Below are positions 1 to 64,000 of a stretch of 64,000 nt of DNA, one piece after another. Positions within the stretch are counted from its first letter, which is position 1. Each line of letters starts with the position of its first letter. Location of the stretch: NCBI GenBank assembly GCA_025058315.1, contig JANXET010000007.1:1-64000 (forward strand). The letters are read 5' to 3'. The notes beneath the pieces are model-generated. The model saw nothing but the letters and a program-made list of their open reading frames with translations. It did no database searches and was not told the origin of the DNA. The position numbers and the translations under genes were made by a program. The DNA comes from Candidatus Bathyarchaeota archaeon (lineage in GTDB: Archaea; Thermoproteota; Bathyarchaeia; Bathyarchaeales; Bathycorpusculaceae).

Positions 1-425
<425 letters not shown>

Positions 426-558
426 AGGTGGCGTCTGGACGATATTGCCGTGGAAACGCAGGGTGGCCTATGCATGGCAATGGTTTTACAGTTTTTCCCA
501 GTAATATTTTAAGCCCGAAGCCTCATTATTTACAGGAGCAGCATACGCTAGAGGTTCT

Positions 559-1152
559 ATGATGGACTTGATTTTAGATATGGCTAAAGCAGCTATAACA
601 CTCTTCATAATTGTTGACCCTCTGGGCAACATTCCAATATTCATAGGCTTAACTAAAGGGATGCCGAAAGAAGCTAGAAGGAAAGCCTTCAGAACAGCCA
701 TATTTACAGGTTTCATTCTGCTAATCCTCTTTGCTTTAATGGGACAGCAGATACTTGCATTCTTCGGCATATCACTCTACAGCTTCATGATTGCCGGAGG
801 CATACTTCTGCTAATAATTTCTATTCAAATACTTGTCCGCGGGGGATGGGAGGAGTCAACAGCGCCTGAAAGCGTTGGAGTTGTCCCTATAGGCTTCCCA
901 CTTCTCGTTGGCCCTGGAGCCATAACCACAACCATCCTGAGCCTGCAGACTTCAGGACCCGTTGTCGCAGTAGCATCAGTTCTGATAGTTTTTATTACGG
1001 TTCAAGCCATTCTAATGCTTATAGATCCCATATACAAGTTTCTCGGAAACTCCGGAACCGTTGTCATCTCTAAACTCATGGCTCTGCTTACTGCGGCAAT
1101 AGCGATCCAGTACATTCTCAGCGGAGTTTTATGGTACCTTGGAAGCACATGA
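559..1152 (+). CDS. MarC family integral membrane protein
   Basis: A protein of about 197 residues made almost entirely of hydrophobic segments (about six membrane spans), with the family-typical N-terminal VDPLGNIPIF (about residues 19-28) and a second PIGFPLLVGPGAITT block (about residues 113-127) that forms the internal repeat of MarC proteins. The family was once linked to antibiotic resistance but has no settled transport substrate. Two adjacent ATG codons exist at 559 and 562; GAGGT at 551-555 fits the second better. It follows the 23S rRNA and converges on the MoaD-like gene. Confidence 0.85.
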   Translation: MMDLILDMAKAAITLFIIVDPLGNIPIFIGLTKGMPKEARRKAFRTAIFTGFILLILFALMGQQILAFFGISLYSFMIAGGILLLIISIQILVRGGWEESTAPESVGVVPIGFPLLVGPGAITTTILSLQTSGPVVAVASVLIVFITVQAILMLIDPIYKFLGNSGTVVISKLMALLTAAIAIQYILSGVLWYLGST

Positions 1153-1169
1153 GCCTGATAATGAGGGGG

Positions 1170-1430
1170 TTAGATTCCGCCTGCTATTATTGGCATTATA
1201 ATAAGTTCATCTAAATCCTTAAGCCCCGCTTTCAAACCGCCTATAAACTCTAAGCGTCTGCCATTAACAAAAATAACCATGCTGGAGTTTTCGCTGTCCA
1301 CTTTTATACCGTTTCTCCTAAGATCCTCCAAAAGGTTTTCCACAGTGGACCCATCAGGAAGATGTACCCATAAATCAGTCATGCCTACTTTCTGATGGAG
1401 GTCGCCTACAAATTTTACACGAATCCTCAT
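1170..1430 (-). CDS. MoaD/ThiS-like ubiquitin-fold sulfur carrier
   Basis: An 86-residue protein with the MoaD pattern: N-terminal strand IRVKFVGDL, central DGSTVENLLEDL, and a C-terminal stretch ending IIAGGI. MoaD proteins carry sulfur as a thiocarboxylate on a C-terminal Gly-Gly for building molybdopterin. Here one extra Ile follows the Gly-Gly, so the tail would have to be trimmed, or this copy has another role. It lies just downstream of the tungsten AOR on the same strand, and MoaD-like genes are common AOR neighbours, so supply of the tungsten cofactor is the likely job. Confidence 0.8.
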   Translation of the reverse strand: MRIRVKFVGDLHQKVGMTDLWVHLPDGSTVENLLEDLRRNGIKVDSENSSMVIFVNGRRLEFIGGLKAGLKDLDELIIMPIIAGGI

Positions 1431-1470
1431 CTGAGGTCACAGCCAAAAAAATGTGGGAATAGCATCTATT

Positions 1471-3333
1471 TCAGGCACCTACCTGCTCCGCCGCATCGTA
1501 TAGTCCGAGCTCCTTAAGCTTTTCCTTGGAGGGTATGCCTTGCTCGTTCCATCCTCTGACGTTATAATAATCCTTTAGAAGTACATCCTGCTCGAAGACC
1601 TGCCCCTTGGAAGGTTCTCGGGGCACCGGTTCTTTGACGATTCTCTCAGGCATAGCGTCATGTCTTGCGTCGAATCCCTCTCTCACGATAAATACCCGTT
1701 CAAGATTGAAAATACGCTCACCCACAAGCCACAGATATTTGGGATTATTAAACTTTTCAATACCTGTGGCCGCGTACAGAAGCTTGCTATACATGTCTAA
1801 TGTTATCATCTGATTAGTTAATGGAAATGTGCAGAAAACTGCGGTTTCAGCGACAGCTGTTTCATCTTGAACATACTTGGTTATTTCACCCTTCCCTTCA
1901 GTGGCGAATGGATCTACTTTCCGCGGCACACCAAGGATCTCAAATTTGTTCCAGCCAATGCAATGGCTTGCACCTATCGGAGATGTGGCAAAGTTTAAGC
2001 CTTGACCCTTAAGCGAACGCGGATCGTAAGCCGGCAACTCAAGGCCCTTGACGTGCATGGCATACTTTTCAGATCCTCTCCCGATGATTTCTGACGCCCT
2101 TTTCACCCCCTCAGCAAGGATGTTGCCTATACCTATTCTAAGGGCGATTCGCCTAACAAGCTCCACTATGACGTCGGGATCTCCCCATCTAAGTTCCAGC
2201 CCGTCTGTTTCGCTCTTGCTTATGATGCCTTTCTCGTAGAGTTCAGTTGCGAAGGCTATGGAAACCCCGGTTGATATGGTGTCTAACCCGTAGAGGTCTG
2301 ATAGCATATTCGCATACGTTATAGATTCTATGTTACAGTTTCCTAAGACGCCTCCATAGGACCAATGGGTTTCATACTCTGGAAACTCCCAGGTTATCCC
2401 AGCGTAAGGCCCCTTAGTAAGCTTGAAGGTCTTCCAGCATCTCATCATGCAGCCGAAGCAGCCGCCATGTTTAACCACGTAGCTGGCTAATACTTCAGGT
2501 GCAAATCTGTGCACTCCCTCAAGCGGCAGCTGCTTAAAGTTGTATGTGGGAAAGTTGCCTAACATATAGAATAGGTAGACGATGCCGTCTGTTCCTAGAG
2601 CCCTAAAGTGCTCTAAAGCAGGGCTTCCGCGATAAGCCTCTATCTGCTCCTTAACAGCCTCATCAAAGGCTTTCTCATCATATATCGCTGGACGCTTTGC
2701 ACCCTTGACTACTATGGCCTTAAGGTTTTTGGAGCCCATCACGGCTCCTCCGCCTCCCCTTGAAGCGGTTCGCATATCATCAGTTACGATGGCAGAAATC
2801 TTCACAAGCCGTTCTCCAGCAGGGCCTATCATGCACATTTTAGCTTTCTCATCAGTTTCTTCCAATATGAACTCCTTTGTGCTTTCGGTTGCCATACCCC
2901 AAACTCTAGAAGCATCCCTGAACTCGACACCATCATCCCTTATCCACACATAAACGGGTTTTTCAGAGCGCCCCTCAACGACTATTGCATCGTAGCCTGC
3001 AAATTTCAGTTCAGCCCCGAAGAAGCCGCCTCCAACGCTCCTACAGTAGGCGCTGGTCAGCGGGGATTTGAACTGAGCGATCCATCTGCTCGCCGACTGA
3101 GCCTTTGTACCGGTTAATGGACCGACAGTTATGATAAGCTTGTTTTCAGGACTTAGGGGGCCAATCCCCTTCTCCAGCTCGTCGAAGAGTATCTTTATGC
3201 CGAAGCCTCTGCCCCCGATGAAGTTCTCCGCTAAATCTTTCCTTAAAGGCTCAGCAGTCCACTTACAGCGGGTTAAGTCTATCCTCAGAATCTTTCCCAT
3301 GTAACCTGAAAAAATATTTGCCTCTTGACCCAC
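1471..3333 (-). CDS. Tungsten-containing aldehyde:ferredoxin oxidoreductase
   Basis: About 620 residues, the usual AOR size. It starts with GYMGKILRIDLT, carries the pterin-binding region RWIAQFKSPLTSAYCRS, and has the [4Fe-4S] ligands as CFGCMMRC (near residue 300) with a fourth Cys near the end (VFCTFPL). AORs oxidise aldehydes to acids and reduce ferredoxin in the cytoplasm of fermentative archaea. Start: GAGGGGGG lies about 6 nt before a GTG at 3333; an upstream in-frame TTG at 3348 overlaps that site and is less likely. The MoaD-like gene follows 40 nt later. The precise subtype (AOR, FOR or GOR) cannot be told by eye. Confidence 0.93.
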   Translation of the reverse strand: MGQEANIFSGYMGKILRIDLTRCKWTAEPLRKDLAENFIGGRGFGIKILFDELEKGIGPLSPENKLIITVGPLTGTKAQSASRWIAQFKSPLTSAYCRSVGGGFFGAELKFAGYDAIVVEGRSEKPVYVWIRDDGVEFRDASRVWGMATESTKEFILEETDEKAKMCMIGPAGERLVKISAIVTDDMRTASRGGGGAVMGSKNLKAIVVKGAKRPAIYDEKAFDEAVKEQIEAYRGSPALEHFRALGTDGIVYLFYMLGNFPTYNFKQLPLEGVHRFAPEVLASYVVKHGGCFGCMMRCWKTFKLTKGPYAGITWEFPEYETHWSYGGVLGNCNIESITYANMLSDLYGLDTISTGVSIAFATELYEKGIISKSETDGLELRWGDPDVIVELVRRIALRIGIGNILAEGVKRASEIIGRGSEKYAMHVKGLELPAYDPRSLKGQGLNFATSPIGASHCIGWNKFEILGVPRKVDPFATEGKGEITKYVQDETAVAETAVFCTFPLTNQMITLDMYSKLLYAATGIEKFNNPKYLWLVGERIFNLERVFIVREGFDARHDAMPERIVKEPVPREPSKGQVFEQDVLLKDYYNVRGWNEQGIPSKEKLKELGLYDAAEQVGA

Positions 3334-3381
3334 AAGTACCCCCCTCAAATTTTACCTCTTAACACTTGGTATCCCGTAAGC

Positions 3382-3413
3382 CATTTAAAATTTGCCGTAA
3401 ACCCGTTTATATT
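3382..3413. promoter_or_regulatory. Divergent TATA elements for AOR and trmY
   Basis: Two archaeal TATA-like boxes lie back to back: TTTATATT at 3406-3413 on the plus strand, about 32 nt before the trmY ATG, and ATTTTAAATG on the minus strand (3382-3391), about 50 nt before the AOR start. The first spacing predicts a very short trmY leader. Confidence 0.5.
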
Positions 3414-3444
3414 AAGGCACTTTAGATATTGACGGTTGAATGTT

Positions 3445-4008
3445 ATGCCGCGCGAGTTCATTCTATATTCTCGAACAGGACGCACAGATTCGAAGTGGAC
3501 AAATCTGCATGACGCTGGACGCCTTGACATCGTCTACGAGTGCATAATTGCGAGTTTATTTCTGTCACATGCAATTAGGAGGGACACCGTGTTTCACGCC
3601 ATTCTTAATGGACCGCCGAAACCGCCATTACACCTTGAGGTAAACGGCGAAAACCTCTACGACGTAAGGACAGACCAGCAAATCTGGGGGAAAATTTTGA
3701 GGCACGTGCTCTCTGAGAGAAAGCATCCTGGAGTAAGAGTTTCAAAGGAAAGTTTTGAGAGCTTAATAAGGGTTAAGGCGGAAAAACAGAAGATATATGT
3801 TTTAGAGGAGGACGGACAGGACATTTTCCAAATTGAAATCGAAAAGAACCCTGTTTTTGTACTGGGCGACCATGTTGGCTTACCCAGGAAATGCGAGGAT
3901 TTCGTCCTACGTTACGGGGAGAAAATTTCCCTCGGAAGGAAACCATATCTGGCAGCCACATGCATAACTGTGATAAATTATCTACTGGATAGAAAAGAAC
4001 AGCCTTAA
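3445..4008 (+). CDS. trmY: tRNA (pseudouridine-54 N1)-methyltransferase
   Basis: The sequence opens with PREFILYSRTGRTD and continues DAGRLDIVYECIIASLFLSH and LNGPPKPP, the recognisable TrmY (formerly DUF358) pattern. TrmY is a SPOUT-fold enzyme that methylates pseudouridine 54 in the T-loop of archaeal tRNA to N1-methylpseudouridine. Length is about 187 residues, normal for the family. An in-frame TTG exists nine bases earlier, but the ATG at 3445 matches the family N-terminus. It is transcribed away from the AOR gene and is followed by the TIP49 homologue. Confidence 0.92.
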   Translation: MPREFILYSRTGRTDSKWTNLHDAGRLDIVYECIIASLFLSHAIRRDTVFHAILNGPPKPPLHLEVNGENLYDVRTDQQIWGKILRHVLSERKHPGVRVSKESFESLIRVKAEKQKIYVLEEDGQDIFQIEIEKNPVFVLGDHVGLPRKCEDFVLRYGEKISLGRKPYLAATCITVINYLLDRKEQP

Positions 4009-4087
4009 AACAGCGCTAAATTTTTATCCATCCGCTTTCTGGTTTAATCTGTCTAATTGATAATTTTAGGTTAAGGAGGTGGCTTGC

Positions 4088-5461
4088 ATGGCCTCCATAA
4101 GAGAGTTACCTGCAACAATATCAAAATTTGAGAGGATAGGTGCTCATACACACATAAAGGGTTTAGGCTTAGATGAGAATCTTAGGGCGGTTAAAGTAAA
4201 GGACGGCATGGTTGGCCAGGAAAAGGCCCGTGAAGCCGCTGGTTTAGTCGTCAAAATGATTAAGGAGGGGAAACTCAGCGGTAAATGCATTATACTTGCA
4301 GGTCCCCCTGGCACCGGGAAAACAGCCATTGCCGTAGCAATATCTAAGGAGCTCGGCGAGAATGTTCCATTCATCCAGATGAGCGGAAGCGAAATATACA
4401 GCACCGAACGAAAAAAGACGGAAGTTTTGATAGAGGCAATAAGGAAATGCATAGGCGTTGAAGTTCATGAAATGCGGAAGGTCTACGAGGGCGAGGTGAC
4501 CATGATTGATATTAGAACAGCACCTCACCCATATAACCCATACCAGAAAATCCCTGAAAGTGTGAGGCTGACGCTGAAGACAAAGGATGAGGAGAAAACC
4601 ATAGAAGCCGGAGCCTCAATAGCCCAGCAGATAATTGCTGAAGGCATCTCCGAGGGCCATGTGATCCAGATAGACGCTGAAACTGGAAGAGTTGCTGATC
4701 TTGGGCTTTGCCTGGAGGGGCAGAAAGGCAAAACATACGAGGTTGACACGCGAAAGAAAATTCCAAGACCTAACGGAAAAGTGCTTAAGGAAAAAGAATT
4801 CGTTTACATGCTCACGCTCGCTGATTTGGATGAGCTTAACGCGAGGCAACGTTCTGGAGGGTTATTCTCGCTATTGTTGGGAGGCGCAGAGTCGAAAGAA
4901 ATAGACTCCGAAATTCGCATGGCTGTAGATCAACAAGTTAAAGAGTGGGTGGACAGCGGTAAAGGCTTCATTCATCCAGGTGTTCTATTTATAGATGATG
5001 CTCACCTACTAGACCTGGAAGCTTTCAGTTTCCTTGGAAGAGCAATGGAAAGCGAACTAGTGCCCATAATAATACTTGCAACAAACCGTGGAGTTGCGAC
5101 AATACGCGGAACAGACATAAAAAGCCCCTTAGGATTTCCGTTAGACCTCATTGACAGGGCTGTGATAATAACAACGGAGCCCTACGATAAAGAGAGCATT
5201 AAGGAGATCCTGCGGATAAGATCTAACGAGGAGAAAACGAAGCTTGAGAATGACGCGTTGGAGAAACTTGCTGAAGTTGGTGCGAAAAGTTCCCTCAGAT
5301 ACGCCGTTCAGATGCTTAGCCTAGCAGCCCAGAACGCCAAGTCCTTCAATAGAGAGAAAATAACTTTGGAAGATGTACAGCGAGTCGACGAACTTTTCAT
5401 GGACGTAGCTGAAGCTTCAGAATACTTAAGAAAGTATGAGGAAAAGCTTCTAGTACATTAA
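4088..5461 (+). CDS. TIP49/RuvB-like AAA+ ATPase
   Basis: A 457-residue homologue of eukaryotic RUVBL1/2. Walker A is GPPGTGKT (near residue 75) and the N-terminus has the family's GAHTHIKGLGLD. A long insert (domain II, about residues 120-285) separates Walker A from Walker B, as in TIP49 proteins. Walker B reads LFIDDAHLLD where the family normally has DEVH, so the catalytic Glu is Asp. Sensor 1 (ATNRG) and sensor 2 (SSLRYAVQML) are present. AGGAGGT at 4074-4080 sets the ATG at 4088. In eukaryotes the family serves chromatin remodelling and snoRNP assembly; the archaeal role is not settled. Confidence 0.92.
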   Translation: MASIRELPATISKFERIGAHTHIKGLGLDENLRAVKVKDGMVGQEKAREAAGLVVKMIKEGKLSGKCIILAGPPGTGKTAIAVAISKELGENVPFIQMSGSEIYSTERKKTEVLIEAIRKCIGVEVHEMRKVYEGEVTMIDIRTAPHPYNPYQKIPESVRLTLKTKDEEKTIEAGASIAQQIIAEGISEGHVIQIDAETGRVADLGLCLEGQKGKTYEVDTRKKIPRPNGKVLKEKEFVYMLTLADLDELNARQRSGGLFSLLLGGAESKEIDSEIRMAVDQQVKEWVDSGKGFIHPGVLFIDDAHLLDLEAFSFLGRAMESELVPIIILATNRGVATIRGTDIKSPLGFPLDLIDRAVIITTEPYDKESIKEILRIRSNEEKTKLENDALEKLAEVGAKSSLRYAVQMLSLAAQNAKSFNREKITLEDVQRVDELFMDVAEASEYLRKYEEKLLVH

Positions 5462-5825
5462 CAATAAACGCCAGGGAAGCATCGAATCTAACGGCCAACA
5501 CGTTTAACAACCCTATTTCTTAGTTTTAGAAAAATGGAAAACGATTGATAAGCGAACCTAATGGAATAGACCTTCCTGCGAAGCTAACTAGCTGAAACAG
5601 GAGATAAGAATGAGGAAAAACGCTGTAGTGACAAAAATCGGCATTCAAGCATGGAATACGGGAATATTATGGTTAGAAAATTGTGAAGGAATAATATGTT
5701 TTCTCATCCGGAATTCCGGAGAATCGATGGAGTGCAAAATATAATTATAAAGTTATTTATATAAATTTTGATTAAAATATATAAAATGGAATATTTATAG
5801 ACTCAAGTCAGCTGCACCCAAAAAA
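5462..5825. other. Intergenic region with one possible micro-ORF
   Basis: 364 bases with no recognisable gene, between TIP49 (plus) and the radical SAM gene (minus). One small frame at 5610-5744 (plus, 44 codons, ATG preceded by caggagataag, a fair ribosome site) would encode a peptide starting MRKNAVVTKIGI with no recognisable relatives. From 5740 to 5805 the DNA is very AT-rich with several TATA-like and T-rich stretches, likely the terminators of the converging genes. Confidence 0.4.
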
Positions 5826-6881
5826 TCACCTGCCAACATAACGCCCTACAATAGGAATTTCTACACCGCACCTGGGGCAATTATTTGTATCGGTTACAGA
5901 ATACTTCAAAACATGATATCCATATCTTCTGATGAGAAGTTCATTACAGGCTGGACAATAGGTGTTCTCGTATTTATGTCCTGGAACATTTCCAATGTAG
6001 GGATATAGGACCCCGGCTTTTCTCGCCATTTCACAAGCCTTTTCAAGAACCTCTATTTTAGTTGGCGGGTTGCGGAATTTGTATGCTGGAAAATACCTTG
6101 TAAAATGCAGAGGCGTATCGGAACCTGCGTTCTCCAGATGCTTCTCGATAAGCCACTCTAGATTTTCCTCTTTATCATTGACGCCGCTGACAATGAGGTT
6201 CACAACCTCAACATGCATACCCATCCTTTTGGCATTACGAATATTCCTCCAAACCATGTTTACATCTGGGCCGCCGCAATACTTTGCATAAACTTCCTGA
6301 TGGCCCTTAACATCCACCTTTATGGCGTCCATACCTGCGTCGTAAAGCATCCTTAAAGCCTCCAAGGCCATATAGCCATTAGAAACATAGCAGCAATATT
6401 TTATCCCCTTGGCTTTGCCCTGCTTGAAAACTTCTAGACACCACTCCGTTAGCAGCGTTGGCTCTTGGAAGCTTGCGCAAAGGCCAATATCTCCATTAGC
6501 TAAAGCCAACTTAACGATCTCCTCAGGGCGATAGAACGTAGCCTTTAACGGATTTGGCAAAGTTTTCGAAAGGTGGAAGTTTTGACACCAAGCGCAATCA
6601 AAATTACATGACCATGTGGAAAAAGTCAGAGCGTATGATCCGGGCCAGTAATGGAAAAAGGGTTTCACCTCGATAGGCCGACTTTCAACAGCGCTTATGT
6701 CACCATAAACCAAGGTATACAGCCTTCCGTCAATGTTTCGTCTAGTTTTGCAGAAGCCTGTCCGTCCATCTGGAATTACGCATCGCCTCTCGCATAGACC
6801 GCATTTAACACTTCCATCCACGTATTTTTCGTATAGTGCTGCTTCCCTAACCGTTGGGCAGGCTAGAAATTCAGCCATCAC
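5826..6881 (-). CDS. AmmeMemoRadiSam-type (PflA-like) radical SAM enzyme
   Basis: 351 residues. An N-terminal Cys motif (KCGLCERRC) is followed by the radical SAM cluster motif CNFDCAWC (CxxxCxxC, near residue 93), and the C-terminus carries a zinc-ribbon-like pair CPACNELL and CPRCGVEI. This is the archaeal family annotated as the radical SAM component of the AmmeMemoRadiSam system. The usual Memo and AMMECR1 partners are not in the window. Its start overlaps the stop of thiL by four bases, so the two are translationally coupled. The substrate is not known. Confidence 0.85.
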   Translation of the reverse strand: MMAEFLACPTVREAALYEKYVDGSVKCGLCERRCVIPDGRTGFCKTRRNIDGRLYTLVYGDISAVESRPIEVKPFFHYWPGSYALTFSTWSCNFDCAWCQNFHLSKTLPNPLKATFYRPEEIVKLALANGDIGLCASFQEPTLLTEWCLEVFKQGKAKGIKYCCYVSNGYMALEALRMLYDAGMDAIKVDVKGHQEVYAKYCGGPDVNMVWRNIRNAKRMGMHVEVVNLIVSGVNDKEENLEWLIEKHLENAGSDTPLHFTRYFPAYKFRNPPTKIEVLEKACEMARKAGVLYPYIGNVPGHKYENTYCPACNELLIRRYGYHVLKYSVTDTNNCPRCGVEIPIVGRYVGR

Positions 6882-7873
6882 TTAGCACCCTTAAAGTGCT
6901 CCCAACCTCTCGGCGCTACTAAGCGCCTCTCATTTTGGGTCTCAATCATGATTAGATTGCCTGCTGTAACCCTTCCAATTGGGATGAGTCTCCCACCGGC
7001 ACCTTTAACAGCGTCTTCTGCTCTGCTCCAGAGTAGAGGATTTATTGTAAGAACAAGCTCATATTCTTCGCCACCATACAGCATCAGTTCCAACGGGTCC
7101 AAACCATGTTCATCAGCGAACATTTTCGCTTCAGGCGCCAGCGGGGGATTATCAACTAGAAAACCCACATTGCTGGATACAGAGATTTCATGAAGGCTCC
7201 AAGCTAGGCCGTCGCTTGAATCTATAGAGGCTGTGACAGCATCTGTAAGGGCTAACGATAACCCTTCATCCAATCTAGCCTTAGGCATGTAAATAGCTTC
7301 AAGGATGCTTTGCCGAATTTCTCGAGACGCTTCGAACCCCTCCAGCAGCATCTTCAAGCCTGCGGATGTTTTTCCAAAGAGCCCGGTAACCGCTACGATA
7401 TCACCGGGTTTAGCACCTCTTCGAGTTATTACTGTGCCTTTTTTGGCTATACCGAAAACGGATAGACTTATCACAAGGTCTGAAGCTTCATTAGTGTCTC
7501 CACCAACAATATATGAGCCGTATTCTCTAGCTCCAGCGTTTAATCCTTCACCTATTTCCTCCAACCCTTTAACGGTTAAGTTTCTGGGCAGCCCTAACGA
7601 AACAAGCATGCATAGCGGCTTCACGCCCTTCGCTGCAAAATCACTAACGTTCATGACGACGGCCTTGCGGGCCGCCTGCCATAGGCTCATGCCGGGCGGG
7701 ATATCAGTTCCCCCAACCAGCATATCTGTTTTTAAAATGATTAGGCGCTCCTCATCTAGTGGATAAGCTGAGACATCATCGCCAAACGGGATGGGCATGT
7801 TTGGCAGTCGATCAAATTTTCCAGTTAGAATCTCAATTACTTTCCTCTCGCCGATATGTCTGCAGAGGGCCAA
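6878..7873 (-). CDS. thiL: Thiamine-monophosphate kinase
   Basis: 331 residues with the PurM/ThiL pattern: IPFGDDVSAYPL, the KTDMLVGGTDIPP segment, NVSDFAAKGVKP, GGDTNEASDLVIS, SIDSSDGLAWSL and YGGEEYELV. The enzyme phosphorylates thiamine monophosphate to the cofactor thiamine diphosphate. Start is a TTG at 7873; no better ATG is in frame upstream. Overlaps the radical SAM gene by four bases, in one transcription unit. AOR-type and other ketoacid enzymes of such archaea depend on thiamine diphosphate, but no direct link is visible here. Confidence 0.92.
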   Translation of the reverse strand: MALCRHIGERKVIEILTGKFDRLPNMPIPFGDDVSAYPLDEERLIILKTDMLVGGTDIPPGMSLWQAARKAVVMNVSDFAAKGVKPLCMLVSLGLPRNLTVKGLEEIGEGLNAGAREYGSYIVGGDTNEASDLVISLSVFGIAKKGTVITRRGAKPGDIVAVTGLFGKTSAGLKMLLEGFEASREIRQSILEAIYMPKARLDEGLSLALTDAVTASIDSSDGLAWSLHEISVSSNVGFLVDNPPLAPEAKMFADEHGLDPLELMLYGGEEYELVLTINPLLWSRAEDAVKGAGGRLIPIGRVTAGNLIMIETQNERRLVAPRGWEHFKGAK

Positions 7874-7926
7874 AACAGCACCTCTTTCCGAAATTAAAAT
7901 CGAACATCTTAAAAATAAGCCTACTC

Positions 7927-7936
7927 AAAATTTATG
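7927..7936 (+). promoter_or_regulatory. TATA box of tRNA-Thr
   Basis: AAAATTTATG ends 16 bases before the first tRNA base and starts 25 bases before it, the normal archaeal spacing between the TATA box and the transcript start. Confidence 0.5.
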
Positions 7937-7951
7937 AATGCTAAATCATGA

Positions 7952-8028
7952 GCCTCGGTGGCTCAGCCTGGTAGAGCAGCGGCCTCGTAAGCCGCGGGTC
8001 GCGGGATCGAAGCCCGCCCGAGGCTCCA
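7952..8028 (+). tRNA. tRNA-Thr (anticodon CGT), CCA encoded
   Basis: Acceptor arms GCCTCGG (7952-7958) and CCGAGGC (8018-8024) pair fully. The anticodon loop is CTCGTAA, giving CGT (Thr). The T-arm GCGGG-ATCGAAG-CCCGC is complete, and CCA is present in the DNA at 8026-8028. No intron. Confidence 0.96.
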
Positions 8029-8095
8029 TTTTTCAACTGTGAAATTGGAATTGGATTTAATTTTTATATGTGTTAATGCTGATTAATTTAAGCTG

Positions 8096-8460
8096 GTGCG
8101 ATATTTGGCGGCTGAGTATTTGGATGGTGATAGAATTTTTGGGCTTCATGATGACATTAGGCATGTCATTGTCGCAGACTCCATGGGGAACGTTATTAGG
8201 ATTTTCTCTAGGGCAAAAAGGAATGGCCGTCTGATGTCCAGAGACAGTTTTCAGGCTTGATGGCTGCCATTGTTATTGGTTTAAGCGAAAAAGTCCGCGA
8301 CATTGCAGGTGAGGTGGAGTACGCCTTAGTTAGTCATGGAAAGCTTAACATAGTGATATGCAAGTCGCCGAAGAATTACCTTTACCTTGTCTCGACTAGG
8401 AAATCTGTACCGTGGGACGTTATAATTAGGCTTGTTAGGTTGATAAGGGAAGAGGGTTAG
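8096..8460 (+). pseudogene. Roadblock/LC7-like protein, frameshifted
   Basis: Two abutting frames together look like one small alpha/beta domain. The first (GTG 8096 to TGA 8258-8260) gives DIRHVIVADSMGNVIRIF, and the second (open from before 8257, ATG 8260, to 8460) gives SGLMAAIVIGLSEKVRD followed by LNIVICKSPKNYLYLVS. A frame change between about 8240 and 8257 would join them into about 120 residues, the length of a roadblock/LC7-type regulator of small GTPases. The TTTT at 8248-8251 is a possible slip site. TTTTTATATG at 8061-8070 is a fitting TATA box. It could be a real mutation, an assembly error or a programmed shift. The family assignment is tentative. Confidence 0.55.
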
Positions 8461-8528
8461 ATTCGATTTTGTATTCTTGTTCTTCAAGTATTCAGAAATC
8501 TTTATTAAATGTTTAGATTAACGATATT

Positions 8529-8870
8529 ATGCGAGGACTCTCTATGCGTCTATTCCACGGGGAAAAACTAAAGTGTCCATATAAGGGCTGCGGAAAATCA
8601 TTTAGCAAACCTGCTGTCGTCACAGACACCAGCGTGATCCCCCGTGAGACTCATTACGCCTGCCCATATTGCATGTCGAAGATCGACGTGATTATAGAGG
8701 ATTACAGGATAGTAGAGGTTAAGCCGGCTGATTACCCGCGGGTTCTTGGTTCCCCGGCTAAGTGCGCTTATCACTTCGGCTTTTTAAGCACTCTTCCAAG
8801 GGAGTCACCTATACCAGACGAGTGTCTGATTTGCCCCAAAGTGCTTCAATGCACCATAAGAAAGCACTAG
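8529..8870 (+). CDS. Small zinc-ribbon protein of unknown function
   Basis: 113 residues. Two Cys pairs near the N-terminus (KCPYKGCGK and ACPYCMSK) form a likely zinc ribbon, and a second Cys set lies at the end (CLICPKVLQC). The middle holds short strands (IDVIIEDYRIVEVK). It has a TATA-like element (tctttattaaat, about 8500-8511) close to its ATG, suggesting a very short leader. I do not recognise a named family; nucleic acid or protein binding is plausible from the zinc motif alone. Confidence 0.7.
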   Translation: MRGLSMRLFHGEKLKCPYKGCGKSFSKPAVVTDTSVIPRETHYACPYCMSKIDVIIEDYRIVEVKPADYPRVLGSPAKCAYHFGFLSTLPRESPIPDECLICPKVLQCTIRKH

Positions 8871-8941
8871 ACACATTGCCTTTTCAGCTTTATCAAGGAA
8901 ACATTTTAAAGCATACCGCAATTTTCTATCAAATGATTCAA

Positions 8942-9019
8942 GGGGCTGTCGGCTAGCCTGGTCTAGGCTTGGAGACTTGGGCTCTCTAGACCCCGGTTCA
9001 AATCCGGGCAGCCCCACCA
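8942..9019 (+). tRNA. tRNA-Pro (anticodon TGG), CCA encoded
   Basis: Acceptor arms GGGGCTG (8942-8948) and CAGCCCC (9009-9015) pair fully. Anticodon stem GGAGA/TCTCT encloses loop CTTGGGC, giving TGG (Pro). The T-arm is CCCGG-TTCAAAT-CCGGG, the discriminator is A, and CCA is encoded at 9017-9019. A TATA-like TTTTAAAG lies at 8904-8911. No intron. Confidence 0.95.
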
Positions 9020-9227
9020 ACATTTGTTGAAGGCAGCTTGATTCGTGTTTTTTCGGTTTGGAGCTTTGAACAATTTGTTGGCAGCATCAATACTGTATTA
9101 ACATCAATGTTGAGGCTTACTTTGATTGGGCTGGGTGAGCCGCCTTTATAAGGCTGTTTCTTAAATGGGCGTTGGTTGGATGCTGGAACATTTGCATTCG
9201 CAGCAGTAATGTACCGTGCGCTATTCG

Positions 9228-10373
9228 CTATATTGGCGGAGAAGGTCTCTCACCCAAAATAATCTCTACAATTTTTTCCTTCCACGTGTTTCCAGTTTTC
9301 CTCATAACGGTTACTTTTATGGTGTTTCCTGGAAGAGTTTTCTCCTCCATGTAACTCGCTAAGTCATCTCCGTTTCTTATGCGTGTTCCATTAATTGCCA
9401 CAATTATGTCGTTGACTTGCAGCTTACCATGGGATGGTCCTCCATTCACAACCTCTCTCACAAGCCAGCCGTATGTTATTCCGGCGCCCAACTCCTTTGC
9501 AACATAGTAGTCCATGTCTTCTCCCTTAATCCCCATGTATGAGTGTCCCCTGTACTCTCCTGTAGTTGCTAGGGCATAGATTTCCTTGAGAAGGGTGTTT
9601 GACGGAATAGCGAAGCCTAAACCTTGGGAATCGCTTACTATGGCTGTTGTTATTCCAACAACTTCGCCGTTAAGGTTAAGCAACGGACCGCCTGAATTTC
9701 CCGGGTTTATAGGCGCACTTGTCTGGATCACGTTGGCTATTGCGAAGCCTCCAGTGTAGTCTTCAGTTATCGTTCGGCCTAGGGCGCTGATTACACCAGT
9801 AGTCATTGAGCCTACGAGACCATAAGGGTTCCCGATAGCTATGACGGGATCCCCAACCTTCAATGTTGAGGAGCTAACAACCCTCAACGGCTTAAATTTG
9901 TCCTTTGGAACGTTTTCTTCAACCGAAAGCACAGCTAGGTCTGCGTAGGGATCCTTTCCCAATATGTCTGCCCGGTAGCCTTCTCCGTCGCGGAAGGTTA
10001 TACTTATGTTAACTGCTTCGTGAACTACATGATAATTTGTAACTATAATCATTTTCCCGGTGAAATTGTAAATGAAGCCTGAACCCTTAGCGAAGCTGCC
10101 GCTTCTCTTCTTGACGGAGACAAGCACAACCGAGTCCTTAACCTTCTCATATAACTCGGAAAGGGAAGTGCCGTTATGATAAACCGTGAAATTTTGGTAT
10201 AAAATGTCCTGTGAACCCCAAAGTTTAGAAACTTGACTCCGGAGTTCTGATACATCAGTTTCTAGACTTTTTATTTGCTGAAGAGAAACGTATAGGCTGG
10301 CAACTCCGCCGATGACAAGTCCCGCTATAAACAATAGTGCCAGAAAGCCACGCGGGATCTGTTGCGTATACAT
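9228..10373 (-). CDS. HtrA/DegP-type membrane-anchored serine protease with PDZ domain
   Basis: About 381 residues: an N-terminal membrane anchor (FLALLFIAGLVIGGVASLYV), a short coiled linker (IKSLETDVSELRSQVSKL), a trypsin-like domain with the triad in TNYHVVHEA (His), YADLAVL (Asp) and PGNSGGP (Ser), and a C-terminal PDZ domain (from about residue 280). HtrA proteins degrade or refold damaged proteins outside the membrane. AAGGTGA before the ATG at 10373 sets this start; an in-frame codon at 10430 would add 19 residues. Transcribed in the same direction as the upstream MFS gene. Confidence 0.92.
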   Translation of the reverse strand: MYTQQIPRGFLALLFIAGLVIGGVASLYVSLQQIKSLETDVSELRSQVSKLWGSQDILYQNFTVYHNGTSLSELYEKVKDSVVLVSVKKRSGSFAKGSGFIYNFTGKMIIVTNYHVVHEAVNISITFRDGEGYRADILGKDPYADLAVLSVEENVPKDKFKPLRVVSSSTLKVGDPVIAIGNPYGLVGSMTTGVISALGRTITEDYTGGFAIANVIQTSAPINPGNSGGPLLNLNGEVVGITTAIVSDSQGLGFAIPSNTLLKEIYALATTGEYRGHSYMGIKGEDMDYYVAKELGAGITYGWLVREVVNGGPSHGKLQVNDIIVAINGTRIRNGDDLASYMEEKTLPGNTIKVTVMRKTGNTWKEKIVEIILGERPSPPI

Positions 10374-10436
10374 GCATCGTTCACCTTGAGGGCAATCATC
10401 GCTTTTTATTAAATAAGTATTCTTCTGCAAATTCAG

Positions 10437-11591
10437 CTATTCAAAAATTTTGAGAAATGATAACATTGCTATTAAAAATGACGCTATTATGGATGCTGTG
10501 AACAGGTAATGTGGCGAGATCTCATATAGACGTCCCCCTACATAAGGGGCTAGGAAGGAGCTGAACATGCTGACCATCTGCGGAATTGATATCCATCGTG
10601 CTCTCATATGCTCCGGCGCTAGGGGTCCTACAACCGCGCTCATCAGCGACCATGTTATGTAGGATGCGCCTAAAAGGAAAAAGGCCACTGACAGAACATA
10701 AATGTTGCCGGAGCACAATAACAGAATAAGCGAGCTGCTGCATATAATCATTGAAGCTGCGATTGCATAACTTTTCCTCCATCTGTCTCCAAGTCTTCCT
10801 AAAAGAAGCCCCAGAACAGCTGAGCCGAAGAAGGAAACGGATCCAAGCAGGCCAATTTTAAAATCGCCATAACCATAAGCATCCCAGAGGAACTTTGGAA
10901 TTAACTGGCGGAACATCATGGTGACAAATGTTACGAGAGCGAAGAAGGCAGACAGGAAAACAAGCTTTTTCATTCTGATAGAATCGCCGGATGCATCGTT
11001 TTTTCTTTGCGGATGTAGCTGTGGACGTTGACTACGTATCAGTGTAAGTATCAAACAAGCCGCGGTGTAAAATATGAATGAAACATAGAAGACTTTCTGC
11101 ATTCCGATAATGTTAGCCAAGTATCCTCCTACGGCAGGCGAGAAAATGTAGCCGATGGACCATGATGCTGATAGAACCGTGAAGGTTAATGTGAGTTTGT
11201 TTTTGTCAGCGGTGGATACAACGTAAGCGGTTGATGTGGGGCCGCTAAGCCAAAAACCCCAAAGGATCATTCCTGGCAGCATCTGAACCCAGTTCTTAGC
11301 AATGGAAAACAGAAGCGGCGCAGGTATCCAAGCCAGCCATCCGGCGATCATGACTTTTTTCCCGTCATACTTGTCAGCGATGATTCCTGCTATAAGCAGC
11401 GTTATAGCGGATACAAGGAACGTTACAGTGTACAGCATTCCCATTTCGGAGGCGCTGGCTCCCAAGTATTCCGTTATATAGTACGGCAGCAGGTAAGAGA
11501 ACAGTCCGTCTCCAAAGGCTCCTATAAAGTTTGAGGTAAAAATCAGTTTTAAGTCGATGTTCAGCACTTCAAAAGGTAGAATGAAACGCAT
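10437..11591 (-). CDS. Major facilitator superfamily transporter
   Basis: About 384 residues with twelve likely membrane segments. The short loop after helix 2 carries DKYDGKKVMIAG, the MFS motif A pattern, repeated in the second half as LGRLGDRWRKS. The start at 11591 is preceded by GGGAGA; an upstream in-frame start at 11657 would add 22 polar residues and is less likely. Substrate unknown. It is followed on the same strand by the HtrA gene after a six-base gap. Confidence 0.85.
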   Translation of the reverse strand: MRFILPFEVLNIDLKLIFTSNFIGAFGDGLFSYLLPYYITEYLGASASEMGMLYTVTFLVSAITLLIAGIIADKYDGKKVMIAGWLAWIPAPLLFSIAKNWVQMLPGMILWGFWLSGPTSTAYVVSTADKNKLTLTFTVLSASWSIGYIFSPAVGGYLANIIGMQKVFYVSFIFYTAACLILTLIRSQRPQLHPQRKNDASGDSIRMKKLVFLSAFFALVTFVTMMFRQLIPKFLWDAYGYGDFKIGLLGSVSFFGSAVLGLLLGRLGDRWRKSYAIAASMIICSSSLILLLCSGNIYVLSVAFFLLGASYITWSLMSAVVGPLAPEHMRARWISIPQMVSMFSSFLAPYVGGRLYEISPHYLFTASIIASFLIAMLSFLKIFE

Positions 11592-11711
11592 AATTCTCCC
11601 GTATACCGTAGACAAGCATTTTCCCTGTTTTTGGGTTATATAGCCAAAAAATCGCATACTAAAAGATGTTTATCCTCTTTGACGCTTTTAGAATGTGAAA
11701 TACCTGGGCTG

Positions 11712-12710
11712 CTAAGTTCTTCTGTCAATAATGTCTAATGCGTCAGGGCCTGTTCCTATAAGCACTACCGGTATACCAATCTGATTTTCAACCTCTTTTA
11801 TGAACTCTTTAGCTTCCTGTGGCAGTTCATCATATGACCTTTTGCCTTTGCAGTTTGGATATAGCGCGTCAAGTTTTGTTAGCGCTGCCTGAGTTGCACC
11901 ATTTATCACTGCTGCTCTTTTAGCTATTTCGAAGTTGAATGGGGCTGACCGTCTTTCGCGTCCAGTTCCAGCGGCGATCTCGAACCATCCCCTTTTGACA
12001 GCTTCATCCTTGGAGATCTCGCCCGGCAGAGGTCCCGCACCAACCCTCGTCATAAAAGCCTTGTAAACCAATAGGACATCATCAACTCTTGTAGGTCCCA
12101 CACCGGCTTCTGAGCATATGGCTGAGGCACTTGTATCTCTTCCTGTGACGTAGGGATATGTGCCGAAGAATAGCGATAACATGAAACCTTGAGTACCCTC
12201 AAGTATCACTTTTTTCCCTGCGTCTATTGCCTCATTAACCTCTTTTGCCACGTCTGCAAGGTACAGCTGAAGTTCAGGTATGTCCCTTGCGAGTTTTGCC
12301 GTTCTCCTAACCCGCTCCTCGATGGCTGGGCCTACACCCCAACCCGTGGTGCCAATACCTCTAAGGTGCGAGCTTGTCTTATCCTGTTGTGAGTGTTTCT
12401 CTTCAATTATAGAAGCCTGATAATCCACTCCTATGCGGTTTCCAACGTTTGTCTCCTTAACCTCCTCTAGAAATCTTCCAACATGGATGTTTGAACCTGC
12501 TCCTATGAGAAGCCGGCATCCCTCATATACAAATGTCGCTGGCACCATGTGTAATGCGTAGCGCTTCCCCTCAAACCACACGGTGTGTGCAGCGTTAACG
12601 GATCCAGTCCTAACGCATACGTCTATTTTGTCCTTAAGAGCCAAGTAGGAGATTATTTTCCCCTTACCTTCATCTCCCCAGAATGCTCCAGCTATCACGG
12701 TGCACGGCAT
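11712..12710 (-). CDS. purA: Adenylosuccinate synthetase
   Basis: 332 residues, the short archaeal form. The N-terminus has GAFWGDEGKGK, the P-loop-like GDEGKGK signature, followed by SVNAAHTVWFEGK with the catalytic His, and the family's LEGTQGFMLSL and TGRERRSAPF. The enzyme joins IMP and aspartate with GTP in AMP synthesis. The frame is open 39 codons further upstream, but the ATG at 12710 matches the family start. It lies head to tail after the Sm-like gene. Confidence 0.95.
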   Translation of the reverse strand: MPCTVIAGAFWGDEGKGKIISYLALKDKIDVCVRTGSVNAAHTVWFEGKRYALHMVPATFVYEGCRLLIGAGSNIHVGRFLEEVKETNVGNRIGVDYQASIIEEKHSQQDKTSSHLRGIGTTGWGVGPAIEERVRRTAKLARDIPELQLYLADVAKEVNEAIDAGKKVILEGTQGFMLSLFFGTYPYVTGRDTSASAICSEAGVGPTRVDDVLLVYKAFMTRVGAGPLPGEISKDEAVKRGWFEIAAGTGRERRSAPFNFEIAKRAAVINGATQAALTKLDALYPNCKGKRSYDELPQEAKEFIKEVENQIGIPVVLIGTGPDALDIIDRRT

Positions 12711-12817
12711 TTTGTCCACCGACAACAAAATCTGCCCAATGATATTTAAGATTGTTTGAGCTTTACGTTTAAACAGCCCATCATGCTGAGCAATTATCCA
12801 AATCGTGATCTTGGAGT

Positions 12818-13075
12818 TTAGCCGCATTTCTCGCTGGAGGAGAAAATCAGATTCAAGTCTACAAGTTTCATCCAGGTAATGCTCTTAAGCGGAACTTGTA
12901 GTTGTCTCGTATTCCCATAAGGGATGCACTTTAGGAGAAACTCTCTTCCATCCGGGCCTCTCTGAACTTCTTCAAGTCGAACGTTCACTATCACTGAGCC
13001 GTCCTTCAAATGCAAGTTAACATTCTTACCTAGGAGAGATCTAGCAATGTTTATGTTAAACCCCTTGTTCACCAT
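12818..13075 (-). CDS. Small beta-barrel, possibly Sm-like protein
   Basis: 85 residues. The core LLGKNVNLHLKDGSVI followed by strands VNVRLEEV, EFLLKCI, RQLQVPLKSITWMKLV resembles an Sm/LSm fold (a chain of short strands with a DG turn), but the classical Sm motifs are weak, so this is tentative. Start: AGGAGG lies 8 bases before the ATG at 13075, and this ATG overlaps the stop of the small zinc protein upstream, so the two are co-translated. Confidence 0.6.
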   Translation of the reverse strand: MVNKGFNINIARSLLGKNVNLHLKDGSVIVNVRLEEVQRGPDGREFLLKCIPYGNTRQLQVPLKSITWMKLVDLNLIFSSSEKCG

Positions 13076-13206
13076 TCTAAATCCTCCTTGGCTATTTCGC
13101 TCCAGCAGCTCTTGCATATTGGAAGTTTATCGCCATTAAGCATGATGTATACTTCGACATTATCGTTTTTACATCCCTTTTTCCAAGGATTTTTACAATG
13201 CTCCAT
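13069..13206 (-). CDS. Small Cys-rich zinc-finger-like protein (copy 1)
   Basis: A 45-residue protein. It begins MEHCKNPWKKGCKND and ends LPICKSCWSEIAKEDLEW, so four Cys are placed as two pairs (C-x7-C and C-x2-C), a likely zinc site. It is clearly related to the protein at 18469-18684, which shares CxNP, PIC-x2-CW-x-EIA and D-x-EW. Its stop overlaps the start of the Sm-like gene. I recognise no named family. Confidence 0.7.
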   Translation of the reverse strand: MEHCKNPWKKGCKNDNVEVYIMLNGDKLPICKSCWSEIAKEDLEW

Positions 13207-13297
13207 AGTTGATCCTGATGATGGGATCTTAAGCTGCCCTTTTAAGCTTCATCGTAAAACGCATTCTAGCCAAGGGGGGAGGTGGGTTAAAGTGAAG

Positions 13298-13813
13298 TTA
13301 GAACGTGATGATTTCCGGGGCAACTTCCTCTCTTGTTATCTTAAGCATCCCCAACGTTGGTTTTGACATGAACGGCGGGAGAGGATTTGTGGGGCTTCCA
13401 GGATTTATGAATAGGATGTTTTCCTCTCGTCTTATGCTCGGATAGTGCGTGTGTCCGTAAACAAGCACGTTTAAGCCGTGCTGCTTCGCTATCTCCTTCA
13501 TTTTAGTTATTCCAAACATGGTTCCAGGGTCATGCATAACCCCAATTTTCCAGTTAAAAATCCTGATTGAGTTTATCTTTTGAAGTTTGCCCCGGACTTC
13601 TGGCCCATCCATGTTTCCGTAAACTGCTGTAACCGGCGCCAACTGCTCAAGTTGATCTATTACAATTAAGTCCACGAGATCGCCTGCATGCAATATTCGG
13701 TCAGCTTTTTCGAAGATCTCAAACACTCTTCTCGGGATCATCCTAGCGCGAGATGGCACGTGAGTGTCTGATATCAGCCCCAAAATCTTCACTTGGGTAG
13801 TTTCGTGCGTCAT
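13298..13813 (-). CDS. Metallophosphoesterase (YfcE/MJ0936-like)
   Basis: 171 residues with the calcineurin-like metal ligands in order: SDTHV (residues 15-19), HAGDLVD, GNMDGPEV, MHDPG and GHTHYP, then NPGSPTNPR-like NPGSPTNPLP. This matches the MJ0936/YfcE family of manganese- or nickel-dependent phosphodiesterases that cleave model phosphodiesters; the natural substrate is not settled. The small zinc protein and Sm-like gene follow on the same strand after about 90 bases. Confidence 0.9.
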   Translation of the reverse strand: MTHETTQVKILGLISDTHVPSRARMIPRRVFEIFEKADRILHAGDLVDLIVIDQLEQLAPVTAVYGNMDGPEVRGKLQKINSIRIFNWKIGVMHDPGTMFGITKMKEIAKQHGLNVLVYGHTHYPSIRREENILFINPGSPTNPLPPFMSKPTLGMLKITREEVAPEIITF

Positions 13814-13897
13814 TCACAGAAACTCCGTTTATTGTTGCTTATAATTTTGGTTGCGTACACAAATAAATGTTAGTGAGCGTTGGCTGTCATGCTGAAG

Positions 13898-14248
13898 CTA
13901 TACGGAAACTGCGTCTACTTTGAGGCTGAATATTTGCCGAAGTCTTTTTCGCTTTATCCACAAAAACGCCGTAAATATCAGGCAGCACCCGACAAAGTCG
14001 CTTAAGAAAGGTTCAGGAAACGCTATGAGAAATATGCCTGCTTTAATTAACCTCGAAGCCTTAACATCCACATCTGGCAAATGGAAAATTCTGGTTAGAA
14101 AATGCTCCAACTTATAATTTACTATGTTATTGAGGCGGCTGAAGGCCATCAACTTTTCCTTGAAGTATTGCCTGTTCTCATGTGAAAGGAAGTACCATAA
14201 AGAATAATTGAAGAGGAAGACCCAAACAAGCATGCATAGCTCTAGCAT
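13898..14248 (-). CDS. Hypothetical membrane protein
   Basis: 116 residues. A hydrophobic N-terminal segment (CMLVWVFLFNYSLWYFLS) and a C-terminal pair (AGIFLIAFPEPFLSDF and VGCCLIFTAFLWI) flank a charged middle part. No family recognised. It is on the same strand as the phosphoesterase downstream. Could be non-coding, but the hydrophobic layout and lack of a better frame favour a gene. Confidence 0.5.
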   Translation of the reverse strand: MLELCMLVWVFLFNYSLWYFLSHENRQYFKEKLMAFSRLNNIVNYKLEHFLTRIFHLPDVDVKASRLIKAGIFLIAFPEPFLSDFVGCCLIFTAFLWIKRKRLRQIFSLKVDAVSV

Positions 14249-14390
14249 GCTGTTGCCAGCTGTACCCGTGCTCTAGACGGGCACAGTTAAATTATAGTGA
14301 ATCGTAATATATAATTTTATTCTGAATCAACAGCTAAAAACATGCCTCCAGCATTAGCCTTTAAATCCTGGGCCTTCACTAATATTCTCG

Positions 14391-14747
14391 GTGTGGTATT
14401 TGATAGATTATTACGATTTTGGGGTTATGGTTATTAAGGGCAAGCGTTATACGCGCGACCTAATAGTTTTTGCAGATGCTGTTTTTGATGGGTGGTGGAG
14501 GCGGGAGGGGCATAGGGTTTTCCTTAATGACCTGGACCGTATTCTTAATTGTAATCCCCTGCCTGAAATCCTCGTGATCGGCACAGGCTATGATGGCCTT
14601 GTTGAGGTTATGCCTGAAGTTGAGGAAACGCTTAGAACTAAGGGGATCAAACTTATAGTACAGCCCACCAGGGAAGCCTACAAGACATTTAACAAGCTTC
14701 TTGGCTCTGGAAAAAATGTTGCAGGAGCCTTTCACCTCACATGTTAG
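14391..14747 (+). CDS. Mth938-like domain protein (NDUFAF3/DUF498 family)
   Basis: 118 residues. The start IDYYDFGVMVIKGKRYTRDL and the central PEILVIGTGYDGLVEV followed by TKGIKLIVQPT match the Mth938-like fold, whose eukaryotic member NDUFAF3 helps assemble complex I. Archaeal function is unknown. The GTG at 14391 keeps the conserved first strand; an ATG at 14427 would cut it. The M20 peptidase follows after 12 bases. Confidence 0.82.
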   Translation: MWYLIDYYDFGVMVIKGKRYTRDLIVFADAVFDGWWRREGHRVFLNDLDRILNCNPLPEILVIGTGYDGLVEVMPEVEETLRTKGIKLIVQPTREAYKTFNKLLGSGKNVAGAFHLTC

Positions 14748-14759
14748 AGGTGAATAATT

Positions 14760-16100
14760 TTGCTTCTAAGAGAGGTTGAGGGTGAGGTTACAACCCTTCT
14801 AAGCGACCTGATACGTATAAACACTACAAACCCTCCTGGAAACGAAACTGAAGCAGCGTCCTATCTGGCTAAGGTTCTGGAAGAGGATGGCTTAGACTGC
14901 GAAATTTTGGAGTCAGCTCCCGGCAGAGGTAACTTGGTAGCCCGCTTGAAGGGAACTGGCGAGAAGCCCAGCCTCCTCTTGCTTTCGCATTTGGATGTGG
15001 TTGCCGCCAACCCTGGAGAGTGGAGCGTTAACCCTTTCTCAGGCGTGGTAAAAGACGGCTTCGTTTGGGGGAGAGGCGCCATTGACATGAAGTCGATGAC
15101 CGCTATCGAAGTTATGGTTATGAAGCTTCTCAAGCGGAATAATGTAAAGCTTAAGGGTGATGTGATATTGGCTGCCACGGCTGATGAAGAGAGAGGTGGA
15201 GAAGCCGGGGCAGAATGGCTTGTCCGTAATCATCCTGAAAAGGTAATGGCCTCATATGTTATAAACGAGGGCGGAGGGCAGGCCATACCAATAGATGGTA
15301 AGAACGTTTTTACAATTCAAACTGCTGAAAAAGGCATCCTATGGCTTAAGATTAAGGCAAAAGGTAGCCCTGGGCATGGCTCCTTACCCGGCGCGGCTGA
15401 TAATGCTATTCTGCGCATGTGCAGGGTTATTGAGAGGCTGGGGAACCACCGCGCAGGCATTGCACTGATCCCGACTGTTGTGCAGTTCCTAACGGTGCTT
15501 GCAGAGGGGAACAATTCTATTAAGGAAGTGGCTTCTCTGCTGCGAAACCCTGACGTTGCAGATAATGTTTTAGACATGCTGGCTCAGCGAGATAAAGCTA
15601 TGGCTGAAGAGATTCGTGCGATGATGCGGATGACTATAGCGCCAACAATTGTGCATGGCGGTGTTAAGGAGAACATAATTCCCTCAGAATGCGAAGCTGT
15701 TTTCGATTGCAGAATTCTCCCAGGACAGAGCATATCTGAAGCTTTTAAGAGTATAAGAAGCCTTTTAGGAGACATCGAGAAGCTTGAGTTTGAAGTGATT
15801 CAGTCCAATGAACCATCAGAATCGCCAACGGACACTCCTCTTTATCAATTTATTGTGAAAGTTTTGAGAGAGTTTGAACCTGAATGTTTAGTTACGCCCA
15901 TAATGCTCACGGGAGGGACTGATTCCCGATTTTTCAGGAGGCTAGGCGCGGTTTGCTATGGTTTTCATCCTCTCCGTTCAGATCTGCCCTATGGTGAAAT
16001 CCTCAAGATGATACATGGAGTTGACGAGCGCATCTCCGTGGAGAACCTGGTTTTCGGAACTAGCGTACTATACAATGTTGTAGAGAGATTTATGACATAG
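14760..16100 (+). CDS. M20 family zinc metallopeptidase (ArgE/DapE/ACY1-like)
   Basis: 446 residues. Metal ligands are visible in order: LLSHLDVVAA (His, Asp), GRGAIDMKS (Asp), ADEERGGEAGA (catalytic Glu plus Glu ligand), NEGGG, and the C-terminal TGGTDSRF with GFHPL. A dimerisation domain interrupts the catalytic domain at about residues 200-330. Members remove acyl groups or amino acids from small substrates; substrate here is open. GAGGTGA six bases before the TTG at 14760 supports this start. Confidence 0.88.
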   Translation: MLLREVEGEVTTLLSDLIRINTTNPPGNETEAASYLAKVLEEDGLDCEILESAPGRGNLVARLKGTGEKPSLLLLSHLDVVAANPGEWSVNPFSGVVKDGFVWGRGAIDMKSMTAIEVMVMKLLKRNNVKLKGDVILAATADEERGGEAGAEWLVRNHPEKVMASYVINEGGGQAIPIDGKNVFTIQTAEKGILWLKIKAKGSPGHGSLPGAADNAILRMCRVIERLGNHRAGIALIPTVVQFLTVLAEGNNSIKEVASLLRNPDVADNVLDMLAQRDKAMAEEIRAMMRMTIAPTIVHGGVKENIIPSECEAVFDCRILPGQSISEAFKSIRSLLGDIEKLEFEVIQSNEPSESPTDTPLYQFIVKVLREFEPECLVTPIMLTGGTDSRFFRRLGAVCYGFHPLRSDLPYGEILKMIHGVDERISVENLVFGTSVLYNVVERFMT

Positions 16101-16199
16101 CGAAAAATGCGTATTATTAGAATAGTTTTAAGCGTAAAGTTAAATAGTAGATGTTTATTTGAATGTTATTCCTTCTAGAAGGGAATGGTGGTGCTTTAT

Positions 16200-16496
16200 A
16201 TGCCTGCGATTGAGGTGGGCAGGATATGCGTTAAGGTTGCTGGGAGAGAGGCTGGAATTAAATGTGTGATAGTTGACGTTATCGACAAGAATTTTGTCCT
16301 CGTCACAGGGCCGAAGTCAATTACGGGCGTAAAGAGGCGAAGGTCAAACATTAACCATCTGGAGCCCTTAGCCCAAAAAGTTGACATTAAACGTGGTGCT
16401 TCAGATGAGGAAGTCATTGAGGCGCTGAAGCAGAAGGGCTTGCTAGAAGAAATGGCAAAACCTCTTAAGCCTGTTCTCAACACAGCCTCTGCATGA
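16200..16496 (+). CDS. rpl14e: Ribosomal protein L14e
   Basis: 98 residues with a KOW-type N-terminal barrel: [15 protein letters not shown], then [18 protein letters not shown] and [13 protein letters not shown]. This is the archaeal/eukaryotic L14e of the large subunit. An upstream GTG at 16185 is possible, but the ATG at 16200 fits the family N-terminus. It sits directly before cbf5, a gene pair found in many archaea. Confidence 0.92.
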
Positions 16497-16549
16497 TAAA
16501 CCGTTATTAGCCTTATCCGCGCTCTTAATTCTGTGAGGTGCTTGTATAA

Positions 16550-17572
16550 ATGCCTAGAAGCGTCGCTCCATGGCAAGTTAAACGTGAAATTATATTTAAG
16601 GCTGAAGACGAGACGGACATGAAACATGGTTGTAAACCTGAAGAGCGCCCTGCGCAGCAACACATAAGATACGGCATTATAAACCTGGACAAGCCGGCAG
16701 GGCCCACAAGCCACGAAGTTGCCGCTTGGGTTAAACGCATATTGGGCATTCAGAATGTCGGTCACGGTGGGACTCTAGAAGCCTAGCGCTGGAGAAATCC
16801 CAACGTGACCGGTGTTTTGCCCATAACCCTTGAGGAGTCCAGGAAGGTTGTTCAAGCTCTCCTCACAAGCGGTAAAGAATATGTCTGCGTGATGAAGCTT
16901 CACGGGGATGTTTCTGAGGAAAAAGTGCGATCAATCCTGCAAGAGTTTGAGAACACCATCTATCAGAGGCCACCTTTAAGGGCATCGGTTAAACGTCAAC
17001 TTAGAACTAGACGCATATACTATATGGATTTCTTGGAGATGGAGGGACGCAACGTCCTATTTAAAGTAGGCTGTGAGGGTGGGACTTACATCCGTATGCT
17101 GTGTCACCATATTGGTGAAGTGTTAGGTTGTGGGGCGCATATGCAGGAACTCCGTAGGACAAGAGCCGGACCCTTCGTTGAAAGCGAGGGTATAGTAACC
17201 TTGCATGATGTAGCTTATTTGTTCATGGAATGGCAGAGGACACGCGACGACGCCATTTTAAAGAAATTTATACATCCTGTGGAAAAGGCGCTGGAGTTTA
17301 TTCCGAAGATCTATATACGAGACTCCGCGGTTGATGCAATCTGTCATGGTGCAAGCCTGACGGCTCCCGGCGTTTTGCAGCTGGAGACAGATATTGATAA
17401 GAACTCGCTGGTTGCCATTTTCACCTTGAAAGGTGAAGCTGTTGCTCTTGGAAGGGCTACAGCGTCCACTTATGAGATCCTGAACATGAATCATGGCATA
17501 GTAGCGCGAACAGAGAGAGTTTTAATGCCCAGAGGGACATATCCAAAGCATTGGAAGAGCGGCGAAATCTAA
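16550..17572 (+). CDS. cbf5: tRNA/rRNA pseudouridine synthase Cbf5, split by an 18-nt intron
   Basis: Cbf5 is the catalytic protein of H/ACA guide ribonucleoproteins and can modify tRNA U55. Read straight through, the frame hits TAG at 16784-16786 inside the catalytic loop (GHGGTL...VTGVLP). Removing 16779-16796 joins exon 16550-16778 to exon 16797-17572 in frame, giving 334 residues with the exact motif GGTLDPNVTG and catalytic Asp77. The N-terminus has INLDKPAGPTSHEV and the C-terminal half carries the PUA domain (about 255-334). Upstream is rpl14e; the methyltransferase starts directly after the stop codon. Introns in cbf5 are known from Crenarchaeota. Without splicing the gene would be dead. 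Confidence 0.93.
16760..16810 (+). other. Bulge-helix-bulge motif and 18-nt intron in cbf5
   Basis: The intron is 16779-16796 (AAGCCTAGCGCTGGAGAA). Exon helix GGTCACG (16760-16766) pairs with CGTGACC (16804-16810), one G-A mismatch, then TGGGA (16768-16772) pairs with TCCCA (16798-16802). The central 4-bp helix is CTCT (16773-16776) with GGAG (16791-16794, one G-T pair). The 3-nt bulges are AGA (16777-16779) and AAA (16795-16797), cut after their second base. The inner stem is AGC/GCT with a 5-nt loop. This is the canonical substrate shape of the archaeal splicing endonuclease. Confidence 0.9.
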
Positions 17573-18211
17573 ATGGGAGCTAAGCCTACTAAGGACTTTG
17601 AACATTACTTCGCAGCTAAGCCAAAAGTGAAGCCAGAGTGCATGTTAATACGCGCCTTTCTAAGGGGTAAAAGTTTCAAATTTTTGACGGCGTCAGGTGT
17701 TTTTTCAAAGAAACGAATTGACTTAGGCACGAAGCTCCTTATTGAATCCATGGTGCTGCCTGATGAAGGCCTTATTCTTGACATTGGATGCGGCTACGGA
17801 GCCGTGGGTATAGTGGCAGCATCGCTTAAACCAAAAGTAAAAGTGATCATGACTGACATTAATGAGCGGGCAATTTGGCTTACTAAAAGGAACATACGGT
17901 TGAACAGGATCTTAAACGCGGAAGTTAGACGTGGCAATCTATACAATCCAGTCAGCAAGCTAACCTTCAACTGTATACTTTCAAATCCTCCTGTAAGCGC
18001 AGGATTATCAGTGGTTAAGGAAATTGTGGCCAACGCTCCACAGCATATGGCTGAGGACGCTACCCTCCAGATGGTTGTGAAGTCAAAGGTCGGCGGTGAA
18101 AGGCTAAAGCAGGTTTTCACGGAAGCCTTTGGAAATGTTGAAATACTTGCAAGGGGAAGCGGCTACCGCGTACTGATGTCAAAAAAGCATGACAAAGCAG
18201 AGTCTCAATAA
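17573..18211 (+). CDS. Class I SAM methyltransferase, RsmC/MJ0882-like
   Basis: 212 residues. The SAM-binding motif I is LDIGCGYGAVGI (about residues 66-77), followed by the acidic end of strand 2 (MTDINERA) and the NPPVSAG motif (about 140), an N-P-P-x form typical of RsmC-like enzymes that methylate guanine or adenine in RNA. The small archaeal form corresponds to MJ0882-type proteins. Its ATG starts on the base after the cbf5 stop, so the two are co-translated, which suggests a role in RNA modification. Confidence 0.85.
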   Translation: MGAKPTKDFEHYFAAKPKVKPECMLIRAFLRGKSFKFLTASGVFSKKRIDLGTKLLIESMVLPDEGLILDIGCGYGAVGIVAASLKPKVKVIMTDINERAIWLTKRNIRLNRILNAEVRRGNLYNPVSKLTFNCILSNPPVSAGLSVVKEIVANAPQHMAEDATLQMVVKSKVGGERLKQVFTEAFGNVEILARGSGYRVLMSKKHDKAESQ

Positions 18212-18269
18212 AAAGATTAAAGCTGCAGAGAATACAATAAACATAAGTTACGTAAACCCAGAATTATCA

Positions 18270-18371
18270 GCCGGGGTCTCCTAGTCAGGTAGGGAGCAGG
18301 CCTGGAGACAAACGCCTAACAGCCTGTGGCCCGTAAGGGCCGCGTGGGTTCAAATCCCACCCCCGGCGCCA
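18270..18371 (+). tRNA. tRNA-Ser (anticodon GGA) with a 13-nt intron, CCA encoded
   Basis: Acceptor arms GCCGGGG (18270-18276) and CCCCGGC (18361-18367) pair fully; discriminator is G and CCA follows. A long variable arm GGCCC-GTAA-GGGCC marks a class II tRNA. The anticodon stem CAGGC (18297-18301)/GCCTG (18322-18326) would enclose 20 bases; removing 13 bases at 18308-18320, the canonical 37/38 site, leaves loop CTGGAGA with anticodon GGA (Ser). The bulge-helix-bulge around this intron is imperfect: only two of four central pairs form. Confidence 0.9.
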
Positions 18372-18468
18372 GAACCCCATATTTCAGTAAAATTTTCGTT
18401 TTTTAATGGGAGAAACATTCATTTATCCGAGGCGTCATCAAATTCGAGGTTCATCCTGCAAGGTGTAG

Positions 18469-18684
18469 TTGTTGAGTGAAGAATGTTGTAGAAATCCTGT
18501 TAAACCTGAATGCAATAACACTGACATTGCGCTCTCAATAAGGATAAGGAATAAACTTTTTCCGATCTGCAGGGCCTGTTGGCAGGAAATAGCGGACAAA
18601 GACATAGAATGGGGTGAGTGGGGTTTTCAGATTAGTTCTGTTGAAGCAAAAGGAAAACAGACAACCATGGGCAATAATTTCTAA
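18469..18684 (+). CDS. Small Cys-rich zinc-finger-like protein (copy 2)
   Basis: 71 residues. CCRNPVKPEC near the start and PICRACWQEIADKDIEW in the middle repeat the layout of the 45-residue protein at 13069-13206 (CxNP, C, PICxxCWxEIA, DxEW), with an added tail of about 25 residues. The start is taken as the first TTG (18469); a second TTG follows directly. Four or five Cys suggest a zinc site. Function unknown. Confidence 0.65.
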   Translation: MLSEECCRNPVKPECNNTDIALSIRIRNKLFPICRACWQEIADKDIEWGEWGFQISSVEAKGKQTTMGNNF

Positions 18685-18761
18685 CCATTGCCGAGTTTTC
18701 TGCTCTCGCAAAGAACCTAACTGATGATATTTACATCAAAATCCTTAAGTAACGTGAGAGT

Positions 18762-20348
18762 CTAGATTTTTTCAAGGGCCTTGGCTATTATTGAGTTGGC
18801 GTATTCCAGCGCTTCAGTTTGCTGTGTTCTTATGCTTGCTATTGCGCTTGCAATAATTCTAAGAGCGTACCTCTTGAGAAACTCTGAGCCTCTCTTAAGC
18901 TCCTTTTCATAGGCTTTGCAGGCTCTGTTAATGTAGATCGTGTTGCCTTGGATGAAGAATTCTCTTTCATCCTCTGGATCGCTGTATGGCAGAACCTGAA
19001 AGCCCAGCTTTATGAGCCCTACCTTATCAGGAAGTCTCCTAGGCCTGCCAGATGAGCCTGTCTTCCTAGGCTGAACAGGGGTTGACGATTCACCAACCGT
19101 GGATCCTGATTTAATGTAAGGCTTAAACTGTGTTTCCATGCTTATCCCCGCTTTTTTATCCATGTTCAGGTCTATCTGCATCGTTCCAGTATGAGTCGCT
19201 GGCAGCGTTAGGGATGCTGAAACAATCGGCGTAGGAGTATCCGGTATGGGAACGTTTCCTACTTTTTGCACGCTTTCCTGAGCATCCAACTTCAGATTTT
19301 CCTCAGCTATTGTTAAGGGTTGTTTTGTTTCCTCCTGCGGCGTTTGCTGTTCCCTTTCTATATTTTCAAGCACAGATGACAATACATTATCAATAGACTT
19401 GAATACGTTGTACTCGATGTAGGATAGCCCCTCCTTTACTTCTACGGCTCTCGGCAGAACCTTTTGGGATATAAAATTGCGCATCATGTTGTAGAATCGT
19501 GCGTACTTTTCATCCTCGATTATCGCGGACTTCGTTGCGAATACAGGTGTTATCCAGTCGCATCTCACATAGCCTGTAATTCGGCTCATCTGAGCCGGGC
19601 TGAATCCGAAGAGACTCTTCGCAACTGCATGTGCGTTATGGATGATTGTTATGCCTCTCTCCTCCTCTGAGAGGGGTCTGTATGCAATGGTAATTTCGCC
19701 TGTTATGTCGTCAAGCTCTACAGGAATCCTCTCACCCACAACATTTCTCGGTTCAACCCTGACAGCACCTTCAATGCTCCATGGGTGAAACTCTCCCACT
19801 CTAAGATAAACCTCAAAGTAGGGTGAGCGGAGTATGGGCAACTCCTTCAGATCCTTAAGTATCTTCTCGGGTCGAAGAGCTGATCTTGGATTAAGCAGCC
19901 ATATTTCACTTCCATCCCTGTCCAATGGAGGTTCCGGCAAAAGCTTAACCTCAGCCTTCCCGGAGGAAAGCTGAGCTAGGACTTCCTCGTCAATCATGAA
20001 AGTTTTGTGGAAACTTCCTTTACGCGTTCTAACCTTCATGGCGGAGAAGAAAGCTAGAAAGCTGAGTCGTCCAACACCGTATCTCCCGGTTCTAGCACGG
20101 CCGAACCGCGGTGAAACCGACTCTTTCTGTTTGTGTGTGCTGCCAACAGTTAGAAAAAGATCTATGCCGCGTTCATCCATGCCAACATCATCCTCAATCA
20201 CTATATAATTAGGCGTAACAGTCACTATGACGCAAGTGGCATCCTCATCATAACCATCCTCAACAAGCTCCAACACACAGGAATAGGGACTCTGCCATGT
20301 CTTCTTGGCGAACTCCGTGAAAAACTCCTTCGAAATTCGAAGATTCAT
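18762..20348 (-). CDS. GHKL-fold ATPase (Hsp90/MORC-like), unknown role
   Basis: 528 residues. The Bergerat nucleotide fold is visible: N-box ELVEDGYDEDA (about residues 27-37), G1 box EDDVGMD (52-58), a STHKQ-like TVGSTHKQ lid segment and G2 box GRYGVGRLSF (88-97). The usual Mg-binding Asn of the N-box is Asp here (D31). A Pro/Thr/Ser-rich linker (about 355-440) joins a C-terminal domain with EREFFIQGNTIYINR. Family resembles Hsp90 or MORC N-domains. It is transcribed away from cdc48. Confidence 0.75.
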   Translation of the reverse strand: MNLRISKEFFTEFAKKTWQSPYSCVLELVEDGYDEDATCVIVTVTPNYIVIEDDVGMDERGIDLFLTVGSTHKQKESVSPRFGRARTGRYGVGRLSFLAFFSAMKVRTRKGSFHKTFMIDEEVLAQLSSGKAEVKLLPEPPLDRDGSEIWLLNPRSALRPEKILKDLKELPILRSPYFEVYLRVGEFHPWSIEGAVRVEPRNVVGERIPVELDDITGEITIAYRPLSEEERGITIIHNAHAVAKSLFGFSPAQMSRITGYVRCDWITPVFATKSAIIEDEKYARFYNMMRNFISQKVLPRAVEVKEGLSYIEYNVFKSIDNVLSSVLENIEREQQTPQEETKQPLTIAEENLKLDAQESVQKVGNVPIPDTPTPIVSASLTLPATHTGTMQIDLNMDKKAGISMETQFKPYIKSGSTVGESSTPVQPRKTGSSGRPRRLPDKVGLIKLGFQVLPYSDPEDEREFFIQGNTIYINRACKAYEKELKRGSEFLKRYALRIIASAIASIRTQQTEALEYANSIIAKALEKI

Positions 20349-23101
<2,753 letters not shown>

Positions 23102-23186
23102 CACAAATCACCTGAAGAAGTTTAAGCTTTTATCGCCTTTGAAGGGCCATCATCTTCATAATATTGGAAAATGCCCACGGCAAGGC

Positions 23187-23198
23187 AAAATTTTAAAT
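23187..23198 (+). promoter_or_regulatory. TATA box of the hydrogenase operon
   Basis: AAAATTTTAAAT sits about 100 bases before the first gene of the ten-gene cluster, predicting a leader of about 70 bases. Confidence 0.45.
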
Positions 23199-23294
23199 CT
23201 CAGCTCGGGCTCTGATGCTAAGAAAAGCGTTTAGGGGTGCAATGATAAAACGCTAATTGATCTGGAAGCTTTATGCCTTCTGGAAGAGGCCATT

Positions 23295-23606
23295 TTGGCC
23301 TTCGGCCTATTGTTAGCTGCTTCCATAACAATTTACGCGTTAGGCTGGGTTGTTTCAACAAAATCATCAACAAAAAATTCTGACAAGAAATCCCCATATG
23401 CATGTGGAGAAAAGACATTTTTCAGTAGAGTCAGAATAAATGTTGCCCTGCCAAAATATCTAATATATTTCATGATTTTGGATTCCTCAGTGCTTCTAGT
23501 AGCATTTGCTTCGTTATCTCTTCAGCACTTAGACTTTTCAAGCCTGCTAATCTATTTGCTTTTGATATTAGCCACAGTTTTCATGCTGTTTGAAGGGGGC
23601 GAATGA
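23295..23606 (+). CDS. NuoA-position small membrane subunit of the hydrogenase complex
   Basis: 103 residues with three likely membrane helices. SPYACGE between helices 1 and 2 is close to the SPYECGF motif of NuoA, and helix 2 has YFMILDSSVLLVAF. In complex I this subunit shapes the quinone chamber near subunit H. Start: TTG at 23295 with GAGG five bases upstream; no in-frame ATG, GTG or TTG lies between it and an upstream stop at 23232. Its stop overlaps the next gene start (ATGA). A relation to the corresponding Mbh-type hydrogenase subunit is also possible. Confidence 0.75.
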   Translation: MAFGLLLAASITIYALGWVVSTKSSTKNSDKKSPYACGEKTFFSRVRINVALPKYLIYFMILDSSVLLVAFASLSLQHLDFSSLLIYLLLILATVFMLFEGGE

Positions 23607-24058
23607 TAACGCCTCATGTCCGCCTTCTGAATTGGGCTAGACTTAAGTCGCCATGGATTCTTCACTTTAACTCTGGAGCATGTAACTCCTGCGACATTGA
23701 ATTAGTGGCGCTTTTATCTCCAAGGTATGACGTTGAACGTTTTGGAATACTGCTTGAGCCGTCGCCTAGGCATGCTGATGTCCTGATGGTTACTGGCGCC
23801 GTTACAAGACAATGTGCAGAAAGGCTTAGACGAATTTATGATCAGATGCCTGAGCCGAAATTCGTTGTGGCAATAGGTGCTTGCGCCTGCTCCGGTGGGG
23901 TTTTCAGCGGAAGTTACAATGTTCTAGGCGGTGCAGATAAGGTCATCCCTGTGGATATATATATTCCAGGCTGCCCGCCTAAGCCAGAAGCCATAATAGA
24001 CGGCGTAATTAAGCTGCTCAAAAAAGCTGAATCCGGTGGGGAGAAGAATAATGGCTGA
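23603..24058 (+). CDS. [NiFe] hydrogenase small subunit, NuoB-like
   Basis: 151 residues. The ligands of the proximal [4Fe-4S] cluster are C27 and C30 (GACNSCDIE), C94 (IGACACSGG) and C124 (PGCPPKP). The spacing CxxC followed by DIE is that of group 4 hydrogenases; complex I subunit B instead has two adjacent Cys. The protein would pass electrons from subunit I to the active site in the large subunit. Overlaps its neighbours on both sides (4 and 8 bases). Confidence 0.9.
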   Translation: MITPHVRLLNWARLKSPWILHFNSGACNSCDIELVALLSPRYDVERFGILLEPSPRHADVLMVTGAVTRQCAERLRRIYDQMPEPKFVVAIGACACSGGVFSGSYNVLGGADKVIPVDIYIPGCPPKPEAIIDGVIKLLKKAESGGEKNNG

Positions 24059-25640
24059 AACAAGACAGCATTTCTTCGACAAGCTTACCAAGATTTCTAA
24101 TGATTCATTAGGTATTCAAAAAACGAAGAATGGCAGGCCGGTTTTTCTGGTGAAAGCGAGCGCGCTGAGAACTATTATTGAAATGCTGCTTAAAGAAGAC
24201 AAGAATTCTCGTGTAAGCGCAGTTACAGCGGTTGATTCATACGGCAACATCAGCGTAATGTATCATCTGTGCTCTTCAGGAGAGCTGATAACTTTCAAGG
24301 TTGAGGTTCCCAAAGATGAGGCTGTCATCCCATCAATAACAGACCTTATCCCTGGTGTGAACTTCCACGAGAGAGAGGTGATGGATCTTTTCGGCGTAAC
24401 TTTCAAGGGACATCCAAACCCGCAAAGGCTTATTCTCCCGGACAAGTGGCCTGAAGGAGTTTACCCATTAAGGAAGGATGTTGAGAATACTGAACTTTCA
24501 AGGATCCTTAGTAGTGTTGAAGGACTGTATAACGAGTACGGGGAGAATCCTGAAGATGGAAGTCTTGTGAAGATCATCGTCGGCCCGCAACATCCAGCCC
24601 TAATTGAACCTGAAAAGTTTGTTCTTGAAGTTGATGGTGAAACTGTTGTGAATGTTCTTCCGCGCATCGGCTATGTGCATAGAGGTGTAGAAAAGGTCGC
24701 GGAGAAACGCACATACATACAGGATATCTATCTTGTTGAACGTATATGCGGCATATGTAACGCTTGTCACGCTGCATGCTTCTGCCAAACCGTTGAGGAA
24801 ATTTTAGGTCTAGAAGTTCCTCCGAGGGCTAAATACCTCCGCACAGTGATACTTGAACTCAATAGAATCCACAGTCACATGCTTCTCCTGGGACACATAG
24901 GCCTGGAAATAGGATATGAGACTCTCTTTCATTATATGTGGAGGGATCGTGAACCAGTAATGGACCTTATTGAGATGCTCACTGGGAACAGAGTTCTAGC
25001 CTCATACATAACTATTGGAGGGGTTAGAAGGGACATAAGTGAACAGGCTGTCTCAAAAGTGAAGTCTGAACTTGCAAAATTAAGGGGTCGCCTACCATTC
25101 TATCATGACCTTTTCGATCATGATCCTACTATTAAGTTGCGAACCAGGAATGTAGGCGTTCTAAGCAGTAGCGACGCGGTAAAGTTCTGCGTGGTTGGGC
25201 CTGTGGCAAGGGCTTCAGGAATAGCAACTGATGTCCGAAAAGATGAACCTTATGCAGCCTACGGTGAGATACCCTTCGACGTCATAACTCGCGATGAGGG
25301 CGACTCATGGGCGCGGCTCATGGTTCGCCTAGACGAAATCAGTGAAAGCATTAAAATAATAGAGTATGCCCTAGACCATCTCCCCACAGGCCCATATAGG
25401 GTTAGAGCCCCAAGGATTGTTCCAGAGGGTGAAGCCATGGACCGCGTTGAAGCGCCAAGGGGTGAACTGTTCTATTACATTAAGAGTAATGGAACCGCTT
25501 ACCCTGAAAGAGTTAAAGTGCGCACTCCGACTTTCGCCAACATTCTATCCTTCATCCATATAGCGCAGGGCGCAAATATAGCTGATGTGCCAGCCATATT
25601 CGCGAGCCTTGACCCATGTTTCTCATGCACGGACAGGTAG
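24051..25640 (+). CDS. Group 4 [NiFe] hydrogenase large subunit, fused NuoC-NuoD type
   Basis: 529 residues: a NuoC/30-kDa-like domain (about 1-165, with FHEREVMDLFGV and PLRKD) fused to a large-subunit domain (about 175-529). Both nickel-iron ligand motifs are intact: RICGICNACH with C233 and C236, and DPCFSCTDR with C523 and C526. The protein ends directly at R529, so there is no C-terminal peptide for a maturation protease. NuoD and FpoD lack these Cys. The fusion of C and D is as in HycE/HyfG. GGTGGGGAG supports the ATG at 24051. This subunit should reduce protons with ferredoxin electrons, or run in reverse. Confidence 0.92.
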   Translation: MAETRQHFFDKLTKISNDSLGIQKTKNGRPVFLVKASALRTIIEMLLKEDKNSRVSAVTAVDSYGNISVMYHLCSSGELITFKVEVPKDEAVIPSITDLIPGVNFHEREVMDLFGVTFKGHPNPQRLILPDKWPEGVYPLRKDVENTELSRILSSVEGLYNEYGENPEDGSLVKIIVGPQHPALIEPEKFVLEVDGETVVNVLPRIGYVHRGVEKVAEKRTYIQDIYLVERICGICNACHAACFCQTVEEILGLEVPPRAKYLRTVILELNRIHSHMLLLGHIGLEIGYETLFHYMWRDREPVMDLIEMLTGNRVLASYITIGGVRRDISEQAVSKVKSELAKLRGRLPFYHDLFDHDPTIKLRTRNVGVLSSSDAVKFCVVGPVARASGIATDVRKDEPYAAYGEIPFDVITRDEGDSWARLMVRLDEISESIKIIEYALDHLPTGPYRVRAPRIVPEGEAMDRVEAPRGELFYYIKSNGTAYPERVKVRTPTFANILSFIHIAQGANIADVPAIFASLDPCFSCTDR

Positions 25641-25651
25641 GAGGATGAAGT

Positions 25652-26644
25652 GTGAACCTGGCTTTTATCTTCCAAGTGCTCATATTTCCAGGCTTCGCCT
25701 TCATATTGCTTTTCACCGTTATATGTGATTGGATCGAGCGGAAGGTGGAAGCTAGAATGCAGAACAGAATAGGTCCATTCTATACTGGGCCAGCCGGTGT
25801 TCTACAGCCCATAGCAGACTTCATAAAACTCCTAACTAAGGAGGATATAGTTCCACGTGACGTTAAGAATTTTATCTTTGGACTTTCTCCAATTCTAGCC
25901 CTCACAATGTTCGTTTTTGCTTTCCTATTCCTGCCAGTGCAAAGCCTCAACAGTGTTTTCGGTTCAGGCTTCGAGGGCGACTTAATAGTCATTTTGGCAT
26001 TAGCATCCATCGCCAACTTTTTCCTGTTTCTTTCAGGGTGGGCCTCAACCAACCCGTATAGTGCCATAAGTGCTGCAAGAATTCTAACCCAGTTTATAGG
26101 ATATGATGTCCCCCTGTTTTTCCTAGTATTGGCCCCGGCTTTTATGGCAGGGCATTTAAAGATATCATCAATAATAAGTGCACAGCGCATTCCCTTTGTT
26201 ATTCTGATACCGTGGGCCTTCATACTTTTCATACTTACCCTCCAAGCCGAGCTGGAGAAGGATCCCTTTGATGTGCCGAACGCTGAAAGTGAACTTGTGG
26301 GCGGTTATGAAACTGAGTATGCCGGCAGGAGGTTAGCATTTCTGAAGCTTGCGAAAGACGTGCAGGTAGTTTTCGGTGCAGCTCTTGCGGTTGAGCTTTT
26401 CCTCGGAGGCCCAGCTGGGCCTGTTTTCTTCGGCCCTCCAGCATTTTGGTATACAATTTGGTTCACATTGAAGCTTCTTGTCATCATTTTCATATCTGAG
26501 TATCTGACGTGTGTTCTTGCGAGGCTGCGTATAGATCAAGTGCTAAATGCAAACTGGAAGGTTTTGTTACCATTAGCCATATTATCGCTTATTTCAGCTA
26601 TCGCAATAAGAATGTGGGTTTTCCCGTTGTTGGGGTGGGCTTGA
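25652..26644 (+). CDS. NuoH/HyfC-like membrane subunit
   Basis: 330 residues with about eight membrane helices. DWIERKVEARMQNRIGPFYTGP (loop 1, here given as its ends DWIERK and RIGP) and the acidic loop with KDPFDVPNAESELVGGYETE are hallmarks of subunit H, which links the soluble arm to the ion-pumping arm. Start is a GTG at 25652 with TAGGAGG seven bases before it. The stop overlaps the ATG of the next gene (TGATG). Confidence 0.92.
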   Translation: MNLAFIFQVLIFPGFAFILLFTVICDWIERKVEARMQNRIGPFYTGPAGVLQPIADFIKLLTKEDIVPRDVKNFIFGLSPILALTMFVFAFLFLPVQSLNSVFGSGFEGDLIVILALASIANFFLFLSGWASTNPYSAISAARILTQFIGYDVPLFFLVLAPAFMAGHLKISSIISAQRIPFVILIPWAFILFILTLQAELEKDPFDVPNAESELVGGYETEYAGRRLAFLKLAKDVQVVFGAALAVELFLGGPAGPVFFGPPAFWYTIWFTLKLLVIIFISEYLTCVLARLRIDQVLNANWKVLLPLAILSLISAIAIRMWVFPLLGWA

Positions 26645-27027
26645 TGGGCAGGCGGAATCTGTCCCCAATAGTTAAGGAGGTTCTTGTACATTTTCTGAAA
26701 AAGCCTGCTACACAAAAGTATCCTGAGGTTAAACCGGAAATTCCAGATGGTTTCCGTGGCAAGCAAGTTTTCGACATCAACTTATGCGTTGGCTGCGGCC
26801 TTTGTTCCAGAGACTGCCCATCTGGAGCGATTGAAATGATTGAGGTTGACGGTAAGAAAAGGCCGCACTTCCATCTGGATTTATGCATATTCTGTTACCA
26901 GTGCGCCGAAAGCTGCCCAAGAAACGCGATTAAAAGCTCCAAGATCTTTGAACTTGCCTCGGCGCAGAAATCAGATTTATTCCTGAAGCCTCAACCGTCA
27001 CTTCAGAAGGAGGGCGTTAAAAAATGA
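26644..27027 (+). CDS. NuoI-like ferredoxin subunit, two [4Fe-4S] clusters
   Basis: 127 residues. Two cluster motifs: C48, C51, C54, C58 (CVGCGLCSRDC) and C81, C84, C87, C91 (CIFCYQCAESC). It would take electrons from soluble ferredoxin and hand them to the small subunit, since no NuoE, F or G genes (NADH module) and no FpoF or FpoO are present in the cluster. The ATG at 26644 overlaps the subunit H stop. Confidence 0.93.
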   Translation: MGRRNLSPIVKEVLVHFLKKPATQKYPEVKPEIPDGFRGKQVFDINLCVGCGLCSRDCPSGAIEMIEVDGKKRPHFHLDLCIFCYQCAESCPRNAIKSSKIFELASAQKSDLFLKPQPSLQKEGVKK

Positions 27028-27491
27028 TCATGGAGTTGATCGCTGTTGTTCTGATTATTTCAGCATGCCTAGCAATTTACCTTGACGAGGCAATTTATTC
27101 AGTTGTCTCCTTAGCCTTCGTCTTTGCCATGATAATAATCCTATATGCCTTAAGCGGCGCGTCCCATGCAGCCATCTTCCAGATAGCCATAGGCACAGGT
27201 ACTCTTGTGGCACTTTTTCTGACTGGCGAAATGTTCAGTGAAGCGCCTAAGAGGAAAAAGCAGTCAAAGAAAATCCTTGGTGTGGCTGCTTTGGCACTGC
27301 TGATTTCGCTACCATCAATATTGCTGTCTATAGAAGTTACCCCTGTAGTTTCTGCATCCAATGTTTCATTTGCGGAAGCACTTTGGGCTCTGAGATCTGC
27401 AGATGTGGTTTTGCAAGGTCTAGTCATAGTGGCTGTTGCAATAGGCATAGCCATAATACTTTATGAGAAAACTAGGAGAGTTGAAGACTGA
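27024..27491 (+). CDS. NuoJ-like membrane subunit with MbhD/MbhE-like features
   Basis: 155 residues, about five membrane helices. Helix 3 reads AAIFQIAIGTGTLVALFL, which lines up with both the NuoJ helix 3 and the AAIGAG pattern of MrpB/MbhD; the last part LRSADVVLQGLVIVAVAIG recalls the MbhE pattern (R-x-x-D-x-x-x-E/Q). It thus resembles a fused MbhD-MbhE, which is the structural counterpart of NuoJ. Start overlaps the previous stop. Ion-translocation role by family. Confidence 0.75.
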   Translation: MIMELIAVVLIISACLAIYLDEAIYSVVSLAFVFAMIIILYALSGASHAAIFQIAIGTGTLVALFLTGEMFSEAPKRKKQSKKILGVAALALLISLPSILLSIEVTPVVSASNVSFAEALWALRSADVVLQGLVIVAVAIGIAIILYEKTRRVED

Positions 27492-27829
27492 TGGATTACC
27501 TGATTTTATCGGCAACTTTAATTGCGATAGGCATTTATGGTCTCCTGACAAAGCGCCATCTTCTGAAGGTTTTGATATCTCTTGAACTGGTAGCTGTAGC
27601 AGCAACCATGAATTTTGTTCTCCTCAGTTCTCCATTTAACCCGTTAGGTGAGTCTCTGCTGATACTTGCTTTTTCCACTGACACATGTATAACTGCGATT
27701 ATCCTTGCATTGATGTTTACATGCTCTAAAAAGTATAGAACATGCGACTTAAATGAGATCGCCAAATTCGAACAGCAGGAAACCTGCATCAGAGATGGAG
27801 GTAAAGAAGAGAATACTGAAGCCAACTAA
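27491..27829 (+). CDS. NuoK/MrpC-like membrane subunit
   Basis: 112 residues with three membrane helices. IGIYGLLTKRHLLKVLISLELVAVAATMNF holds the conserved Glu in helix 2 (SLELVAVAAN-like), and the third helix has STDTCITAIILAL, close to the E/D-T-AI pattern of this family. It takes part in proton or sodium movement. It begins on the base after the J stop. The C-terminal tail is charged and overlaps a possible small gene. Confidence 0.88.
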   Translation: MDYLILSATLIAIGIYGLLTKRHLLKVLISLELVAVAATMNFVLLSSPFNPLGESLLILAFSTDTCITAIILALMFTCSKKYRTCDLNEIAKFEQQETCIRDGGKEENTEAN

Positions 27830-27962
27830 TAAGAGATTAACCGGCAAAATTAGTTACCCGCTTATACCTTTAATGCTGGGTTTTATAAATTTGATGAGCA
27901 GCCTTCATGTTTACTTGATGCTAAACTCTCAAGCCCTCATAGTCCCTTACAAGTCTTTGTAG
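27795..27962 (+). CDS. Possible small membrane protein in the hydrogenase operon
   Basis: A 55-codon frame from ATG 27795, overlapping the end of the K subunit by 35 bases. A basic N-terminus (MEVKKRILKPTNKR) precedes one hydrophobic helix (YPLIPLMLGFINLMSSLHVYLML). It fills part of the gap between K and L. No family recognised; it could be a single-span accessory subunit or chance. After it, 27963-28163 holds nothing I can name. Confidence 0.35.
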   Translation: MEVKKRILKPTNKRLTGKISYPLIPLMLGFINLMSSLHVYLMLNSQALIVPYKSL

Positions 27963-28163
27963 CAGACTCGTGCCGAAAGAGTTGGTTCTAATTTAAATAT
28001 GCTTTCAAATCAGGGACTAACGATTATTGATTAGTATTGAAATGGTGAGCAAAACTTAAATCGAGGCAATATTTCAAGCGTATTCAAATCCTGAGAAGGC
28101 GCGGAAATACGCGATTACCAAAGAGTATTGAAAACCCTCATGCAAGTGTGAGGTAATGGTCCT

Positions 28164-30122
28164 TTGTTTCCTTATGCACCTTGGTTAGTTTGGCTGCTTC
28201 CGATAATTTCAAGCCTTTTCATTCCATTAGTTTCACGTTTAAGTAATAAGGCAAGGAACTGCTTCGCCTTAACTGTTAGCCTAATTGCACTGATCTTTGC
28301 TCTTTCAATGATTCCTGATGTATACCACTTAGATGCAGCTGAAAGCTATGAATTATGCGTGCCGTGGATTCCATGGGTAAACATTAGTGCTGGAGTATAT
28401 CTTGACTCATTAAGCATTTTACTGGCATGTTTGGTAACTTTTTTCGGTTTCATAATAACTCTTTACTCGCTAGGCTACATGGCTGGCGAAGAGGGATTAA
28501 CGCGTTATTACTTTTTCATACTCTTGTTCATAGGCTCCATGACGGGGCTTGTTCTGTCAGACAACTTTTTCCAACTTTTCATATTCTGGGAAATGGTTGG
28601 ACTCTGCTCATATTCACTCGTCTCTTTCTGGTACAAGAAGCCTGAAAGCGTTCGTGCAGGCATGAAGGTTTTCCTCATGACAAGGATAGGTGACGTGTTC
28701 CTTCTGGCTGGAATATGCCTCCTCTACGTGAATTTAGGCTCTTACTCTTTCCACTATATTGCCGACAATATAAGGCAGGTTCCGCTGCCTGTGTTAACGG
28801 CCGCAGCTTTCCTGATGCTCGGCGGTGCAGTCGCAAAATCTGCGCAACTTCCACTCCACACGTGGCTTTACAGCGCCATGGAGGCTCCGACGTCTGTCAG
28901 CGCCCTGCTCCACTCTGCAACAATGGTTAAGGCTGGTGTTTACCTAATAGCAAGACTGCTGCTTGTTTTCGGTTTCTCAGCCACCCTGATCCCTATGTGG
29001 CTGCCTTCAATACTTTGGATCGGCACCATAACCGCCTTTATAGCCGCAACTTTAGCGCTCTCCACACCCGATATAAAGGGTGTAGCTGCCTACTCCACAA
29101 TAAGCCAGATAGGCTTCATGTTCGCAGCATTAGGCACAGCATATGATGCTCCGTCGACCGGATGGTTCGCTGGGGTGCTTCACCTTGTCAGCCACGCTTT
29201 CTTTCAAGGTTTAGACTTTCTGCTGATAGGCGGAATAGTTCACGCAGTTAAAACCCGTGACATGCGCCTTATGGGTGGGCTTCGCAGGGATATGCCCGTA
29301 ACCTTCGGGCTAAGCCTAATTGTACTGCTTTCACGCGCCGGTATACCGCCGGTAATAAGCTTCTTCAGCAAAGAACTGGCCATAAGCAGCGTTCTTTCTT
29401 CCGGAAACATCATCGCTGCGTCCATTCTATACCTCTCTACAGCCCTAACCTTCGCCTACGCCCTGAGAGTTTTGATCTTGGTTTACTTAAGGGAAAAAAC
29501 AGAGCACGTGAAGCAGATTCACGTTCATGAAGCTTCAAAGATAATGCTGCTTTCCGCCGCCGTTCTTGCTGCGCTCTGCGTTATAACCGGGATGTTCGGC
29601 GAGGCCATTTCTGGCATTATGCATTTTCACGCAGAAATGGGGTTAAGTGAGGTGTTCAGCTCTTCAACGTTGATCCTGCTGATGGTTTTAACGATCAGCG
29701 GGTCTGCCGTATACTTGACTTATTACAAAAAACCAGCCTTGCTGGAGATTCTACATGGTACGCCAATAGGGCGAATTTTGGAAAGGGGATACTACTTCGA
29801 TGCTTTATATGGAGTTGCCGCAAAAGGATTTCTGGCACTGTCAAACGGTATTAGGGCAGTTGAAAACAGATTTTTCAGTCAAACTCCACAATTCCTCGCT
29901 AACTGTGTGATAATTTTGGCGCATAAAATCCGGGAGTACGTGGATGTGTTGGCTGAAGAAATGCTATATGTTGTTACAAATAAGACTCTGACTTCAGCCT
30001 CTAAACTTAAAAGGTTGCCGTCGAACACCATAAACCATTATATTGCTGCAGCGCTAATTGGATTTGTAATAATCCTGCTGCTGATAATAGTTACAATGTG
30101 GATGACAGGATGGGCTGTGTGA
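28164..30122 (+). CDS. NuoL-like ion-pumping subunit
   Basis: 652 residues, about 16 membrane helices, with the antiporter core: FWEMVGLCSYSLVSFW (conserved Glu of helix 5), GGAVAKSAQLPLHTWL (Lys of helix 7), APTSVSALLHSATMVKAG (helix 8) and HLVSHAFFQGLDFL (His and an unusual Gln where L usually has Lys). The C-terminal extension (after about 490) is the long lateral helix region. Start: TTG at 28164 with GAGGT nine bases upstream. Confidence 0.92.
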   Translation: MFPYAPWLVWLLPIISSLFIPLVSRLSNKARNCFALTVSLIALIFALSMIPDVYHLDAAESYELCVPWIPWVNISAGVYLDSLSILLACLVTFFGFIITLYSLGYMAGEEGLTRYYFFILLFIGSMTGLVLSDNFFQLFIFWEMVGLCSYSLVSFWYKKPESVRAGMKVFLMTRIGDVFLLAGICLLYVNLGSYSFHYIADNIRQVPLPVLTAAAFLMLGGAVAKSAQLPLHTWLYSAMEAPTSVSALLHSATMVKAGVYLIARLLLVFGFSATLIPMWLPSILWIGTITAFIAATLALSTPDIKGVAAYSTISQIGFMFAALGTAYDAPSTGWFAGVLHLVSHAFFQGLDFLLIGGIVHAVKTRDMRLMGGLRRDMPVTFGLSLIVLLSRAGIPPVISFFSKELAISSVLSSGNIIAASILYLSTALTFAYALRVLILVYLREKTEHVKQIHVHEASKIMLLSAAVLAALCVITGMFGEAISGIMHFHAEMGLSEVFSSSTLILLMVLTISGSAVYLTYYKKPALLEILHGTPIGRILERGYYFDALYGVAAKGFLALSNGIRAVENRFFSQTPQFLANCVIILAHKIREYVDVLAEEMLYVVTNKTLTSASKLKRLPSNTINHYIAAALIGFVIILLLIIVTMWMTGWAV

Positions 30123-30123
30123 A

Positions 30124-31599
30124 ATGCCAAACACATTACTGTCAACTTTACTCCTGCCAGCTTTAACAATTCCCCTCGTCTACATCCTGGGCAAGAAATC
30201 TCCAAAGGCGGCAGCAGCCCTAATAGCCATGATGTGCATATGCGATGCAGCATTGCTTTCCACAACGGTACCTGTAATCATCAACGGAAAAGGTCATATC
30301 TACGTAGAGTCCTACCAATGGGTTCCCGCTCTCCGCTCTTCTTTCACGCTTTTCATTGATGGAATCAGCTTCCTAATGGCAATTGTTACCCTCATACTGA
30401 TGTTGGCGGCTGCAATTTTCTCAATTGATTATATGCATGAGAAGAAAGGATTAGCCGAATACTATGCGCTTCTAACGCTGCTTTCCATAGGGCTAGTAGG
30501 CGTCTTCTTGACATCTAACCTCCTGCTCTTTTATTTCTGCTGGGAACTTATGCTGCTCCCCGCCTACTTCATAATTGGCGGGTGGGGCTACAGGGAACCC
30601 TACCGTGCAGCCTTCAAGTTCTTCATATTCACCCACGCTGGAGCCGTTTTTGTACTGCTGGGGATAGGCGCCATATTCATGGTAACAGGTGACCTGGACA
30701 TGTTCCACGCGCGGTCAGCGTTAATGATGGCTAATCCTGAATTGGTGAAATGGATTTTGATATCTTTGACTGCAGGTTTTGCGGTTAAAATGGCCGCTGT
30801 GCCCGTTCACATGTGGCTGCCTGATGCTCATTCAGAGGCTCCAGCGCCAATGTCCGCCCTTCTAAGCGGAGTTATAATCAGCGCAGGCGCGTATGCAATA
30901 TTACGTATATCACTTGGAACAGTTTTTCCAGCTGTTATGGCTACAGATTTTGCCTCCCAATTTTTACATGGGTTAACAATTTTCGGAATAATGTCAGCAT
31001 TTTTCGGCTCCCTCATAGCTTTAGTGGAGACAGACATAAAACGCATAATCGCCTACTCAAGCATAGCCCACATGGGGTATGTACTCTTCGGGCTCTCACT
31101 ATTCCCCTTCCAGGAAGCTACAATCGGCACGGTGCTGCATCTTGTAAATCACGCCGTCAGCAAGGGCTTGCTATTCTTAACAGCAGGAGCTGTGATGAAG
31201 CGGCTTGAAATCCGAGACGTACGGGAAATGGGTGGACTTGCAGGACAAATGTCCACAACAGCTGTATCCTCAACAATTGCAGCCTTAAGCATAGCTGGAG
31301 TTCCGCCGTTTGCCTGCTTCATGAGCGAATTTCTCATATTCGTCGGAGCATTTCGGACGGTGAAAATTGACGGTTTCTACACTATCCCCGTTGCGGTAAT
31401 GTTAATAGCCACAGTCTTCTCACTGGCTTACTCCTTAAGATTTCTGAGTCACGTCTTCTTCGGCGCATCCAAGCATGATAAGGTTGCCGATGTGCCGCTA
31501 TTAATGAAGCTATCCATGGTGTTTTTGGCTGTTTTAGTTGTTGCCTTTGGCGTATGGCCCTCCCTCTTAATACAGTTCATCAACGTGACCTTTGTATAG
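30124..31599 (+). CDS. NuoM-like ion-pumping subunit
   Basis: 491 residues, about 14 membrane helices. FCWELMLLPAYFIIGG carries the helix 5 Glu, AGFAVKMAAVPVHMWLPDAH the helix 7 Lys, EAPAPMSALLSGVII helix 8, and HLVNHAVSKGLLFLTAG the helix 12 Lys. It starts one base after the L stop. One of three antiporter-like subunits in the cluster. Confidence 0.93.
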   Translation: MPNTLLSTLLLPALTIPLVYILGKKSPKAAAALIAMMCICDAALLSTTVPVIINGKGHIYVESYQWVPALRSSFTLFIDGISFLMAIVTLILMLAAAIFSIDYMHEKKGLAEYYALLTLLSIGLVGVFLTSNLLLFYFCWELMLLPAYFIIGGWGYREPYRAAFKFFIFTHAGAVFVLLGIGAIFMVTGDLDMFHARSALMMANPELVKWILISLTAGFAVKMAAVPVHMWLPDAHSEAPAPMSALLSGVIISAGAYAILRISLGTVFPAVMATDFASQFLHGLTIFGIMSAFFGSLIALVETDIKRIIAYSSIAHMGYVLFGLSLFPFQEATIGTVLHLVNHAVSKGLLFLTAGAVMKRLEIRDVREMGGLAGQMSTTAVSSTIAALSIAGVPPFACFMSEFLIFVGAFRTVKIDGFYTIPVAVMLIATVFSLAYSLRFLSHVFFGASKHDKVADVPLLMKLSMVFLAVLVVAFGVWPSLLIQFINVTFV

Positions 31600-31612
31600 A
31601 GGGGACAGTTAA

Positions 31613-33109
31613 ATGATAACTCTATTGGATATTTGCTTGCCAACAACAGTTTTTGTATTATCCTCTATCCTCACAATTCCCGCAGTTAAGACTATACGTA
31701 ACGTACGACACAGAGGAAATCTGCTAAAACTTTGCTGGTTTTCCGCAGTGTTTTCCTCTGCAGCAGCTGCCGTGGCTAACCTCACACTTAAGTACTACTC
31801 GCAACAAGCAATAGACCCCTATGTAAGCCTTCCAATGGCAGGCGGGTCATCCGCCATATTCTCAAGCGCGTTTCTTGTTGATGCTGTTTCAATCTACATG
31901 GCAATAATATTCATGGCGGTCAGCGCCGTAACATTCATGTTCAGCCTTTTTTACATAGACTCCGGTGAGGAGTTTTCAGAAAGATACTATGCAGTTATGC
32001 TGATGGTTACCGGATGCGTTATAGGCACCGTGTTTGCAGGCGATCTTCTAACAATGTTCATATTCTGGGAAGCCACAGCCGCCGGCTCCAGCTTCCTGGT
32101 GCTTTACAACAAAACACCGAGGTCCCTGCATGCCACCCTAAAATACCTAATTATGATAATAATCGCCTCAGCATTCATAATTTACGGATTGTCCGTAATC
32201 TATGCTCTAACAGGCACTTTGAACTTCTGGGCAGCAAAGCGCGCTTTGATGACCCTCCAAGATAAGGGGCTTCTAGAGTTAGCCTTCGCTTTCATGGCTG
32301 CAGGTTACTCTATTGAGGCCGCTGCGGTGCCTTTTCACATGTGGTTGCCTGACGCGTACGCTGCTGCTCCATCCTCATCCTCAGCGTTTCTGTCGGCGCT
32401 TGTTGACCAAGGAAGCTATTACGTACTGTTAAGAGTTCTGATTTATATCTTGTCGCCCCCGACGGTTCTGCCGTGGCAACTCATTTTCGCAGTTATGTCA
32501 GCCCTTACAATGATAGTTGGCAATCTACTTGCCCTTACGGAGAGAAATGTAAAGCGTTTAGTGGCGTATCTGTGCATTGTGGATGTTGGCTATAATCTCG
32601 TAGCAATCACAACGGTAACTCCACTTGGGATAATGGGCAATCTTTATTTCTTCCTCGTTGGCGGTATATCCACCGCAGCAGCTTTCATGGCTGTTGGAAT
32701 ATTAAATAGGATGGGTTTCAAAACGCTTGATGAATTTTTCGGGGTAGGTCGAAAAGCACCGCTTACAAGTCTAGCCCTAGTCTTGACGATATTCTCTTTT
32801 ATCGGCGTACCCTCGTTGGCCGGCTTCATGGCTAAATACATAGTCTTCACCTCAGCTATAGAGGCAAACCTAAGCTGGTTGGCAGTTATAGGTGTACTTA
32901 CAAGCGTTATTCAGGCAGCTTACCTTCTGAAAATCGTTAACACAATGTACGGTAAAAAACCCGTCGAGGAATCCAAAATTAAGGAACCTAAAAGACTCCT
33001 CATTCCAGTGTTCATTCTAGTTGCCACTTTAATAGTTTTTGGGCTTTACCCCGCGCCCATTCTTAACCTCATAAATCCCGTTATCGAGCAACTTACATTT
33101 ATACCCTGA
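31613..33109 (+). CDS. NuoN-like ion-pumping subunit
   Basis: 498 residues, about 14 membrane helices. FWEATAAGSSFLVLY matches helix 5. In the helix 7 segment GYSIEAAAVPFHMWLPDAYA the usual Lys (AxxxKxxxxPxHxW) is replaced by Glu, which is worth noting for the pumping route. Helix 8 reads APSSSSAFLSALV. This is the last gene of the operon; a 550-base spacer follows. Confidence 0.9.
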   Translation: MITLLDICLPTTVFVLSSILTIPAVKTIRNVRHRGNLLKLCWFSAVFSSAAAAVANLTLKYYSQQAIDPYVSLPMAGGSSAIFSSAFLVDAVSIYMAIIFMAVSAVTFMFSLFYIDSGEEFSERYYAVMLMVTGCVIGTVFAGDLLTMFIFWEATAAGSSFLVLYNKTPRSLHATLKYLIMIIIASAFIIYGLSVIYALTGTLNFWAAKRALMTLQDKGLLELAFAFMAAGYSIEAAAVPFHMWLPDAYAAAPSSSSAFLSALVDQGSYYVLLRVLIYILSPPTVLPWQLIFAVMSALTMIVGNLLALTERNVKRLVAYLCIVDVGYNLVAITTVTPLGIMGNLYFFLVGGISTAAAFMAVGILNRMGFKTLDEFFGVGRKAPLTSLALVLTIFSFIGVPSLAGFMAKYIVFTSAIEANLSWLAVIGVLTSVIQAAYLLKIVNTMYGKKPVEESKIKEPKRLLIPVFILVATLIVFGLYPAPILNLINPVIEQLTFIP

Positions 33110-33659
33110 TAAGAATTAACTCGCGGTTACAGGAAGATATGAAAGGGACAAAAGCCCTACAGCCTTTAACGACTACACGTTTTTGCACAGTTTGTGATGC
33201 TTGCAAAGCTGCAGATCCAGGTTTATGCAATAATAGTCAATTATAAAGGCTCACAGCAATTATGACTGCTCTAAACACCTAGATTTACGCTTGTAGGGCG
33301 TGAAACTTGTTCTTGCATGGAACCTCCACTCAAGTTGGGGTTTGTTATGGATGCATCGAGCAGGTAGGGAGTGCTGAAAGAATTGTCATATACTCAAAGG
33401 GGTTATCACAGTTTACCCCGGTTATTGAAGCCTTCTGAGAAAAATGACAAATTATGTACTGGCCGACTTCTGGTCGTGTATGGAGGTGATGCTGCTGCGT
33501 TGAATAATAACTGGAAGGATACAACGTGCACGTTCAAAAAGCCCGTAAACCGGACAGTTTCAAATTTAAATTGAGATTGCCTATAATATTTACGTTAAAT
33601 TTATTAGCAAGCGGCGCCGTTTGAGAAGTCACGTTAAAAGGTTAACCGGAGAGATCTTG
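33110..33659. other. Intergenic region with a Cys-rich micro-ORF and hppA promoter
   Basis: 550 bases between the hydrogenase operon and hppA. A 35-codon frame at 33139-33246 (ATG after aggaagat) encodes a peptide with CTVCDAC and a later Cys, possibly a zinc or metal-binding micro-protein or chance. AT-rich elements at 33561-33572 and 33582-33592 (TATAATATTTA) are candidate TATA boxes for hppA. I see no RNA gene. Confidence 0.4.
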
Positions 33660-35708
33660 ATGGAATGGTTCTTGGTGGCTCCAATAGCAGGTCTAGCTTC
33701 AATTGCTTTAGCTAGCTACCTATACCACTATGTGAAAAGCCAGGACATGGGCACAGAGCGTATGCGGGAGATAGCGGGCGCCATAAAGGAAGGTGCAAGA
33801 GCCTACCTTAAGAGGCAGAACATAACCCTCGCATTTTTCGTCCTGGTGATGGCGACAATTCTGGGAGCACTTTTCACATATCTTGAGAGTGCTTTTCACG
33901 GCATAAGCATAGCTTTCTCCTACATTATAGGCTCTGTATGTGCAACAGTAGCTGCCTATGTGGGAATGATGGCCGCGGTCGAAGCGAACGTGAGAACAGC
34001 CAACGCCGCAAGGGAAGGACTGAAGAAAGCTTTCCCCGTGGCATTCTACGGCGGAGCAGTTATGGGATTATCAATCATCGGCTTGTCTCTGCTGGGAATA
34101 AGCCTGCTCTATTTCCTATACACTGTCGTATTAGGATGGAGCGCAGCGGATGCCGCTAAGGTTGTTCTAGGCTTCAGCTTTGGAGCCAGCGCGTTAGCAT
34201 TATTTGCAAAGGCAGGCGGTGGAATATACACTAAAACCGCAGACATAAGCGCTGATCTGGTCGGGAAAGTGGAGTTGGGAATCCCGGAAGATGATCCACG
34301 AAACCCCGCGGTAATCGCTGACAACGTGGGCGACAATGTGGGTGATTGCGCTGGGATGGGTGCTGATCTGACTGACTCCTACATTGCCAGCATCGTAGCC
34401 GCCATGATACTGGGCGCTGAAATAGGTGAATTTAAACTAACAACCCTGCCGCTTATAATAGCTGCGATAGGACTCTTCGCCTCAATAATAGGCGCCTTCA
34501 TTATAAGGTTAAGCATTAAGGGCAATCCTGGTGCAGCATTAAATCGAGGCTCATTCTCGACATGGACGATATTTGCAATACTTCTGTTCATCGTCACCTA
34601 CATGTCTGGATTAGAAGGGAATAGATGGCTTGGGGTTCTATTGCCCACTATGGCAGGGCTGATCGCAGGGGTGATCATCGGCGTAACCTCCGACTACTTC
34701 ACATCCATAGATAGAGGCCCAGCACAGAGCGTCGCTAAAGCTTCAACAACAGGCGCCGCCATAAACATTCTGACAGGCTTCTCATATGGGATTATCAGCA
34801 TAGTCCCCCCGGTCCTCGGCATTTGTGCTGCAACAATTGCTGCTTGGTTCCTGGCACAGGCATATAATGTGAACCCATACTATGGAATCGCTATATCCGC
34901 TGTAGGAATGCTTGCTACCGTTGGAATGACCATATCCGCGGATGCATATGGTCCAATTTCTGATAATGCCAAAGGAATTGCGGAGCAATCAGGTTTAGGC
35001 GAAGAAGTTATTGAAATTGCTGATAGACTTGATGCCGCTGGAAACACAACAAAGGCCATAACAAAGGGATTCGCAATCGGCGCCGCAGCCCTAACGGTTT
35101 TAGCGCTTTTCTCGGCCTATGCTCATACAGTAGATATTAAAACGTTGGATCTGATGAGCCCTGAAGTTGTTGTCGGAGTATTCATCGGAGGCATGATGCC
35201 GCCGCTATTGTCGGCACTGCTGATATTAGCCGTCGGCCGTAACTCTGAAAGAATGGTTGAGGAAATAAGGCGTCAATTCAGAGAAATACCTGGACTAATC
35301 GAAGGCAAAGCGAAGCCTAACTACGCCAGGTGCGTAGATATAGCAACCAAAGGCGCACTCAAAGAACTCATACTGCCCTGCTCCTTAGCCATAACAGTTC
35401 CAATATTAACTCTAGTATTCCTGGGAAAAGAAGCGCTTGCAGGATTCCTAGCGGGAAGCATTGTCACCGGCATAATCTTCGCTCTATTCATGGCCAACTC
35501 AGGAGGACTATGGGACAATGCAAAGAAATACATTGAATCAGGAGCCTATGGCGGCAAGGGTTCAGAAGCGCACAAGGCAGCGGTGACCGGCGATACCGTG
35601 GGAGACCCATTCAAGGATACGGCTGGGCCTTCGCTGAACACGATGATAACCGTAATGTCTCTAGTGGCAGAGGTTTTCGCCGTCCCAATACTTCTCCTCT
35701 TGGCTTAA
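33660..35708 (+). CDS. hppA: Membrane proton-pumping pyrophosphatase, K+-independent type
   Basis: 682 residues, about 16 membrane helices. The active site shows DLVGKVELGIPEDDPRNP, ADNVGDNVGDCAGMGADL, SADAYGPISDNA and GDTVGDPFKDTAGPS. The sequence GNTTKA has Lys465 where K+-dependent enzymes have Ala, so it belongs to the K+-independent class, whose studied members pump protons. It hydrolyses PPi to energise the membrane. GGAGA before the ATG at 33660 supports that start; the frame stays open to 33621. Acetyl-CoA synthetase, a PPi producer, lies two genes downstream. Confidence 0.95.
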   Translation: MEWFLVAPIAGLASIALASYLYHYVKSQDMGTERMREIAGAIKEGARAYLKRQNITLAFFVLVMATILGALFTYLESAFHGISIAFSYIIGSVCATVAAYVGMMAAVEANVRTANAAREGLKKAFPVAFYGGAVMGLSIIGLSLLGISLLYFLYTVVLGWSAADAAKVVLGFSFGASALALFAKAGGGIYTKTADISADLVGKVELGIPEDDPRNPAVIADNVGDNVGDCAGMGADLTDSYIASIVAAMILGAEIGEFKLTTLPLIIAAIGLFASIIGAFIIRLSIKGNPGAALNRGSFSTWTIFAILLFIVTYMSGLEGNRWLGVLLPTMAGLIAGVIIGVTSDYFTSIDRGPAQSVAKASTTGAAINILTGFSYGIISIVPPVLGICAATIAAWFLAQAYNVNPYYGIAISAVGMLATVGMTISADAYGPISDNAKGIAEQSGLGEEVIEIADRLDAAGNTTKAITKGFAIGAAALTVLALFSAYAHTVDIKTLDLMSPEVVVGVFIGGMMPPLLSALLILAVGRNSERMVEEIRRQFREIPGLIEGKAKPNYARCVDIATKGALKELILPCSLAITVPILTLVFLGKEALAGFLAGSIVTGIIFALFMANSGGLWDNAKKYIESGAYGGKGSEAHKAAVTGDTVGDPFKDTAGPSLNTMITVMSLVAEVFAVPILLLLA

Positions 35709-35766
35709 AATCTCCAACAATCCTTTTTCTTATATAAAATGCTGAAAATCAAGCTGTTTCTAAGAG

Positions 35767-35780
35767 AATTTATAAATAAG
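35767..35780 (+). promoter_or_regulatory. TATA box of the P-type ATPase gene
   Basis: AATTTATAAATAAG lies about 45-55 bases before the ATG at 35824, giving a predicted leader of about 20 bases. Confidence 0.45.
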
Positions 35781-35823
35781 TTGTTTGTATCTGCTAACAA
35801 AATTCGCTGTTAGAGGACTGGAA

Positions 35824-38649
35824 ATGTCTAAGCCGTGGCATTCAATGGTTGAGGATGAGATTCTCAGAGAACTTAGTTCCCGCCGTGAGGGATTATCCTC
35901 TCAGGAAGCCATTGAAAGGCTTAGGAAATACGGGTATAATGAGATAACAAAGGTGAAACGCAGAACAGCCCTTCAAATGTTTCTAGATGAATTCAGGGAT
36001 ATATTCATCCTGTTGCTGATAGCTGCTACGGTATTCTCAGCCATAATTGGATACTGGGAAATGCTTCATGGCGGAGAATTCATGGAGTCATTCGCCGACA
36101 CCATCACTATAGGCGCCATAATACTGCTATGCGCTGTAACCGGCTTTGTCCAGGAGTACAGGGCTGAAAAAGCCATAGAGGCGCTGAAAAAACTCGCAGC
36201 CCCTAAAGCCCGTGTAATACGTGATGGCAAGGAAATGATTATACCTGCAAAAGAGGTTGTTCCAGGCGACATTCTAGTGCTGGAAGAAGGCGACAGCATC
36301 CCGGCTGATGCCCGCCTAATCGAAGTTGTTGAACTGAAAACCAATGAGGCCATACTTACAGGCGAATCTGTTCCAGTGAACAAAGAGCTCGCTGTTCTGC
36401 CGGAAGATACTCATGTTTCCGAAAGAAAGAACATGGTTTTCTCCGCGACTCATGTAGTCTATGGAAGAGGCAAGGCTGTAGCAGTTGCCACCGGCATGAA
36501 TACTGAATTTGGAAAAATTGCCGGAATGGTGCAGACGGCAGAGGAGGAAGAGACGCCGCTGCAAAGAAAACTTGACAGGTTCGCAAGCAAGATAGCCAAA
36601 ATTGTAATTGCAGTATGTGTAATAATATTTGCACTTGAAGCTTTTGAAGTAATCATGCAAATGCAATTCGAGCCTGAAGGTTTCATACAGGCATTTATGT
36701 CCTCAATAGCCTTGGCAATTTCAGCCGTACCTGAAGGGTTGCCTGCTATAGTGACTATTGCCTTGGCTCTTGGAGCAAGAGAATTTGCAAAACACAATGC
36801 CATTGTGCGGAAGTTATCAGCTGCGGAAAGCCTAGGCTCAGTCACCGTTATATGCTCCGACAAGACTGGAACAATAACAAGGGGTGAAATGACCGTCCGC
36901 ACTTTATACTTGGCTGGAAAACTTGTTGAAGTTACAGGTGTAGGATATGAGCCTAAAGGCGAGTTCCGCAAAGGCGGAGAAGCTGTAAATCCTGAAGCTG
37001 ACATGAAACTATTACTTCAGATAGGTGCCTTATGCAATAACGCAAGCCTCAGAAGAAACGATGAAAGGAACGCTTGGGAAATCTTCGGAGATCCAACTGA
37101 AGGCGCCTTAGTAGTCGCTGCAGCTAAAGCTGGACTTGAAAAGGGAGAACTTGAGAAGAACTTTCCACGGGTAGGTGAGATCCCCTTCACATCAGAAAGA
37201 AAGCGTATGACAACGATACACAAAACGCCAGAAGGCGACATTGTAGCATACATGAAAGGCGCCCCTGAGGTTGTGCTTGAGAGATGTAACAAAATACTTG
37301 AAGATGGTAAAGAAAAGAAGCTGACAGATGAGAAAAAGAAAGAAATACTTAGAATCAACGAGGAGCTAGCTGGAAAAGCCTTAAGACTACTCGGCATGGC
37401 ATACCGGAAGCTTCCCATAGTCATTACTAAGTATGACGCTGACATCGTTGAGAAAGACATGGTTTTCGTGGGATTACAGGGCATGATAGACCCGCCAAGG
37501 GAAGAAGCCATAGAAGCCAACAAACTCTGTCAGAAGGCTGGAATAAAGACTGTCATGATAACGGGTGATCACAAGCTAACCGCGGTAGCCGTAGCCAAAG
37601 AGGTCGGCATATTCAAGGAGGGCGACGTAGTTCTCACAGGAGAAGAACTTGACAAGTTGAATGATAAGGAATTTGAAGGAATCGTCGAAAAAGTAACGGT
37701 GTACGCAAGAGTTTCTCCAGAACACAAGCTTAGAATAGTTAACGCGCTGAAGAAAAAGGGCCACATAGTGGCGATGACTGGAGATGGCGTGAATGACGCG
37801 CCAGCCGTGAAGGCGGCTGATGTAGGCGTAGCCATGGGCATAAGCGGAACAGACGTTACGAGAGAAGCTGCTGATCTAGTGCTCACGGACGACAACTTCG
37901 CAACAATTGTGAAGGCTGTGGAGCAGGGTAGAGTGATATATGATAACATAAGGAAATACGCGCGATTCCTATTAGCTTGCAACTTTGACGAACTTTTAGT
38001 GATAGGAACATTCGCCGTTCTCGGCGGGATCTTCGGGTCAGAATTGTTCCCGTTGCCGCTGCTGCCTGCTATGATTCTCTGGATAAATCTTGTAACTGAC
38101 GGAGCGCCTGCAGTAGCCCTTGCCACTGATCCGCCCGACGTTGACGTAATGAGCAGGCCTCCACGCAGGCCTGAAGAGGGGATACTGCATGGAATGGGCG
38201 CCTTCATAATAGCCTCCTTCCTGCTGCAGGCTGCTGGGACTTTCCTGGTCTTCTGCCTGGAATACTATGTTTGGCCCTCACATCCGTGGATGCTTCCGGA
38301 CGGAACAATAGATGAAGTGGCGAGGCGACTTACATACCGAGAGGCCACTACAACGGCCTTCGTTCAAGCTGCAATGTTCGAGCTGTTCGTCGTTTGGAAC
38401 TGCCGCTCAGAAAAGCGCAGTGTCTGGAGAATGGGCAGAAAAGCCTTCAAGAATAAGTTCTTCGTGATAGCCGACATCGCCTCAATAGCTTTAACCCTTG
38501 GAATAACCTGCATCCCAACAACTCAGCAGTTGTTCCACTTAACCAGCCTAAGCATAACTGACCTAGCATATGTAATGGCGGTCGCAAGCTGGGGGCTATT
38601 CGTTTTCCCAGAGTTTCTGATGGGAAGAAAAGTGTGGAAATGGCGCTGA
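35824..38649 (+). CDS. P-type (P2A-like) calcium-transporting ATPase
   Basis: 941 residues: N-terminal cation-ATPase domain, actuator TGES loop (LTGESVPV), phosphorylation site SDKTGTITRGE, and hinge MTGDGVNDAPAVKAAD. Calcium-coordinating residues of SERCA-type pumps are visible: PEGLP in M4, N-F-D-E (ACNFDELL) in M5 and NLVTDGAPA in M6, so both site I and site II ligands appear kept. It would export Ca2+ or a similar ion at the cost of ATP. ATG at 35824 chosen; the frame is open 13 codons earlier. Lies between hppA and acs. Confidence 0.92.
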   Translation: MSKPWHSMVEDEILRELSSRREGLSSQEAIERLRKYGYNEITKVKRRTALQMFLDEFRDIFILLLIAATVFSAIIGYWEMLHGGEFMESFADTITIGAIILLCAVTGFVQEYRAEKAIEALKKLAAPKARVIRDGKEMIIPAKEVVPGDILVLEEGDSIPADARLIEVVELKTNEAILTGESVPVNKELAVLPEDTHVSERKNMVFSATHVVYGRGKAVAVATGMNTEFGKIAGMVQTAEEEETPLQRKLDRFASKIAKIVIAVCVIIFALEAFEVIMQMQFEPEGFIQAFMSSIALAISAVPEGLPAIVTIALALGAREFAKHNAIVRKLSAAESLGSVTVICSDKTGTITRGEMTVRTLYLAGKLVEVTGVGYEPKGEFRKGGEAVNPEADMKLLLQIGALCNNASLRRNDERNAWEIFGDPTEGALVVAAAKAGLEKGELEKNFPRVGEIPFTSERKRMTTIHKTPEGDIVAYMKGAPEVVLERCNKILEDGKEKKLTDEKKKEILRINEELAGKALRLLGMAYRKLPIVITKYDADIVEKDMVFVGLQGMIDPPREEAIEANKLCQKAGIKTVMITGDHKLTAVAVAKEVGIFKEGDVVLTGEELDKLNDKEFEGIVEKVTVYARVSPEHKLRIVNALKKKGHIVAMTGDGVNDAPAVKAADVGVAMGISGTDVTREAADLVLTDDNFATIVKAVEQGRVIYDNIRKYARFLLACNFDELLVIGTFAVLGGIFGSELFPLPLLPAMILWINLVTDGAPAVALATDPPDVDVMSRPPRRPEEGILHGMGAFIIASFLLQAAGTFLVFCLEYYVWPSHPWMLPDGTIDEVARRLTYREATTTAFVQAAMFELFVVWNCRSEKRSVWRMGRKAFKNKFFVIADIASIALTLGITCIPTTQQLFHLTSLSITDLAYVMAVASWGLFVFPEFLMGRKVWKWR

Positions 38650-38759
38650 CAAAAACTTGGTCGCCCCCATCTTTTTTATCATCATAGTCATTAAAAAGTA
38701 ACGTAAACAATATATTCCACGTAGTTATCTTTCTCGTTTTCTATAGGAGACTGAAAGTT

Positions 38760-40799
38760 ATGGCTCAAAGCGTAGAAGCCTATAGAGAGTTTTTTGAAAG
38801 TGACATAATTCCTCCAAGCTGGAAACATAAGGTTTGGGACAAGGAGGAATTCAAAAAATTTCACGCAGGAACCACAGCCAGCAGGGAAGCTGTGGAGCAA
38901 TGGTGGGCGAAATGGGCGGATGAGCTTTTCTGGTTAAAGAAATGGAATAAGGTTTTAGACGACAGTAAACCTCCCTTCTACAGGTGGTTTATAGGCGGAG
39001 AGACCAACTTAGCCTATCTGGCCACTGACTGGCAAATTGAGAAGGGAAGAAAGAACAAGCTGGCACTAATATGGGAAGGTGAGCCTTGGGATGAAACTCT
39101 ACAACAGCCGAAAGAGGTTAAGAAGTTTACCTATTATGACCTGTTCAGAGTCTCCAACGTCATAAGCTACGCTCTAAAGGAGAAGTTAGGCGTTAGGAAA
39201 GGAGAAATTTTAACCTTCTACTTGCCTATGATCCCGGAGCTGCCCTTCTACATGCTTGCGGTTCAGCGGCTGGGTGCAGAGCATAGTGTAGTCTTCAGCG
39301 GTTTCAGCGCTGAGTCCTTGGCAAGCCGGGTAATAGACAGCGGCTCAAGGATAATAGTCACCGCTGATGGTTTCTACAGAAGAGGCAAAATTGTAAACCT
39401 CAAGTCAATTGTTGATGAAGCTGTAAAAATATGCGAGAAAGAAGGGCTGAAAATAGAGCGGGTTATAGTTGTTAAAAGAGCTGGAAACGAGATAACGTGG
39501 AATCTGGACAGGGATATGTGGCATCATGAACTAATTGCGGATGTGCCTACAAAAGCCTACGTGCCAGTTGAAAGGCAAAATGAATCAGACGCGTCTTTCA
39601 TACTTTACACTTCGGGGACAACGGGAACACCTAAAGCGGTGCAGCACTCTGTAGGCGGCTATGCAGTGGGATTGTACGCCACTATGAAAATGCTGTTTGA
39701 CGCCAAGGAAGATGACATCTTCTGGTGCACTGCGGATGTTGGATGGATCACCGGGCACTCCTACGTAGTTTACGGACCCCTTATAACCGGACTTACAACA
39801 GTAGTCTACGAGGGCAGTCCAGACTATCCTGAGCCTGACAGATGGTGGGGCATCATAGAAAGGTACGGGGTAACCCTTTTCTACACTGCGCCTACGGCAA
39901 TACGGATGCTGATGAGGTTCCCTGAAGAGTACGTTAAGAAACATGACCTTTCAACACTGAGAATTGTTCATACGGTAGGTGAACCAATAAATCCGGAAGC
40001 CTTCCTATGGTACTTCAAAAACTTGGGTAAAGAAGACATTGTAGCCTCAAGTGCATGGTGGATGACTGAGACAGGCCACATCATAACCGGGCACTTTCCA
40101 GGGCTTGGAAAAATTTTCCCACTAAAGCCTGGAACCAACGGTTATTCTATACCCGGCGTACGCGTGGACGTGGTTGACGACGATGGTAATACATGTCCTC
40201 CTGGCGTAAGAGGATACTTTGTTATAACCTCGCCATGGCCTGGGATGCTTGAAACCCTGTATAAGAACCCGCAAAGATACATCGACGCATATTGGTCAAG
40301 GTTCAAGGATAAACTGTATTTCTACACTGGAGACTTCGCTGTTAAAGACAAAGATGGGTACATATGGGTGTTAGGGAGAGCTGACGACGTCATCAAAGTC
40401 GCAGGTCATAGAATAGGCACAGCTGAAGTGGAATCCGCCCTTGCTAGGCATCCAGCAGTGGCTGAAGCAGCCTGCATAGGCAAAACTGACCCTGTAAAGG
40501 GGCAGGTGCCTGTGATTTTCACAGTGCTTAAGAAAGGTTTCTCGCCTAGTCCAGAATTCGAAAATGAACTGAAAAAGTACCTTCGAGCTACAATAGGACC
40601 TATAGTTGCATCAGACGCCATAATAGCGTTTGTAGAAGCTGTACCGAAGACCAGAAGCGGCAAAATAATGAGGCGACTGCTTAGGGCTGTGGTTGAAGGC
40701 GCAACAATGGGCGACGTAACCACGCTGGAAGACGGCGTTGCCATCGAGGAGGCGAAGAAGGCTTACGAAACCATAAAGTCAGCACTTGAATCTAAATAA
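38760..40799 (+). CDS. acs: Acetyl-CoA synthetase, AMP-forming
   Basis: 679 residues. ATP/AMP loop YTSGTTGTPKAVQH, the aryl/acyl-binding WWMTETGH (WWQTETG in most Acs), adenylate motif YTGDFAVKDKDGYIW with GRADDVIKVAGHRIG, and the catalytic Lys near the end in PKTRSGKIMRR. It activates acetate (or a related short acid) to acyl-CoA with ATP going to AMP and PPi. It could use acid made by the AOR. Starts 110 bases after the P-type ATPase, after a T-rich stretch (about 38672-38682). Confidence 0.94.
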   Translation: MAQSVEAYREFFESDIIPPSWKHKVWDKEEFKKFHAGTTASREAVEQWWAKWADELFWLKKWNKVLDDSKPPFYRWFIGGETNLAYLATDWQIEKGRKNKLALIWEGEPWDETLQQPKEVKKFTYYDLFRVSNVISYALKEKLGVRKGEILTFYLPMIPELPFYMLAVQRLGAEHSVVFSGFSAESLASRVIDSGSRIIVTADGFYRRGKIVNLKSIVDEAVKICEKEGLKIERVIVVKRAGNEITWNLDRDMWHHELIADVPTKAYVPVERQNESDASFILYTSGTTGTPKAVQHSVGGYAVGLYATMKMLFDAKEDDIFWCTADVGWITGHSYVVYGPLITGLTTVVYEGSPDYPEPDRWWGIIERYGVTLFYTAPTAIRMLMRFPEEYVKKHDLSTLRIVHTVGEPINPEAFLWYFKNLGKEDIVASSAWWMTETGHIITGHFPGLGKIFPLKPGTNGYSIPGVRVDVVDDDGNTCPPGVRGYFVITSPWPGMLETLYKNPQRYIDAYWSRFKDKLYFYTGDFAVKDKDGYIWVLGRADDVIKVAGHRIGTAEVESALARHPAVAEAACIGKTDPVKGQVPVIFTVLKKGFSPSPEFENELKKYLRATIGPIVASDAIIAFVEAVPKTRSGKIMRRLLRAVVEGATMGDVTTLEDGVAIEEAKKAYETIKSALESK

Positions 40800-40835
40800 T
40801 TCCCCTTTCATCTTCTGGTTACTTCTGTAAGGGCC

Positions 40836-42128
40836 TCAAGGGTACACTCTGGTTATTGTTCTTGGGAACGGTATGGTTTCACGTATATGCTTAAGCTTGC
40901 AGATCCACATGACTGTTCTCTCTATCCCAAGTCCAAACCCGGAATGCGGTACTGAACCGTATCTCCTAAGGTCTAAGTACCACTCGTAGGCCTCTTTAGG
41001 CAGTCCAAACTCCTTTATCCGTTGCTCAAGAAGTTTCAAATCATGAATTCTCTGGCTTCCACCGATTATTTCACCATACCCCTCAGGCGCCATTAGGTCC
41101 GCACATAGTACAACATTAGGATTCTCCGGATCCGGCTGCATGTAGAAAGCCTTAGCCTTAGCAGGGTATCTGTGAACAAAGACGGGTTTTTCAAATTGTA
41201 AGGAAATGTATCTTTCATGCGGCGCTCCAAGATCTTCACCCCACTCTATTTGGAAGCCTGCTTTCTGCAGCATTTCCACAGCTTCCGTGTAGGATATACG
41301 TTCAAAGGGCAACTCCACCTTCCGAAGCGGCTTTATATCTCTCTTAAGAACTTCCAGTTCTCTACATCTCTTATCAAGAACTGTTTTGACGATGTAAGTG
41401 ACCATCTCCTCCTGCAGTTTAAGGTTTTCCTCGAAGCCGCAGAATGCCATCTCCGGCTCCACCATCCAGAACTCCGTAAGGTGCCTCGGCGTCTTGGACT
41501 TCTCAGCTCTAAATGTTGGTCCAAAGCAGTAGGTTTTCCCAAAAGTTGCTATCGTCGCCTCGACATAAAGTTGTCCGCTCTGAGTGAGGTAGGCTTTATC
41601 CCCGAAATATGGCACCTCAAATAATGTTGTTGTCCCCTCAACAGCTGACGGTGTGAAAATAGGTGCATCCGTGAGGACAAAACCTCTGTCGTCGAGGAAG
41701 TCCCTGCAAGCCTTCACGACCTCCGCCCTTATCCTAAGTATAGCCATCTGCCTTGGGCTTCTAATCCAAAGTTGTCTATGATTTAGCAGGAAGTCTATAC
41801 CGTGCTCCTTTTTAGCCAGCGGGTAATCTCCAGGCGCTAAATGAACAATTTTTAACTCGCTTATTCTAACCTCATAGCCTCCAGGCGCCCTTTTGTCTTC
41901 TACTACACTGCCCCTGATTGTTAAGGACGATTCTTGCGTCAGTTTCTTAGCTTCTTCGAAAATCTCAGGTGCAACTTCGTTCTTGTGGATTGTAGCCTGA
42001 ATAAGTCCTGTCCCATCCCTTATTATTAGAAACTGCACTCCACCACTTGAGCGTTTATTAACAAGCCAACCCTTTATTTCAACCTCTTTCCCAGTAAGTT
42101 TTCCATCCAAAATTTCACTAACACTCAT
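40836..42128 (-). CDS. asnS: Asparaginyl-tRNA synthetase, archaeal class IIb
   Basis: 430 residues: N-terminal OB-fold anticodon domain ([15 protein letters not shown]) and class II core with [24 protein letters not shown] (motif 2; given by its parts FRAEKS and [11 protein letters not shown]) and [11 protein letters not shown] (motif 3). [11 protein letters not shown] is typical for AsnRS rather than AspRS. It charges tRNA-Asn. The converging acs ends 36 bases away. Confidence 0.92.
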
Positions 42129-42332
42129 GATTCAAAGCCCCCTTCAGATAATTCTACGGTAACAATGCCTAAGCGGTTCGCATTTTCTTCAGCAAAGTTA
42201 AGCTTTGTTAAAGTATTCACCCTGCACTTTTGATACCCACATAACATAAACCAGCATGATTTTAAATTTTTTGTTAGGCTTTTGCATGTTGCTTCATAAC
42301 TCTTAAATCCTGCGTTGAAAACAATTTTTTCA

Positions 42333-43694
42333 ATGGACGATGAAGATAAAATAAGAATTCTTCTGATATCCACAATTGCAATATTTAGCGTTGTCCTTGT
42401 TGAAATTTCTCTGGGATTGCTTGTTGGAAGCCTAGCGATCGCGAGCGACGGCGTCCATGCATTGCTCGATGCTATGTCAATGTTCATCCTTTTACTAACA
42501 ACCAGAGCTTCTATGAAGCCCCCTGATGAAGAGCATATGTATGGGCATGAGAAGATAGAGTCTCTGGGCGGCTTCATTGGAGGAATAATCCTCCTTGGAG
42601 CCGCCGCTTTCCTCGCATTAGAGTCGATTCTTAAAATTATTAGGAATGATCTTTATATTGTTCAGGAGTGGAAATTCGCCGGTTTTGCAGCGATAGCCTA
42701 CACAATTTGCATAGACATTCTGAGGGTTAGGGTTTTACGTAAGCCTGTAAAGGAAAGTGCGACTATTCAGGCGGGATTTTATCATGCAATAGCGGACTTG
42801 GGCTCAACTCTTGTGGCGCTTTTCGGCTTCGGATTCGCAGTAATTGGATTTCAATTTTCAGATGCTTTAGCCTCCATTGTATTGAGCATTGCCATAGGAT
42901 ATCTGAGCATGAAGTTGGCTTGGTCAAGCGGAATGGAGTTAAGTGATGCAGTTTCAATGGACATTGTTGAGAAGGTTCGAAGAGAGGTAGCTTCCACCGA
43001 AGGAGTTTCCAATATAAAAACCCTTAAAGTTAGACGAGCTGGAAACAAAGTATTCGTGGAGGTTGCAGTGCAAGCTCCGGATTACTTGAGCTTTGATGAT
43101 AGCCACGCTCTTGCCTCAAAAATAGAGGATAAGCTGAAGAAATGTTTTGAAGCATCCGATGTTGTGGTGCATGTAGAACCCTTACAACGAGAAATGATCA
43201 CTGGGCATTTCATAGAGAAACTGGCAGGAGAAGTTGAAGGTGTGAAGGATGTACATGAAGTAAATGTTACTTATGCAAACGGCAAACTTTATGTTACGTT
43301 GCATGCGCGTGTTGACCCTGACTTGTCAGTTCAAGAAGCCCATAACGTGGCGGAAAAAATAGAGAAAAAACTGAGGAAGGCCGTAGATAACATTGCGCAT
43401 GTAACCGTGCATGTGGAACCAGTTGAAGATAAAATGCGTGGTCCAATTGCAGGGGATAAAGAAATCCGACAGGCAGTGCATGAAGCCATAAGAAGCTTTC
43501 AGAATGTTCTAAGCCTTAAAGGTTTAACCACGTATGTTACGGGTGGAAGACGTTATATCAACCTGGAATGTTGCTTCAAAGCGCGCATCACCATAGATGA
43601 AGCCCACAGAATTGCATCTGAAATCGAAAATAATGTTAAGAAAAGGGTTATGGAAACGGCGGTAACAGTCCACATAGAACCCGCTGAGGAATAA
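42333..43694 (+). CDS. Cation diffusion facilitator with three tandem C-terminal dimer domains
   Basis: About 453 residues. Six membrane helices (about 8-205) contain the metal site SDGVHALLDA in helix 2 and HAIADLGSTLV in helix 5 (H-x3-D patterns of zinc/iron/manganese exporters). The cytoplasmic part holds three successive ZT-dimer-like repeats, each with a similar layout: a helix, a strand and a final (V)VHVEP, VTVHVEP, VTVHIEP. Most CDF proteins have one such domain. The ATG at 42333 fits; an in-frame TTG lies 18 bases upstream. Confidence 0.9.
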   Translation: MDDEDKIRILLISTIAIFSVVLVEISLGLLVGSLAIASDGVHALLDAMSMFILLLTTRASMKPPDEEHMYGHEKIESLGGFIGGIILLGAAAFLALESILKIIRNDLYIVQEWKFAGFAAIAYTICIDILRVRVLRKPVKESATIQAGFYHAIADLGSTLVALFGFGFAVIGFQFSDALASIVLSIAIGYLSMKLAWSSGMELSDAVSMDIVEKVRREVASTEGVSNIKTLKVRRAGNKVFVEVAVQAPDYLSFDDSHALASKIEDKLKKCFEASDVVVHVEPLQREMITGHFIEKLAGEVEGVKDVHEVNVTYANGKLYVTLHARVDPDLSVQEAHNVAEKIEKKLRKAVDNIAHVTVHVEPVEDKMRGPIAGDKEIRQAVHEAIRSFQNVLSLKGLTTYVTGGRRYINLECCFKARITIDEAHRIASEIENNVKKRVMETAVTVHIEPAEE

Positions 43695-43699
43695 AAACG

Positions 43700-45013
43700 C
43701 TAGAATAGGGTTATAGTGTTCATTAGTGACAAGTCTGTAATGTTGTGAATATGCTTATCTGCCTTTCAGACAGCGCATATAACACATTCTCAATGTAAAG
43801 CGCTCTTTTCACGTGATAGCTTGAGTCCCATGGATCCTTCTCTGAATGCGTTATTCGCCCCTTTAGATATAATTCATAGCTCGATGTTATTTTAAGCACG
43901 TAAATGCCCTGCCAGGTTAATCCTTTAATCTGATCAGATATGTAGATGGGCATTGCTAGAAGCTCTTTCTCTTTACTGAACAAGAAGGCTTTGTGGTCTT
44001 CCAGAACCGTTGTGTATGTCCATTTTCCTTCCGCGACATATTGCTCCAATTCTATAGGGTTGTTAACGTTCGTTACATCAAATATTGATATCTTAACTTT
44101 GTTGTCTTCGTTAACGCCGACGCCTATTATATGTTCATCATCGTAGGGGTGTAGGTACCTTGTAAACCCTGGAATCTTCAGGTACCCCAAAACCTTCGGC
44201 GCTCCGGGATTGCTGATGTCAATCACAAAGAAGGGATCCTTTCGCGCAATGGATGTGGTAAGGTAGCACCGGTTACCCATGAATCTTGCCGAATCTATGG
44301 TTTCGTTTGTGGCTAAGTTTTCCAACAACATTCAAGTTCATATCAAGTATGTACACGTTATTCTGTGTCTCCTCATTGTCCCAGGTTGTGGTGGCCATTC
44401 TGAAGTAACCCTTATGCTCATCCATGGAGAACTGGTTCAGCTCGCGTCCACGAACAGTCCCCTTAGCATCTATGCTGAGTTCCCCCTCATTTATTCGTAT
44501 TCTATAGATCATTGTTTCTCCGGGGCTCTCATGGAACGTTATGTAGATATTTTCAGGCGAGACATACATGCTGCTGGTTGATCCCATCAGTATCGTTAAA
44601 GTGTTGGGCTTTTCAGCTTCGTCTGTTTTAACATCATCAGTCTCGTCGACCCCTGCGACTTGGACATTTGTAGTTGAATAGTCAACACCTGCCTCTAACG
44701 TTGCTGCAGGAGTTTCAGCAAATCCTCCATTTGAGGTTCTAAATCCGAAAACCCCTACGTCTAGATGGCTGAGAAAAGGAAAATTTCTCAGCATCTTAGA
44801 ATTTGCCATTAGGAAAGCCCTGAGCTCATCGTATGATGCGAACGTTTTTAACAGTTGAGCAGCGGGCTTAACTTGCTCTTCTGTTGTTTGCATCTCCGGC
44901 GTTTTCTCAGAGCGCCTAATCTGTATATTGTATACTAATGTGCCGAGCATTATGGCTAGGAGGACGGCTGCTAATCCATATATTGGAATTCGCCTCTTTA
45001 TCTCACGCTGCAT
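43700..45013 (-). pseudogene. Secreted C-terminal beta-propeller protein, decayed
   Basis: An N-terminal membrane anchor (PIYGLAAVLLAIMLGTLVY) and the family's NVQVAGVDETDDVKTD are followed at once by SMYVSPENIYITF, whereas relatives have a long stretch between, so an internal deletion is likely. The frame then breaks at about 44320: adding one copy of GAAAACTT (8 bp) would restore GKLENLATNET, so a tandem repeat has collapsed. The second frame (43723 onward) breaks again near 43755, where the other frame continues HNITDLSLMN to TAG at 43700-43702. Three lesions make a pseudogene more likely than sequencing error. Confidence 0.8.
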
Positions 45014-45085
45014 GGTTTTACACCGGCAATAAAATTGGCTTTACGCTTATTTTATCCTAATTTTTAGTACAATTGCTTTCAGCCT

Positions 45086-45532
45086 CTAGAATGGCTTCGT
45101 CAACCATACTCGCACAGCCTCATACCAGATAACGGCTATAACTATGACGCCAAACATCATCATAAATAAACTTTCATTTGTGAATTCTTGAAAGAAAAAT
45201 AAAAGGTAAATAAGGTATGAGGCTGTGAAGAAAACTGCATAGAAAAAATACCTTGGAAAGAGAAGCTTGCCAAGCTTAACGAAATGGCGGAGCACGCCTA
45301 TCTTAACTTCATTAACTAGGACATATTGTCCGCCCGTTTCCTGCTTTCTAACTAGACCTATGTCGCATAGCTGTTCAAGATGATGCTGCGCCACGCTTGG
45401 ACTGCTGAAGTTTAGAGATCTCTGCACTTCGCGCACGCTCATGGGGCGGCCATTCTTCAGTAGAAGCCAATAAACTTTCCATGCCTTGCCTCTGAGAACA
45501 TACTCCAGTTGCTGCTCGTCTACGCTGCTCAA
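45086..45532 (-). CDS. Membrane-bound winged-helix regulator
   Basis: 148 residues: an N-terminal winged helix (VYWLLLKNGRPMSVREVQ, SSPSVAQHHLEQLCDIGLV, a helix-turn-helix of ArsR/MarR type) and two C-terminal membrane helices (YFFYAVFFTASYLIYLLFFF and FMMMFGVIVIAVIWYEAV). Probably a membrane-tethered transcription factor. It lies 72 bases upstream of the decayed propeller gene on the same strand, so that may have been its target or partner. Confidence 0.85.
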   Translation of the reverse strand: MSSVDEQQLEYVLRGKAWKVYWLLLKNGRPMSVREVQRSLNFSSPSVAQHHLEQLCDIGLVRKQETGGQYVLVNEVKIGVLRHFVKLGKLLFPRYFFYAVFFTASYLIYLLFFFQEFTNESLFMMMFGVIVIAVIWYEAVRVWLTKPF

Positions 45533-45611
45533 GGGTGATCCACAGCCATCAAGCTATGATAATAATACTCATTACTTATAATTCCAACTTCTGGAACAGC
45601 AGTACTTAAGT

Positions 45612-46472
45612 TCATTTTAATCCCCCTGCGGCGAAGGCTATAAGCCCTATTAGGAACCATGCCAAAACTTGCTTCTTCACTTTTCTTCCGTTTTCTCGTG
45701 ATTGATCTTTTAGGAGCATTATGGCAGAAGTGATTAGCCCCAGGTCGGTTAAAGCTACTGTTGGAACATACCATACATTCACAAGTCTCCAAAGCCAAGG
45801 TAACGGAGAAAGCATTACCGCAGAAAAGTAGAATAGTGCCGCGATGATCCCGGCTCTTTTTGCTCCGTGACGCGCCGCGATTGTTTTAACACCTTTTGCT
45901 CTGTCGCCTTCGATGTCCACTATTCCCTTAGTTACCTCCCTGCCTGTGTTTGACAGAAAAACCATGGCTACGAAGATCCATATTTTCAACGGGACTTCAT
46001 TAGTGACTGCCAAGCTACCGTACACAAATGGGGCTGAAACACATAGGCTGACAAGGAAGTTGCCTGGAAGACCTGTTTTCTTACCAACTGTAACATATGC
46101 TGCTGAGACAGTCCAGAAGAATAGAGCTGCTGTAAAGCATGCAGGATTGCTGATGCTGGTTAGAAACGCCGTGATCAATCCTAAAATTGATAATATTAAG
46201 GCAAAAGCTAGCGCCTCATTCGGCTTTATCAATCCGCTGGGTATAGGCCGAGTCGGCTCGTTTATAGCGTCTATTTCCCTGTCATAATAATCATTAACCA
46301 CCATTGAAGCTGCTGTAAGTAAAAAGCCAGTTAAAAATCCGTAAATCATGTTCTGCCAAAAAATCCAAAGCGCCTGCGAGTTTGCAAGTAAGGCGCCAAC
46401 TAGAACTGCGAACCCCATCATTGCACAGTTTACTGGGCGAACCATCCGAATGAAACCTTTAATTTTCTCCAT
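45612..46472 (-). CDS. UbiA prenyltransferase, probable digeranylgeranylglyceryl phosphate synthase
   Basis: 286 residues, about nine membrane helices. The two Asp-rich motifs are NDYYDREIDAINEPTRPIPSG-like (NDYYDREID, then RPIPSG) and DIEGDRAKGVKT. Archaeal UbiA proteins of this pattern attach the second geranylgeranyl group in ether lipid synthesis (DGGGP synthase), so this fits an archaeal membrane. Together with inositol-phosphate synthase at 51 kb it may supply polar lipid synthesis. Confidence 0.87.
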   Translation of the reverse strand: MEKIKGFIRMVRPVNCAMMGFAVLVGALLANSQALWIFWQNMIYGFLTGFLLTAASMVVNDYYDREIDAINEPTRPIPSGLIKPNEALAFALILSILGLITAFLTSISNPACFTAALFFWTVSAAYVTVGKKTGLPGNFLVSLCVSAPFVYGSLAVTNEVPLKIWIFVAMVFLSNTGREVTKGIVDIEGDRAKGVKTIAARHGAKRAGIIAALFYFSAVMLSPLPWLWRLVNVWYVPTVALTDLGLITSAIMLLKDQSRENGRKVKKQVLAWFLIGLIAFAAGGLK

Positions 46473-46559
46473 GTTATTGCCAAGCCTTTATATTACAATA
46501 AGCCCTGTAAACTTTAATACACTTACTCTTCAGATAAAACAATGTAGGCTGGTGAAGTT

Positions 46560-47846
46560 TTGCCGTATAGTTATGCTGTTAAAGACATGATGGTTATGAT
46601 TCCTGTTGGAGGAAGAGCTCAGAGACTTCTTCCGTTGACTGCTGAAACAAGTAAGGCTTGTCTGCGGCTACTAAACAGGCCATTAATAGAGTTTTCAATA
46701 CTGGCTCTGGCGCGTCAGGGCATAAGAAACTTTATTTTCGGAGTTAAGGGCTACCGTAACTATCGAGATCTATACGACTACTTCGAGTCCGGCTATGGCT
46801 TATCCGCGCGTTACAGCATAAGCCCGCGGGTGCATATAAAGTATCAGCCAAACGTGGATGATCTTGGAAGTGCGGACTCTGTCAGAATAAACATGGATTA
46901 TTATCATGTGAGGAATCCTGTTTTTGTCGTGCAAGGTGATAACATATTTGATATAAATCTTAAAGAGCTTGTAAATTTCCACCATGAAAAGGAAGCGTTC
47001 GTAACGATTGCGCTTATAGAGGTGAAAGACGTCGGAGGCTTCGGGATAGCTGAATTAAGCGGAGATAACCGCATTAAAAGGTTTGTTGAAAAGCCAAAAC
47101 CTGAAGAAGCCCCTTCAAGACTTGCCAATGCTGGTCTATACTTACTTTCGCCTGAAGTGAGAAAGGTTTTCAGGGAAAATGGTGTTAGACGCATTATGAA
47201 AGAGAGAAATCGATTGGATTTTGGTTATGACTTCATTCCGTACATTGTGAAAACAGGGAGACCTGTTTATGGTTATGTCATGAATGGCGTTTGGTACGAT
47301 GTGGGCACTCCATCAAGATATTTGGAGGCCATGCGGGGTCTGCTTGATGGAAAATGTTCATATTTAGTAGATTTCGGTGGGAGAATTTGTGATGACGCCA
47401 GAATATGGATTCAGGGAGAAAGCCCTGAAGCTAAGAGGCGGAGAAGGGAGATAATAACTAAGATTAAAAGCGGACGAATATGTGTTCAGGGTTCAGTGCT
47501 TATTGGGCGTCATTGCCGGATAGAGGATGGAGCCAGCATCATTAACTCATGCATAGACAATTACACGAAGATAGAGCGAGGTGCAGTCATAGAGAACTCC
47601 GCTGTTATGGACAGATCTATAATTGGCGAAAAAGCTGAGATACGGGATAGCATCATAGGCAGGCATGTAAAGGTTAAATCAAGCAGCCTTAAACCCACCA
47701 AAATTGTATCAGTTTCGGTGGTTGCTGATGACGTTGTAATAGAAGCTGGTTCATCGCTAAATGCAACTAAAATCTATCCACACCAGCATGTTGAAGGTGA
47801 ATTCGAAAACCAAACTCTAATTTTGAAGCAATCCTTTACGCCTTAA
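46560..47846 (+). CDS. Sugar-phosphate nucleotidyltransferase with left-handed beta-helix
   Basis: 428 residues. N-terminal catalytic domain: IPVGGRAQRLLPLTAETSKACLRLLNRP (parts GGRAQRLLPLT and SKACLRLLNRP; a variant of GGxGTRLxPLT), VVQGDNIFD, FVEKPKPEEA, NAGLYLL and WYDVGTPSRYLEA. The C-terminal part (from about residue 300) has hexapeptide-like repeats (GSVLIGRHCRIEDGASI). It activates a sugar phosphate with an NTP. TTG at 46560 (GGTGAAG upstream) or ATG 46587 could be the start. Confidence 0.85.
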   Translation: MPYSYAVKDMMVMIPVGGRAQRLLPLTAETSKACLRLLNRPLIEFSILALARQGIRNFIFGVKGYRNYRDLYDYFESGYGLSARYSISPRVHIKYQPNVDDLGSADSVRINMDYYHVRNPVFVVQGDNIFDINLKELVNFHHEKEAFVTIALIEVKDVGGFGIAELSGDNRIKRFVEKPKPEEAPSRLANAGLYLLSPEVRKVFRENGVRRIMKERNRLDFGYDFIPYIVKTGRPVYGYVMNGVWYDVGTPSRYLEAMRGLLDGKCSYLVDFGGRICDDARIWIQGESPEAKRRRREIITKIKSGRICVQGSVLIGRHCRIEDGASIINSCIDNYTKIERGAVIENSAVMDRSIIGEKAEIRDSIIGRHVKVKSSSLKPTKIVSVSVVADDVVIEAGSSLNATKIYPHQHVEGEFENQTLILKQSFTP

Positions 47847-48393
47847 ACCATTTGAACATCAAATACCTTATTCTATCCTCTTCCAAGTCTGGAACAGCCA
47901 CTATGAATCTCTTTCGCACAGTTGTTGCAAGTCTACCGGCCTTAACAATCTCAGTTGCGGATATCTCCGAAGTGGACTTTTTAACCGAAACCATGTAGGG
48001 TGCATGTTCCAGTCCAGGCCCGTACTTGTAGACTGCGAAGTCGCATCCAAACTTTATCCCTGGCGTAACTATAAACCCGTCCTCCCGTAGATCCCTGTAA
48101 ACGGCGTACTTTTCATCAAATTCTTCATATAATTTTCTGGCTTTATGGAGTAGCTTTTTTAGGCTAACTTTTTTCCCATTCGGCCTTTCATAAACCTCTA
48201 CGATGCCTTTCTCAGCTAAATATACGCCCTCCATAAGGTCAAGAATCAATGGAACATTAAACTCAGGCACCTTGGGCTTAGGTATCCCTAAGGGTTTACC
48301 ATAAAAACCTGTCTTATATAGTTCTGATCCTTCCCGCGGGTTCCAAACTACGAGAAAGTTTTCGATAAGCTCAACAGCCACCTTCTTTTTCAT
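47836..48393 (-). CDS. endA: tRNA-splicing endonuclease EndA
   Basis: 185 residues, the size of the homotetrameric archaeal form. The C-terminal catalytic domain has GCDFAVYKYGPGLEHAPYMV with the catalytic Tyr (Y122) and His (H130), and a Lys in VKAGRLATTVRK (151-161). EndA cuts bulge-helix-bulge RNA. Two likely substrates are in this window: the cbf5 mRNA intron and the tRNA-Ser intron. Converges with the nucleotidyltransferase, overlapping its end by 11 bases. Confidence 0.93.
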   Translation of the reverse strand: MKKKVAVELIENFLVVWNPREGSELYKTGFYGKPLGIPKPKVPEFNVPLILDLMEGVYLAEKGIVEVYERPNGKKVSLKKLLHKARKLYEEFDEKYAVYRDLREDGFIVTPGIKFGCDFAVYKYGPGLEHAPYMVSVKKSTSEISATEIVKAGRLATTVRKRFIVAVPDLEEDRIRYLMFKWFKA

Positions 48394-48405
48394 TTTGGAA
48401 GCCCT

Positions 48406-49107
48406 TCACATTATGAACGATAGGATTCTCGCTGCATCAGCGGCATCTTCAGCCTTATCCGCTGAGTCCTCTAGCAATTGTACAACGTCCCTAAGAAGCA
48501 GGAGCGCTGGCAATTCGAGTTTGCTGTTGAGCAGTTTCATGTCTAAGGTGCGGTAAAGCTCGTCCACCGTCTGTTCGGCAGCCTCAACCTCGCTGGCTTT
48601 CTCCAGAGCCTTTGAAGATCCATAGCTTAGTACAAGCATCACCTCTCTAAGTTTAATTACTGTATCAAGTACGGCTTCAGAAAGCTTTAGAAGATCATTC
48701 TTTATGTCAGCTGCAACATTCCAGTTGTGCTCCATTATCTTAAGTAGCCGAAAAGCAAGTCCCTCAGCAAAGTCCGCGATTTCTCCGGTTAAATTGGCAA
48801 ATCTGAGAAAATCTTCTCTGCTCAGCAGTATGGCTCCTATCTCAGCCAGCTCCTTCGAAATTAGCCGTCTTATGTTATCCACTTCAGCCTCGCCAAGAGT
48901 TATTTCATTATATATTTGCCTAGCCTTAGCTTTATCATTAGCTACAAAGCACTCGATCATCTGCGGAATTTTCCTCGCTAAATCTAAAACCTTCCTCAGA
49001 TGCTCTTGGCAAAGGTTCAGCGCTCTAAGCTTCACCCTCTCTTCAGTCTCCGCCGGAAGCACCAAGCCTCTTCCCGCCACAGTTATTGACGTATCTCTCC
49101 CTATCAT
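48406..49107 (-). CDS. PhoU-like DUF47 protein
   Basis: 233 residues, all helical, with the PhoU-type repeats: ECFVANDKAKARQIYNEI and EVDNIRRLISKELA, then FANLTGEIADFAEGLAFRLL. DUF47 proteins often accompany Pit-type phosphate transporters and are thought to regulate them, but none is in this window. It sits 12 bases before endA on the same strand. Confidence 0.87.
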   Translation of the reverse strand: MIGRDTSITVAGRGLVLPAETEERVKLRALNLCQEHLRKVLDLARKIPQMIECFVANDKAKARQIYNEITLGEAEVDNIRRLISKELAEIGAILLSREDFLRFANLTGEIADFAEGLAFRLLKIMEHNWNVAADIKNDLLKLSEAVLDTVIKLREVMLVLSYGSSKALEKASEVEAAEQTVDELYRTLDMKLLNSKLELPALLLLRDVVQLLEDSADKAEDAADAARILSFIM

Positions 49108-49148
49108 AAACTGTCAGATTATATTAAAAAAGGTAGCGAAGAAAAGGT

Positions 49149-50903
49149 TTAGACCGGTTTGCCCAGATCATTAAAGTCGATTTTCATTCGGAAGTATTTA
49201 TGTAACAAATCTGGAAGAGCTTCAATGCGATTTCTAACCTGTTTCCATGTGTCACGATCACGAATGGTCACAGTATCATCTTTAAGCGTTTCATAATCTA
49301 CCGTTATTCCAAGCGGTATTCCAGTCTCGTCAGCCCTTGCATATCTTCTCCCAATTGAGCCTGCCTCGTCATACTCAACGGTGAAGCCCTCGTTTATAAG
49401 CATCTGCCTTAGCTGCTGTGCCTTCTCAGGCAACCCGTCTTTACTCACTAAGGGGTAAACGCCGATTTGAATGGGTGCGATGTCTCTTGGGAAACTTAGA
49501 ATCACCCTGTCATTTTTTATCTTATAAGCATACTCTAGAGCTACATAAACAAGCCTGTCTGATCCGAAACTTGGTTCAGTAACATGGGGTATAAAGCGTC
49601 TTCCAGTCTCCTTAACCCTTTCCACAGCTACTTCGACGTGTTCTGGCAGAATCTTATAGTTGCCCAGAATGTAATGGCCTTTTTCTTTGATGGAGGTCTC
49701 AAACTCCTCCGGGCTGACTTCTGAAAGCATTTCAGCTATCTTCTGTGCTTCGTTTTTGAATGCAGGTCCAAGCCTCGCCATTTGCGGCTTGAGAACTTTT
49801 CTTTCCACTTCAATTGGGCAGTCATACTCTTTAAATACTTTCATGTCAACACCGCTGAATTGCATGTGCCGTTTTAAATCATAGTCTGTTCTATATGCGT
49901 GGCCGGAAACTTCAATCCAGCCCCAGCGATCAACATAAACCTCCTGGTCAAAGCTTTGCCGCGAGTAATGGGCGCGTTCCCAGGGAAGTTTCTCTATAAA
50001 TCGTTGCTTATTTTCCGGAACACCTAACTCCACTAGAAGCCTTTTAGCTAAGGCCATGAAGGCCGCCTGCCAAGGCACTTTAATGTATCCCTTATTCAGC
50101 GCCTCACCGACAGTAACCTCTGTGATATCTTCTAACCCGCGCAGTCTAGTTTCAGCTAACAGTAACCTTAACCCTTCATCCTCAACATCCTTCATAATGT
50201 GACATTGAGGATCTTCAGGATCGAAGAAGAACTCGATATCTATTATCGTGAACTCTCTCAGCCTTATCAATCCCTGTCTAGGTGAAATTTCGTTTCTGAG
50301 GGCATGTCCAATTTGCATTACACCGAATGGAAGCTTATCCCTGGCCAACTCATAAAGGCGCCTGAACTCTACAAATATGCCTTGAGCTGCTTCAGGCCGC
50401 CCATAACCAATAGCATCTGAATAAGGGCCTATAGTAGTTGTAAACATGGTTAAGAAGTATCTGGGCTCGCTTAAGTTCCCACCGCATTCTGGACATTTGA
50501 CACCGTTTCTATCTATAACTTCCTTTATCCCTTCCAAACTGAGCTTTTCCGTTTCTGAAGAGCTCATTTTTAATGCTTCTTGGAGTAAATGGTCCGCACG
50601 TATCTTCTTTTTACATTTTAAACACTCAACCATAGGCTCTTTAAAGTTTTCCACATGTCCTGAGGCCTCAAAAACCTTGGCTGGAGCTATTATGGGCGCC
50701 TCTATCTCTACTATTCCAGCTTTAGAGAAAATCTCCCTGACTTTGTTCTCTATTTTCTGTTTCAGCTTGGCGCCTAGAACTCCGTAAGTCACGAAGCCGC
50801 TGACACCTCCATAAATTTCGTAGGCTTGCCAGAAGAAGCCTCGGCGTCGAGCTAACTCATTGATTATTGTGAACTTATCCATGTTTTTCATATTATTTTT
50901 CAT
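49149..50903 (-). CDS. glyS: Glycyl-tRNA synthetase, archaeal/eukaryotic type
   Basis: 584 residues, class II. RRGFFWQAYEIYGGVSGF at the start, motif 2 HALRNEISPRQGLIRLREFT, an HFDPE-like FFDPEDPQCH, and the C-terminal anticodon domain (APIQIGVYPLVSKD, ADETGIPLGITVDYETL) with TVTIRDRDT. It charges tRNA-Gly. First ATG (50903) is taken; a Met 21 bases later is possible. Confidence 0.95.
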   Translation of the reverse strand: MKNNMKNMDKFTIINELARRRGFFWQAYEIYGGVSGFVTYGVLGAKLKQKIENKVREIFSKAGIVEIEAPIIAPAKVFEASGHVENFKEPMVECLKCKKKIRADHLLQEALKMSSSETEKLSLEGIKEVIDRNGVKCPECGGNLSEPRYFLTMFTTTIGPYSDAIGYGRPEAAQGIFVEFRRLYELARDKLPFGVMQIGHALRNEISPRQGLIRLREFTIIDIEFFFDPEDPQCHIMKDVEDEGLRLLLAETRLRGLEDITEVTVGEALNKGYIKVPWQAAFMALAKRLLVELGVPENKQRFIEKLPWERAHYSRQSFDQEVYVDRWGWIEVSGHAYRTDYDLKRHMQFSGVDMKVFKEYDCPIEVERKVLKPQMARLGPAFKNEAQKIAEMLSEVSPEEFETSIKEKGHYILGNYKILPEHVEVAVERVKETGRRFIPHVTEPSFGSDRLVYVALEYAYKIKNDRVILSFPRDIAPIQIGVYPLVSKDGLPEKAQQLRQMLINEGFTVEYDEAGSIGRRYARADETGIPLGITVDYETLKDDTVTIRDRDTWKQVRNRIEALPDLLHKYFRMKIDFNDLGKPV

Positions 50904-51060
50904 GGCACTAGCCTCTTAATAGACGGCTTGTAAAGAGGCTTTAGATTTTCTCAATAATAAACCTTTAAGAACGTTTCTCAATTATTGATGCAGTTCCGCA
51001 TCGGTAAGCGATTTTTGGCAATAACTTATTTCCACCAGTAGAATTCTATAAATAGTAGCG

Positions 51061-51069
51061 TATAAAAAG
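51061..51069 (+). promoter_or_regulatory. TATA box of inositol-phosphate synthase
   Basis: TATAAAAAG at 51061-51069 predicts a transcript start near 51090, only a few bases before the CTG proposed as the start codon. Confidence 0.5.
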
Positions 51070-51094
51070 GAATTCCAAAACGGTGGTGTAGAGA

Positions 51095-52144
51095 CTGGCC
51101 GAGATAAAAGTTGCCTTGGTGGGTGTTGGAAACTGCGCTTCTGCCCTTGTTCAGGGTATACATTACTACTCCAATGTTAATGATGAGAAGTGCTGTGGGA
51201 TACGTAACCTCTTCCTCGGGGGCTTCCATCCAAGGGACATAAAAATTGTAGCTGCCTTCGACGTTGACAGTAGAAAAGTTGGAAGGGATCTTTCTGAAGC
51301 CATTTTTGCTCCGCCAAACAATGTTCCTAAGATGCTTGATCCTCCAATGTCCGGTGTGATCGTGCAGAAAGGTCCAGTTTTGGATGGAATTGGCGAGTAT
51401 ACGAAGCATTTTGTAAGCGTAAGCAGCCTGCCTGAAATCGATGTGGCAAAGGTTTTGGAAGATAATGACGTGGAGATTGTGCTTAACCTGCTTCCAAGCG
51501 GCGCCGTAAAGGCATCAGAGTGGTACGCAGAACAATCGCTAAAGGCAGGATGCGCCTTCGTTAATGTGACACCAGCTAGTATAGCGAGTAATGCCGCTTG
51601 GGCGAAATTGTTTGAAAATGCTGGGCTGCCGATTGTGGGGGATGATCTTATCGATCAGGTGGGTGCAACAACATTGCATAAGGTTCTGCTTCAACTTTTC
51701 TCTAAATGCGGCGTATGCATTACTGAAACATATCAGCTTGATGTTGGCGGGGGTACCGAATCTCTGGAAACACTTGATAGAACACGTGATTTAAAAAGAT
51801 CTATAAAAACAAAAACGGTTAAGGCTTCGTTGCCATATGAGGCTGAGGTTGTTGCCGGTTCAACTGATTACGTTGATTTTCTACAGAACAGGCGTGACAG
51901 CTACTTCTGGATAAAAGGATGGTACTTTTACGGTGCACCTATGCAAATTGATATAAGGCTTTCAACGGTGGATGCTCCTAATGCAGGGTCGGTTCTTTTT
52001 GATGTCGTAAGGGCTGTTAAGATAGCTCTAAACCGGAAACTGGGCGGTGCAATACTCTCCATATGTGCTTATGCCTTTAAAAATCCGCCGAAGCTGCTGC
52101 CGTTGGAAGAGGCTGAGAAGCTTTTCACCGAGTTCACTTCTTAG
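51095..52144 (+). CDS. ino1: myo-Inositol-1-phosphate synthase, probable CTG start
   Basis: About 349 residues. It makes inositol phosphate from glucose-6-phosphate for archaeal inositol lipids or solutes. The NAD fold starts IKVALVGVGNCAS; later blocks include FDVDSRKVGRDL, NLLPSGAVKAS, FVNVTPASIAS, GDDLIDQVGATTLHK and DVGGGTESLETLD. The only ordinary in-frame start (TTG 51116) would cut the first strand of the fold; a stop lies at 51089, so the CTG at 51095 with GGTGGTG upstream is the best start. The isomerase on the other strand overlaps its end by four bases. Confidence 0.93.
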   Translation: MAEIKVALVGVGNCASALVQGIHYYSNVNDEKCCGIRNLFLGGFHPRDIKIVAAFDVDSRKVGRDLSEAIFAPPNNVPKMLDPPMSGVIVQKGPVLDGIGEYTKHFVSVSSLPEIDVAKVLEDNDVEIVLNLLPSGAVKASEWYAEQSLKAGCAFVNVTPASIASNAAWAKLFENAGLPIVGDDLIDQVGATTLHKVLLQLFSKCGVCITETYQLDVGGGTESLETLDRTRDLKRSIKTKTVKASLPYEAEVVAGSTDYVDFLQNRRDSYFWIKGWYFYGAPMQIDIRLSTVDAPNAGSVLFDVVRAVKIALNRKLGGAILSICAYAFKNPPKLLPLEEAEKLFTEFTS

Positions 52145-53256
52145 TGCAGATTGGCAAGTTCTTTCAATTTATTCACAATTCTATGTTTTGTACCTGCATC
52201 TGCCAGGTTCTTCTTGATTAGCTCTATTGTTTTTACAGGTGCAGGGTCTATGCCGCGTAATATTGCAAGGTACACGCTTACAAAATCTCCGATAAGTAAT
52301 GTTGAAAGCATTTTTGCAAGCCTACTTTCACCCTTGCTCCAAATCTCATAGATGCCTGCCAAATCCTTTAATACAGCCTCCTTAGTCGCCTCAATTCGAC
52401 TTCGAATTTCTCCGCCCTCGTTTTCGTCTCGAATTATTACTGCTGAAAAATATTTTGAAATGACTCCTGCCCCCTCCCATCCAGCTACTTCATTATGATT
52501 CAGTTCAGGGAAGATTTCATATTTAGCTGGGATCTTGCTGTTCTCGTTAAACTGCTGTTTAAAGCGTTGAGCAACGGAACGATAAAAACTAAAAGCATAA
52601 ATCACCGGCACAGTTCCATTGATGCATAAAGCCAATTCCTTTGAGAAGTTCTCCTTCGATGGGGTTTCAGGCGAATTTTCCGCACATAGTTTCCTCATAA
52701 TGATCGCGGCCTCAGAGATTTCGCCTTCAACATTTGATGCAAGATTAAGCTTCTCCATGAAAACCAACATTGGGATGAACAGGTATGGCAAGGCTGCACG
52801 CGGGGGTATCCCGGCGGGGACTTTAAAAATGGGCAGATTCATCTCCTCAGCGAAACTGGCAAGTATGCCTCCTGAGCTTATACAGATAATCATGCATTTT
52901 CTTTTGATCGCTTCAAGGAAGGCGCTAAGTGTTTCCTCTGTTTCACCTGAATAACTTACAATGAAGACTAGGGTGCTCTTTTTAACATATGCGGGAAGAC
53001 TATAATCCCTGCAAACTTCTATTGGAACATCAAGCTTACTCCATGCCCAGTCCTTCAGAAGTTCTCCCCCTATGGCGGAACCGCCCATTCCGGATACGAT
53101 GATTGTTTTTGGTTTGGAATATTCTATAACGATGTTCTCAGCCATTTTAGCGGCTTTTTCATAATGTTTAGGAGCGTCCATACAGAAGGAGAGCATACCG
53201 TTTTTGTCTATTCTTCTAATCTCATCCATTCTGTCTAAGGTTATTTCTCCATGCAA
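52141..53256 (-). CDS. Bifunctional phosphoglucose/phosphomannose isomerase
   Basis: 371 residues with two SIS domains: TIIVSGMGGSAIGGELL, VFIVSYSGETEETLSAF and CINGTVPVIY, and the catalytic ELNHNEVAGWEG. Interconverts glucose-6-P/fructose-6-P and mannose-6-P/fructose-6-P. The TTG start at 53256 has GGAG eight bases before it; ATG at 53229 is an alternative. It converges with inositol-phosphate synthase, which uses glucose-6-phosphate. Confidence 0.93.
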   Translation of the reverse strand: MHGEITLDRMDEIRRIDKNGMLSFCMDAPKHYEKAAKMAENIVIEYSKPKTIIVSGMGGSAIGGELLKDWAWSKLDVPIEVCRDYSLPAYVKKSTLVFIVSYSGETEETLSAFLEAIKRKCMIICISSGGILASFAEEMNLPIFKVPAGIPPRAALPYLFIPMLVFMEKLNLASNVEGEISEAAIIMRKLCAENSPETPSKENFSKELALCINGTVPVIYAFSFYRSVAQRFKQQFNENSKIPAKYEIFPELNHNEVAGWEGAGVISKYFSAVIIRDENEGGEIRSRIEATKEAVLKDLAGIYEIWSKGESRLAKMLSTLLIGDFVSVYLAILRGIDPAPVKTIELIKKNLADAGTKHRIVNKLKELANLH

Positions 53257-53325
53257 GCGCTCAATCTCCTAAATAATATTTGATAACTGTTAGGCTTAAG
53301 ACTTTTAGCATGCATCCGCAAAGAT

Positions 53326-54195
53326 ATGATGAGGAAAATGTTGAAAGATAAGAGTATTTCAATAGCCATTCCCGCATCTGTAGTTTCAGATACACCTCAC
53401 TTGCGCGAAAAAACCTCTAAAGTTGGATTGATAGGTCGTGCTGCTGCAATTTTCGGTGTTGACGAAATAATAATTTACAGGGATAACCCTGAGTTCGACC
53501 AGAGAGGGGACATGGATCTCATTGCTACCCTGCTCAGTTATATGGAGACTCCACAGTACCTGAGGAAAAAGCTCTTCAGATTAAGCCCTGAACTGCGTTA
53601 CGCTGGGATTCTCCCGCCTCTAAGAACCCCACATCACCCGCTGACCCGCCGGGTAAGCGAACTAAAAGTAGGTGAATACCGTGAAGGAGTGGTTCTGTCA
53701 AATACACGTAACGGTGCAGTTGTAGATATAGGTGTTGAAAAACCTGCATTAGTACCTAATACCCGCCTCACTCTGGGCAGAAGAGTAACCGTTAAAGTCG
53801 TGGTCATAAACGAACATTTAGTGGCGGAGATTGCAGGTCGCCAGGATATTCCCAACTATTGGGGTTACGTTGTTACTCGGTGGAATAAATCTCTCGGCAT
53901 GCTTGTCAAAGATAGAAGATTTGACGTGAAAATCGCAACATCAAAATATGGTGCTTCTTTTAACAGCTTAAGAGGCATGATTTGCGATAGATGGCGTGAA
54001 GCGAAAACTGTTCTAATAGCTTTTGGAGCGCCCTCACAAGGACTACATGAGATTGTTAAGCAGGAGGGTTTAACGCTTGAGAACATTATGGACTTCGTTG
54101 TTAATTTGGTTCCAGGCCAGAAAACGGAGACCGTGCGGACAGAGGAGGCGCTGTTGATTTCTTTAGCTGTGCTGAACATGACTTTTGATGCTTAA
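53326..54195 (+). CDS. SPOUT-class RNA methyltransferase (DUF171 family)
   Basis: 289 residues. The start SISIAIPASVVSDTPHLREKT and VGLIGRAAAIFGVDEIIIY match the archaeal/eukaryotic DUF171 family; a central OB-like insert (VGEYREGVVLSN...VDIGVEKPALV) and the C-terminal knot region ILIAFGAPSQGLHEI-like (TVLIAFGAPSQGLHEI) are present. A SAM-dependent RNA modification is likely; the target is not known. Overlaps the next gene by 11 bases. Confidence 0.88.
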   Translation: MMRKMLKDKSISIAIPASVVSDTPHLREKTSKVGLIGRAAAIFGVDEIIIYRDNPEFDQRGDMDLIATLLSYMETPQYLRKKLFRLSPELRYAGILPPLRTPHHPLTRRVSELKVGEYREGVVLSNTRNGAVVDIGVEKPALVPNTRLTLGRRVTVKVVVINEHLVAEIAGRQDIPNYWGYVVTRWNKSLGMLVKDRRFDVKIATSKYGASFNSLRGMICDRWREAKTVLIAFGAPSQGLHEIVKQEGLTLENIMDFVVNLVPGQKTETVRTEEALLISLAVLNMTFDA

Positions 54196-55219
54196 AGGCT
54201 TAAATGTAATATTTTCCATAGTTAGGTTCATGTATTTCGACATTACAATGCCCATTACGCTTTTCGCTGTTGTCCTAACTGCTGTGCTTCTTAATGGAAA
54301 GATTGAATGTAAGCTGAAGATGACATTTGAGGAGAAGGAAATAGGCATACGAGACGTGGTATTATTCGTCGCAGCCATCGCATTAATTGTTTCCATCATG
54401 GTGTTAATTCCGAGGATGGCTGTTACAGCGGTTTTCCTATTCGCTTACTCTATTCTCCTGTTCACTTTCACCTACATCCTCTCAGATGTTCAAACCAAAA
54501 CGGCAACGGTTTACTGCGCAGCCTTCGCCATAATAACTTTTTCAGTTGCTACTGCCAGCATCATGGCCTACGGACTAAACAGCATATTCGCCTACGGGGC
54601 CTCAGCGCTTTATATCCTCTGTGGTTTTTCCATTCTAGCCCTATTTTACGCGAGGCGCCATGCTGGTAAGCGTTGGTATTTAGCTGTTCTGCCGTCAGCC
54701 CTATTTCTGGCACTATACCTTTTTTACGGTGGCACAGCAATTTGGGACCATTACTTGTTAAATGTTTACGGCATCATTTTCGCTGTTATGATAATACTTT
54801 ATCTTGGAAATCTTTTCACATGGAAATCGACTCTGGTCTTCACTGCCCTTTTAACGGTTGCGGATATCTTGTTGGTTCTTGTCACCAGAACCATGGTTTC
54901 AGCAGCTACGCATGTTTCAAGCCTTAAGCTTCCAGTTTTAATAACTATGCCTACAATTCCACAAATTTTAACATCTGAGGGGGTTCTTTACATGTCCCTC
55001 GGGCTTGGCGACTTCTTTTTCGCAGGCCTCATAGCTCTGCAAACCCTTAAGAAATTCGGTTTAAATACGGCGCTTTTGTCAGCTGCGGCTATGATGTTTT
55101 CCTTCTTCATATTTGAGGCCATGATGATTAACATTGCTGTAGCGGCTTTTCCCGGGACTGTGATGATTATTTGCGGTTGGCTACCTATACTTGTTTACAA
55201 GACTTTAGCGCGTAAATAG
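54185..55219 (+). CDS. Presenilin/signal-peptide-peptidase-like intramembrane aspartyl protease
   Basis: 344 residues, about nine to ten membrane helices. Two Asp sit in predicted helices as in the GxGD family: D227 in TVADILLVL and D276 in SLGLGDFFFAGL, separated by a loop containing LKLPVLITMP, as in archaeal presenilin homologues. The first motif is AD rather than the usual YD, and a clear PAL motif near the C-terminus is not visible, so activity is uncertain. ATG overlaps the SPOUT gene end. Confidence 0.75.
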   Translation: MMLKGLNVIFSIVRFMYFDITMPITLFAVVLTAVLLNGKIECKLKMTFEEKEIGIRDVVLFVAAIALIVSIMVLIPRMAVTAVFLFAYSILLFTFTYILSDVQTKTATVYCAAFAIITFSVATASIMAYGLNSIFAYGASALYILCGFSILALFYARRHAGKRWYLAVLPSALFLALYLFYGGTAIWDHYLLNVYGIIFAVMIILYLGNLFTWKSTLVFTALLTVADILLVLVTRTMVSAATHVSSLKLPVLITMPTIPQILTSEGVLYMSLGLGDFFFAGLIALQTLKKFGLNTALLSAAAMMFSFFIFEAMMINIAVAAFPGTVMIICGWLPILVYKTLARK

Positions 55220-55221
55220 CC

Positions 55222-55635
55222 TTATACTTCCTCTTCAGAAAATACTTTAATTCCATTTTCTAATAAAAGTGCAGCTGTTATTCCATGTCCTCTGATGGTT
55301 TTGCCTGAAAAGGTTCCGTCATAAATTCGACCGCAACCGCATGATGGGCTTCCCTGCTTCATGATAGCCTCTTCAATTCCGAACAATTTTGCAAGCTCTA
55401 AAACTTGTTCTGCTCCACGCACAAAGTTTTCAGTAACGTCTCTGCCTGATTTAGTGATGGCTCTTCCTTCCCTAAGCTCCACAGGTTCCCTTGGAGTTGG
55501 CAAGCCTCCAAGCTGTTCCGGGCAAACAGGTATAAGTACTTCTTTTTCCAGCAACCTGATAATTTTCTCATTACGCGAACTTCCGCCATCGTATCTGCAT
55601 TTCACTCCTAAAAGGCATGCGCTGCAAAGTTTCAT
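55222..55635 (-). CDS. DUF523 family protein
   Basis: 137 residues. CSACLLGVKCRYDG, PVCPEQLGGLPTPR, the Cys-rich QGSPSCGCGRIYDG and GHGITAALL are the family hallmarks. Four or more conserved Cys suggest a metal or Fe-S site. The biological role is unknown. It converges with the presenilin-like gene and is directly downstream of the L12/P1 gene on the same strand. Confidence 0.9.
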   Translation of the reverse strand: MKLCSACLLGVKCRYDGGSSRNEKIIRLLEKEVLIPVCPEQLGGLPTPREPVELREGRAITKSGRDVTENFVRGAEQVLELAKLFGIEEAIMKQGSPSCGCGRIYDGTFSGKTIRGHGITAALLLENGIKVFSEEEV

Positions 55636-55698
55636 ACTTAAAAGTAGTTTAGCTGGAAATAATTTATAGTTTTGCAGAAATGAGAAGTTTGCTGGATT

Positions 55699-56019
55699 TC
55701 AGCCAAAGAGCGCTGAAAGTCCTTCTAGCGCCGCTTCTTCCTTTGCCTTCTCCTCTTCCTCTTTCTTCTTCTTTTCTTCTTCTTTAGGCTTCTCTTCCGC
55801 TGCTGGCGCTGCTGTTATAGCTGCTGGCGCTGCTGCCATCATCGTTGGAGCTGACTTTATAACTTCATCTATGTTAACTTCTGCTAGTGAAGCCACTAGA
55901 GCTTTCACCCTTACTGCGTCAGCGTTTATTCCCGCTGCTGTAAGGACGTTAGTTAAATTTTCTTCATTTATTTCTTTTCCAGCTTTGTAAAGGAGCAACG
56001 CGGCGTAAAGGTATTCCAT
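55699..56019 (-). CDS. rpl12: Ribosomal stalk protein P1 (archaeal L12)
   Basis: 106 residues: N-terminal dimerisation helices ([17 protein letters not shown]), an Ala/Pro hinge, a run of Glu/Lys and the factor-binding end EGLSALFG. Start at 56019 has GGTGA upstream. The last gene of the secE-nusG-L11-L1-L10-P1 operon. Confidence 0.94.
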
Positions 56020-56047
56020 ATCTTTCTCACCTCTCCATTCAAGTATT

Positions 56048-56932
56048 TTAACTTTTTTCAAACTGTTTAATCTTCTCTTCCAAACTTGACAATCTGCTAC
56101 TTAAACTTAACATTTCCAAGTGCGCTTTTATGATGAGGTCCCTGATGGTTTCCTTGGTTGGTATGGCTGCGCCGATGGATAGGGCATATGCCTCTTTATG
56201 AGCAATCTGTATTAGTACCTGAATGTTCTCTTTCGTCGGGTAAGCGATTCCTATCGATAGTTTGAAAGCTTCACTGTGGGCTTGTTCAAGCTGTTGTTTT
56301 ATTCCATCGATGTCCAATTTTAGGTTATCTTCTCCAATTACTAAGCCATCATCATATACTACCTTCATTTTTAGTCCTGACTCAATGGGTTTTATGCCGA
56401 GCTTTGATAGGACGCTTGCAAGTTTCTCTGATATAACGTCGCCCTTCCTGGCGACAAGCGTATCCTTAGTTATCCAGATGCTTCCACTCTCGATTTTTGT
56501 AGGTAATCCCACTTCGTTAAGCTGGCTTATTATTGGTCCCGGTGGGAACCCGGTGTTCCCCGCTGGGATTATAATGTCCGCGGGCGCGATGTCTCCGGCC
56601 TTCGCCGTCGTGAAGACTTTGCTTCTTTCGAGAAGTAATGCTAGCTTAAAGGGGTTGAGGTTTGTGAAGAGAAAAACGTTTGAGCCTTCCAGGTGCTTTT
56701 CAAGTCTTTTAAGCTCACTTTTTTCATAGCATTTTTGAAAAGCCTTCTTGATTAGAGTATTCTTTACAACTCTCATGTAAACATCTGATGCAAGTTTCTT
56801 TTTAAGTTCCTGAAGCTGTGTTGCCCTAACCTTATACAGGCTTGCTATGCCAATTACTTTATAACTGCTTAAAAGTTTAAGGATCTCTTCAACCTCGCTA
56901 ATTTTCTTCTCTAAAACTTGTTGGGATGGCAG
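56048..56932 (-). CDS. rpl10: Ribosomal protein L10 (P0), probable CTG start
   Basis: 294 residues if read from CTG 56932. The first ATG in frame is at 56776, but the conserved N-terminus ([20 protein letters not shown]) lies before it with no ATG, GTG or TTG back to the stop at 56956-56954. GAGGGG lies six bases before the CTG. The later part has [18 protein letters not shown] and repeated spine helices ([24 protein letters not shown]) that bind P1. The end is [12 protein letters not shown]; the acidic tail ending ALFG seen in many archaeal P0 proteins is missing. Confidence 0.92.
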
Positions 56933-56945
56933 AGGCTTCCCCTCT

Positions 56946-57599
56946 TTAAGGTTTAATTTTTACAGGATTTCCCATCGAGGTTTTTATGCATATCGATTTG
57001 ATGTTTTTTATTCCTCTCTTCATCTTTGCCTCAACAGCCCTTATAATTGTCTGTATGTTTTCCGCTATTTCCTCGTCTTTCATCTTCTCTGTTCCCACTC
57101 GGCATTGTATTATCGGTTGGTTCCTTATTCTTACGGCGACAGTTTTACGGTATCTTTCGATTAGGCTGTTGATGTCTGCGGTAGGCGGGACTGGAACAGG
57201 CATCTTTCCCCTGGGGCCTAAGGCTGAGCCTAAAACCTTGCCTGCAAGTGGCATAAGCGGAGCTTCGACAAGGAAGAAATCATACTCGTTGGCTATCTTC
57301 CTTAAATCCTTCTTCTTTCCCGCTAGGCCTTCAAGCTCTTCCCGGCTCATGACAAGGTCAGCGTTAGCCTTTTTAGCCTTAAGAGCTAACTCGCCAGCGG
57401 CAATCACGCAGATCTTGTTTTCCTTCCCTGGAAGTGGGTGGGGCAATTGTATGTTTTCATGAAGTTTTCCTTCAGGAGATTTCATGTCTATGTCTTGCAG
57501 ATTCAATATAAGTTCCACTGACTGTGTGAATTTTCTTTCTCCAGCTTTTTCTTTAGCCTCTTTAACTGCCTCAAGTATGGTTTTCTGCTCCAGCGGCAT
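56946..57599 (-). CDS. rpl1: Ribosomal protein L1
   Basis: 217 residues with KFTQSVELILNLQDIDMK at the N-terminus, then PLPGKENKICVIAAGE, the second domain LGPRGKMPVPVP and the C-terminal GIKNIKSICIKTSMGNPVKI. Binds 23S rRNA (L1 stalk) and in some archaea represses its own mRNA. ATG 57599. It follows L11 after about 50 bases and its stop is close to the L10 start. Confidence 0.96.
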   Translation of the reverse strand: MPLEQKTILEAVKEAKEKAGERKFTQSVELILNLQDIDMKSPEGKLHENIQLPHPLPGKENKICVIAAGELALKAKKANADLVMSREELEGLAGKKKDLRKIANEYDFFLVEAPLMPLAGKVLGSALGPRGKMPVPVPPTADINSLIERYRKTVAVRIRNQPIIQCRVGTEKMKDEEIAENIQTIIRAVEAKMKRGIKNIKSICIKTSMGNPVKIKP

Positions 57600-57652
57600 T
57601 ATTTAGGCCCCGTGCCATTCATGGATTGGAAAGCCATTATAAAAATGTTCTC

Positions 57653-58150
57653 TTAAGCTTCACTTCTAGCGAATATTTCGTCGTATTTTCCCTCGTTAAT
57701 ATCCCTTATTACTTCCCTCGGATCTCTGCCCTCAACGGTTACTCCCATAGTTACGCAGGTTCCAAGTATCTCCTTAGCAGCTGCCTTCAAGGTTTTGGAG
57801 AGAAGTTCAGGCTTTTTTATTTTGGCTATGCGGATAACCTGTTCGATTGTTAGGTTGCCAACCTTATCCTTATTGGGTGCTCCTGAGCCTTTTTCAATTT
57901 TTAACTCGCTGGTGATCAGGGCTGACGTTGTTGGAGTTCCAACTTGGATTTCAAATTGTTTATTCTCCGGGTCAACTATGACTTTCACTGGAACCTTCAT
58001 TCCGGAATAATCCTTTGTCAGCTCGTTTATTTTGTTTACAACTGCTAGAACGTTCACCCCTAAGGGTCCCAATGCGGGTCCTAAGGGTGGACCTGCTGTT
58101 GCTTGCCCACCACTTACAAGTAATTCAACAACTTTTTTTTCGCCCATCAC
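57653..58150 (-). CDS. rpl11: Ribosomal protein L11
   Basis: 165 residues. [21 protein letters not shown] at the N-terminus (here [15 protein letters not shown]), then [10 protein letters not shown] and the C-terminal [19 protein letters not shown]. It binds the GTPase-associated region of 23S rRNA with L10 and P1. The ATG overlaps the nusG stop by four bases. Confidence 0.97.
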
Positions 58151-58623
58151 ACACCTCCTTCCGTAACTTTTGCCTTCTCCACAAGTTTAACGTAGTCCGA
58201 ATGGACTGTTATGGGCAGGGTGAAGGTTGCTTCAAGGAGCTCTAAGGTAACTTCCTCTTTAGACTTGTCGACACGCGTTATCTTTGCCCGCATACCCTTG
58301 AATGGTCCACCTATAACCTCGACAATGTCGTTCTCGTTGAGCTCCTCGATTACAGGCTTTCTAACTATGTACTTTTCAATCTCTGAGAAGTTGACGAAAT
58401 CTGGAACCTTCGACTTGACATGTTTAATTCCAGCTATGGCCTGCTCTACGAAGTGGGGGCTGTCAGCCTCTATAAATATGTAGCCTTTTATGGCGTCTGG
58501 AACAAGTAATGCCTTTATGGGAATTTTATTAACCTCAACCCTGGCTGCAATCAGTTTAGCTGCATTTCTTTCTTGTCCTGTCGTTATTCTCACCGCAAAA
58601 ATTTTTGCTGATGGTTTCGCCAT
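58147..58623 (-). CDS. nusG: Transcription elongation factor NusG/Spt5
   Basis: 158 residues: NGN domain ([20 protein letters not shown], ending [18 protein letters not shown]) and a KOW domain ([20 protein letters not shown]). It stays with RNA polymerase during elongation and works with Spt4. The ATG is 13 bases after the secE stop. Confidence 0.95.
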
Positions 58624-58636
58624 TGTTTTCCCTCTA

Positions 58637-58804
58637 TTAGTATGGGATGGCGCTTGTTAGAATCTTTATTACGAAGCCTATTAGTCCCACCGCCCCCACG
58701 CCCAAGAAGCATATTTTTATGGATAGCCACAGCTCACTTCTTGCAGGTTTAACTGTCAACTTAAGGGTTTTTGCGCATTGGGTTAGGAATGATCTTAAGC
58801 CCAT
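58637..58804 (-). CDS. secE: Preprotein translocase subunit SecE/Sec61-gamma
   Basis: A 55-residue protein from ATG 58804 to TAA 58637: a basic amphipathic part (FLTQCAKTLKLTVKPARSEL) followed by one membrane helix (ICFLGVGAVGLIGFVIKIL) and a short tail ending IPY. This size and layout, and the position directly before nusG in the ribosomal operon, match archaeal SecE, which clamps the SecY channel. Confidence 0.9.
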   Translation of the reverse strand: MGLRSFLTQCAKTLKLTVKPARSELWLSIKICFLGVGAVGLIGFVIKILTSAIPY

Positions 58805-58877
58805 CTTTCACTACCACAAATGCCTTGAATAGTAAAACATGCTTTTCTATTAACTTTTCTATGATAAATGCCTTTAG

Positions 58878-59687
58878 TCAAACTTTCTTAAACTGTAACC
58901 CTATTTTTTCAATAATTTTAACGATTTTATGCTTGTCCTCGCCCTTTATGCCCTTCCAGTCGAGGACTGCGAACTCAACCTTCTCGAGGGTTCTATCCAC
59001 GCACTGCTTTAGGATAGATTCATCCACGTGGGGTATAGCGTATTTTGGAATTATATGGCCGAAGGCTACATCATCTTCCAAAGTCATCCTCGTAAACTTT
59101 CCATTATAGTGAGGCCCGCCTATGCCTAAAGCCACCGCCGTCTTGCTACAGTAGCCTATGGCTGCTTCCATGGCAGCATGGGCAACAACCTCTGCTGCCT
59201 CTGAATCCTCCCACTCTTTAGGTGTGCTGCCTAACTCCGCGAACATGGCTGGCGAATCTAACGAAGGACCGTGATGGGTGCACTCGTAGGAAACATCATA
59301 GCTGAGATTCCTTTTGCTGACGAGTTTCGCCATGATCTTCAAGGCTCTCATCATGGCATTTGCAGGGGCGATTGAAACCTTCCCAGGTATTCCTCCTAGG
59401 GCTGCTTCTCCAAAGTTTCCCGGAGTGTGCACTGATAGGGTTGGAGTTCCACTTGTGCTGCTATGCCTTGATACAAACACAACAAGCTCAAGGGACTTGT
59501 ATTTATCAGCTATATCCTGCGTATATACTGGTTCACAATCTAGAATAACAAGTTTAACCTTTCTTTCTCCGTGCTCGTATATATAAGAGGATTTTTCAGC
59601 TGTTGGAGCGAATGGATAAATCCTCAGGATATGTTTCGCTATGTTTAGGCTTGCAGGATCTTTGTTTGACGCCACTATGAGTATCAT
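58878..59687 (-). CDS. dtdA: D-aminoacyl-tRNA deacylase
   Basis: 269 residues. VASNKDPASLNIAKHIL at the start, FVSRHSSTSGTPTLSVHTPGN (with HSS and HTPGN), YECTHHGPSLDSPAMF and GIGGPHYNGKFT are the Gek1/DtdA hallmarks. It frees D-amino acids from mischarged tRNAs. The His-rich segments bind zinc in the family. Lies upstream of secE on the same strand, 73 bases away. Confidence 0.94.
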   Translation of the reverse strand: MILIVASNKDPASLNIAKHILRIYPFAPTAEKSSYIYEHGERKVKLVILDCEPVYTQDIADKYKSLELVVFVSRHSSTSGTPTLSVHTPGNFGEAALGGIPGKVSIAPANAMMRALKIMAKLVSKRNLSYDVSYECTHHGPSLDSPAMFAELGSTPKEWEDSEAAEVVAHAAMEAAIGYCSKTAVALGIGGPHYNGKFTRMTLEDDVAFGHIIPKYAIPHVDESILKQCVDRTLEKVEFAVLDWKGIKGEDKHKIVKIIEKIGLQFKKV

Positions 59688-59779
59688 TAAGTTACCATTT
59701 GAAGCTTTGCCTTAATAAAATGCTCCATAAAGCTTATAATAAAATTAGTGCCTTGCCCTATTAACAGATGGGTGTAACA

Positions 59780-60691
59780 ATGCATCTGATTAATTTTAAG
59801 AATTTTTCTGAGCATCAACTCCTAGAGCTTATCGACTTAGCGATTGAAATAAAGCAGAACCCTGTAAAATACAGGAGGGCTTTGAACGGTAAATCTCTGG
59901 CTATGATATTCCAAAAAACTTCAACACGGACAAGAGTTTCCTTTGAAGTTGCAATGACTCAACTTGGTGGTCACGCCCTCTACATTGACTGGAGAACATC
60001 CAATCTCACAATTGCAGACATATATGATGAAACTCAGTATCTCTCGCGGAATGTGGACTGTATAATGGCAAGACTCCTCCGGAATTCAGATCTGCAGGTC
60101 ATGGCGAAAGCCTCACGAGTACCTGTGATAAATGGGTGTGATGAAAAATACCATCCAAGCCAGGTTATAGCGGATTTGATGACTATGAAAGAGAAAAAGG
60201 GACGTTTAAAGGGGCTTAAGCTCGTTTACATAGGCGTCCATAATAATGTTTGCAATTCACTGATTGAGGGATGCACAAAAACTGGAGTTGAAATAACCAC
60301 TATCACTCCCATCTTCAATGAACCTTCAAGAGATAATGAGCTTCTCGAAGATGCAATAAAGACTGGCTTGTGGAAGTCAACGCTTGATATCTCATCCGCC
60401 GTCAAAAATGCTGATTTTGTATACACAGACACATGGGTTGACATGGAATTCTTCACTGATCCCCGATTCTTCGAAGAGAAGGAGAAACGAATTAAACTGA
60501 TGATGCCCTATCAGATAAACAAAAATCTGATGGCTGGAAGCAACGCCTACATAATGCATGACATGCCGATACATAGAGGCTACGAGATAAGTTCTGAAAT
60601 GGTTGAAGATTCCAGGTCGATAATCTATGAGCAAAGCGAGAATAGGCTGTACGCTGCGAAAGCCATCCTTATGAAACTTGTTTCAAAGTGA
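59780..60691 (+). CDS. Carbamoyltransferase, OTC-like with altered amine-binding motifs
   Basis: 303 residues. The carbamoyl-phosphate site is intact (STRTRVSFE; and HPSQ in place of HPCQ, in KYHPSQVIADL). The ornithine-binding loop DxWxSMG is here DTWVDMEFF, and the usual HCLPxHRG is HDMPIHRGYE, with Asp instead of the conserved Cys. So the carbamoyl acceptor may not be ornithine. The next genes make polyamines (speD, bpsA). An upstream ATG at 59768 is possible; ATGGGTG within it would serve as ribosome site for 59780. Function beyond carbamoyl transfer is open. Confidence 0.8.
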   Translation: MHLINFKNFSEHQLLELIDLAIEIKQNPVKYRRALNGKSLAMIFQKTSTRTRVSFEVAMTQLGGHALYIDWRTSNLTIADIYDETQYLSRNVDCIMARLLRNSDLQVMAKASRVPVINGCDEKYHPSQVIADLMTMKEKKGRLKGLKLVYIGVHNNVCNSLIEGCTKTGVEITTITPIFNEPSRDNELLEDAIKTGLWKSTLDISSAVKNADFVYTDTWVDMEFFTDPRFFEEKEKRIKLMMPYQINKNLMAGSNAYIMHDMPIHRGYEISSEMVEDSRSIIYEQSENRLYAAKAILMKLVSK

Positions 60692-60718
60692 TGTCTAATT
60701 CTGACGTATTTTGAATCG

Positions 60719-60732
60719 AAAAATTTATAAAC
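60719..60732 (+). promoter_or_regulatory. TATA box and long leader of speD
   Basis: AAAAATTTATAAAC predicts a start near 60755, leaving a leader of about 85 bases before the speD ATG. That leader contains a short frame from ATG 60771 that runs into speD in another phase. A long leader is unusual here, where several genes seem nearly leaderless. Confidence 0.45.
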
Positions 60733-60841
60733 TGAATTTTTCAGTGCTCGAATTAGAGGATAGAAAACGCATGAGAGTCTGCTTAGGACGACACGTCAAC
60801 TTGGGCGGCGTGAAATTCGACGGTAATGGTGGGTGTTCGAT

Positions 60842-61207
60842 ATGGGCATCCACATTATCGCCGAATTTCGCGGAGTGGATCCCTGGAAAATATCGCGGCT
60901 GGAAGATGTCCAGCCCATTTTGGATAGGGTAGTTGCCAAATCAGGTTTACATGTGGTTTCTTCAAGTTTCCACCAGTTTAAACCTTATGGGGTTTCTGCT
61001 GTATACCTCCTAAGTGAGTCCCACCTTAGCATTCACACGTGGCCGGAATATTCCTATATGGCTTTAGACATATTTACCTGTGGGAATGATGTTCCTGCTC
61101 TGAGAGCTTTCCAGATGCTGAGGGAAGAGTTCAGGCCGAAGAGTGTTAGGAAGAAAGTGATCAGGAGGAATGTTGTTGGAAAGAGTGAAGCAGGAAATAC
61201 TGCGTGA
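60842..61207 (+). CDS. speD: S-adenosylmethionine decarboxylase proenzyme, class 1B
   Basis: 121 residues. ESHLSIHTWPEYSYMALDIFTCG-type core: the Ser in SESHLSIHTWPE becomes the pyruvoyl group after self-cleavage, and DIFTCGND holds the catalytic Cys. It provides decarboxylated AdoMet, the aminopropyl donor for polyamines. The ATG at 60842 gives the family N-terminus GIHIIAEFRGVDP. Overlaps bpsA by 38 bases. Confidence 0.93.
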   Translation: MGIHIIAEFRGVDPWKISRLEDVQPILDRVVAKSGLHVVSSSFHQFKPYGVSAVYLLSESHLSIHTWPEYSYMALDIFTCGNDVPALRAFQMLREEFRPKSVRKKVIRRNVVGKSEAGNTA

Positions 61208-62216
61208 AGTTGCAGCTTCACCTAAAAACTTATGGTCTCTCTTGGATAGATGTAACTTCCCCCTAAGGGACTTTATAGCTGCTTTGAGAGAACTCGAGGA
61301 AAACAGTTTAATAATTATGAAAGATGGACTTTTCCATATAACTGAGAAAGGTAAGGAATTAGTTAATCCTAGAAGCCTAAACTTTGAAGTGTCAATCTGC
61401 TCATCTTGCCTGGGAAAGCGAATACTTCCAAAAGCGTTGTTTCCCGAGATTCTGGATAAGTTCAGGCGTATAGTAAAGGATAGACCTTTTCCTAAATTGG
61501 ATTTCTTCCAGGGGTATATGGTGGAGCAGGATGTTATTGCCAGGGTTGCTCTGATGCATTATTATGGCGACTTAGATGGGAAGAGTATTCTCATTATAGG
61601 CGACGATGATTTACTGAGCATTGCGCTGGCTTTAACTGAGCTGCCGTCACGCATAGTTGTTCTGGACGTTGACAGGAGGCTAGGTGACCTTCTAAATTCA
61701 GTTAACAGGGACCATAATTTCAGTATAGAATTCATAGAGTATAATGTCGCCGAACCCATGCCTGCTGATCTCCGTGGTAAATTCGATGTCTTCTCATCAG
61801 AACCTCTGGAGACAACGTCAGGCCTAAAAGCTTTCATAATTCGTGGGGTTTCAGGGCTTAGGGAAAACGGTGTTGGATATTTCGGTTTAACCCGTTACGA
61901 GGCTTCACTTAAGAAATGGTTAGCAATTCAGAGGCTTCTTGTGAACATGAGCTGTGTGATCACCGACTTGATTAATGGCTTTTCTAGTTATCCAATGAAA
62001 TATGGCGATGTTGATTATGACGCCTTTGCATATAAATTGGGATTTGAAGTCGACAAAAATCCTGGAATAAACTGGTATAAATCCGCACTATTCCGATTTG
62101 AGGTGCTCGGCAAAGTAAAGCCCTTGAAATCCTTTGACAGGAGAATCCGAGTCAAATCCATAGATCCGGAAGAAGATCTTACGCATCCGACACTTAGAAT
62201 CGTGGATGGAAAGTAG
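61170..62216 (+). CDS. bpsA: N4-bis(aminopropyl)spermidine (branched polyamine) synthase
   Basis: 348 residues. N-terminal winged helix-like region (about 1-70), a Cys pair (CSSCLGK), then a Rossmann core with LDFFQGYMVEQDVIARVALM, SILIIGDDDLLSIAL (GDDD aspartates) and VLDVDRRL. These match BpsA, which adds aminopropyl groups to spermidine to make branched polyamines, a feature of thermophiles. AGGAGG precedes the ATG within speD, so the pair is co-translated. Confidence 0.92.
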   Translation: MLLERVKQEILREVAASPKNLWSLLDRCNFPLRDFIAALRELEENSLIIMKDGLFHITEKGKELVNPRSLNFEVSICSSCLGKRILPKALFPEILDKFRRIVKDRPFPKLDFFQGYMVEQDVIARVALMHYYGDLDGKSILIIGDDDLLSIALALTELPSRIVVLDVDRRLGDLLNSVNRDHNFSIEFIEYNVAEPMPADLRGKFDVFSSEPLETTSGLKAFIIRGVSGLRENGVGYFGLTRYEASLKKWLAIQRLLVNMSCVITDLINGFSSYPMKYGDVDYDAFAYKLGFEVDKNPGINWYKSALFRFEVLGKVKPLKSFDRRIRVKSIDPEEDLTHPTLRIVDGK

Positions 62217-62247
62217 ATGTTCTAGAATTAAATTGCCGGGGGATTTG

Positions 62248-62748
62248 ATGTCTAACGGCGGGGATTCATCAGATACTCTTCCCTTAAGAGTTGTTATACG
62301 TCATGCAAACGATAATGATCTACAACAAATAGTTAGGCTGTCAGAAAAGCTTGGGAGGGATGAAAGCACAGCTGATTCCATGGTATCACCAACTCCAAGC
62401 GAATTTCAGAACCCAGGGTGGATTATGAAAAACATCAGAGGCGAAAACACTGTGGTTTTTGTCGCTGAGCTTGATGGAAAAATAATCGGGTACTCGTTAG
62501 GCTGGGTTAGCCAGCCTTGGTCCTATAAAGGCAAAAGAGGGTACATATGTGACTGCTTCGTCGATGAGCCATATAGAAGACGTGGGATTGGCAGGAAACT
62601 TGTAGAGGCTATGCTGAGCTGGTTTAAGAGTAGAGGTGTAGATTGTGTTGAGGCAGATGTGTATTCAAACAATGCTCCTTCATTGGCCATGTTTAAGAGT
62701 TTAGGTTTTAATGAGATATCTAAAAGGCTTCGCCTTACAATTAGGTAA
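62248..62748 (+). CDS. GNAT family N-acetyltransferase
   Basis: About 166 residues. VVFVAELDGKIIGYSLGW, the acetyl-CoA loop YRRRGIGRKLVEAML (Q/RxxGxG/A type) and VYSNNAPSLAMFKSLGF are GNAT motifs, resembling RimI-like N-terminal acetylases. GGGGGA five bases before the ATG at 62248 favours this start; the frame is open from 62206, which would overlap bpsA. Substrate unknown. Confidence 0.85.
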   Translation: MSNGGDSSDTLPLRVVIRHANDNDLQQIVRLSEKLGRDESTADSMVSPTPSEFQNPGWIMKNIRGENTVVFVAELDGKIIGYSLGWVSQPWSYKGKRGYICDCFVDEPYRRRGIGRKLVEAMLSWFKSRGVDCVEADVYSNNAPSLAMFKSLGFNEISKRLRLTIR

Positions 62749-62760
62749 TGCTAAATTTTT

Positions 62761-63672
62761 CTAGTTTTGTTTCAGGATCATATCCACAAACTTTTCAGGT
62801 TTAAACTCCTCCAGATCCTCGTACTTCTGTCCTGTCCCGATGAATAGTATAGGTTTTTTCGTCACATAAGTCACGCTTAGAGCTGATCCTCCCTTAACAT
62901 CAGCATCCACTTTGGTTAATATCGTGGCGTCGATTCCCACGCTTTTATTGAACTCCTCAGCCTGTATCACGGCGTCGTTGCCGGTCAGGGAATCAACGGT
63001 TAAAACTGTTAAGTCAGGTTTAACAACCCGCTTGATCTTCGCAAGCTCATCCATTAGGTTCCTGTTTGTCTGCATCCTCCCAGCAGTATCTATTAATACA
63101 ACATTTGTTCCGTGAGCTCTGGCATGGTTTACAGTGTCGTAGGCTACCGCGGCAGGGTCTGCGCCATAAGTATGCCTTATAACCTTGAAGCCTAAGCGCT
63201 TTGCATGAGTTTCTAGTTGCTCAATGGAGCCTGCACGGTAAGTGTCACTGCATGCAAGGACTACAGAATAGCCCCTGCGATTTAGGAGATACGCTGTTTT
63301 TGCTATTGTTGTGGTTTTGCCTGTTCCATTTATCCCGACGAAAAGTATGACATAGGGTTCCTTCTTTTTCCGCTTTTCTTCAATAGCTTTAAACAGATTT
63401 ATCTTCTCGTTTGTCTGCATCACTTCAAGGATAATTTCGCGGAGACTTTTCTCCACGATTTTACCGCGATCACTAAGCCTTTTCACCTGAACTCCTGTGA
63501 GTCGCCTTTCAAGTTCATCACATATGTGTTCAGCAACCTGGACAGCAACATCGTTCTCTATGAGGATCAGCTTGAACTCGAAAAGAATCATGCGGAGGTT
63601 TTCAGGCTTAAGCTCTGTTGTGGTAACTTTGTTTACCAGGCTGCTTAGCCCTGATTTTAGCCTCTCAAACAT
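62761..63672 (-). CDS. ftsY: Signal recognition particle receptor FtsY
   Basis: 303 residues: helical N domain (about 1-95), then the SRP-type GTPase with GINGTGKTTTIAK (G1), DTYRAGSIEQLETHAK, LIDTAGRMQTNRNLMDEL and TKVDADVKGGSALSV plus IGTGQKYEDLEEF. It docks the ribosome-SRP complex at the membrane; the short acidic-less N-terminus suggests a minimal archaeal form. Overlaps the prefoldin gene by eight bases. Confidence 0.96.
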   Translation of the reverse strand: MFERLKSGLSSLVNKVTTTELKPENLRMILFEFKLILIENDVAVQVAEHICDELERRLTGVQVKRLSDRGKIVEKSLREIILEVMQTNEKINLFKAIEEKRKKKEPYVILFVGINGTGKTTTIAKTAYLLNRRGYSVVLACSDTYRAGSIEQLETHAKRLGFKVIRHTYGADPAAVAYDTVNHARAHGTNVVLIDTAGRMQTNRNLMDELAKIKRVVKPDLTVLTVDSLTGNDAVIQAEEFNKSVGIDATILTKVDADVKGGSALSVTYVTKKPILFIGTGQKYEDLEEFKPEKFVDMILKQN

Positions 63673-64000
63673 TCTTGGAGGGTGTCTCCTTGGCGGTGAT
63701 TTTGGCAGCTAGCTCTTCGAATCTCTCCCTATCCTCGTTAATCTTCTCCGCCACCTGTGATAATTGCTGCTGAAGTGAATCCCTACTTTTCTCAAGCTCC
63801 TCTAGTCTTCTGTTAATGATTTCCTTCGCTTCCTGAAGGCTCTTTTCAACCGATACTCCGGCACCTATTCCAATTGTAACCTTGTCTACGTTTTCAATTT
63901 TCGCGTTTATGTATGAGTTGCCGCCTATGGGAACAAGGATTTCCATGCTTCCCTTCTGCTTTTCAAGTCCTTCCATGGTCATCATTGCATATGTTAGGTC
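63665..64000 (-). CDS. pfdA: Prefoldin alpha subunit, cut by the window edge
   Basis: The visible C-terminal part (106 codons from an internal Met, with the frame still open to the window edge) has GSMEILVPIGGNSYINAKI and VDKVTIGIGAGVSVEKSLQEA, then a long coiled coil of Glu/Lys/Gln. This is the two-hairpin centre and second helix of prefoldin alpha. The first helix lies beyond 64000. It passes unfolded proteins to the thermosome. Its neighbour ftsY is a common archaeal pairing. Confidence 0.93.
   Translation of the reverse strand, partial: DLTYAMMTMEGLEKQKGSMEILVPIGGNSYINAKIENVDKVTIGIGAGVSVEKSLQEAKEIINRRLEELEKSRDSLQQQLSQVAEKINEDRERFEELAAKITAKETPSKNV

Follow-up and report, generated by a model that had tools for sequence, protein, structure and literature searches.

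How could a full-length Cbf5 be made from a gene that carries a stop codon at the point where its catalytic loop should be encoded? The question is raised by a 64,000-nt stretch of a Candidatus Bathyarchaeota contig (hereafter the window), in which cbf5 (16550-17572, plus strand) is interrupted by 18 nt between the first and second bases of the codon for the catalytic Asp77. Read from the ATG at 16550, the open frame ends in ...GHGGTLEA followed by TAG, and picks up again as NPNVTGVLP. An earlier note on this DNA had proposed an intron with a bulge-helix-bulge (BHB) structure, cut after 16778 and after 16796. Excision at these sites joins G16778 to AT16797-98, restores Asp77 within GHGGTLDPNVTG, as that note foresaw, and regains the full Cbf5 protein, both halves of the gene matching Cbf5 TIGR00425 (Table 1). 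Frame, protein motif and BHB agree exactly on the two cut sites and, at the level of sequence, we regard the interrupted gene with its 18-nt insert in the catalytic codon as confirmed and exact to the base. The gene has rpl14e on one side and a methyltransferase gene on the other; its closest counterpart among named genomes, from Candidatus Bathyarchaeota (L033), is 78% identical.

Table 1. Features of the cbf5 locus and of the predicted splicing endonuclease gene, in window coordinates.
Feature	Positions	Strand	Remarks
cbf5 exon 1	16550..16778	+	76 codons and first base of the Asp77 codon; TIGR00425 positions 5-70, E=1.4e-23
BHB intron, 18 nt	16779..16796	+	removal gives GHGGTLDPNVTG; site common to 199 distinct homologous sequences
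In-frame TAG within intron	16784..16786	+	would end translation of unspliced mRNA; stop in 50/50 introns of length 3n
cbf5 exon 2	16797..17572	+	remainder of the Asp77 codon through stop; TIGR00425 positions 74-322, E=4e-100
Outer (exon) helix, 5' strand	16760..16772	+	12/13 paired with 16798-16810
5' strand of central 4-bp helix, CUCU	16773..16776	+	covaries with intron 3' end
5' bulge AGA, predicted cut after 16778	16777..16779	+	exon -1 G 122/122, exon -2 A 110/122, intron +1 A 114/122
Inner helix, 5' strand AGC	16780..16782	+	partner 16788-16790; 94-97% paired in introns >=17 nt, 0/500 shuffles
Inner helix, 3' strand GCU	16788..16790	+	comparative counts
3' strand of central 4-bp helix, GGAG	16791..16794	+	comparative counts
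3' bulge AAA, predicted cut after 16796	16795..16797	+	comparative counts
Outer (exon) helix, 3' strand	16798..16810	+	partner of 16760-16772
EndA catalytic (alpha) subunit, likely nuclease	47836..48393	-	PF01974 2.3e-30; PDB 2cv8 best, then A. pernix 3p1z

The RNA around the insert forms a BHB at both intron borders, with each cut falling between the second and third bulge bases. The near-perfect 13-bp exon helix, the 4-bp central helix and the AGA and AAA bulges described previously were all recovered, the outer helix with 12 of its 13 pairs (G16767/A16803 being the mismatch) and the central helix, CUCU/GGAG, with four, one of them U-G; the inner helix, AGC/GCU, has 3 bp and closes a 5-nt loop. 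Four central plus three inner pairs in the same register arose in 357 of 400,000 shuffled 18-mers (0.09%), 12 of 13 outer pairs had a chance of 0.04% under random synonymous recoding of the exons, and the folding z-score against shuffles was -5.1. The ViennaRNA optimum (-30.8 kcal/mol) pairs A16777-U16790 and G16778-C16789 in place of the 5' bulge, and the canonical BHB (-28.1 kcal/mol) lies 2.7 kcal/mol above it. We rejected this best fold as the true structure on comparative counts, in which intron position -7 is mostly C, giving no pairing with A16777, and covaries with intron +2, as the BHB predicts. The canonical BHB was thus chosen over the computed optimum because covariation favours it; the energy model alone does not.

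The comparative sample consisted of 199 distinct introns and 81 distinct cbf5 genes without an intron, with splice sites in the homologues fixed by the protein motif; covariation was counted in the first 122 introns, each count being tested against 500 shuffles. The central and inner helices covary across these 122 introns (0/500 shuffles). Some of this covariation falls where exon changes are synonymous, the variable exon positions being the third base of a Thr codon and the first base of a Leu codon. Exon -5 and intron -4 are CG in 88 introns, TA in 30 and TG in 3, while exon -4 and intron -5 are CG in 112 and TA in 6 (0/500 shuffles for both), and compensatory changes recur on the tree. Complementarity between the exons is not kept in intronless relatives: pair -8/+2 forms in 77% of genes with the intron versus 18% of those without, and pair -16/+10 in 58% versus 12%. 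Under phylogenetic control, with too few independent pairs, the median p for an exon codon signature did not reach 0.05. The earlier note had named, as an outcome that would speak against an intron, relatives with the same 18 nt in which stop and pairing were gone. What we found is otherwise, since the intron sequences of relatives differ and their pairing is kept; the cbf5 gene of L033, for example, forms the same pairs with an 18-nt intron of another sequence, and Ca. Bathyarchaeum tardum (L055) has an intron of 21 nt. As positive controls, the introns of A. pernix (38 nt), S. hellenicus (36 nt), I. aggregans (39 nt) and S. marinus (36 nt) were recovered at their published sizes, the four genomes being taken as those of the species named. 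The longest of the 199 introns, at 76 nt, is found in L139 (family f29). Introns of 13 nt occur in several families (L155, L156, L157, L165, L170 and L175, also L141); these are too short for an inner helix and probably have a relaxed BHB.

A broken gene or an assembly error, with the TAG marking a pseudogene or a sequencing artefact, could be suspected from the metagenomic origin of the assembly and from the single in-frame stop of a gene that is normal in all other respects. However, this is the sole cbf5 copy in the assembly (1.32 Mb, 54 contigs, 94% complete), and independent assemblies have inserts at the same base which differ in length and sequence and keep the pairing. Covariation and the conserved site refute this reading, to which we assign a negligible probability. 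Translational recoding is a second alternative, with the ribosome bypassing the insert or reading the TAG as an amino acid and no RNA being spliced. The insert's length of 18 nt, a multiple of three, would suit such recoding, and the available text of Yokobori 2009 (PMC2738675) relates that earlier cbf5 cases had been taken for frameshifting. The same text nevertheless reports spliced cDNAs of crenarchaeal cbf5, including that of the A. pernix intron. Lengths of the homologous introns range from 13 to 76 nt, and 149 of the 199 are not multiples of three, so that the cbf5 insert cannot be translated as an insert. Neither a frame conserved across the insert nor fixed take-off and landing codons, as bypass or readthrough would predict, were found; the stops vary between TAA, TGA and TAG, readthrough would put extra residues in the catalytic loop, and the exact geometry of an EndA substrate is conserved and covarying. 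We therefore consider recoding very improbable. Group I and group II introns were also rejected, 13-76 nt being too short for a ribozyme core.

By homology, both predicted subunits of a splicing endonuclease of the (alpha-beta)2 type are encoded in the genome. The likely catalytic subunit (Table 1) has Tyr122, His130 and Lys161, as read from alignments, as well as Lys39 of the Crenarchaea-specific loop, aligned to A. pernix K44; a second EndA copy, on contig 13, is without the catalytic His. Such a two-subunit composition with the specificity-loop Lys characterizes the (alpha-beta)2 type, which has broad specificity (PMC6379350). The catalytic gene shares a contig with cbf5, whose mRNA is the presumed substrate, and lies some 30 kb away from it. 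A search for RtcB in the 94%-complete assembly itself was negative; this assembly is one of two without it in a search of relatives where 39 of 41 genomes have RtcB; because relatives have it, we treat the absence as probably an assembly gap.

With these components, the cbf5 transcript would fold such that the exons form a long helix beside the BHB, heterotetrameric EndA would cut after 16778 and after 16796, and a ligase, presumably RtcB, would join the exons and release an 18-nt RNA. The catalytic Asp77 codon would be complete only after splicing, and where splicing failed translation would end at the intron TAG after 78 residues. A dependence of Cbf5 production on EndA, as put forward earlier, would follow from this scheme. 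We hold it very probable that the 18-nt insert is an archaeal pre-mRNA intron, cut by EndA and ligated, homologous to the crenarchaeal one, old in the Thermoproteota and repeatedly lost, with its stop or frameshift kept by selection.

The bathyarchaeal insert is a member of the known cbf5 pre-mRNA intron family and no new kind of intron. Yokobori 2009 takes precisely this place in the Asp codon as the definition of the cbf5 intron of Crenarchaeota, gives sizes of 16-44 nt, and cites Watanabe 2002 for a crenarchaeal cbf5 pre-mRNA intron (PMC2738675). The comparison with crenarchaeal introns suggested in the earlier note thus gives precisely the same codon position, while its view that so short an intron within the catalytic Asp codon would be out of the ordinary does not stand, as crenarchaeal members share both traits. 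In a literature search conducted without most subscription papers, a single paper named both cbf5 and Bathyarchaeota, with one mention of cbf5 that concerns the crenarchaeal intron, which does not establish priority; we know of no report of a cbf5 intron in Bathyarchaeia.

The distribution of the intron was surveyed by distinct sequence in Thermoproteota, Methanobacteriota and Hadarchaeota. Of the sequences from Bathyarchaeia, 71 of 95 carry it, as do 84 of 90 from the class containing A. pernix and 25 of 28 from the G115 class, which we take to be probably Caldarchaeum; it also occurs in 11 further Thermoproteota families. It is absent from the 16 Methanobacteriota sequences, the one Hadarchaeota sequence and several Thermoproteota families of the sample; the Bathyarchaeia families f61, f65, f66 and f67 gave intronless matches only, at a strict threshold that favours unbroken genes. 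Two intronless bathyarchaeal genes, L023 and L067, have an intron-type exon sequence (GGTCACGGCGGGACTCTAG and ACCCCAAAGTGAC, respectively), which looks like recent precise intron loss. On the Cbf5 tree, a single-gene tree, the state of the intron changes at least 18 times, versus 46 with shuffled labels, and nine of these changes are forced by well-supported branches.

Such patchiness, with the intron-bearing L047 and L239 nested among intronless sequences, may also reflect several independent insertions at the one site, or horizontal transfer to it, and the introns are too short to show homology by sequence alone. Yet base, phase and bulge letters (exon -1 is G in 122/122) are identical in at least three classes, the intronless L023 and L067 keep the intron-type exon sequence GGGACTCTAG, which precise loss would leave behind, and 13-76 nt leaves no room for a mobility gene. 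We regard repeated arrival as possible but doubtful and prefer, on the sequence evidence, one old Thermoproteota intron with many losses, common descent being favoured rather than proven. The range of the one well-documented archaeal pre-mRNA intron, so far two crenarchaeal orders, would widen to take in Bathyarchaeia and other Thermoproteota. This wider range challenges the published date of the gain, which the available text of PMC2738675 places in the ancestor of Desulfurococcales and Sulfolobales, and the intron explains why cbf5 can appear as two broken genes in such genomes.

Introns with a length divisible by three (3n) are somewhat rare (50/199, p 0.013), and every one of the 50 has a stop in frame with exon 1, versus 85 of the 149 others (Fisher p=1e-10). 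The other two frames of the same 50 introns have stops in 12 and 8 only, and shuffling would lead one to expect a stop in 15. With a stop in every 3n intron, unspliced cbf5 mRNA never gives full-length protein. Ascertainment bias was checked in 116 stop-free Cbf5 matches, among which no in-frame insert of intron size was found; the sole match marked as having an intron (G113, 13 nt and non-3n) had already been counted. Outside the original sample, a search of additional Bathyarchaeia gave 57 more matches, and the six in-frame inserts among them all have a stop.

Shared ancestry or base composition might produce this pattern as a by-product, with no selection, given that bathyarchaeal introns begin AGGCTTAA-like, a frame-0 stop included, and that frame-0 stops are also frequent in the non-3n introns. 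Several results make this unlikely. Besides the scarcity of stops in the other frames and the six compliant out-of-sample introns, the 3n introns span 15 families and 34 genera, and within-family permutation gave a mean of 36.9 of 45, never reaching 45 in 20,000 trials. Moreover, 3n and non-3n lengths interchange at least 38 times on the tree. Of 28 independent pairs, about nine have the stop going with 3n and none shows the reverse (median p 0.004). We infer that selection is the reason for the stop rule, which appears to be undescribed; across the family selection would keep a stop or a frameshift, such that no dead Cbf5 of full length could arise from unspliced mRNA. We lean towards the broader reading that the cbf5 intron is ancient in the Thermoproteota and that selection forbids translating through it, always by frameshift or in-frame stop. 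Cbf5 output would then be strictly conditional on EndA, whether as a regulatory gate or to keep a dominant-negative dead Cbf5 out of H/ACA particles. If true, this would be an archaeal counterpart of the eukaryotic rule against stop-less 3n introns, possibly without nonsense-mediated decay, which to our knowledge is not known in archaea. The stop rule suggests that translation of archaeal mRNA before splicing carries a selective cost.

Comparison with known systems places these observations in context. The likeness to the crenarchaeal cbf5 intron, as set out in the available text of PMC2738675, covers the gene, the base position, the cut rule between the second and third bulge bases, the size range and the BHB-type structure. 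The differences concern the host, Bathyarchaeia lying outside the coverage of that text, and the structure, canonical with an inner helix here, whereas the majority of the crenarchaeal cases first described there are called unconventional; an in-frame stop rule for crenarchaeal cbf5 introns receives no mention in the same text. Archaeal tRNA and rRNA BHB introns share the substrate structure and the presumed EndA and ligase pathway, but the host RNA in our case is an mRNA, and a loss would strike an enzyme instead of a tRNA or rRNA. In Haloferax, the BHB in the 5'-UTR of HVO_1309 (PMC7714728) likewise has EndA acting on mRNA, though as UTR processing and not on an intron inside a codon. Finally, stop-less 3n introns are counter-selected in eukaryotes such as Paramecium and Yarrowia, which is explained by decay of unspliced mRNA (PMC2911113). 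There, as here, introns that would keep the frame when retained carry a stop; the eukaryotic rule, however, involves another splicing machinery, invokes nonsense-mediated decay, and describes many genes in one species, where ours describes a single gene across many species.
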